Assembly: GCA_937899995.1 (NCBI GenBank)
Contig: CALCCK010000060.1
Span: 1 to 36,845 of the forward strand
DNA from: an uncultured Gammaproteobacteria bacterium
Lineage (GTDB): Bacteria; Pseudomonadota; Gammaproteobacteria; PS1; Pseudothioglobaceae
Direction: 5' to 3'
Length of the DNA: 36,845 bases
Part shown: piece by piece, positions 1-36,845 of the stretch
Layout: each line of letters starts with the position of its first letter
Numbering within the stretch: the stretch's first letter is position 1
Notes under the pieces: generated by a model
Told to the model about the DNA's origin: nothing
The model's database searches: none
Seen by the model: only the letters and a program-made list of their open reading frames with translations
Translations under genes and position numbers: made by a program

Positions 1-127
1 AGATGGTTGCTGTTTTACCATCGTCACTAATGTTTATCTTTACAAGACCCTCAGCAGCGATACGACCTGATTTTTTAGCAGCTTTAGCAGCACCTGATGC
101 GCGCATAAGGTCAATCGCTGCCTCCAT
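1..127 (-). pseudogene. tsf: internal fragment of elongation factor Ts gene, inverted at contig edge
   Basis: Read on the minus strand, about 42 codons from base 127 downwards give an EF-Ts-like segment containing the blocks [18 protein letters not shown] and GRIAAEG, followed by VKI. This matches the part of EF-Ts just after its N-terminal UBA-like domain. EF-Ts is the guanine-nucleotide exchange factor for EF-Tu in translation. The residues upstream (read from bases 128 to about 165) do not resemble the expected EF-Ts N-terminus with its TGxGMMxCKKAL block, so homology stops abruptly near base 127-140. The C-terminal part would lie beyond the window. The neighbours rpsB, pyrH and frr are not present. 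A chimeric contig end is more likely than a true partial gene, but a rearranged pseudogene cannot be excluded. Confidence 0.7.
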
Positions 128-146
128 TATATCACATGACCACTGA

Positions 147-443
147 GTACACGAAGAAGAGGTTAGAGCTGTAGTTGAAACTTATCTGTACTATCAACGT
201 AAACCATTGGCTGATGATATTGCTAAGACATTATTGTCTAAGCCAAAGCTACTTGAACGTAAGACTATTATCCCGCGAGTGCTTGATAAGATTATGGAAC
301 ATGTTGAGAAATTTTACGAACAATGGTATCTTTTAATTATGGGTTATTTAATAACAGCAGCTTATATAGGATTTGGAATTTACTTTCATTACATGTTAAT
401 GGATTGGGTAGTCGCTGGTGTATTTCAGTGGCGTTACGGATAG
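147..443 (+). CDS. short membrane-protein ORF, 5' end uncertain, possibly frameshifted
   Basis: I do not recognise this protein. The frame is open from about base 144, after a TGA at 141-143. It encodes a charged N-terminal stretch and then one hydrophobic segment ([18 protein letters not shown] region, bases about 325-385), ending with QWRYG and a stop. No ATG with a good ribosome-binding site is visible near the beginning. TTG at 207 is the first plausible start, but the open frame upstream of it is also protein-like ([13 protein letters not shown]), which suggests the real 5' end is missing where the EF-Ts fragment is joined. The reading frame overlaps the next ORF (418-696) by 26 bases, and that ORF could be its continuation after a one-base shift near 415-420. 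Function unknown. Confidence 0.4.
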
Positions 444-696
444 TTTTTCAAATAATGATTCGTATAGCAAGAAAGAAACTGATGATGAATTGGTCGAGCC
501 TCCTAAAAAGATTATTTTAAAGAGGCAAGGTCATCAAAAATCGCAATCAACAATAATTGATAAAAAAGCTGATACTAAATATAAACATAAAGTTGAGATA
601 GTTGATGATAGAGATATAATTTTAGAGAATTGTAATAAATTATCACAAGAAAAAGGTTATAAGCTTGCCCAGACTCTTCTGGGGTTTACACATTGA
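418..696 (+). CDS. hydrophilic hypothetical ORF, possibly the shifted tail of the preceding ORF
   Basis: No family is recognised. The 92-residue product, reading from a GTG, is hydrophilic and rich in Lys, Asp and Ser, with no membrane segment or signal peptide. There is no convincing ribosome-binding site before the GTG at 418, and an in-frame TAG lies at 409-411. The simplest reading is a cytoplasmic tail joined to the membrane segment of the upstream ORF, disrupted by a natural frameshift or a sequencing error. The composition (poly-Lys/Asp, low complexity) would also fit a degenerate gene. A small hairpin (stem CCCAGA/TCTGGG, 668-683) lies inside its last codons. Confidence 0.35.
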   Translation: MYFSGVTDSFSNNDSYSKKETDDELVEPPKKIILKRQGHQKSQSTIIDKKADTKYKHKVEIVDDRDIILENCNKLSQEKGYKLAQTLLGFTH

Positions 697-714
697 ATTT
701 TTTATTGTATTAAC

Positions 715-743
715 TTGCACCCTTTAACTAAAGGGTTTATAGT
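715..743 (+). promoter_or_regulatory. candidate promoter with an 18-bp palindrome in its spacer
   Basis: TTGCAC (715-720) and TATAGT (738-743) are separated by 17 bases, upstream of the gene at 777. The spacer is largely occupied by the perfect inverted repeat ACCCTTT-aact-AAAGGGT (719-736), which touches both hexamers. It could be a repressor operator. The alternative is a weak terminator for the upstream ORF, but the T-run after it is only three bases, so an operator or simple hairpin is equally reasonable. The -35 match is poor (TTG only). Confidence 0.35.
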
Positions 744-776
744 GGTAATTCATTTTTTTTATTAGAGGAGTAAGTA

Positions 777-1181
777 ATGAAAAAATCAATCTTAATAGTA
801 GGTATTATTGGTGCATTCATTACCCTGTTGGCTTTGTTTTTACCAAAAGCAAAACCAACAGACGTGGTAGTTATGTGGAATACTGGTTTGTATAACGCAA
901 ATTATGACTTGGTTGAGAAACACACTTCTGCAACCTCGGTTGACTACATTAAAAACAAAGGTGGTATAGCAGGGATCATTAAAAACTACCAAGACAACGC
1001 TGACAAAGAAGGGCGAGGGCTGATTGAAATCATCAGTCATTCTATCAACGCTGATAAAGCGATTGTAAATTACAAATCCTACTATCGAAAAACAGGCGCC
1101 ACTATATTTTTTCAAGACACTCTCTTTTTAGAAGATGAGTTATGGAAAGTAGCACCACAATTTGTAATCAAGGCTAAGTAA
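777..1181 (+). CDS. secreted or membrane-anchored DUF4878/NTF2-like protein
   Basis: The 134-residue product starts with MKKS and a hydrophobic segment (about residues 4-22) without a lipobox cysteine, so it is a signal anchor or a cleaved signal peptide. The remainder has the pattern of DUF4878/NTF2-like proteins: a helical section with a 'YNANYDLVEKHTS' motif where the family usually describes a small number of residues consumed per step, then a strand-rich C-terminal half ending in ELWKVAP. A good ribosome-binding site (AGGAG near 765) sets the ATG. Such domains are usually extracytoplasmic, and their ligands are mostly unknown. The family assignment is by pattern only. The gene stands alone between a palindrome-bearing promoter and a mini-ORF. 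Confidence 0.55.
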   Translation: MKKSILIVGIIGAFITLLALFLPKAKPTDVVVMWNTGLYNANYDLVEKHTSATSVDYIKNKGGIAGIIKNYQDNADKEGRGLIEIISHSINADKAIVNYKSYYRKTGATIFFQDTLFLEDELWKVAPQFVIKAK

Positions 1182-1201
1182 CGTAATATAAGGAGATTTA
1201 A

Positions 1202-1240
1202 ATGAAAGACGGAGAAGAAATAGACTTTTACCAATCCTAA
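1202..1240 (+). CDS. 12-codon mini-ORF with strong ribosome-binding site
   Basis: ATG at 1202 follows an AAGGAG element (1190-1195) with ideal spacing and encodes MKDGEEIDFYQS before TAA. It sits 20 bases after the preceding gene's stop and about 65 bases before the tkt promoter. It could be a translated small peptide or the start of a gene that has been deleted. No function can be assigned. Confidence 0.25.
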   Translation: MKDGEEIDFYQS

Positions 1241-1305
1241 AATACAGTTATTCTAGTCTGTAGGCACTGATAACCCTCAAACTTAAATTATTGAAATTAA
1301 GCGAC

Positions 1306-1334
1306 TTGATTGAAGCGTAGTTTTTGCGTATAAT
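1306..1334 (+). promoter_or_regulatory. sigma70-type promoter for tkt
   Basis: TTGATT (1306-1311), a 17-base spacer and a perfect TATAAT (1329-1334) lie just upstream of the transketolase ribosome-binding site (AAGGA, 1351-1355). Its position also argues against a tkt start upstream of 1366. Confidence 0.7.
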
Positions 1335-1365
1335 TATTCAGATTTTGTTCAAGGAAATTATATAT

Positions 1366-3348
1366 ATGCCATCACGCAGAGATTTAGCAAACGCAATTCG
1401 TGCCCTAAGCATGGACGCAGTTCAAAAAGCAAATTCAGGACACCCGGGCGCACCAATGGGCATGGCAGATATTGCTGAAGTACTTTGGAATGACCACATG
1501 AAGTATAACCCAACTAGTTCTAAATGGGCTGATCGTGATCGTTTTGTATTGTCAAATGGCCATGGCTCAATGCTTATGTACTCATTATTACATTTAACGG
1601 GTTTTGAATTAAGCATAGATGATATTAAAGATTTCCGTCAACTACACTCAAAGACCGCAGGACATCCTGAGTATGGCTATGCAGAAGGTATTGAAACAAC
1701 TACAGGTCCATTAGGTGGCGGTATTACCAATGCTGTCGGTATGGCGATTGCTGAGCGTACATTAGGTGCACAATTCAACAAGCCAGGTCATGATATTGTT
1801 GATCACAACACTTATGTATTTATGGGTGATGGTTGTTTGATGGAAGGTTTGTCACACGAATCATGTGCTATGGCTGGCACCCTAGGTTTGGGTAAATTAA
1901 TTGCATTCTGGGATGATAACGATATTTCTATTGATGGTCATATTGGCGATTGGATGGAACGTGGCGTTCCAGGGCGTTTTAACTCATACGATTGGCATGT
2001 AATTTCAGTTGATGGTCATGATGCAGATGCAATCAGTAAGGCTATTACCGAAGCTAAGTCCGTTGCTGATAAGCCGAGTTTAATTTGTTGTAAGACAATA
2101 ATTGGTTTTGGCGCACCGACATTGGCAGGCACACACGACTGTCATGGTGCACCGCTTGGCGATGAAGAGATTGCAGGCACTCGTGCAGCACTAGGCTGGG
2201 ACGCAGCTCCATTTGAGATTCCTGCAGATATTTATGCTGGTTGGGATCATAAAGAACAAGGTGCGACTGATGAAGCGGCTTGGAATGATACATTTGCAGC
2301 ATATAAGGCTGAATTCCCTGAAGATGCGGCTGAGTTTGAGCGTCGTATGGCAGGTGATTTACCGGCTAACTTTGAAGTTGAAATGGATAAGTTTATTGCG
2401 AAGACTCAAGACGAGATGCCAAACATTGCATCACGTCAGGCATCACAAAGAGCGATTGAAGCAATGGGCCCATTGCTACCAGAAATGTTTGGTGGTTCTG
2501 CTGACTTAACAGGCTCTAACCTAACTAACTGGTCAGGTACAGTTAAGGTAAACGCAGACAATGCCAACGGTAACTACATCTCTTGGGGTGTTCGTGAATT
2601 TGGTATGGCGCATATGATGAACGGCATGGTTCTTCACGGTGGTTTCAAAGTTTACGGTGCAACTTTCTTCATGTTTATGGAGTTTATGCGTAATGCACTA
2701 CGTATGTCGTCAATGATGAAGATTGGCACAATTTATGTTTACACACATGACTCTATTGGCTTAGGTGAAGATGGTCCAACGCACCAACCAGTTGAGCAAA
2801 TGTCAACCATGCGTATGATCCCTGGCTTCCATTCGTGGAGAGGTTGTGATGCAGTTGAATCAGCAGTATCTTGGAAAATGGCAATGTTGAGAGGCAATGC
2901 ACCAACTGGTTTGGTATTCTCACGTCAAGCCCTAACGCCAATGGAAAGAACGGCTGAGCAAGTTGCTAACATTGAAAAAGGTGGTTATGTACTTAAGGAT
3001 TGTGATGGCGATGCAGATATTATCTTTATCGCAACCGGTTCTGAAGTTGGTTTAGCAGTTGAATCTGCTGAGGCAATGGATGCTAATGTACGTGTGGTTT
3101 CTATGCCTTGTACAAATGCTTATGACGAGCAGGATCAAGCATACAAGGATTCAGTATTAACACCGGGTGTTAAGCGTATTGCAATTGAAGCCGGTGTTGG
3201 TGATTGTTGGTATAAGTATATTGGTCTTGATGGTGGTTTGGTTTGTATGACAACTTTTGGTGAGTCTGCACCAGCAGTTGACTTGTTTAAAGAATTTGGC
3301 TTTACTGTAGATAACGTGATTGCAACAGCTAAATCAGTAATTGGTTAA
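1366..3348 (+). CDS. tkt: transketolase
   Basis: This thiamine-diphosphate enzyme moves two-carbon ketol units between sugar phosphates in the pentose-phosphate pathway and in the regenerative phase of the Calvin cycle. The 660-residue product has the family's usual length. The N-terminus [18 protein letters not shown], the [11 protein letters not shown] motif, the ThDP-binding GDGCLMEG (G154-D155-G156) and the pyrimidine-domain SADLTGSN and [10 protein letters not shown] blocks are all clear. An in-frame start at 1324 exists but falls inside the promoter (-10 at 1329-1334), whereas ATG at 1366 has AAGGA ten bases upstream, so 1366 is chosen. The gene heads a co-oriented cluster with gap, pgk, pyk and fba. 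It is followed by its own hairpin and so is probably a separate transcription unit. Confidence 0.95.
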
Positions 3349-3359
3349 ATAAAGAATTG

Positions 3360-3391
3360 AACTAAGACGTTTTATACAATGTCTTAGTTTT
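3360..3391 (+). terminator. hairpin after tkt
   Basis: A 9-bp stem AACTAAGAC / GTCTTAGTT (3360-3368 with 3381-3389) with a 12-base loop is followed by a short T-run. It is a plausible weak intrinsic terminator between tkt and gap; the stem is AT-rich. Confidence 0.5.
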
Positions 3392-3450
3392 AATAAAAAT
3401 TACATCCTTTTGATGTGATCGTAATAAAAAGTAAACAGGAGTAAGAAAAA

Positions 3451-4446
3451 ATGGCAATTAAAGTAGGTATTAACGGTTTTGGTCGTATTGGTCGCATGGT
3501 ATTTCGTGCAATCGCAAAAGATTTCCCAGAATTAGAAGTAGTCGGTATTAACGACTTATTAGATAACGAGTACTTAGCATATATGCTTAAGTATGACACA
3601 GCACATGGTCGTTTTGACGGTGAAGTTGCAGTAGAAGGTGACAACTTTGTTATCGATGGCAAGAAGATTCGTCTTTCAGCCGAGCGCGACCCTGCAGATT
3701 TAGCATGGGGTGATATTGATGTAGACATCGCAATTGATTGTACTGGTTTCTTCTTAACTGAAGAGTCTTGTCAACCACATATTGATGCTGGCGCTAAGAA
3801 GGTTGTTCAATCAGCACCTTCTAAAGATGCAACACCAATGTTTGTATACGGTGTTAACCATACTGAATACGCAGGCCAATCAATTATTTCAGCAGCATCA
3901 TGTACAACTAATTGTTTAGCACCAATTGCTAAAGTGATCAATGATAATTGGGGTCTTAAGCGTGGCTTAATGACAACGGTTCATGCATCAACAGCAACAC
4001 AAAAAACAGTTGATGGTCCTTCAATGAAAGATTGGAGAGGTGGACGTGCAGTATTTGAAAACATCATCCCTTCATCAACAGGTGCTGCTAAAGCAGTAGG
4101 TGTCGTTTTACCTGAGCTTAACGGTAAATTAACAGGTATGGCTTTCCGTATTCCTTCAGTTGATGTTTCAGTAGTTGACCTAACTTGTGAATTAGACAAG
4201 CCAGCAACTTATGAAGAAATTTGTACAGCAATGAAAGAAGCTTCAGAAGGTTCAATGAAAGGTACTTTAGCATACACAGAAGATATGGTGGTTTCATCTG
4301 ACTTCCGTGGTGTTAGTGCATCTTCAATTTTTGATGCTAATGCCGGTATTGCACTTGACGATACATTTGTTAAGGTTGTTTCTTGGTATGACAACGAGTA
4401 TGGTTACACGTGTAACATGCTTCGTTTAGTTGAGCATATTGCTTAA
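3451..4446 (+). CDS. gap: glyceraldehyde-3-phosphate dehydrogenase, type I
   Basis: This enzyme interconverts glyceraldehyde-3-phosphate and 1,3-bisphosphoglycerate with NAD(P)H, in glycolysis or, in autotrophs, the Calvin cycle. The 331-residue protein has the N-terminal Rossmann motif [12 protein letters not shown] and the active-site signature [10 protein letters not shown], with the catalytic cysteine at residue 151. It ends with the conserved SWYDNEYGY region. A good ribosome-binding site (CAGGAG) precedes ATG 3451. NAD versus NADP preference cannot be decided with confidence by eye; the segment after the second strand reads GINDLLD, which is common in bacterial type I enzymes. It is followed closely by a DUF302 gene and pgk and is probably co-transcribed with them. 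Confidence 0.96.
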
Positions 4447-4487
4447 CCAATAAAAAATTAGAGCTCGCTAATGCGGGCCGTGTTTTT

Positions 4488-4880
4488 ATGCCAGATTTAT
4501 ATATTCAGACCTCTCAACTTAGTGTTGATGAAGTGATTGAAAATTTAAAAGAAGCCGTTCCAAACAATCAGTTTGGAATTTTGCATTCTTATGATATTAA
4601 ACAAATACTGGCTGGTAAAGGTCATGAGTTGACAGAAGAATGTCATGTGTTTGAAGTTTGTAACCCGAAGGTTGCAAAAGATATCCTTGAGAAGGATATG
4701 AATTTGGCAACAGTGTTGCCTTGCCGTATTTCGGTATATACACAGGATGGTGTTACCAAAGTTGGGTTAGCACTACCCTCTAAACATATTACCCAACTGT
4801 CAGATGCTGATAACTTGTCATCACTGATTGAGCCAGTTGAACAGAGTCTGATTAAAATTATTGATCAGTCTATTGTGTAG
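4488..4880 (+). CDS. DUF302 domain protein within gap-pgk operon
   Basis: The 130-residue soluble protein shows the DUF302 pattern: a helix with amphipathic 'VDEVIENLKEAV', then the 'FGILHSYDIKQILAGKG' block, a hydrophobic strand carrying the VFEVCNPKVAK motif, and the 'LPCRISVY' strand. The biochemical role of DUF302 is not established. It is frequent in sulfur- and metal-oxidising bacteria, where it is often encoded near redox or sulfur genes. Here it lies 41 bases after gap and 27 bases before pgk, in the same direction, so it is probably expressed with glycolytic enzymes. The ribosome-binding site before ATG 4488 is weak. Two cysteines lie near conserved positions (in the VCNP and LPCR blocks), but a metal site is not demonstrated. 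Confidence 0.7.
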   Translation: MPDLYIQTSQLSVDEVIENLKEAVPNNQFGILHSYDIKQILAGKGHELTEECHVFEVCNPKVAKDILEKDMNLATVLPCRISVYTQDGVTKVGLALPSKHITQLSDADNLSSLIEPVEQSLIKIIDQSIV

Positions 4881-4907
4881 TAAGCATAAATAAGCAGGAG
4901 AATTATT

Positions 4908-6071
4908 ATGTCAATTATCAATTTATCAGATTTAGATTTAAGCTCAAAAAGAGTACTTATTCGTCAAGATCTTAACGTGCCGATTAAAGATGGCGTGGTT
5001 ACCAGTGACAAGCGTATTAAAGCCTCATTACCGACGATTGAAATGGCAATGAAGCAAGGTGCTAAAGTCATGTTAATGTCTCACCGAGGTCGCCCAGTTG
5101 AAGGCGAAACGAGTGATGAATTTACTTTGCAACCAGTTGCAGATCGTTTAACAGAGCTATTAGGTGTTACCGTTCGTTTAGAAGCTAATTGGTTAGACGG
5201 TGTTGATATGAATGACGGCGAAGTTGTGCTTTGTGAAAATGTACGTTTTAACACGGGTGAGATGTCAAATGACGACGACCTATCGAAGCGTATGGCAGCG
5301 ATGTGTGATATTTTTGCAATGGATGCATTTGGTACCGCACACCGTGCACAAGCGTCAACTCATGGTGTGGCTAAGTATGCACCAATTGCTTGTTCTGGTC
5401 CATTATTATCAGGCGAATTAGAAGCACTAGGTAAAGCTCTAGATAACCCTAAGCGCCCAATGGTGGCAATTGTTGGTGGCTCTAAAGTATCGACTAAATT
5501 AACTGTGTTAGAATCTTTATCTAAGATTGTTGATCAATTGGTTATTGGTGGTGGTATTGCTAATACCTTTATTGCAGCACAAGGCCATAATGTTGGTAAA
5601 TCATTGTGCGAGCATGATTTAATTCCAATGGCTAAAAAACTTATGGAAGACTGTGAAATCCCAGTGCCAACTGATGTGGTTTGTGGCAAGGAATTTTCAG
5701 AGGAAACACCAGCAGAAACCAAGGCGTCTGACACAGTAGTTGACGATGACATGATTTTTGACATTGGCCCAAATTCTGCTGCTGAGTTAGCAGAGATCAT
5801 GAAAAATGCTGGCACTATTGTTTGGAACGGTCCATTAGGCGTATTTGAATTCGACCAGTTTGAAGGTGGAACAAAAACAGTAGCGATGGCAATTGCCGAG
5901 TCAGATGCATTTTCAATTGCAGGCGGTGGTGATACCTTAGCAGCGGTTGACAAATATAACATTGAAGATAAAATTAGCTATATTTCAACAGGTGGCGGTG
6001 CATTCTTAGAATTCTTAGAAGGCAAGAAACTACCAGCAGTAGAAATTTTAGAACAAAGAGCGGCGGAGTAA
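4908..6071 (+). CDS. pgk: phosphoglycerate kinase
   Basis: The enzyme transfers the acyl phosphate of 1,3-bisphosphoglycerate to ADP (the reverse direction runs in carbon fixation). At 387 residues it has normal bacterial length. The substrate-binding signature RQDLNVP (residues 19-25), the SHRGRP block, the nucleotide-domain VGGSKVSTK block, the hinge WNGPLGVFE and the GGGDT loop are present. ATG 4908 follows a CAGGAG ribosome-binding site. The stop codon is three bases before the pyk start, so the two are almost certainly translated from one transcript. Confidence 0.96.
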
Positions 6072-6074
6072 AAC

Positions 6075-7523
6075 TTGGCAAGAAGAACTAAAATATTAGC
6101 AACACTCGGTCCGGCAACGGATAAAGAAGGTGTCTTAGAAAGTATTCTAGCCGCAGGTGTTAACGTGGTTCGCATTAATTTTTCACATGGTTCTGAAGAA
6201 GAACATTTAGGCCGCGTAAAAGCAGTACGTCAATGGGCAAAAGCTAATGATACTTATGTTGGCGTTTTAATGGATTTACAAGGTCCTAAAATTCGTATTG
6301 CATCTTTTAAAGATGGCATAAAAATCCAGCTTAATAACGGCGATTCTTTTACCCTAGATGCTGATATGGATGAATTGTCAGGTAATAAAGAATCCGTTGG
6401 TATTGCTTATAAAACGTTACCTCAAGAAGTTAAACCTGGCAACGTGTTGATACTAGACGATGGTAAGATTGTTTTAGAAGTGATCAGTATTGAGAGTAAT
6501 AAGATCAATACTGTGGTAACACAAGGTGGCGTATTGTCTGATAAAAAAGGCATCAACCTTCGTGGTGGCGGCTTATCAGCAAATGCATTGACTGAAAAAG
6601 ACAAAAAAGATATTTTAATTGCTGCTAAGGCGAAAGCTGACTACGTGGCACTTTCATTTACTGTTAGTGGTGATGATGTACGTGAAACAAAAGCCTTATT
6701 GGCCAAAGCTGGTTGTGATGCAGGCGTGATTTCAAAAATTGAGCGTGCTGAGTCATTGGTAGAAGAAACTATTTTAGATATTATTGCGGAATCTGCCGGC
6801 ATCATGGTGGCACGCGGTGACCTTGGTGTTGAAATTGGCGACGCGCAATTACCTGCGCAACAAAAACGTTTAATTAAACTCGCAAGATCTAATGATCGTA
6901 TTGTCATTACCGCAACACAAATGTTGGAATCGATGATTACTAGCCCAATTCCAACACGCGCTGAAGTCTTTGATGTGGCTAATGCAGTGCTTGATGGTAC
7001 TGATGCGGTAATGCTCTCAGCTGAAACAGCAGCAGGTGATTATCCTGAAAATGCCGTTAAAACCATGCATGATGTTTGCTTAGAAACTGAGAAGAATCCT
7101 ATTGCAAAAACATCACATCATAGGCTTCATGAACATTTTAAAGGTATTGATGAAACCATTGCAATGAGCACGATGTATGCTGCTAATCATTTAGGGGTAA
7201 AAGTTATTGCTGCACTTACACAAACAGGAAAGACAGCCATGTGGATGTCAAGAATGAGCTCAAATATTTCTATTTATGCAGTGAGTGACAATATTTCAAC
7301 ACTACGAAAAGTAACACTTTATCGTGGTGTTTATCCATGTGGTATTGAAAAGACTAATGACGGTGATTGGGAACAAGTCAACGCACAGGTGGTTAAAACA
7401 CTGATAAAAAACAAAGTTGTAGAAAAAATGGATTTGGTAATATTGACCAAAGGAATGTATAAAGACAAATCGGGTGGCACCAATATGATGAAGATTCTTC
7501 GTGTGGGTGATGGCAATTATTAA
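6075..7523 (+). CDS. pyk: pyruvate kinase, TTG start
   Basis: This enzyme makes pyruvate and ATP from phosphoenolpyruvate and ADP, the final step of glycolysis. Its 482 residues carry RRTKILATLGPAT at the N-terminus, the MDLQGPKIR block, the active-site region MVARGDLGVEIG and the TATQMLESM block. The start is a TTG at 6075, three bases after the pgk stop. The pgk tail (GCGGAG) doubles as its ribosome-binding site, and there is no in-frame ATG before the conserved N-terminus. Pairing with pgk suggests coordinated lower-glycolysis expression. The TTG start may lower its translation relative to pgk; that is inference. Confidence 0.95.
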   Translation: MARRTKILATLGPATDKEGVLESILAAGVNVVRINFSHGSEEEHLGRVKAVRQWAKANDTYVGVLMDLQGPKIRIASFKDGIKIQLNNGDSFTLDADMDELSGNKESVGIAYKTLPQEVKPGNVLILDDGKIVLEVISIESNKINTVVTQGGVLSDKKGINLRGGGLSANALTEKDKKDILIAAKAKADYVALSFTVSGDDVRETKALLAKAGCDAGVISKIERAESLVEETILDIIAESAGIMVARGDLGVEIGDAQLPAQQKRLIKLARSNDRIVITATQMLESMITSPIPTRAEVFDVANAVLDGTDAVMLSAETAAGDYPENAVKTMHDVCLETEKNPIAKTSHHRLHEHFKGIDETIAMSTMYAANHLGVKVIAALTQTGKTAMWMSRMSSNISIYAVSDNISTLRKVTLYRGVYPCGIEKTNDGDWEQVNAQVVKTLIKNKVVEKMDLVILTKGMYKDKSGGTNMMKILRVGDGNY

Positions 7524-7552
7524 ACAGTAAAAACAAGATAAGGAGAAAAATA

Positions 7553-8614
7553 ATGATTAAAAAACAAGATGAATTAAGAGAAACAGCTAATCGCTTAGCC
7601 GCAAAAGGAAAAGGTTTACTTGCCGTTGATGAATCGACACCAACGATTGGCAACCGCCTCGCTGGCATTAATGTTGAAAACACAGAAGAGAACCGCCAAG
7701 CCTATCGTGGCATGCTGTTTACTGCTGAAGGCCTTGGTGAGTACATCAGCGGCTCTATTCTTTTTGAAGAGACACTCTATCAAGACCATGTAGACGGTGA
7801 AAGTATGGTTGCAAAACTGGATAAATTAGGGATCATCCCAGGTATTAAAGTTGACAAAGGTCTACGTCCACTTGCAGGTGCGCATAAGGTTGAAACCTGG
7901 TGTCAGGGTTTGGAAGGCTTAGTAGAGCGTACAGGAGAGTATTATGAGCGAGGTGCTCGTTTTGCAAAATGGCGTGCTGTCCTACAAATTACTGCCGATG
8001 GATGCCCTACTAATCTTGCTATCAAAGAAAATGCTTGGGGTTTGGCTCGTTATGCCAAAATTTGCCAAGAATCTGGTCTTGTACCAATTATTGAACCTGA
8101 GATTCTTATGGATGGTGATCACACTATTGAGCGTACTGCAGAAGTACAAGAGAGAGTGTTAACCGAAGTGTACAAAGCATGTGCAGAAAATGGTGTTTTC
8201 CTAGAAGGTACTTTATTAAAGCCTTCCATGACTGTTTCAGGTGCTGATAATACCGATAAAGCAAGCCCTGAAGAAGTTGCTAATACGACTGTACGTACCA
8301 TGGATCGTTGCGTGCCTGCTGCTGTTCCAGGTATTATGTTCCTTTCTGGTGGCTTAACAGAGGAAGACGCTTCTGTTTATCTTAATACTATGAATAGTAT
8401 TGATCGCAAAGGCCCTTGGAGCGTGACATTCTCTTACGGTAGAGCCTTACAACAATCTTGTTTGCAAGCGTGGAAGGGTAATGATCTTGAGGCAGGTCAA
8501 AAAGCTTTAATGGCAAGATCACAAGCAAATTCTGAAGCTTCTACAGGTGATTATGTTGCAGGCTCCCAGCCCTCTTCACAAGATACTTTATTTGAAGCTG
8601 GATATAAATACTAA
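7553..8614 (+). CDS. fba: fructose-bisphosphate aldolase, class I
   Basis: The enzyme interconverts fructose-1,6-bisphosphate with dihydroxyacetone phosphate and glyceraldehyde-3-phosphate. It can also act on sedoheptulose-1,7-bisphosphate in the Calvin cycle. The 353-residue protein is the Schiff-base (metal-free) class I type: LLAVDEST near the N-terminus and the class I signature VFLEGTLLKPSM, in which K223 is the expected Schiff-base lysine. The C-terminus ends in tyrosine (GYKY), a feature used in animal-type class I aldolases. A strong ribosome-binding site (AAGGAG) sets ATG 7553. It lies 29 bases after pyk and ends the carbon cluster. Class I rather than class II is notable for a gammaproteobacterium but has been seen in autotrophic relatives. 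Confidence 0.92.
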   Translation: MIKKQDELRETANRLAAKGKGLLAVDESTPTIGNRLAGINVENTEENRQAYRGMLFTAEGLGEYISGSILFEETLYQDHVDGESMVAKLDKLGIIPGIKVDKGLRPLAGAHKVETWCQGLEGLVERTGEYYERGARFAKWRAVLQITADGCPTNLAIKENAWGLARYAKICQESGLVPIIEPEILMDGDHTIERTAEVQERVLTEVYKACAENGVFLEGTLLKPSMTVSGADNTDKASPEEVANTTVRTMDRCVPAAVPGIMFLSGGLTEEDASVYLNTMNSIDRKGPWSVTFSYGRALQQSCLQAWKGNDLEAGQKALMARSQANSEASTGDYVAGSQPSSQDTLFEAGYKY

Positions 8615-8706
8615 ACATCTAAAAGTAAAGTCTTAAAAGAGTTTAAGATTAGTTGGCGTTGTCTGGTGGATGAATTAGACGTTAAAATCAAATAGCGTGT
8701 TAAAGG

Positions 8707-8741
8707 TATAATAAGGGGTCCGCATTGCGGACCTTTTTTTT
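8707..8741 (+). terminator. strong intrinsic terminator between fba and mnmG, just after a TATAAT
   Basis: The 7-bp GC-rich stem GGTCCGC/GCGGACC (8717-8723 with 8727-8733) has a three-base loop and eight Ts. It ends the carbon cluster 16 bases before mnmG. A perfect TATAAT occurs at 8707-8712, immediately before the stem, without a clear -35 at 17 bases. If that hexamer is a real -10, the hairpin would lie within the first 30 transcribed bases of mnmG and act as an attenuator. Confidence 0.8.
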
Positions 8742-8756
8742 ATTGTTAGAGAGAAA

Positions 8757-10631
8757 ATGATTGAACAAAGCAAATATTATCCAGTGATTATTATTGGTGG
8801 TGGTCATGCCGGTACCGAGGCGGCACTGGCATCTGCGCGTATGGGTGTAAATACGTTGTTGATTACACATAATATTGAAACGCTTGGACAAATGAGCTGT
8901 AATCCTGCGATTGGCGGTATTGGTAAAGGACATTTGGTCAAAGAAATTGATGCTATGGGTGGCGCAATGGCAACTGCTATTGACAAAGCCGGCATTCAAT
9001 TTAGAACTTTAAATGCTTCTAAAGGGCCTGCTGTGCGCGCAACGCGAGCACAAGCAGATCGTGTTCTGTATAAAGCGGCGATTCGCTATATTTTGGAGAA
9101 TCAGGAAAATTTATCTTTATTTCAACAAGCAGTTGATGACCTCATTATCGAAAATGATGTGATTAAAGGCATTAAAACCCAAATGGGGTTAAGTTTTTTT
9201 GCCGATAAAGTTATTTTGACTTCAGGTACGTTTTTGGGTGGTGTGATTCACATTGGCCAATCTAATTATGAAGGAGGTCGTGCTGGTGATGCACCTTCTA
9301 ACCCTCTATCAAGAACACTAAGGGCTTATGATCTCGGCGTAGGAAGATTAAAAACAGGTACGCCACCAAGGCTGGATGGTCGTACGATTGATTTTAGCGT
9401 ATTGCAAGCCCAGCCTGGTGATACCCCATTGCCGACCTTTTCTTACATGGGAAAACTCTCTGATCATCCGCAGCAAATTCCTTGTTATATAACCCATACC
9501 AATGAACAAACTCATGATTTTATCCGGGAAGGTCTGAAGGATTCCCCGATGTATACCGGTAATATTAAAGGTATTGGCCCAAGATATTGCCCATCGATTG
9601 AAGATAAGGTAGTGCGCTTTGCTGAGCGAGATTCGCATCAGATTTTTGTTGAGCCCGAGGGATTGACCACTAATGAGGTATATCCAAACGGCGTGTCTAC
9701 ATCACTACCGTATGAAGTGCAGGTTGATTTTATTCGTTCGATTAAAGGTTTTGAAAATGCACAGATTATGCGTCCAGGTTACGCGATTGAGTATGATTTC
9801 TTTGACCCACGCGGTCTCAAGCAAACACTTGAGGTTAAGAAGATAGCTGGTTTGTATTTTGCTGGGCAAATTAATGGCACAACCGGTTATGAAGAAGCTG
9901 CAGCTCAAGGTTTGTTGGCAGGTGTTAATGCCGCTTGTAGTGTGCAAGAAATAGCAGCTTGGCATCCAAAACGTGATGAGAGTTATATTGGGGTAATGGT
10001 AGATGACCTAATCACTAAAGGCACCAACGAACCATACCGCATGTTTACTTCACGTGCCGAGTATCGTTTACTTCTGCGAGAAGACAATGCTGACGAGCGC
10101 CTGACGCCTAAAGCCAGAGAATTAGGTTTAATTGATGATGCTCGTTGGCAAGCATTTGAGAAAAAATATGATTTAATAACAAAAGAAAAAAAACGCTTAA
10201 AAACCACCTGGGTGCAGGCAAATGACCAGCAAGCAAGCGAGGTTTTGGGTACTAAATTAAATCATGAGTACAATTTAGAAACACTGTTGAAACGACCTAA
10301 AGTTAATTATCGATTACTCAGTAAAATTGAATCAGCCCAGCCTTTTTTACAGGATCGATTGTTGATTGAGCAAGTAGAAAATCAGGTGAAGTATGAAGGT
10401 TATATTAAACGTCAACTTGATGAAATTGAGAAATACCGAAAGAATGAAAATACATCTCTACCTGAGTCGATGGACTATGACACTATTCAAGCGCTATCGG
10501 CAGAGGTAAGGCAAAAGCTAAGTCTTCATCGTCCAGAAACCATTGGTCAAGCCAGTCGTATTCAGGGTGTAACACCAGCTTCTATTTCTATTTTATTGGT
10601 TTATTTGAAAACTTATAAAGTAGCTTCATGA
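8757..10631 (+). CDS. mnmG: tRNA uridine 5-carboxymethylaminomethyl modification enzyme MnmG (GidA)
   Basis: With MnmE, this FAD protein builds the 5-(carboxymethyl)aminomethyl group on wobble U34 of certain tRNAs. The 624-residue product has normal length. The FAD-binding [10 protein letters not shown] (from residue 14), the [20 protein letters not shown] block, the FGLTPPR-like region ([14 protein letters not shown]) and the [17 protein letters not shown] signature are clear. It begins a run of six genes that overlap by four bases (ATGA), so it leads a single operon. In many proteobacteria, mnmG and rsmG are followed by parA-parB; those genes are absent here. Confidence 0.97.
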
Positions 10632-11239
10632 GCGAACTTCGGCAGATCTTGCTAAGCGGTGCTGAGCAGATGGATCTGTCATTAAAGGATCAACAAACTG
10701 AGCAATTACTAAATTACCTTGAATTAATGACTAAGTGGAATAAAACTTATAACCTGAGTGCTATCCGCGACCCACAGCTAGGCGTTAAAAAACACTTGCT
10801 CGACAGCTTGTCGATCTTGCCTTATATTAATAATGGTTCACTTTTAGATGTAGGTGCAGGTGCAGGCTTGCCTGGTATTGTCTTGGCAATTATGAAACCA
10901 GATCTTTCGGTGAGTGTGCTTGACAGTGTCGGTAAAAAATGTCGATTTATGCAATTTGTAAAAACACAATTACAACTTGATAATCTCAGTGTGATTAATG
11001 AGCGAGTTGAAGTATTCAAGCCTCAAGCTTGTTTTGCACAAATTACTTCAAGAGCCTTTGCTGAAGTTAAAAAAACATTGAAACTCACTCGACATTTATT
11101 GTGTGATAATGGTCGTTACTTGTTAATGAAGGGCGATCATTTTTCTCAAGAAGAGGTGCAAGGTGTTTTGATAACACCACATCAAATTAACGTACCTTAT
11201 GTGTCAGATGATCGGTTTTTATTAGAAATACAATTATGA
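10628..11239 (+). CDS. rsmG: 16S rRNA (guanine-527-N7)-methyltransferase RsmG (GidB)
   Basis: RsmG methylates G527 of 16S rRNA using S-adenosylmethionine. The 203-residue protein has the class I methyltransferase motif [12 protein letters not shown] (residues 72-83) and the family blocks [14 protein letters not shown] and KHLLDSLSI. The start overlaps the mnmG stop by four bases, which fixes it. The mnmG-rsmG pair is widely conserved. Confidence 0.95.
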
Positions 11240-12003
11240 AAAAAATACTGACTTATTTATTGCTACTAATGATTATTGTCATTGCTACTTTTGTCATATT
11301 TTTTGATGGAATAACTAAAACAGCAATTGAGTCTTATGCACAGCAAGCTTTAAAAACACCAGTCAGTATTGCTGAGTTTAGAAGTGATTTATTTGCAGGT
11401 AAGATTAACATTGATTTTGTCGAGGTGAAAAATCCAAAACACTTTAAAAATGAAAATGCTTTTGTCTTAAATCATTTAAGCTTATTAAAATCTGATGAGA
11501 GCACATTAGATTTGATTGTTTTAGAGCACCTAGAATTTGATGGGTTATTATTCACGCTTGAACAAAACGATAACCAAGTTAATTTGGTAACGTTGCTTAA
11601 GAATTTAGAACCAAAGTCAGGTGTATCTAGTCAGAATGCAGCCAAAGGTGAACCAAATAAAACTGAAAAACAAACTGAGGCTCGAGTCATCATCAAGAAT
11701 TTAACCCTTATTAACACTCAACTTAAAATTGACACTCAGTGGTTTAAGGGTGTTGTTGATGTAGCAGATGTGAGTATTCGTTATTTTGGCACGCCTAAGG
11801 GCATCCCTATGAGTCATGTTGGTGCAGAGCTGATGAAAATAGCGCTTCGTCGTATTCAAGACGAAGTTGAGAATCAAGGGCTAAGATTGGGTGAAAAAGA
11901 AATTAAAGAAGGCATACGCCGACAATTAAAAGGTGAGCTAGAAGGACTAAAAGGCAGGCTAGATGGTAAAGCCAAAGACTGGCTTAGAAAATTAGGCTTA
12001 TGA
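11236..12003 (+). CDS. AsmA-like inner-membrane-anchored protein
   Basis: The 255-residue product has one N-terminal membrane segment (residues about 5-23) and then a periplasmic region. It begins with the pattern 'AIESYAQQALKTPVSIAEFRSDLFAGKINIDFVEVKNP' that is typical of the first strands of AsmA/TamB-superfamily (DUF748-like) proteins. Those proteins act in the envelope and several take part in lipid transport. The C-terminal third is highly charged and helical, and the protein is far shorter than classical AsmA. No direct functional evidence exists in the sequence. Starts and stops overlap its neighbours by four bases (rsmG and tatD), so it belongs to the operon. An exact name is not justified. 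Confidence 0.5.
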   Translation: MKKILTYLLLLMIIVIATFVIFFDGITKTAIESYAQQALKTPVSIAEFRSDLFAGKINIDFVEVKNPKHFKNENAFVLNHLSLLKSDESTLDLIVLEHLEFDGLLFTLEQNDNQVNLVTLLKNLEPKSGVSSQNAAKGEPNKTEKQTEARVIIKNLTLINTQLKIDTQWFKGVVDVADVSIRYFGTPKGIPMSHVGAELMKIALRRIQDEVENQGLRLGEKEIKEGIRRQLKGELEGLKGRLDGKAKDWLRKLGL

Positions 12004-12770
12004 AAATTATCGACTCCCATTGTCATATTGACCGCGTTGATTTAGATCAGTTTGGTGGCAGCATGGAGAGTATGCTTGCCCACGCTAAAGACTTATCAGT
12101 AGAAGAATTTTTGTGTGTTTGTATTGATCTTGAACATTTTGATGATGTGTTTTCTTTAGCAAAAGCACATCAGCAAATTTATGCTTCGGTGGGTGTGCAT
12201 CCGGTTGAGCAAGAAGGGAGAGACCCAAGTGTTGAAGAGCTGTTAACTCTGGCAGATCATGAAAAGATTATCGCCATTGGCGAGACAGGATTAGATTATT
12301 TCCATGTTAAAAAAGATACGGCTGATTGGCAGCGTGAGCGCTTCAAAAGACATATTGCAGCATCTAATCAATCAGGCAAGCCCATGATTATTCATACGCG
12401 TGATGCTAAGGCCGACACCATTGAGATCATGCAACAAGAACAAGCGCAAGCAGGAGTAATGCATTGTTTTTCTGAAGACTGGGAAACTGCTGAAGCGGCT
12501 TTGGATTTGGGTTTTTATATTTCATTCTCTGGCATTATTACCTTTAAAAGTGCAGCTGATTTACGTGAAGTTGCTAAAAAAGTTCCGGCTGATCGCCTAT
12601 TAGTAGAAACTGACTCACCTTATTTAACACCAGTGCCATACCGCGGAAGAGCAAACTCACCAGCCTACACTTATTATGTTGCCGAAAAATTAGCCGAGAT
12701 TCGTGGCGCTAGCACGAACGATATTGCCCAGACCACCACCGCTAATTTCAAGCAACTTTTTTCTTTATGA
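12000..12770 (+). CDS. tatD: TatD-family metal-dependent deoxyribonuclease
   Basis: TatD-family proteins are metal-dependent hydrolases with DNase or 3'-5' exonuclease activity in repair and RNA/DNA quality control. The 256-residue protein starts with the metal-binding DSHCHID motif (H7, H9). It has the IGETGLDYF block, the IIHTRDA block, the MHCFSE block and the VETDSPYLTP signature. The metal ligands are intact, so the enzyme is probably active. The paralog could equally be called YcfH-like. The start overlaps the preceding stop by four bases. Confidence 0.9.
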   Translation: MKIIDSHCHIDRVDLDQFGGSMESMLAHAKDLSVEEFLCVCIDLEHFDDVFSLAKAHQQIYASVGVHPVEQEGRDPSVEELLTLADHEKIIAIGETGLDYFHVKKDTADWQRERFKRHIAASNQSGKPMIIHTRDAKADTIEIMQQEQAQAGVMHCFSEDWETAEAALDLGFYISFSGIITFKSAADLREVAKKVPADRLLVETDSPYLTPVPYRGRANSPAYTYYVAEKLAEIRGASTNDIAQTTTANFKQLFSL

Positions 12771-13678
12771 GTGTTAGCTTTCAAACCGTTGATGAGTTTT
12801 CCGAAGGCCAACGCCTAGACAACTATTTACTAAAGCATCTAAAGGGTGTGCCGAAGTCACATATTTACCGAGTCATTCGCAAAGGTGAAGTACGGGTAAA
12901 TAAGGGGCGAAAAAAAGCAGAATACAAATTACAACTAGATGATGTAGTACGCATCCCGCCGATTCGAGTATCAGAGTCTGGACAAGTTGAAGCTTCAGAT
13001 AATCTTAAGCAATTGTTAACTGACAGTGTTCTATATGAAGATAAGGGTTTATTGATTATTAATAAACCAAGTGGTTTGGCTGTGCACAGTGGTAGTGGTG
13101 TAACCATTGGTGTGATTGAAGCTTTACGCAGCATGTATAAAGATCCGGTTGAATTGGTACACCGATTAGATCGAGCGACTTCAGGCGTATTGCTCATTGC
13201 AAAAAAACGTAGTGTGTTAAAGAATTTACATGAACAGCTGAATAAGCATCAAATGGAAAAACGCTATACTGCTTTGGTTAAGGGTGCTTGGAGTAAAAAA
13301 CGCCATACCATTGATGCGCCTCTGTATCAAAACTCACGTTATACGGTTGTTGATGCCAAAGGTAAAGAAGCGATTAGCCACTTTCAGCCTTTGAAGAATT
13401 TTCATCAACAAGATTTTGAAGCCTCATTGGTTGAAGTACTGATTGAAACTGGGCGAACACACCAGATACGCGCACATGCTAAACATGCTAATCATCCCAT
13501 TGCTGGTGATGACAAGTATGGTGATCCAAGTTTTGATCAGAAGATTAAGGACAAAGGTTTGAAACGCTTATTTTTGCATGCGCATCAATTAACTTTTACT
13601 AACCCACTGACCAATGAAATTCAAAAAGTGCAGGCACCACTCACCCAAGACCTACAAGATTTCTTAGATCGGCTATGA
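12767..13678 (+). CDS. rluC: 23S rRNA pseudouridine synthase, RluC-like (RluA family)
   Basis: RluA-family enzymes convert specific uridines to pseudouridine. RluC acts on three sites of 23S rRNA. The 303-residue protein has an S4 RNA-binding domain at the N-terminus (about residues 1-75, with RVIRKGEVRVNKGR), followed by the catalytic domain. The INKPSGLAVH block and VHRLDRATSGVLL signature are present, with the catalytic aspartate at D135. Assignment to RluC rather than RluD is by length and the S4 arrangement, and is tentative. Both ends overlap neighbours by four bases. Confidence 0.85.
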   Translation: MSVSFQTVDEFSEGQRLDNYLLKHLKGVPKSHIYRVIRKGEVRVNKGRKKAEYKLQLDDVVRIPPIRVSESGQVEASDNLKQLLTDSVLYEDKGLLIINKPSGLAVHSGSGVTIGVIEALRSMYKDPVELVHRLDRATSGVLLIAKKRSVLKNLHEQLNKHQMEKRYTALVKGAWSKKRHTIDAPLYQNSRYTVVDAKGKEAISHFQPLKNFHQQDFEASLVEVLIETGRTHQIRAHAKHANHPIAGDDKYGDPSFDQKIKDKGLKRLFLHAHQLTFTNPLTNEIQKVQAPLTQDLQDFLDRL

Positions 13679-14544
13679 GTGATCAGCCCAAGATAGCCTC
13701 CTTTAGTGTGTATTTCCGACTCATGCGCCTTGATAAGCCCATTGGTATTTACTTGTTATTATGGCCAACACTTTGGGCGCTATTTTTAGCCCAGGGTGGT
13801 GTTCCTCGCCTTGAGTTGTTAATTATCTTTGTGTTGGGTGTTGTCATAATGCGTTCGGCTGGCTGTGTGATCAATGACTATGCAGATCGAAACATTGACA
13901 AGTTGATTGAACGCACACAAAATCGGCCGATCACTTCAGGTGAAGTTAGCCCTCGATCTGCCTTGGTTTTATTTTTTGTGTTAATATCTATTGCTTTTGG
14001 TTTGGTGTTAATGACTAATATTCTTACCATTCAGTTGGCACTTGTTGCTGCAGGGCTGGTAACACTCTATCCTTTTACCAAACGATGGACACACTTGCCG
14101 CAGTTTGTTCTCGGCTTGGCATTTGCCATGAGTATTCCGATGGCTTTTGCTGCAACGAATGGTAATGTGCCTAATGGTGCTTGGTGGGTGTTTGCCGCTA
14201 CCGTTATTTGGACAGTGATCTATGACACCATGTATGCGATGGCAGATCGAGAAGAAGACTTAAAAATTGGGGTGAAATCCACAGCTATTTTGTTTGCAAA
14301 GTTTGATAAATTGATTATTGGAGTATTGCAAATTTGCTTATTGTTGGTGTTAATAAAGATTTCAGAAGTTTTCAATTTAGCTTTTTTTTACGACATTTCG
14401 CTGATTTTAAGTGCATTTTTAATGATTTACCATCAAAATTTGATTAAAAATAGAGAAAAAACAGCCTGTTTTCAAGCTTTTTTACATAATAATTTTATCG
14501 GTATGGTGATTTTTGCTGGAATCATGGCCCAGCTTGTTATATAA
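13675..14544 (+). CDS. ubiA: 4-hydroxybenzoate octaprenyltransferase UbiA
   Basis: This membrane prenyltransferase attaches the polyprenyl tail to 4-hydroxybenzoate in ubiquinone synthesis. The 289-residue protein has several membrane segments, an N-terminal RLDKPIGIYLLLWPT motif, the first Mg-PPi binding site NDYADRNID (from N67) and the second DREED motif. Ubiquinone is the expected electron acceptor of sulfur oxidation in this lineage. It ends the mnmG operon; no clear terminator follows in the next 80 bases. Confidence 0.95.
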   Translation: MSDQPKIASFSVYFRLMRLDKPIGIYLLLWPTLWALFLAQGGVPRLELLIIFVLGVVIMRSAGCVINDYADRNIDKLIERTQNRPITSGEVSPRSALVLFFVLISIAFGLVLMTNILTIQLALVAAGLVTLYPFTKRWTHLPQFVLGLAFAMSIPMAFAATNGNVPNGAWWVFAATVIWTVIYDTMYAMADREEDLKIGVKSTAILFAKFDKLIIGVLQICLLLVLIKISEVFNLAFFYDISLILSAFLMIYHQNLIKNREKTACFQAFLHNNFIGMVIFAGIMAQLVI

Positions 14545-14628
14545 GGATTTTAGCGTTGTAAAAAATACCAATATTATTATTTTATGTCTTTTTTAAGCAT
14601 TATATTGCATTTTTTTAATTTGTAAAAC

Positions 14629-14656
14629 TTGACAAGTACATTATTTGGAGTAAAAA
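14629..14656 (+). promoter_or_regulatory. promoter for the 73-residue membrane protein
   Basis: A perfect TTGACA (14629-14634) is followed after 16 bases by TAAAAA (14651-14656). The region upstream is strongly AT-rich. The -10 match is four of six. Confidence 0.5.
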
Positions 14657-14664
14657 GTTAATAA

Positions 14665-14687
14665 CCAACAACGCTGTTGGGGTTTTT
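14665..14687 (+). promoter_or_regulatory. leader hairpin with T-run (attenuator-like)
   Basis: A 6-bp stem CCAACA/TGTTGG with loop ACGC (14665-14680) is followed by GG and five Ts. It lies between the promoter and the ribosome-binding site of the next gene, so it may be a premature terminator or an mRNA-stabilising leader. Confidence 0.45.
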
Positions 14688-14707
14688 ATAACTAAAGAGG
14701 GAAAACT

Positions 14708-14929
14708 ATGTTTGATACTATTATCGGTTCATTCAAGAAGTTAACAGAAGCTGGCTTAGCTTTAATTTCATTAGCAATCGTATTGCAAGTGATTTTTGGC
14801 ACTAGCGTTCCATTTATTGGTGGTGATATTATTGGCACCATTACTGGAATTGTTGCACAATTAGGCGCAAATGGCCTGGTTGGTTTAGCTGCAATTGCTG
14901 TTATTTATTCATTGTTTACGCGCGACTAG
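14708..14929 (+). CDS. 73-residue hydrophobic membrane protein of unknown function
   Basis: I do not recognise this protein. It is small and almost entirely hydrophobic after a short N-terminal amphipathic stretch (FKKLTEA), with two candidate membrane helices (about residues 14-32 and 47-70) joined by a glycine-rich segment containing VPFIGGD and GTITG. It ends in TRD. It has a good ribosome-binding site (AGAGGG), its own promoter with a perfect TTGACA, a leader hairpin and a strong bidirectional terminator, so it is a complete monocistronic unit. The layout suggests high or controlled expression. Small channel, holin-like, pilin-like or bacteriocin-like roles are all possible; none is supported directly. 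Confidence 0.7.
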   Translation: MFDTIIGSFKKLTEAGLALISLAIVLQVIFGTSVPFIGGDIIGTITGIVAQLGANGLVGLAAIAVIYSLFTRD

Positions 14930-14947
14930 TAACACATAACTACCAAT

Positions 14948-14975
14948 AAAAAACCCGCTGAAAGGCGGGTTTTTT
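14948..14975 (+). terminator. bidirectional terminator between small membrane protein and dapD
   Basis: The perfect 11-bp stem AAAAAACCCGC/GCGGGTTTTTT with a six-base loop ends both convergent transcripts (the T-run appears on both strands). Confidence 0.9.
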
Positions 14976-14990
14976 AGTTTTAGAGGAAGG

Positions 14991-15806
14991 TTAAATACCT
15001 CTTAGTAGCTCATTAATACCAACCTTAGAGCGTGTTCGCGCATCAACTTGTTTTACAATCACTGCACAGTAAAGTGAATACGTGCCATCCTTAGAAGGTA
15101 AGTTACCTGAAACTACAACAGAGCCTGCTGGAATACGACCGTAAGACACTTCACCCGTTTCACGGTTGAAGATTTTAGTAGATTGTCCAATATAAACACC
15201 CATTGAAATCACCGAACCTTCTTCAACAATTACACCTTCGACCACTTCTGATCTTGCACCAATGAAGCAATTGTCTTCAATAATAGTTGGAGATGCTTGT
15301 AATGGTTCTAATACACCACCAATGCCGACACCGCCTGAAAGATGTACATTTTTACCAATTTGTGCACATGAGCCAACGGTTGCCCAAGTATCAACCATGG
15401 TGCCAGAATCTACATAAGCGCCAATGTTGACATACGATGGCATCAGTACCGTATCTTTAGCAATGAAAGAGCCACGACGTGCACTGGCTGGTGGTACCAC
15501 ACGTACACCTGCTGCTTTAAATTCTTCTGGGGTAAGGTCTGCAAATTTTGAAGGTACTTTGTCGTAGTATTGGGTAAAGCCGCCAGCCATTGGCACGTTG
15601 TCTTCCAATCTGAATGAAAGTAGCACTGCTTTTTTTAGCCATTCATTTACAGTCCAATTGCCTATAGATTGTTGTTCAGCGACACGGGCTTGGCCAGAAT
15701 CTAATAAATGGATTGCCTCAGCAACAGCTTCTTTTATCTCTAAACTGGCTGTCTGTGGGTTTAAGTTAGCTCTGTCTTCAAAAGCCGCTTCAATAATATC
15801 TTTCAT
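14991..15806 (-). CDS. dapD: 2,3,4,5-tetrahydropyridine-2,6-dicarboxylate N-succinyltransferase
   Basis: DapD succinylates tetrahydrodipicolinate in the succinylase branch of lysine and diaminopimelate synthesis. The product (271 residues from ATG 15806) resembles E. coli DapD from the N-terminus ([12 protein letters not shown]) on. It has the left-handed beta-helix with repeated hexapeptides, in which [13 protein letters not shown] and [13 protein letters not shown] are conserved. An in-frame TTG at 15812 would add two residues, but the GGA upstream is correctly spaced only for ATG 15806. On the minus strand a TATAAT at 15839-15834 is the likely -10. It stands alone and is convergent with the small membrane protein. 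Confidence 0.94.
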
Positions 15807-15878
15807 GGTCAATCCATTAAATAAAAAAAGAACATTATATCAGAGGCATGTTTTGATGCTGAATGCTTAGCTACGTTA

Positions 15879-15892
15879 TTGACCTATATCAG
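15879..15892 (+). promoter_or_regulatory. FNR/ANR-like box upstream of the CcoG-like ORF
   Basis: TTGAC-ctat-ATCAG (15879-15892) matches the FNR consensus TTGAT-N4-ATCAA at eight of ten fixed bases. It lies about 60 bases before the CcoG-like ORF. Genes for cbb3 oxidase assembly are commonly FNR/ANR-controlled, which is consistent but not proof. It also lies upstream of dapD on the other strand. Confidence 0.3.
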
Positions 15893-15953
15893 TGTATCAA
15901 TAACTGTATTAATGATATGACGCATTAATTGATTTAATGCCAAGTAAGTGGGA

Positions 15954-16322
15954 ATGAGTAAAGACAATATTCAAATAGATAACCTCTATACAGAAGGTGA
16001 GCAATGGGTACAAAACTTAGGTGAAAAAACCGTTCATGCTAAGCGTATGGGAGGAAAGTTTCGATTACTTAAATGGTTTGGTACTTTAGTTTGGTTGCCT
16101 TTTTTTATTGGTCCTTATATTACTTGGGGTGGGCAACAGGCGATTTTATTTGATATTGAAAAGAGACAGTATCACCTGTTTGATATCACCATTTTTCCAC
16201 AGGATCTCTGGATGCCAACCTATGATCATTATCGTGGAGAACAGCGTGGTAAACTTAAGAAAGGTGATTTTTTACAAAGAACCTCAGCCAAACTTTTTTC
16301 CGATTATTTTTCGTGGCAGTGA
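15954..16322 (+). CDS. CcoG N-terminal-like short membrane protein, probably a truncated gene
   Basis: CcoG (FixG/RdxA) is a membrane ferredoxin-type protein for cbb3 oxidase copper-site assembly. This 122-residue ORF has its characteristic N-terminus: a KR-G-RxL-KW stretch, one membrane segment (LVWLPFFIGPYITW), then QQAILFDIEKRQYHLF and the FPQD motif (in CcoG, QAVLFDLPARKFHIF ... WPQD). The cysteine motifs, remaining membrane segments and ferredoxin domain are missing. After FPQD the sequence turns into a charged tail (YRGEQRGKLKKGDFLQR) and stops. No continuation is visible in other frames. ATG 15954 is used; a GTG lies two codons upstream. Its end overlaps the end of znuC. It is either a decayed ccoG or a short paralog. 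Confidence 0.5.
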   Translation: MSKDNIQIDNLYTEGEQWVQNLGEKTVHAKRMGGKFRLLKWFGTLVWLPFFIGPYITWGGQQAILFDIEKRQYHLFDITIFPQDLWMPTYDHYRGEQRGKLKKGDFLQRTSAKLFSDYFSWQ

Positions 16323-17029
16323 TTGTGGTGGTGCTCGTAAGTCGCCATTAGTTCATCCATTTGATCGGCAAACAAATCATTAAATTGACTGTCCTTAATA
16401 ATAGTTTCAGGTTGACCCATGCAGCAAATATGGTGATACAAACACAATACTTGAGTTGATTCTTTCATCACCCGGTGTAGATCGTGTGAGACCATTAGTA
16501 CTGCACAACCTTGTTTTTGGTGGATGTCTTTAATAAGCTTGTACAAATGCATTTGACCATTCACATCTAGATTTTGAGCGGGTTCATCTAGAATTAAAAT
16601 ATTGGGTTTGTTTAGTAGGGCGCGAGTAAGCAAGACACGTTGCAACTCGCCACCAGAAAGACTTTTTAATGGCGAATCTAACAAAACTTCAATACCCGTT
16701 AATAAGGCTGTTTCATGTATAAAACTGGACTCTACTTTTTGATTTAAATTAAGAAAACCAATGACGGAAATTGGAATAAATGGATTAGGGTTAAAAGTTT
16801 GCGGTGTGTAGCCAAGCCTGATGTTGCTTGAGCGTTTAATGTCACCACTATCGGCTTTAATCAGACCTAACAAAACTTTAATCAAAGAGCTTTTACCTGC
16901 GCCGTTGGGCCCAATAAGTGTGATAAATTCACCTTGCTTGAGTTCGAAACTAACGTTATCTAATACGGGCTTTCCATGATGACTTAAGCTGATATCGTGG
17001 GCGCTAATGAGTGTTTGGGAAGTGGTCAC
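16304..17029 (-). CDS. znuC: zinc ABC transporter ATP-binding protein ZnuC
   Basis: ZnuC powers zinc uptake with the permease ZnuB and the periplasmic binder ZnuA. The 241-residue ATPase has Walker A GPNGAGKS (residues 40-47), the LSGGELQRV signature, Walker B ILILDEP followed by QNLD, and the switch histidine in SHDLHRV. The LCLYHHICCMGQPE segment is typical of ZnuC. The C-terminus is His-rich (HHHNHCHEK), which may bind zinc. The start is GTG at 17029, with no in-frame ATG upstream and little ribosome-binding site. Neither znuA, znuB nor zur is adjacent, so it is isolated. Its 3' end overlaps the CcoG-like ORF by 19 bases. Confidence 0.85.
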   Translation of the reverse strand: MTTSQTLISAHDISLSHHGKPVLDNVSFELKQGEFITLIGPNGAGKSSLIKVLLGLIKADSGDIKRSSNIRLGYTPQTFNPNPFIPISVIGFLNLNQKVESSFIHETALLTGIEVLLDSPLKSLSGGELQRVLLTRALLNKPNILILDEPAQNLDVNGQMHLYKLIKDIHQKQGCAVLMVSHDLHRVMKESTQVLCLYHHICCMGQPETIIKDSQFNDLFADQMDELMATYEHHHNHCHEK

Positions 17030-17118
17030 AATAGTTTGATCAAATAAAGCTTATTTTATACCGTTGATATGCAAGTTAAGCTGTATCTTGCCGAGTAAAA
17101 ATTGGTAAAATTTGGCGC

Positions 17119-19866
17119 ATGTCACATCAACTCATTCTATTAGACGGATCGGCCTTTCTATTCAGGGCTTATTTCTCTACCCTTTCACAAAATTTAACCA
17201 ACGACGATGGTTTTCCTACGGGTGCAATGTTTGGCGTTATCAATGCGATTAAGCATTTGCAACGAAAATACCCGCAAGCTAAAATCATTGCCATTTTTGA
17301 TGCCAAGGGTAAAAATCATCGACACGAGCTTTATCCACAATACAAAGCCCATCGTAAGCCAGCTGATGAAGAGCTGGTGATGCAGATTGAGCCGTTGTAT
17401 GAAATTATCCGTGCCATGGGTTTTCATTTTATGTGTGTGCCTGGGGTTGAGGCGGATGACGTGATTGCCACCTTAAGTCGTTGTGCAGATGAGAATAAAT
17501 TAAAAACCATTATTGCTAGTGGTGATAAAGATTTGATGCAACTCGTGAGTGACAATATTACCCAGCTCAATATGAAGGGTGATTTGTATGACCAGGCGGG
17601 TGTGATAGAAAAAATGGGTGTACGTCCCGATCAAATTTTAGATTTATTGGCGTTGACTGGCGATAGTGCAGACAATATTCCAGGCGTACCAAGTGTTGGT
17701 CCGAAAACGGCGATCAAGTGGCTAGATCAATTTGGAGGTATTGAAGGCATCAAAACCAATGCAGATCAAATTAACGGCAAAGTTGGTGAAAAATTACGCG
17801 ATAATTTTGAGTTGTTAGATTTGTCTTATCAGTTGGTGCAGCTTAAATTCGATGTTGATTTACCTTGTGATATTCTGACAGATGAGCCTGGCCCAGATAA
17901 TGCTAAATTGGCCAATTTGTTTCAGCAGTATGGATTTTCAATGTGGCTTAAACAGTTAAATATCACGAATGAACCGCCTGCATCAAACTCAGCAGTACAA
18001 GCAACAACCGAACCCTTGGTTAATGTGGTTGAAAACGTGCCAAGTAATGATTTCATGGCTGACTACTCTCAAACGCTGGTATTGGACAGTCAAACTTTTG
18101 AAACATTGGTGCAAAGATTAGAGAAAAGCACGGCTTTTGTTTTTGATTTAGAAACGACTTCACTAGATTATATGAATGCTCAAATTGTGGGCTGGGTATT
18201 TTTAGTAGATAAGGACAGCTTTTATGTGCCGGTTGCACATGATTATTTAGATGCGCCAAAGCAATTGAATTTTGCAGATGTGTTGGAAAAATTAAAACCT
18301 ATTTTAGAAAATTCTGCTATTCATAAAATAGGCCAAAATCTAAAATATGACACCCATGTTTTAGCCAATTATGACCTTTCATTAAAAGGTGTTAGTGATG
18401 ACACCATGGTGAAATCTTATTGCTTAAATTCGGTGGCAACACGGCACAACATGGATGATTTAGCACAGCATTATCTGAATTATCAAACCATTCACTTTGC
18501 TGATGTGGCGGGCAAGGGGAAAAAGCAAATTACCTTTAATCAGGTCGGGCTAGAGCAAGCGTTTCCTTATGCTTGTGAGGACGTAATTGTGACTCAGGAA
18601 CTGAATCAAGTATTGGATGGTGATTTGGCGCAATATCCTAAATTGGCTAAACTGTATCAGACTCTGGAAATACCATTAATCGAAGTATTGGTACGCATGG
18701 AGCGTAACGGTGTAGAGCTAGACGTGAGCGCTTTGAATATACAACAAATTGACATTGCTGCACAAATGAAAGACATTGAATCGCAAGCATTCGAGTTAGC
18801 AGGTGATGCATTTAATTTAGAGTCACCTAAGCAGATTCAACAAATTTTATTCTCTGAAGATGGTTTGGGCTTAGAAGCCAAAAAGAAAACACCTAAAGGC
18901 GCACCTTCTACCAATGAAGAAGCATTAAAGTTGTTAGACCATCCATTGGTTGATTTGATTCTAAGCTACCGTACACTGACTAAACTTAATTCAACCTATT
19001 TGGAGGCTTTGCCCAGGCAAATGGACCTTAAAACTGGGCGATTACATACTTCATATCATCAGGCGGTGACGGCAACAGGGCGCCTTTCTTCTTCCAATCC
19101 AAATTTGCAGAATATTCCCATTCGTTCTGAGCAAGGTGCACGTATTAGAGGTGCTTTTATTGCCGACAAAGGCAACGTGATTATTGCAGCAGACTACTCT
19201 CAGATTGAGCTTAGAATCATGGCGCATATTTCACAAGATGAAAATTTACTAGAAGCATTTAATAATGATGTAGATGTCCATAGTGCAACTGCATCAATGA
19301 TGTTTAATGTGTCGCTTGATGAGGTAACGAAAGATCATCGTCGTAATGCTAAAGCCATTAATTTTGGTTTGATTTATGGCATGAGTGCCTTTGGCCTCGC
19401 CAAGCAGATCGATGTGTCTAGAACAGAAGCCAAAGCTTATATTGATGCTTATTTTGAAAATTACCCAGGCGTTCTGAACTACATGGATAACATCAAAGAA
19501 ATAGCCAAGGCACAAGGTTATGTTGAAACTGTGATGGGTAGGCGCTTATATTTACCACAGATTAATGCGAAGAATAAAATGCTACAACAGCATGCACTAC
19601 GTACAGCAATCAATGCGCCGATGCAAGGATCTTCAGCTGACATCATTAAAAAGGCTATGCTGGATGTTTATCAATGGATTGGCGATGACAACCTTGATAT
19701 TAAAATGATCATGCAAGTACATGACGAGCTGGTTTTTGAAGTGAAAGCTTCAAAGGCAGATGAATTTGCACATAAAATACAAACATTAATGAGTGATACC
19801 TATCCATTAGATATTCCGTTGGTGGTTGATGTAGGTATTGGCGATTCTTGGCAACAAGCACACTAG
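17119..19866 (+). CDS. polA: DNA polymerase I
   Basis: Pol I fills gaps and removes primers in replication and repair. The 915-residue protein has three domains: an N-terminal 5'-3' exonuclease/flap domain (about 1-290, [12 protein letters not shown] and [10 protein letters not shown] and [17 protein letters not shown] blocks), a 3'-5' exonuclease domain and the polymerase domain. The proofreading motif FDLETTSLD keeps both acidic residues (D343, E345), so proofreading looks intact. The polymerase motifs DYSQIELR (692-699), the [16 protein letters not shown] helix and [11 protein letters not shown] (865-875) are conserved. It stands just upstream of argS, with a five-base gap. Confidence 0.97.
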
Positions 19867-19871
19867 AAGCT

Positions 19872-21572
19872 ATGAAAGAACAAATACAAACCCTATTAAC
19901 TCAAAGTTTAGAAACCTTAGTGACTAATGGCGTATTGACTGAAGTGCCGGACAATGTCCGTATTGATCACTCTAAAGATAAAGCACAAGGTGATTTTGCC
20001 TCTAATATCGCTATGATGCTTTCTAAGCAAGCTAAATGCTCACCGCGTGATTTGGCTCAGAAAATCATTGATAATCTGCCAGATTCTGTAAAAGTGGACA
20101 AGGTAGAAATCGCTGGCCCAGGCTTTATTAATTTCTTTATGTCACAAGGCTCGAATGCTTCGGTTATTAATCAAATCATTGACCAAGGTAAAACTTTTGG
20201 TTTATCCAATATAGGTGCTAAGCAGCGTATATTGCTTGAATTTGTATCGGCCAATCCAACCGGTCCGCTGCATGTTGGTCATGGTCGAAGCGCTGCTTAT
20301 GGCGCTACCGTGGCTAATTTATTGCGCGCAGTTGGCTTTGAGGTAGATAACGAATATTATGTGAATGATGCAGGTCGTCAAATGGATATTTTGGCCACAT
20401 CAGTTTACTTGCGTTATGTTGAAACAGATAAATTCCCAGACAATGGTTACAAAGGTGATTACATTTTTGATATTGCTAAACAAGTCAATGGCATTGATAA
20501 GTTAGATATTTTCTCAGATGTCCATGCTGATGAAAAAGACGGTGGCGACAAAGAAAAGCACATTGATGATCTGATTGCGAACTGTAAAGCACGGTTGGGC
20601 GATAATTATAAAGTAGTATTTGATTTGGCTATTGAGAAAATTCTTGACGGTATTAAAGTTGATTTAAGTGAATTTGGTGTTGAATACCAACAGTGGTTTT
20701 CTGAGCAATCACTAGTCGATAGTGGTTTATCAAAAACCACAGTTGAGGCGTTGCAAGCTTCTGGCCATATTTATGAAAAAGACGGCGCGCTTTGGTTTAA
20801 AACCACAGATTTTGGTGATGATCTTGACCGAGTCGTAGTGCGTGATAATGGCATACACACTTATTTTGCTTCGGATATCGCCTACCACTTAGAAAAGTTC
20901 GAACGTGGTTATGACAAAATTATTAATATTTGGGGTTCGGATCATCACGGTTATATTGCTCGAGTTAAAGCCTCTATTAAGGCGCTTGGGTTTGATGAAA
21001 GCAAGTTAGAAATTCTATTGGTGCAATTTGCTAATTTGTATCGAGGCGGTAAAAAAGTTGCTATGTCGACACGTAGTGGCTCATTTGTTACTTTAGAAGA
21101 ATTACGAAAAGAAGTCGGCAATGATGCGGCACGTTTTTTCTACATATTACGCAAATCAGAACAGCATATGGACTTTGACCTTGATCTGGCCAAATCTAAA
21201 AGCAATGAAAACCCAGTGTTTTATATTCAATACGCCCATGCGCGTATTTGCTCGGTACTGAAGCAAGATTCTGGCGATGTAACAACGATTGATTTGTCAT
21301 TACTTAATAACGAAGTAGAAAGCACTTTGATTAAACAATTGAATCGTTACAAGGATGTGGTGCAGTCTTCAGCACTTAATTACGAACCTCATGTGCTGGC
21401 GTATTATTTACGTGAATTAGCCGGTGATTTCCATAGCTATTACAACAACAGTGAATTTTTGGTCGAAGATATCACGTTACGAAATTCTAGATTATTACTC
21501 ATTAGTGCGGTGAAACAAGTCATTTCCAATGGATTAAATTTACTCAGTGTGAATGCGCCTGAGTCAATGTAA
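19872..21572 (+). CDS. argS: arginyl-tRNA synthetase
   Basis: ArgRS charges tRNA-Arg with arginine. From ATG 19872 the protein has 566 residues. An upstream in-frame TTG at 19848 would overlap the polA end and has no support. The class I signature is HVGH (134-137, within [13 protein letters not shown]), and the KMSKS-equivalent loop is MSTRSG (from M398), as in other ArgRS proteins. The C-terminal helical anticodon-binding domain is complete. A gap of only five bases to polA suggests co-transcription. Confidence 0.96.
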
Positions 21573-21583
21573 CGATAATATGT

Positions 21584-24500
21584 ATGAGTGATCAGGCACA
21601 AAGAGATCAAGCCTTAGATACCACACAATCTTATATTGTTCAAGCCCCTGCTGGTTCAGGCAAAACTGAATTACTAACGCAACGATACCTTAAATTACTA
21701 ACCACTTGTTCAGAGCCTGAGAATATCATCGCCATGACCTTTACCAATAAGGCAGTTGATGAATTAACGGAACGGGTTCTATCGGCTTTAAAGTCAATCG
21801 ACCAACCTCGACCAGAGGAGTCGCACAAGCAAGTTACTTATGATTTAGCGCAAATTGTGATGCTGCGCTCAAATGAGCGAAATTGGCAATTATTAAACAA
21901 CCCCAAGCGTTTAAAAATATCCACCATTGATGGCCTATCTAGTTTGATTAGTAGTCGTTACCCCTCTAGGGCGCAGTTAGTACCACGCCAAATTATGGCA
22001 GCGCAATGGCAACGCAATCATGCTTATAAACAAGCTGCAATGCAAACCCTGTTATTGGTCGATGATCTGCAGCACGGCAAAGCAATTGCCCATTTATTAT
22101 TGTATTTGGATAACAATGTAGAGAAATTTTACCGCTTAGTTACGCACATGCTGTCTAAGCGCGACCAATGGCTGATGCGATTGTATCAGGGTGAAGCGTT
22201 AGATGCCAATGTTCTAAAAAATAGCGCAGAGAAGATTATCACTCAGCATTTGTCTTATTTAGAGCAAGTGGCTAAGCCATATTTGGGTCAATCATTTTTT
22301 AATCTAATGACATCAAGTGCTGATGGTGAACAAGCTCAAGTTAGCAAACTACCGGGTCACCAGTTGGCAGATTTGGCCAAGTGGCAGGCGATTGAATCTC
22401 TGTGTTTAAACAAAAAAGGCCTATGGCGCAAAAAATTAGATAAAAATTGTGGCTTTCCTGTTGAGTTGAAGGTGCAAAAAAATGCGTTAATGGAGCATCT
22501 GCAAGTATTATCAACGCAAGATTCATTTCGAGAGTTGTTGCACCAAGTGACGCAATTACCTGCACTTGATTTTTCTCAAGCGCAGGAAGATACATTGGCG
22601 GTGATTGCACAGGTATTAAAGCTTTGTGTTGCACAGTTAAGCTTGCATTTTGAACAAAAACAAGCGCATGATTTTATTGAGGTGGCTCTGAATGCTAACC
22701 AAGCGCTGGATGACCGATCTAGCGTTAGTGATATTGCTTTGTTTTTAGATTATCAGCTACAACATTTGTTGATTGATGAGTTCCAAGACACTTCTACTTC
22801 ACAGTTTAATACTATTGAGAGGCTGATTAAGCATTGGCAACCAAATGATGGTAAAACCTTATTTTTGGTGGGCGACCCTATGCAATCGATTTATCGATTT
22901 AGAGAGTCTCAAGTAGGATTATTTTTACAAGTTAAAGTAAGTGGTATTGCTAATATTAAACCTGCTTCGTTATTATTAAGAACAAATTTTCGTTCATCTA
23001 AGAGCATCGTAGAAGGTAATAACCGATTTTTTCAAGACATTTTTCCCACTCATGAGGACATCTATCAAGGTGCTATTTCTTATTCATCTTCTCAAGCTGC
23101 TTCAAATAAAACACAGTATCAAGCGATTAATTTTCATCCTTTTACTAACGATCAATTCACACAAGAGGCGCAAACAGTATTGGGCATTGTACAATCCACT
23201 TTGGCTGAGCACCCTACTAATAAGATAGCGATATTGGTCAGAAGTCGAACACATTTGGTAGAAATCACTCCTTTGTTAAAGCAGCATAATATTGATTTTG
23301 AATCGTTAAAAATTACCCCGCTCAAAGATCATCTATTAACACGAGATTTATTCTCACTGGCGCGGGCGCTAATGCATCTTGGTGATAAATTGGCCTGGTT
23401 AAGTGTATTACGTTCGCCTTGGTGCGGGCTGACGCTGAATGATATTTTGATTTTATCAGCAGAGGATAGTCCAATTATTTATGCACAATTAACTAACGAA
23501 AAAACTTTAGCACAATTGAGCCAAGATGGCCAAAAAAGAGCACAACATTTGCAACTATGCTTACAAAAGGTTTTAGATAATCAGGGTCGGTTTAATTTTG
23601 TTGAATTACTCACTTTTGCGATTGACCAGCTTGGTATCACTCGAGCATTGTCACAATCTGATACGTTGATTAAAGACCAATTTTTGTCTATTGTTAATAC
23701 CTGTGAGCAACAACAATCATTAGACATCGAAACAATTAAAGCTGCCCTAGATGAATTATACGCACCGAGTGAAAAAGCGAGTGTAAAACTCATGACCATT
23801 CACCAGTCTAAAGGTTTAGAGTTTGATACAGTGATTATGCCGGGGCTTGGACGTGGCGCCCGAAACGACGACTCACCGATAATGCACATGAAAGAATTTT
23901 CTGACCAGTCTTTGTTGTTAGCCCCTATTAAATCATCGCTTGATACGGATGAGGGGCAAACATATACGTATTTAAAATTTATTGAGGCACAACAAAATAA
24001 ATTTGAAACTATGCGCTTGCTTTATGTGGCGATGACACGTGCTAAACACCAGTTGCATTTATTAGGCCATGTTAATCAAAATCATCAAACTTTGAAGAAG
24101 AGTCTGTTAGCATTGCTTATGCCGTTTTATCAAAATTTATTTGATCAAATACCAATATCCCATACACAAGTTGAAGCGCCTAATCAGGCGCCTTCTTTAC
24201 AGCGACTCAAACAAATAGAAACACCACCAATCAAGGAACAAGAACCAGGTGAAATACTCGAATATCAGCAAAATTTTGAACGCTTATTTAAAAGTTTGTT
24301 GGGCACTTTAATTCATCAATATTATGAAAGAGGTTTGTTTAATCCAAGTGCAGATAATATTAAAGCTAGACTGCTTGAAATCGGCACACCGCTAAATGAA
24401 ATTGATCAATGGCAAGGCTTTATATTAAAATTACTTAATAACACCAAATGTGACCCACAATTTGAGTGGCTGTTTAAGGATCGATCTTCGACATTAGTTG

Positions 24501-24760
24501 AAGCTGAATTTGTAATAGATGAACGCATGATTACAATCGATCGATTGTTTATTGAAGACGATGTTTTATGGATTATTGATTTTAAAACAGCAGAGCCTTT
24601 GGCTGATGAGTCGCTTGATCAGTTTATACGCCGGCAGAAATCACAACACGCTAAGCAATTAATGTTTTATAAAGAAGCGCTAACAGACGTTTACAATAAC
24701 ACCATTAAGTGCGCGCTTTATTGTCCTGCAGTGAGTCAGCTGGTTGAAATAACGCACTAA
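21584..24760 (+). CDS. addA: AddA-type UvrD-like helicase/nuclease
   Basis: This is an SF1A (UvrD/RecB-like) DNA helicase with a C-terminal PD-(D/E)XK nuclease, as in AddA, which processes double-strand breaks. The 1058-residue protein has Walker A APAGSGKTELL (A23-T28 core), Walker B LLIDEFQDTS, the GDPMQSIYRFR motif, the TIHQSKGLEFDTV motif, the YVAMTRAKHQ motif and a nuclease motif with D999 and K1001 (IIDFKTAEP). The length and domain order match AddA. AddB (the partner with the Fe-S nuclease) would usually sit directly upstream, but argS is there. It could work with a distant AddB or as a stand-alone helicase-nuclease. ATG 21584 follows 11 bases after argS. Its 3' end overlaps thiE (opposite strand) by 56 bases. 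Confidence 0.85.
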   Translation: MSDQAQRDQALDTTQSYIVQAPAGSGKTELLTQRYLKLLTTCSEPENIIAMTFTNKAVDELTERVLSALKSIDQPRPEESHKQVTYDLAQIVMLRSNERNWQLLNNPKRLKISTIDGLSSLISSRYPSRAQLVPRQIMAAQWQRNHAYKQAAMQTLLLVDDLQHGKAIAHLLLYLDNNVEKFYRLVTHMLSKRDQWLMRLYQGEALDANVLKNSAEKIITQHLSYLEQVAKPYLGQSFFNLMTSSADGEQAQVSKLPGHQLADLAKWQAIESLCLNKKGLWRKKLDKNCGFPVELKVQKNALMEHLQVLSTQDSFRELLHQVTQLPALDFSQAQEDTLAVIAQVLKLCVAQLSLHFEQKQAHDFIEVALNANQALDDRSSVSDIALFLDYQLQHLLIDEFQDTSTSQFNTIERLIKHWQPNDGKTLFLVGDPMQSIYRFRESQVGLFLQVKVSGIANIKPASLLLRTNFRSSKSIVEGNNRFFQDIFPTHEDIYQGAISYSSSQAASNKTQYQAINFHPFTNDQFTQEAQTVLGIVQSTLAEHPTNKIAILVRSRTHLVEITPLLKQHNIDFESLKITPLKDHLLTRDLFSLARALMHLGDKLAWLSVLRSPWCGLTLNDILILSAEDSPIIYAQLTNEKTLAQLSQDGQKRAQHLQLCLQKVLDNQGRFNFVELLTFAIDQLGITRALSQSDTLIKDQFLSIVNTCEQQQSLDIETIKAALDELYAPSEKASVKLMTIHQSKGLEFDTVIMPGLGRGARNDDSPIMHMKEFSDQSLLLAPIKSSLDTDEGQTYTYLKFIEAQQNKFETMRLLYVAMTRAKHQLHLLGHVNQNHQTLKKSLLALLMPFYQNLFDQIPISHTQVEAPNQAPSLQRLKQIETPPIKEQEPGEILEYQQNFERLFKSLLGTLIHQYYERGLFNPSADNIKARLLEIGTPLNEIDQWQGFILKLLNNTKCDPQFEWLFKDRSSTLVEAEFVIDERMITIDRLFIEDDVLWIIDFKTAEPLADESLDQFIRRQKSQHAKQLMFYKEALTDVYNNTIKCALYCPAVSQLVEITH

Positions 24761-25307
24761 TCATTGCCACAGCATCACACCCTGAATCAAACGCCTGATG
24801 TTGGTTGCTAAAGTCAATACCGCCAATGCCAACAATGGGAATAGTAAGCACTTGTTTTGCTTGAGTGATGACATCGAGCGAACATTGGGGGGCATCAGGT
24901 TTGGTTTGTGATAAAAACAAAGCGCCAAAAGCCACATAGTCAGCACCTTTATTTTGTGCAGTTTTGGCTAGTTTGAAATCATTATAGCAGGACACGCCAA
25001 TCACGGCATCATCACCCAATTGTTGTCGAGCGGTGAGAATAGAAGCATCATTTGCTCCTAAATGTACACCATCGGCATCTATTTTTTGCGCCAGGTTAAT
25101 ATCATCATTGATGATAAATAAAGTATTATGTCTTAAGCACAGCTGCTGTAATTGTTTGGCTTCATTGAGTTTGATTGAGGCATCAGTTATTTTATGACGA
25201 TATTGCAGTATGCTAATTTTATGCATAACCATGGCTTTTTCTATAGCATCAAGCTCGAGTATTTTGTTGGGCGTGATAGCATAAATGCCAGAAATTTTTT
25301 GATTCAT
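24705..25307 (-). CDS. thiE: thiamine-phosphate synthase
   Basis: ThiE couples the pyrimidine (HMP-PP) and thiazole-phosphate halves of thiamine. The 200-residue TIM-barrel protein has DGVHLGAND, the YVAFGALF strand, SQTKPDAPQC and the VGIGGI motif, all typical of ThiE. ATG 25307 lies only eight bases from the divergent lptC start. Its end overlaps the 3' end of addA. The thiamine diphosphate it makes is the cofactor of the transketolase at 1366, but nothing shows a regulatory link, and no TPP riboswitch was seen. Confidence 0.93.
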   Translation of the reverse strand: MNQKISGIYAITPNKILELDAIEKAMVMHKISILQYRHKITDASIKLNEAKQLQQLCLRHNTLFIINDDINLAQKIDADGVHLGANDASILTARQQLGDDAVIGVSCYNDFKLAKTAQNKGADYVAFGALFLSQTKPDAPQCSLDVITQAKQVLTIPIVGIGGIDFSNQHQAFDSGCDAVAMISALFQPADSLQDNKART

Positions 25308-25315
25308 GAATAGAT

Positions 25316-26260
25316 ATGAACTTTCAGTTTAGAAGTAATTTAATTATCACCTTATTCATTATAGTGATTATTGGTGTTACGTGGATTTTGATAGAATTAT
25401 TATCCGATTCATCTGGCGAAGTAGGTCCAGCGTTGACTGAAAATGAGATTGTGTCACAAGAAGTGTCTTATTTAGAAAAAATTAATCAATTCTCTTTGCA
25501 AGAATTTGACGATCGTCAAATTCTTTCTCATTTTGTTGAAGCGAAAAGTTATTTTAATTTTAAAAATCGCCCTGCTTTATTGTTAGAACCTAGGGTGACT
25601 ACCTATGATGAATCAGGAAAAGTAAACTATGTATTAAGCGCTCAACGAGCGAATTATTTAGACAGTGGTGAAATTAAATTCACAGAAGAAGTAGATATCC
25701 GCTCTAGTGGCGGTGTTACTCATAAAATAAATACAGAAGAGCTTATTATTGGCATAAAAACAGACGACTTAGTGAGTCATAAAAAAGTGACATATCTAGG
25801 TGAACGAGGAAAGATTATTGCTCAAGGGATGCACATGCATACCAAGCAAGATAAACTGAAGTTAACTGGGAAAACGATAATCTATCAAGATGGCGGGCAA
25901 AGAATATTAACCAAAAATTTGTATATTGATCAGTCTAATGGAAAGAAACATTATTATTCTAAGGAGGATACATCGTATTTGGCCAAATATAACAAGATTT
26001 ACTCATCTGGCATTGACCTCAATATGCAAACAGAGCTATTAACGCTTGCTGGAAAGGTTGAGATATTGCAAAAATCAGGCTCTAAAATTAATACCAGAAA
26101 TCTGAGCATTGATCAATCAAAGGGTGGCGAAGTGTATCGAACCAAAGAAAGTATTCGTTATCAATCTAAGGTGGCTGATATTAGTGCAATTGGTATGCAT
26201 TATGATGCAAAGAACCAAAAGATAAAATTAACAGGCGGTGTTGTAGGTCGTTATGAATAG
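25316..26260 (+). CDS. lptC: LptC-like LPS export protein with extra C-terminal repeats
   Basis: LptC is the inner-membrane protein that passes lipopolysaccharide from LptBFG to LptA. This 314-residue version has an N-terminal membrane anchor (residues about 8-28), an LptC-type domain (LEPRVTTYDESGKVNYVLSA at about 90-110) and then three repeats of about 61 residues. Markers that recur at this spacing are INTEEL/ILTKNLYIDQS/INTRNLSIDQS (138, 197, 258) and GMHMHTK-LTGK/GIDLNMQ-LAGK/GMHYDAK-LTGG (171, 232, 293). E. coli LptC has 191 residues, so about 120 residues are extra. The repeats resemble the beta-taco strands of the Lpt family. It is followed by lptA with an eight-base overlap; lptB is not next. 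Confidence 0.8.
   Translation: MNFQFRSNLIITLFIIVIIGVTWILIELLSDSSGEVGPALTENEIVSQEVSYLEKINQFSLQEFDDRQILSHFVEAKSYFNFKNRPALLLEPRVTTYDESGKVNYVLSAQRANYLDSGEIKFTEEVDIRSSGGVTHKINTEELIIGIKTDDLVSHKKVTYLGERGKIIAQGMHMHTKQDKLKLTGKTIIYQDGGQRILTKNLYIDQSNGKKHYYSKEDTSYLAKYNKIYSSGIDLNMQTELLTLAGKVEILQKSGSKINTRNLSIDQSKGGEVYRTKESIRYQSKVADISAIGMHYDAKNQKIKLTGGVVGRYE
25721..26257 (+). repeat. three tandem ~61-codon coding repeats within lptC
   Basis: Repeat units lie at approximately 25721-25900, 25901-26083 and 26084-26257. The repeat is clear at the protein level (a [IR][NL]T.[NE]L motif and a G[MI]-x8-L.LTG[KG] motif with 59-61 residue spacing) but is diverged at the base level. Confidence 0.6.
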
Positions 26261-26738
26261 AGTTTTTTTGATTTATTTATATTGTGCATCTTTTAGTGCA
26301 TATGCACTGCCTGATGATGCGAAGCAGCCTATTCGGGTAAAGGCCTATACTGTGGTAATTGATGAGCGTAAAGGTCTGAGTACTTATACTGGTGATGCCA
26401 AAGTTTCACAGGGTTCTTTGATGCTGAGTGCCGATAAGATTGAACTATATAGTAATCAGAAAGAAGTGACCAAAGTCCTGGCAATAGGTAGCAAGAAGAA
26501 GCTTGCTTATTACAAGCAAAATCAGCCGAATCGTCCTCGTTTTATTGAAGCTAGAGCTATTAAAATCAATTATCTAATTAAAAAAGAGTTTGTACAGTTG
26601 CGCGGTAAGGCTCGCTTGATACAGGGGTTTGATGTGTTTAGTGGTGGCACACTTGATTACGACATTAAAAATGACAAAGTTATTTTAGAACAATCAAAAG
26701 ATGGAAAGGAACGAGTCAAATTTAAAATTAAATTGTAG
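26253..26738 (+). CDS. lptA: LPS transport periplasmic protein LptA
   Basis: LptA forms the periplasmic bridge for lipopolysaccharide between LptC and LptD. The 161-residue protein begins with a probable signal peptide (residues 1-18, cut after AYA), followed by the OstA-like domain: IRVKAYTVVIDERKGL, the GDAKVSQGSLMLSADKIELY strand and the VQLRGKARLIQG strand, which are typical for LptA. The start overlaps the lptC end by eight bases. In most gammaproteobacteria lptB and rpoN follow; here a CBS protein does instead. Confidence 0.9.
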   Translation: MNRVFLIYLYCASFSAYALPDDAKQPIRVKAYTVVIDERKGLSTYTGDAKVSQGSLMLSADKIELYSNQKEVTKVLAIGSKKKLAYYKQNQPNRPRFIEARAIKINYLIKKEFVQLRGKARLIQGFDVFSGGTLDYDIKNDKVILEQSKDGKERVKFKIKL

Positions 26739-26761
26739 TTTGTAATACTACGCGGTAGAAT
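26733..26761 (+). promoter_or_regulatory. weak candidate promoter for the CBS gene
   Basis: TTGTAG (26733-26738), a 17-base spacer and TAGAAT (26756-26761) lie before the twin-CBS gene. The -35 matches only at TTG, so this is tentative. Confidence 0.35.
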
Positions 26762-26801
26762 AACAAATCTATTCGTTCATTAATTTACACGGAGAAAGAT
26801 C

Positions 26802-27245
26802 ATGCAAGTAAAAGACATTATGTCAACTAACGTTAAAACCGTTACCTCAGATCAACTGGTTAAAGATATTGCCATTATGATGGTAATGGATCACATTAGT
26901 GGCGCACCTGTGGTTGATGATGACAATCAACTGGTTGGCATCATCTCTGAAAAAGACATATTACAACACATGTTTCCTAAGCTAGACGAAGTCATGAGTG
27001 ATACATATTTTGACTTTGAAAACATGGAGCACAATTACAAAGACACCATGAACGTTAAGATTGGCGAACTGATGACTAAAGATGTTTCTAGCATTGATCT
27101 TAATGTGCCTTGTTTAAAAGCAGCAAGCATTATGTGGCTTAAAAAGTTCAGAAGAATCCCAGTTACTCACAACGGTAAACTTGTGGGAATCGTTAGTATT
27201 GGCGATGTACATCGTGCGATTTTTAAATCGTGCATGACGTCATAA
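26802..27245 (+). CDS. twin CBS-domain protein
   Basis: The 147-residue protein consists of two CBS domains (about residues 1-57 and 84-140) with the motifs VKDIMSTNVKTV, SGAPVVDDDNQLVGIISEKDIL and GELMTKDVSSI, RRIPVTHNGKLVGIVSIGDV. CBS pairs bind adenosine nucleotides (AMP, ATP, SAM) and often sense energy state. No partner domain is attached, so it is a stand-alone sensor or regulator of an unknown target. A GGAG ribosome-binding site supports ATG 26802. It lies about 150 bases upstream of sat, which uses and makes adenine nucleotides; this is suggestive only. Confidence 0.85.
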   Translation: MQVKDIMSTNVKTVTSDQLVKDIAIMMVMDHISGAPVVDDDNQLVGIISEKDILQHMFPKLDEVMSDTYFDFENMEHNYKDTMNVKIGELMTKDVSSIDLNVPCLKAASIMWLKKFRRIPVTHNGKLVGIVSIGDVHRAIFKSCMTS

Positions 27246-27277
27246 ACACGCCTTTTCTCGTTAATTCTTGACCTTTT

Positions 27278-27298
27278 TACTCTGTTTTTAGCAGAGTA
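27278..27298 (+). promoter_or_regulatory. hairpin between CBS gene and sat
   Basis: Perfect 7-bp stem TACTCTG/CAGAGTA with a seven-base loop. There is no downstream T-run on either strand, so it is not a standard terminator. It may be an mRNA 3' end or a binding palindrome in the region upstream of sat. Confidence 0.3.
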
Positions 27299-27357
27299 TC
27301 TCTTAGGGGGTATATTAAAATATCACCATAAAATAATGCGTTAAAAATGCCAGTCGG

Positions 27358-27363
27358 TATAAT
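27358..27363 (+). promoter_or_regulatory. -10 element of sat
   Basis: TATAAT at 27358-27363 lies 31 bases before the sat ATG, with no good -35 at 17 bases. The promoter may depend on an activator or may be weak. Confidence 0.4.
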
Positions 27364-27393
27364 TTAGCCTTTTAAATTAATCTAGGGTTAGAC

Positions 27394-28602
27394 ATGTCAA
27401 AATTAGTCCCACCACACGGCAGCGACACAATTAATGCGCTAGCATTATCAGGCGATGCATTAACAGCAGAATTATCAAGAGCTGAATCTTTAGCAAAAAT
27501 CACTTGCTCTTCAAGAGAAGAGGGTGATGTGGTTATGCTTGGTATCGGTGGTTTTAATCCATTAGAAGGTTTTATGGGTGAAGCAGACTGGAAAGGTGTT
27601 TGTGATAATATGACAATGGCTAATGGTTTATTTTGGCCAATCCCAGTAACATTATCTACCGATGATGAAGACGTTAAAGCAGGTGATGAAGTTACGATTG
27701 TAAGTGGAAAGTCAGGTGACATTATTGCCACAATGACAGTAACTGAAAAGTACACCATTGATAAAGACCATGAGTGTGAGACAATTTATAAAACCACTGA
27801 AGATGCACATCCTGGCGTTGCTATGGTTCAGGCACAAGGAAAATACAACCTTGCGGGCCCTATTAAAGTATTATCAGATGGTGGATTCCCTGCGAAGTTT
27901 GGTGATTTATACATGACACCAGCTGAGACTCGCGCTTACTTTGACGAGAAAGGCTGGAAGACAATTGCAGCATTCCAAACACGTAACCCAATGCACCGTT
28001 CACACGAGTACTTAGTAAAGCTTGCGGTAGAGATTTGTGACGGCGTCATGATTCATTCAGTATTAGGTGGCCTTAAAGCTGGCGATATTCCTGCTGACGT
28101 TCGTTCAGAAGCAATTTCAACCTTAATTGACAACTACTTTGTAGATAACACAATCTTACAATCTGGCTACCCATTAGACATGCGTTATGCAGGTCCGCGT
28201 GAGGCGTTATTACATGCATTATTCAGACAAAACTACGGTTGTTCACACTTAATCGTTGGCCGTGACCACGCAGGTGTTGATGACTACTACGGTCCATTCG
28301 ATGCACATAATATCTTTGATGAAATTGCTGATGATGCACTAGTAACACAGCCACTTAAGATTGACTGGACATTCTGGTGTCATGAGTGTGGCGGTATGGC
28401 TTCAATGAAGACATGTCCACATGAAGCCAAAGATCGTGTGCTTTTATCAGGCACTAAAGTGCGTAAGATGCTTTCAGATGGTGAAGACCTTCCTAAAGAA
28501 TTCTCTCGCCCTGAAGTGGCTAAAGTATTGCAAGCATACTATGCAGGCATTAAAGAGGAAGACAAAGTAGAAATTAAGTTGAGCGGACACTCAGCTAAGT
28601 AA
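27394..28602 (+). CDS. sat: sulfate adenylyltransferase (ATP sulfurylase), dissimilatory type
   Basis: In sulfur oxidisers Sat runs as APS plus PPi giving ATP plus sulfate. The 402-residue homo-oligomeric type has the [13 protein letters not shown] motif (195-207), GRDHAG (289-294) and a zinc-like cluster [15 protein letters not shown] (C329, C332, C341, H343), as in dissimilatory enzymes of sulfur bacteria and archaea. The start ATG 27394 is preceded by GGGTTAGAC, so the ribosome-binding site is weak. It lies before aprMBA, with a separate promoter between, and so forms one functional module with the Apr genes. Confidence 0.95.
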
Positions 28603-28632
28603 CAATAAGTAATAACTTATATTGGTTATTTC

Positions 28633-28661
28633 TTGTAAAGAAAACTTTTTATAAGTATAAT
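28633..28661 (+). promoter_or_regulatory. promoter for aprM-aprB-aprA
   Basis: TTGTAA (28633-28638), a 17-base spacer and a perfect TATAAT (28656-28661). It would give an unusually long leader of about 120 bases before aprM, containing two hairpins. Confidence 0.6.
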
Positions 28662-28673
28662 AATTTGATTTTT

Positions 28674-28747
28674 GGCGCGCTCAAGTCAAGCGCGTCTAAG
28701 ATTGAAAAGAACTACCAAATTATTAGTAAGAAGCTTGCTAATAATTT
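28674..28747 (+). promoter_or_regulatory. structured apr leader with two hairpins
   Basis: First hairpin: GGCGCGCT/AGCGCGTC (28674-28681 with 28689-28696; one G-T pair, seven-base loop). Second: AAATTATTAG/CTAATAATTT (28717-28726 with 28738-28747; 11-base loop), ending in TTTTAG. They lie between the candidate promoter and the aprM ribosome-binding site (GGAGG). Neither has a strong T-run for simple termination. A cis-regulatory or mRNA-stabilising leader is possible. Confidence 0.4.
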
Positions 28748-28785
28748 TAGTTTGTGATTAATAAAAACCCTAAGGAGGAAAGTAT

Positions 28786-29607
28786 ATGTTTGAACAAACA
28801 CCAATTGCTGATCTATCAGCAACTATTTCATTCGAAACAATGCAGATGTTTGTAATTGTTATGATTGCACTTGTAATCGTGATGACAATTGTAGACGTTA
28901 TGCATAAGAAGAGCATGAGATGGTTTAACGAGAATGTAGCTGCTGGAAAGAAAAATGCAACTAAAGAACTAGGTGCTGGCGATAAAGTGGGCATTGCAGT
29001 ATCAACAATTATAGAAGATGTTGTATTGTCAGGTGAATTCTGTAACTTCAAGCGTAGACTTGCACACCTCCTTACTATGTATGGTTTTGTTTTATTTAAC
29101 GCCATGACAGCAATCATCATCTTTGGTGGCGCTGAAGCAGCTGCAAACACACTATATGCTCAATTATGGCACTTAGGCGCTATTATGTTGGCAGTTGGCA
29201 GCTGGTGGTTCTGGTTATTCATCAGAGTTGACGTAGCAGCTGGAGGCAATAAATGGTATAACGTTTCAGCAATGGACATGTTCAGCATGTCATTAATCGC
29301 AACTTCTACATTTGCTTTAATTTGGTCTTATGTTGGTGGCGGTACAGGCGCAACATTTATCTTATTTATCCTATCTGCAGTGTCATTATTTGGCGGTGTA
29401 TTATGGTCTAAGTTTGCGCACATGTTCTTCAAGCCATTTGCAGCGTACGACAAGCGTACAACGAAAGCAGATGGTTCATATATGAACTTGCCAACCCTTA
29501 CTAGAGATGATCCTGAGCAACGTGCAAGACACTCTATGGAACTACTTGTAGATGCACCTATGGACATGGGCCTTGGTATTAAGCGCGAAGCGCCTAAGCA
29601 CTACTAA
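28786..29607 (+). CDS. aprM: AprM, membrane anchor associated with APS reductase
   Basis: AprM is a membrane protein encoded next to aprBA in some sulfur oxidisers, where it is proposed to pass electrons from AprBA to the quinone pool. The 273-residue protein has about five membrane segments (around residues 18-38, 96-114, 126-147, 162-183 and 187-208). H94, H129 and H212 near the segments are candidate haem ligands. The C-terminal tail is soluble. Its position directly before aprB and the strong GGAGG ribosome-binding site fit AprM. Recognition is by context and topology, with less direct motif evidence. Confidence 0.8.
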   Translation: MFEQTPIADLSATISFETMQMFVIVMIALVIVMTIVDVMHKKSMRWFNENVAAGKKNATKELGAGDKVGIAVSTIIEDVVLSGEFCNFKRRLAHLLTMYGFVLFNAMTAIIIFGGAEAAANTLYAQLWHLGAIMLAVGSWWFWLFIRVDVAAGGNKWYNVSAMDMFSMSLIATSTFALIWSYVGGGTGATFILFILSAVSLFGGVLWSKFAHMFFKPFAAYDKRTTKADGSYMNLPTLTRDDPEQRARHSMELLVDAPMDMGLGIKREAPKHY

Positions 29608-29643
29608 CATTAATTAACTAATTTAAAAAGAGAGGAAAATAAT

Positions 29644-30123
29644 ATGCCAACTTTTGTATATATGACTCGTTGTGATGGTTGTGGACATTGTGTAGATATC
29701 TGCCCATCTGACATTATGCAGATCGATAAGAAATATCGTCGTGCTTTGAATATTGAACCTAATATGTGCTGGGAGTGCTACTCATGTGTTAAAGCATGTC
29801 CACAAAACGCGATTGACGTGCGTGGTTACGCAGACTTTGCACCATTAGGACACAGTGTTCGTGTAATTCGTGATGAAGAAAAAGGCACGATTGCATGGAA
29901 AGTTAAATTTAGAGATGGTCGTGAGAAGAACTTCTTGTCACCGATCACGACTAAGCCATGGGGTTCAGCGATTCCTAACTTCAGAAACGAAGCAGAGCCT
30001 ACTCAAGAAGCTCGTGATAGTGAATTATTATCACATGAGCCAGAGTCAATTCGTTTAGATGATGGCGGCTTACATACGTTAGAGTCTAACGGTTTGAAAC
30101 TTGTAGAAGGGGTATATTACTAA
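29644..30123 (+). CDS. aprB: adenylylsulfate reductase beta subunit
   Basis: AprB is the iron-sulfur subunit of APS reductase and carries two [4Fe-4S] clusters to the FAD of AprA. The 159-residue protein has the two cluster motifs CDGCGHCVDICP (C10, C13, C16, C20) and CWECYSCVKACP (C42, C45, C48, C52). The C-terminal extension is present, which normally clamps AprA. Its stop (TAA) overlaps aprA's ATG by one base, so the subunits are translated together. The AGAGG ribosome-binding site fixes the start. Confidence 0.97.
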   Translation: MPTFVYMTRCDGCGHCVDICPSDIMQIDKKYRRALNIEPNMCWECYSCVKACPQNAIDVRGYADFAPLGHSVRVIRDEEKGTIAWKVKFRDGREKNFLSPITTKPWGSAIPNFRNEAEPTQEARDSELLSHEPESIRLDDGGLHTLESNGLKLVEGVYY

Positions 30124-32018
30124 TGAAAACAATTATTGAAGATAACATTGACATTTTAGTTGTTGGTGCAGGCTTAGGTGGTACAGGTGCTGCTTATGAA
30201 GCTAGATATTGGGGTCGTGACAAGAAGGTTGTAATTGCTGAGAAAGCAAACATCGATCGTTCTGGTGCGGTTGCTCAAGGTCTATACGCGATTAACTGTT
30301 ACATGGGTACTCGTTGGGGTGAAAACAATCCTGAAGATCACGTACGTTATGCACGTATGGATTTGATGGGCATGCTTCGTGAGGACTTGGCATTTGATAT
30401 GGCTCGTCACGTTGACTCTGCAGTACACAAATTTGAAGAATGGGGTCTTCCATTAATGAAGGATCCTAAGAGAGCAGACTTACCTGAAGGTGATATTGGT
30501 AAAGGCGCATATATGCGTGAAGGCCGTTGGCAGATTATGATTCATGGTGAATCTTACAAGCCTATCGTTGCAGAAGCTGCTAAAGTTAATGCTGATAAAA
30601 CCTTTAACCGTATTATGGTGACACACTTATTAATGGATGATGCACAAGAAAATCGTGTTGCGGGTTGTGTTGGTTTTAACGTCCGTACAGGTAACTACCA
30701 CATCTTTAAATCTAAGACAGTTATTGTCGGTGCCGGTGGTGCGTCTAACATCTTTAAGCCACGTTCAGTGGGTGAAGGTGCTGGCCGTGTATGGTACGCA
30801 CCGTGGTCTTCAGGTTCAGCATATGGCTTGTTAATCGAAGCTGGTGCGAAGATGACGCAAATGGAAAACCGTATCGTTTTGGCTCGATTCAAAGACGGTT
30901 ATGGTCCAGTTGGCGCCTACTTCTTACACCTCAAGACTTACACGCAAAACGCTTATGGCGATGAGTATGAGTCTAAGTGGTTCCCTGAATTAGCAGAGAG
31001 AGTGGGTAAAGAATATTTAGATCCAGAAAACCAGCATTTCTCTCACAATCCTATTCCAACGTGTTTACGTAACCACGCCTTCATTTCTGAAGTAGCTGCA
31101 GGCCGTGGTCCAATCCACATGGTGACAGTTGAAGCATTCCAAGACCCACATTTAGAAGAAGTAGGGTGGGAAAACTTCCTAGGTATGACGGTTGGTCAAG
31201 CGGTATTATGGGCTGCAACAGATATTGATCCTAAGTACGTCAACCCTGAGTTGACAACATCTGAGCCATATGTAATGGGTTCACACGCAACAGGTTGTGG
31301 CGCATGGTGTTCAGGTCCTGAAGATATTTCAGGTAATATTCCTGAGTACTTCTGGGGTTATAACCGTATGACAACTGTTGACGGTTTATTTGGCGCAGGC
31401 GACTCTGTAGGTGGTACGCCACACGCATTCTCATCAGGTTCATTTACTGAAGGTCGTTTGTCTGCGAAAGCTGCTTGTAAATATATTGATGACGGTAAAG
31501 CGGAAGGTATTAATATTTCTGATAAGCAAATCGCTGATCGTAAAGAAGAAATCTTTAGACCTTTAGAGACTTACACAATTGGCCGTAACGAGATTGTTGG
31601 TGGTACTGTATCTCCAAGCTACATCTTGCCATTCCCTGGTTTACAACGTTTACAGAAGTTGATGGACGAGTATGCAGGTGGTGTAACAGTGCAATACATG
31701 ACTAACGATAAACTTCTAAATATAGGTCTGCATAAGTTGAAGATTCTAGAAGAAGACTTAGAGAAAATTGGTGCGGAAGATATTCATCAGTTATTACGTG
31801 CATGGGAGCTTAAGCACCGTCACCGTACTTCTGAGTGTGTTGTTCAGCATACATTATTCCGTGAGGAAACTCGCTGGCCTGGTTACTACTATCGTGGTGA
31901 TAAGATGAAGTTAGATGATGAAAATTGGCATGTATTGACAACTTCTCATCGTGATCGCGTTACTGGTGAATACAAGATGGAAAAACAACCCTTGTATCAC
32001 TTAATTGACGATAAGTAA
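30123..32018 (+). CDS. aprA: adenylylsulfate reductase alpha subunit
   Basis: AprA is the FAD subunit that oxidises sulfite plus AMP to APS in the oxidative direction. The 631-residue flavoprotein has the dinucleotide-binding motif VVGAGLGGTGAAYEAR near residue 13, the RSGAVAQGLYAINCYMG block and the HATGCGAWCSGPED region, typical of AprA (fumarate reductase superfamily). The start shares one base with aprB's stop. A strong terminator follows at 32067-32100. With Sat it forms the indirect sulfite oxidation pathway that yields ATP. Confidence 0.97.
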   Translation: MKTIIEDNIDILVVGAGLGGTGAAYEARYWGRDKKVVIAEKANIDRSGAVAQGLYAINCYMGTRWGENNPEDHVRYARMDLMGMLREDLAFDMARHVDSAVHKFEEWGLPLMKDPKRADLPEGDIGKGAYMREGRWQIMIHGESYKPIVAEAAKVNADKTFNRIMVTHLLMDDAQENRVAGCVGFNVRTGNYHIFKSKTVIVGAGGASNIFKPRSVGEGAGRVWYAPWSSGSAYGLLIEAGAKMTQMENRIVLARFKDGYGPVGAYFLHLKTYTQNAYGDEYESKWFPELAERVGKEYLDPENQHFSHNPIPTCLRNHAFISEVAAGRGPIHMVTVEAFQDPHLEEVGWENFLGMTVGQAVLWAATDIDPKYVNPELTTSEPYVMGSHATGCGAWCSGPEDISGNIPEYFWGYNRMTTVDGLFGAGDSVGGTPHAFSSGSFTEGRLSAKAACKYIDDGKAEGINISDKQIADRKEEIFRPLETYTIGRNEIVGGTVSPSYILPFPGLQRLQKLMDEYAGGVTVQYMTNDKLLNIGLHKLKILEEDLEKIGAEDIHQLLRAWELKHRHRTSECVVQHTLFREETRWPGYYYRGDKMKLDDENWHVLTTSHRDRVTGEYKMEKQPLYHLIDDK

Positions 32019-32028
32019 AAAAACTTGC

Positions 32029-32060
32029 TTAATAAAGGCTTAGTAATAAGGCTTTATTAA
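32029..32060 (+). terminator. AT-rich hairpin just after aprA
   Basis: The stem TTAATAAAG/CTTTATTAA (32029-32037 with 32052-32060, 14-base loop) lies just upstream of the main terminator. It may be a backup or processing structure. Confidence 0.3.
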
Positions 32061-32066
32061 AATTTT

Positions 32067-32100
32067 AAAAAACCAACATAAATTTATGTTGGTTTTTTTA
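32067..32100 (+). terminator. strong intrinsic terminator after aprA
   Basis: A perfect palindromic stem (AAAAAACCAACATA pairing with its complement, centre at 32082/32083) is followed by T-rich sequence. It ends the aprMBA transcript. Downstream genes would then need read-through or their own start. Confidence 0.85.
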
Positions 32101-32125
32101 ACTTTTTTTTAATGGAGAACATTAT

Positions 32126-32476
32126 ATGAACATTCTTGATAAAACTGACAAAGAGCTATTAGATATTGCACGTCCGATGTGGGATGATTTGGTAAAATTT
32201 TCTAACAATGCTAATTATGGTGCATTTACTAGAAATTTTTCTGAAGAGATGCTTCGTGGTGCCAATGAAATTGAGATGGGTAAGCAGTTTGCTAGAAGCG
32301 AACTAACCAAGAATTTAAATGAAGAGGTTGAATTCTTAGGTACAATTCGTCGTGGTGATCATGTTACTGTTTTATTTAAACAAAAACACAAAAAGAAGCA
32401 GGGTGAATGGTTAGGTCGTTTAGTGCTTGGCTATGAAGATGGGGAAATTAAGATCTTTGGTGCAACTATTTTTTAA
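32126..32476 (+). CDS. small hypothetical, NTF2-like pattern, downstream of aprA
   Basis: I do not recognise an exact family. The 116-residue soluble protein has an N-terminal helical half with the 'ARPMWDDLVKFSNNANYGAFTRNFS' pattern and a C-terminal strand half (LGTIRRGDHVTVLFK, WLGRLVLGYEDGEIKIFGATIF), which suggest an NTF2-like alpha+beta fold. No catalytic motif is visible. GGAG precedes ATG 32126. It sits between apr and a SlyD-like gene; a link to sulfur metabolism is from position only. Confidence 0.55.
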   Translation: MNILDKTDKELLDIARPMWDDLVKFSNNANYGAFTRNFSEEMLRGANEIEMGKQFARSELTKNLNEEVEFLGTIRRGDHVTVLFKQKHKKKQGEWLGRLVLGYEDGEIKIFGATIF

Positions 32477-32482
32477 TGGATT

Positions 32483-32992
32483 ATGAGTAATATGATTATT
32501 GAAGATGGCAAGTTTGTTGAGCTTACTTATAAAGTCGTTGATAAGAAAACTAGTGAGGTCTTATCTTCGGTTGAGTTTCCATTAGGCTATATTCAAGGTA
32601 TTAGTGAAATCTTATCACCAGAGGTAACAGCCGGGCTAGTGGGTCAGGTTGAGGGTGATATTGTTGAACTACCCGTTGATGTGGACCAAATATACGGCCC
32701 TCGCGATGAATCTTTAGTGACAACGATGCCACTTGATAGTCTGGATGAAGATTTAAGAAAAGTTGGTACCATGATTCCAATGGAAAATGACAAAGGCGAG
32801 CGTATAAATTTCACCGTGATCCAAGTTAATGAAAATTCTTTAACAGTTGATGGCAACAATCCGCTCTGTGGTCGAAAAGTAATTTTTGTACTTGAGGTGA
32901 TTACAGTACGTAACCCAACAGATGAAGAAGCGAGGCTGGGTGGCCCTGTTGACAATACCCCTAACTTTGCAAACGCACAACCAATACATTAA
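32483..32992 (+). CDS. FKBP-type peptidyl-prolyl isomerase, SlyD-like
   Basis: SlyD-type proteins are peptidyl-prolyl isomerases and chaperones; some bind metals for metalloenzyme assembly. The 169-residue protein has the SlyD outline: an N-terminal strand (VELTYKV), 'PLGYIQG', an insert-in-flap region beginning 'IYGPRDESLV', and the VDGNNPLCGRKVIFVLEV block (in SlyD, VDGNHMLAGQNL). There is no His-rich metal-binding tail. Position six bases after the preceding gene suggests co-transcription. It may fold Apr or Sat subunits, but that is speculation. Confidence 0.8.
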   Translation: MSNMIIEDGKFVELTYKVVDKKTSEVLSSVEFPLGYIQGISEILSPEVTAGLVGQVEGDIVELPVDVDQIYGPRDESLVTTMPLDSLDEDLRKVGTMIPMENDKGERINFTVIQVNENSLTVDGNNPLCGRKVIFVLEVITVRNPTDEEARLGGPVDNTPNFANAQPIH

Positions 32993-33000
32993 ATATTATT

Positions 33001-33336
33001 ATGGACTTTACGCAACTAGAACTTGATACAATTCAAAAACACGTTGATGATCGCTGGAGAGAGAAAGATCATGGTGTACACTTAGCTGATATTGAGGTAG
33101 ATGGAAAAGAGCAACCTGCTGCAGTTTGGGAGCATAAACACTACACCTTTATTATTCTTAAAATAGGTGCTTTCACTTATAGGAACTTATTTTATTTTTT
33201 AAGAAAAGACCGTTTTGATACAGGTGTTGATGAATTCAATGATCTTGATGAATGTGTTGATACTTTGATGAAGTGTCAAGCAGATTTTTCTCTTTCTAAG
33301 AGTACCAAAAATTTAAAAACTAAAGAAGATAAATAA
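33001..33336 (+). CDS. hypothetical protein in apr-downstream operon
   Basis: Not recognised. The 111-residue soluble protein is charged (His and Asp rich N-terminal half, 'KHVDDRWREKDHGVHLADIE'), with 'GAFTYRNLFYFLRKDRFDTG' in the middle and a Lys-rich C-terminal tail. A single cysteine pair (DECVDTLMKCQ) is seven residues apart. It is eight bases after the SlyD-like stop and ends before a strong terminator, so it closes the three-gene unit. Confidence 0.55.
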   Translation: MDFTQLELDTIQKHVDDRWREKDHGVHLADIEVDGKEQPAAVWEHKHYTFIILKIGAFTYRNLFYFLRKDRFDTGVDEFNDLDECVDTLMKCQADFSLSKSTKNLKTKEDK

Positions 33337-33358
33337 CTTTTATTATATTGGATTAATT

Positions 33359-33386
33359 AAAAAGGCGTGCTATAGCACGCCTTTTT
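33359..33386 (+). terminator. intrinsic terminator (bidirectional) after the three-gene unit
   Basis: The perfect 12-bp stem AAAAAGGCGTGC/GCACGCCTTTTT has a four-base TATA loop. Its T-run appears on both strands. Confidence 0.9.
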
Positions 33387-33454
33387 AATGACAGTGTTTT
33401 GATTTATTCCCTTATAATTCTGTTAGTTGAATTAGTATTATGAGGAGAGTGTAA

Positions 33455-34609
33455 ATGAGTGTACCTATTCTGGTTGAGTTTGGTGAGGTTGAGGCGTTAT
33501 TTTTCGTCATATTTTGTGTTTCTATTGTTTTTGGTGCAGTAGCACGTAAGACTGATTTTTGCCCTCTAGGCGGTATTGCAGATGTTGTCCATAGCGGTAA
33601 CACTGGTCGCTTATCAATGTATTTCTTTGCCATTGCTGTTGCTATTTTTGGCGTCACTATATTTGAAGCATTAGAAATTATTAGTGCAGATAGTACACGT
33701 CCTCCATATCGCATGAGTCAGTTTCGTTGGCCAGCTTATTTAGTCGGTGGTGCATTTTTCGGTATTGGTATGACTTTGTGTCGTGGCTGTGGCATGAAAA
33801 GTATTCTCAATCTAGGTGGTGGCAACTTAAAAACTATCGTTGCAATTTTAGGTATGGGTAGTGCAGCAGTGTTGATGTTGTATGTTGAAGGATTTTTCAA
33901 CGATTATTTCTTGTCTTGGGTTTTACCTATCTCACCTAATTTAGACGATTATGGTTTTGAAATGCAAGATCTAGGTACAATCTTTGGCAGATTTATAGGG
34001 GTTGAAGTTTTCTCAATGCGTATTATTATTGGGCTGGTGTTATCGTTATCAATCATGAGTTTGGTTTTTAAAAGCAAAGACTTTATTGCTAGACGTGATA
34101 ATTGGATTGGTGGCTTTATGATTGGTGCGTTGATTGTGAGTGCCTTTTACATCTCTGGTGGACCAATAGGTGAGTTAGCTAATGAAGCCTCTAATTTTAG
34201 TGATAGCCCTCAGTATGGCATGGGTACACAATCATATACCTTTATCCGTCCAATGGGTGATTTGCTTTATATTGCTTCAAATCCTGAGTGGTATATTTTA
34301 ACCTTCGGACTGGTGGCTTTTTTGGGTGTGGGCACAGGTTCAGTGTTGATTTCTATTTTGACTAGACGCTTTAAAATTGTTTGGTTTAATTCTGCTGGTG
34401 AGGCGCTACGTTATGCTGTTGGTGGTCTTATGGTCGGTATTGGCGGTATTTTAGGTATGGGTTGTACATTAGGTCAAGGTATTGCCGGTACATCTACTTT
34501 GTCATTAGGTTCATTTGTAGATTTATTTGCACTTATGCTCGGTGCTTATATTGGTATACGTATGCAAAAACAATTCATGAATGATCATGAAGTGCCAAGC
34601 GCTGATTAG
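33455..34609 (+). CDS. YeeE/YedE-family (TsuA-like) sulfur-compound transporter
   Basis: YeeE/YedE (DUF395) transporters take up thiosulfate or related sulfur compounds through conserved cysteines in the membrane. The 384-residue protein has many membrane segments and the family's cysteine motifs: FCPLGG (first), LCRGCGMKS (second) and MGCTLGQG (third, near the C-terminus). All three cysteine regions are intact. In the sulfur context a thiosulfate or sulfane-sulfur importer is likely, but substrate is not shown. A TATAAT at 33413-33418 lies 37 bases upstream, with ATGACA 19 bases before it as a poor -35. The ribosome-binding site is GAGGAG. Confidence 0.85.
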   Translation: MSVPILVEFGEVEALFFVIFCVSIVFGAVARKTDFCPLGGIADVVHSGNTGRLSMYFFAIAVAIFGVTIFEALEIISADSTRPPYRMSQFRWPAYLVGGAFFGIGMTLCRGCGMKSILNLGGGNLKTIVAILGMGSAAVLMLYVEGFFNDYFLSWVLPISPNLDDYGFEMQDLGTIFGRFIGVEVFSMRIIIGLVLSLSIMSLVFKSKDFIARRDNWIGGFMIGALIVSAFYISGGPIGELANEASNFSDSPQYGMGTQSYTFIRPMGDLLYIASNPEWYILTFGLVAFLGVGTGSVLISILTRRFKIVWFNSAGEALRYAVGGLMVGIGGILGMGCTLGQGIAGTSTLSLGSFVDLFALMLGAYIGIRMQKQFMNDHEVPSAD

Positions 34610-34627
34610 CTGTTTTATCTAGGCGTA

Positions 34628-34656
34628 AAAAAAGGCGGCTAGTGCACGCCTTTTTT
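34628..34656 (+). terminator. bidirectional terminator between transporter and hppA
   Basis: AAAAAAGGCG pairs with CGCCTTTTTT (34628-34637 with 34647-34656). Inside, GC/GC extends the stem with one bulged A. It serves both convergent genes. Confidence 0.85.
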
Positions 34657-34672
34657 ATTACTTTTTAATTAA

Positions 34673-36688
34673 CTACCCTAGTACAGGGGTACCTAATAAA
34701 GGAATAATCATGATTGCCACGATGTTGATAATCTTGATTAACGGGTTGATCGCAGGACCAGCCGTATCTTTATATGGGTCACCTACAGTATCACCAGTTA
34801 TTGCTGCCTTGTGAGCATCAGAACCTTTACCACCAAAGTTACCATCTTCGATATATTTCTTAGCGTTATCCCATGCACCACCACCAGTAGTCATTGATAT
34901 AGCCAGGAAGATACCCGTTGTAATAGAGCCAATCAATAAGCCACCTAGAGCTTCAGCGCCTAGTAACAAGCCAACGGCTACTGGGAATAGAATTGGTAGA
35001 GTAGAAGGCAAGATCATTTCTTTAATCGCTGACTTAGTTAGCATATCAACGGCTTTAGAATAGTCAGGCTTTTGTGTGTAATCCATAATGCCTGGCATCT
35101 CTCTAAACTGACGACGTACTTCTTCAACAATATCACCTGCTGCACGACCAACTGCTTCCATCGCCATCGCGCCAAATAAGTAAGGCACTAAGCCACCTAA
35201 GAACAAGCCGATAATAACCTTATGGTTTGATAAATCAAATGTAATGTCCTTAAATTGTTCCATGGTATGTAACTCGTTAGTAAAGTCAGCAAACAATACC
35301 AATGCTGCTAAACCTGCAGAACCAATTGCATAACCTTTAGTTACCGCTTTAGTTGTATTACCTACTGCATCTAAAGGGTCAGTAATGTTACGGATCTCTT
35401 CTGGTAAGTTTGCCATTTCAGCAATACCACCGGCATTGTCTGTGATTGGACCGTAAGCATCCAAAGCTACAATAACACCTGTCATTGACAACATTGCCGT
35501 TGCAGAAATTGCAATACCATATATGCCACCTAATGCATATGCACCCCAAATACTAGCACAAACGGCTAATACCGGTAATGCTGTAGATTTCATACTTAAG
35601 CCGATACCAGCAATAACGTTAGTACCGTCACCTGTTAATGAAGCTTCAGCAACATGCTGAACCGGCTTGCGTTCAGTTGAAGTGTAGTATTCAGTAACCA
35701 CAACCATCCACGCAGTTAGCGCTAAACCAATGAGTGATGCGTAGAATAAATCCATACCCATGTTCATATCGATAGTGACAAAATAGAAAGCAACTGCAGC
35801 CAATACAGCAGAAACAATTAAGCCTTTGTATAAAGCGCCCATAATTGAGCCACCATCAGACACTTTAACAAAGAATGTACCGATGATTGAAGCGATGATA
35901 GATACTGCGCCTAATGCTAGTGGATAAAGAATCGCATCGTTGCCCATACCTAGTACACCAGCCAACATCATTGTTGCAATGATGGTTACTGCGTAGGTCT
36001 CAAACAAGTCAGCTGCCATACCTGCACAGTCACCAACGTTGTCACCAACGTTGTCAGCAATTACTGCAGGGTTGCGCGGATCATCTTCTGGAATGCCAGC
36101 CTCAATCTTACCAACAATATCAGCACCAACATCAGCGCCTTTAGTAAAGATACCACCACCTAAACGAGCGAAGATTGAAATAAGTGAGCCACCAAATGCC
36201 AAGCCAATCAATGCGTGTAACGCCTCTTTCTGTTCTACGCCATTGGCTTCCATTCCAGCATAAAAACCAGCAACACCTAGTAGCGCCAAACCAACCACTA
36301 ACATACCAGTAACTGCACCACCTCTAAAAGCAACTTGGAAAGCGGCGTTCATGCCATTCTTAGCAGCTTCCGCTGTGCGAGAGTTAGATTTAACCGATAC
36401 GTTCATACCAATATAACCCGTTAAACCTGATAACACAGCACCAATTAAGAAGCCAATACCAACAGTCATTCCTAAGAAGTAAGTGATCACAGCTAACAAC
36501 ACAGCACCAACTATACCGATAGTTGCATATTGACGATTAAGATAGGCTTTGGCGCCTTCTGCAATCGCATCTGAAATCTCTTTCATTTTGTCACTACCTG
36601 GTGATTGTTTGTAAATCCAGGTCATTGTGTATAAGCTGTATAAGATAGCAATAATTGAAGACCCGATGGCCATAGCTAGTATATCCAT
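34673..36688 (-). CDS. hppA: K+-independent H+-translocating membrane pyrophosphatase
   Basis: This pump couples PPi hydrolysis (or synthesis) to proton movement across the membrane. The 671-residue protein has about 16 membrane segments, the PPi-site blocks [20 protein letters not shown] and [19 protein letters not shown], and the C-terminal [14 protein letters not shown] block. The K+ determinant reads [10 protein letters not shown] with K447 and T450, which is the K+-independent class; known Na+ pumps are K+-dependent, so this one should move H+. The start at 36688 lies four bases from the adapter junction, so the promoter, ribosome-binding site and a possible longer N-terminus are not visible. 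It is convergent with the transporter gene. Confidence 0.95.
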
Positions 36689-36692
36689 TTAC

Positions 36693-36845
36693 AGATCGGA
36701 AGAGCACACGTCTGAACTCCAGTCACAAGCCTATCTCGTATGCCGTCTTCTGCTCGAAAAAAAAAACCCCCCCCCCACCCCCACCCACCCCCCCCCCTTA
36801 CCCACCCACTACTACCCTCTACCAACACACACGTCTCTTCTACCC
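36693..36845. other. Illumina TruSeq adapter plus poly-A/poly-C read noise (not genomic)
   Basis: AGATCGGAAGAGC starts at 36693 and continues as the TruSeq index-adapter sequence to 36726, followed by a six-base index (AAGCCT, 36727-36732), the P7 end (36733-36754, up to TGCT), ten As (36757-36766) and then low-quality C-rich sequence to the end. The final two bases of the P7 end differ from the standard. No gene or native sequence should be called here; real sequence ends at about 36692. Confidence 0.97.

Follow-up and report, generated by a model that had tools for sequence, protein, structure and literature searches.

Sequencing adapter and read noise at the right end of a Pseudothioglobaceae contig upstream of hppA and at most readable contig ends of the same assembly

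Introduction

Adapter contamination at the ends of contigs is a known problem of published genomes. Moeller et al. 2024 (PMC11536531) described MGnify genomes in which adapter was concentrated at contig ends, contigs were broken, and contigs could be merged after trimming. The layout of the Illumina TruSeq LT-type index adapter, GATCGGAAGAGCACACGTCTGAACTCCAGTCAC[INDEX]ATCTCGTATGCCGTCTTCTGCTTG, has been printed in PMC10237388.

Here, we analysed the right end of a stretch of 36,845 nucleotides (the window), which represents the whole contig C60 of an assembly from an uncultured gammaproteobacterium of the Pseudothioglobaceae. The assembly comprises 78 contigs with 1.24 Mb and is rated 99% complete and 2% contaminated. 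As in the MGnify reference genomes (PMC11536531), contig ends carry AGATCGGAAGAG in forward orientation and contig starts carry its reverse complement, the index- or universal-specific part of the adapter comes next, and some contigs merge on trimming. In contrast to the Paenibacillus lactis example in that study, where approximately 10 bases follow the 12-mer, the tails are longer here and include index, P7 end, A-run and noise, with a median of 142 bases from the adapter start to the contig end. Furthermore, the presence of adapter on 78% of the readable ends sets this assembly apart from the MGnify cases (PMC11536531). Overall, it is a heavy but ordinary case of the known contig-end contamination.

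Results

Layout of the contig end

The last 153 bases of C60 (36693-36845) consist of adapter and read noise. Between 36693 and 36756, 63 of the 64 bases are identical to the TruSeq index adapter with index AAGCCT and the P7 end. The features at this end are as follows:

34673-36688, minus strand: hppA, membrane H+-pyrophosphatase, complete coding sequence (PF03030, E 3e-271), leader cut off by the artefact
36693-36726, plus strand: constant part of the TruSeq index adapter before the index, AGATCGGAAGAGCACACGTCTGAACTCCAGTCAC, which is A followed by GATCGGAAGAGCACACGTCTGAACTCCAGTCAC (layout in PMC10237388)
36727-36732, plus strand: sample index AAGCCT
36733-36756, plus strand: P7 end ATCTCGTATGCCGTCTTCTGCTTG, read here as ATCTCGTATGCCGTCTTCTGCTCG with a read error at 36755 (C for T)
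36757-36766, plus strand: A-run (A10) after the end of the library molecule
36767-36845, plus strand: C-rich, G-poor base-calling noise

The junction between genomic sequence and adapter lies at 36692/36693, where the first adapter A can equally well be a genomic or an A-tail base. Like the TruSeq LT-type index adapter (PMC10237388), the window carries the constant parts, a 6-base index position and the P7 end; it differs from it by the one base error at 36755. The index is counted as six bases, since the printed layout (PMC10237388) assigns the AT behind it to the adapter. The 89-base tail after the P7 end contains 52 C, 25 A, 11 T and 1 G. Hence, all elements named for these 153 bases in a preliminary description, i.e. 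adapter, index, P7 end, poly-A and a C-rich tail, could be located, and the hppA start codon (36686-36688, minus strand) indeed sits four bases inside the junction.

Recurrence across the assembly

We surveyed 700 bases from both ends of all 78 contigs; 16 short contigs read as N, which left 124 readable ends. Adapter was found at 97 of them, always facing outward: 60 ends carry the index adapter, 36 the reverse complement of the universal adapter (PMC10237388), and one (C23) only the first 12 bases. The index AAGCCT is present at 59 of the 60 index-adapter ends, and the remaining one reads AACCCT, which differs in one base. Chance can be excluded, because the whole assembly contains the exact adapter 13-mer in 44 forward and 47 reverse copies, compared to 0 for a reversed-pattern control, and even for a 12-mer only approximately 0.15 occurrences are expected on both strands of 1.24 Mb.

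Every adapter junction is different and the genomic sequences at the junctions are unrelated. The tails beyond the A-run are mutually unrelated noise, several of them C-rich like that of C60 (C17, C55, C69, C62, C36 and C50). Over all index-adapter ends, the A-run has a median of 11, and the tails that follow it are composed of 38% A, 36% C, 18% T and 8% G. GC content hardly dips at the junctions, with 38% over the final 100 bases vs 39% further in.

Some other ends showed a more complex structure. One end of C74 (C74:4922-5621) bears two adapter copies 86 bases apart, namely a universal adapter, an A-run and a second partial adapter. At the end of C73 (C73:9397-10096), the universal adapter at C73:9458 is followed by an A-run, noise and then several hundred GC-rich bases unlike the rest of this contig; this end is a chimera, joined via adapter. 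On C71, the right end (C71:11491-12190) shifts sharply from an AT-rich to a GC-rich stretch that reads as an IS3-type transposase, which is likely a chimera and possibly a recent insertion.

Related genomes and other records

The preliminary description had named the same sequence in independent assemblies as the observation that would speak against an artefact. The adapter 13-mer was not found in 56 related genomes and the adapter 33-mer not in 397 other genomes of the phylum; the related genomes carry genomic sequence where C60 carries adapter. The exact combination of adapter, AAGCCT and P7 end had no match in viral contigs. Remnants of the same adapter are present in GenBank records of phages (e.g. 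PP582185.1, LC768500.1), in several cases at or near the record end, but these genomes are unrelated to the one studied here.

Contig ends after trimming

Several contig ends free of adapter share exactly 127 bases with another end (C6/C13, C61/C74, C2/C21, C60/C14, C15/C55 and C43/C64), which suggests a de Bruijn graph assembler at k=127 whose forks would leave such shared ends. One of them is the left end of the window, where positions 1-127 are identical to C14:1-127 and represent a portion of tsf (EF-Ts) on the minus strand. Since the tsf reading frame is continued by C14 only, this left end is interpreted as a k=127 graph fork; the join at 127/128 of the window may be chimeric, and tsf is divided between C14 and, probably, the right end of C17.

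Trimming of the 97 adapter ends reveals 12 pairs with exact overlaps of 20-95 bases, all shorter than 127. Neither the untrimmed ends nor five controls with shifted trim points gave any overlap. For the trimmed end of C60, no exact overlap of at least 6 bases to any other readable end was found.

The missing bases upstream of hppA

The hppA product (671 aa, PF03030) has relatives in named records that are mostly gammaproteobacterial. The search for hppA upstream sequence in related assemblies, as proposed earlier, revealed a conserved protein of approximately 386 aa encoded directly upstream on the same strand, for which no Pfam match was found (L131:3661-4821 in a relative, C2:279-1433 here). 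The latter is its counterpart in the present assembly with 90% identity. The left end of C2 bears the universal adapter, with genomic sequence from C2:156 onward; farther along follow adenylate kinase (adk) and a phosphofructokinase-like gene, both named from sequence without family search. Alignment of six relatives across both trimmed ends gave a gap between C2 and C60 of 42 or 43 bases. In the relatives, a ribosome-binding site of the AAGGAG type lies within these bases; C2 itself carries CTATAAT as a probable -10 box. Hence, the earlier statement that the 5' region of hppA is missing holds for the approximately 43 bases of the leader including the ribosome-binding site, but the coding sequence is intact, and the upstream gene as well as the probable -10 box are present on C2.

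On its other side, hppA adjoins a convergent YeeE/YedE-type sulphur transport gene (PF04143; both genes within 33455-36688 of the window). Together with the conserved gene, adk and the phosphofructokinase-like gene on C2, hppA would fit a pyrophosphate-linked energy cluster.

Discussion

It is virtually certain that 36693-36845 is adapter read-through that was assembled as the tip of C60. A stretch that is present approximately 97 times in a genome could also represent a true repeat of the chromosome, or a mobile element, that resembles the adapter by chance. However, the copies are situated at contig ends and point outward with a different junction each time, the tails past the A-run are dissimilar, and the stretch agrees with the adapter as printed (PMC10237388), including a fixed index, and is entirely absent from the relatives. 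We therefore rejected this explanation, which is extremely improbable.

Alternatively, the break in the assembly could have been caused here by the adapter itself, in which case plain trimming would rejoin C60. In favour of this, 12 other pairs of adapter ends overlap after trimming. In the case of C60 it is unlikely, because its trimmed end lacks an overlap to any readable end and the relatives place the missing bases between C60 and C2; trimming alone would thus not close this gap. The earlier suggestion that the assembly may have stopped artificially at the junction is supported, with the refinement that the stop is best explained as a coverage and k-mer dead end.

The assembly of a short-insert read that ran into adapter, as initially assumed, is supported by the adapter at most contig ends and in no relative. 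According to our model, the end of a short library fragment would have lain four bases before the hppA start codon, and the read would have passed through this fragment into the index adapter with AAGCCT, then into A's beyond the end of the molecule and finally into noise. A literature search on poly-A after adapter read-through found nothing. The reads were presumably untrimmed or incompletely adapter-trimmed. If coverage was thin, no 127-mer would have spanned the spot, and a de Bruijn assembler, with k=127 as suggested by the shared ends, would have had no genomic continuation; the adapter-containing path of the short-insert read, as the sole remaining extension, may then have been kept as a dead-end contig tip. 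The genome would resume approximately 43 bases further on with the conserved gene, adk and the phosphofructokinase-like gene of C2.

The last 153 bases do not represent a biological feature, and no biological novelty remains. With high confidence we conclude that an assembly with such completeness and contamination ratings can still bear adapter on most of its contig ends, because completeness scores do not search for adapter. The importance of the finding is one of data hygiene, since approximately 100 tips of a species-representative genome carry up to approximately 200 bases of adapter and noise. Such tips create false open reading frames (e.g. 36627-36845, plus strand), yield spurious cross-matches to phage records and conceal joins, as seen for at least 12 contig pairs. 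For practical use, C60 should be trimmed from 36693, and C2 and C60 can be treated as a join that is scaffoldable by synteny.
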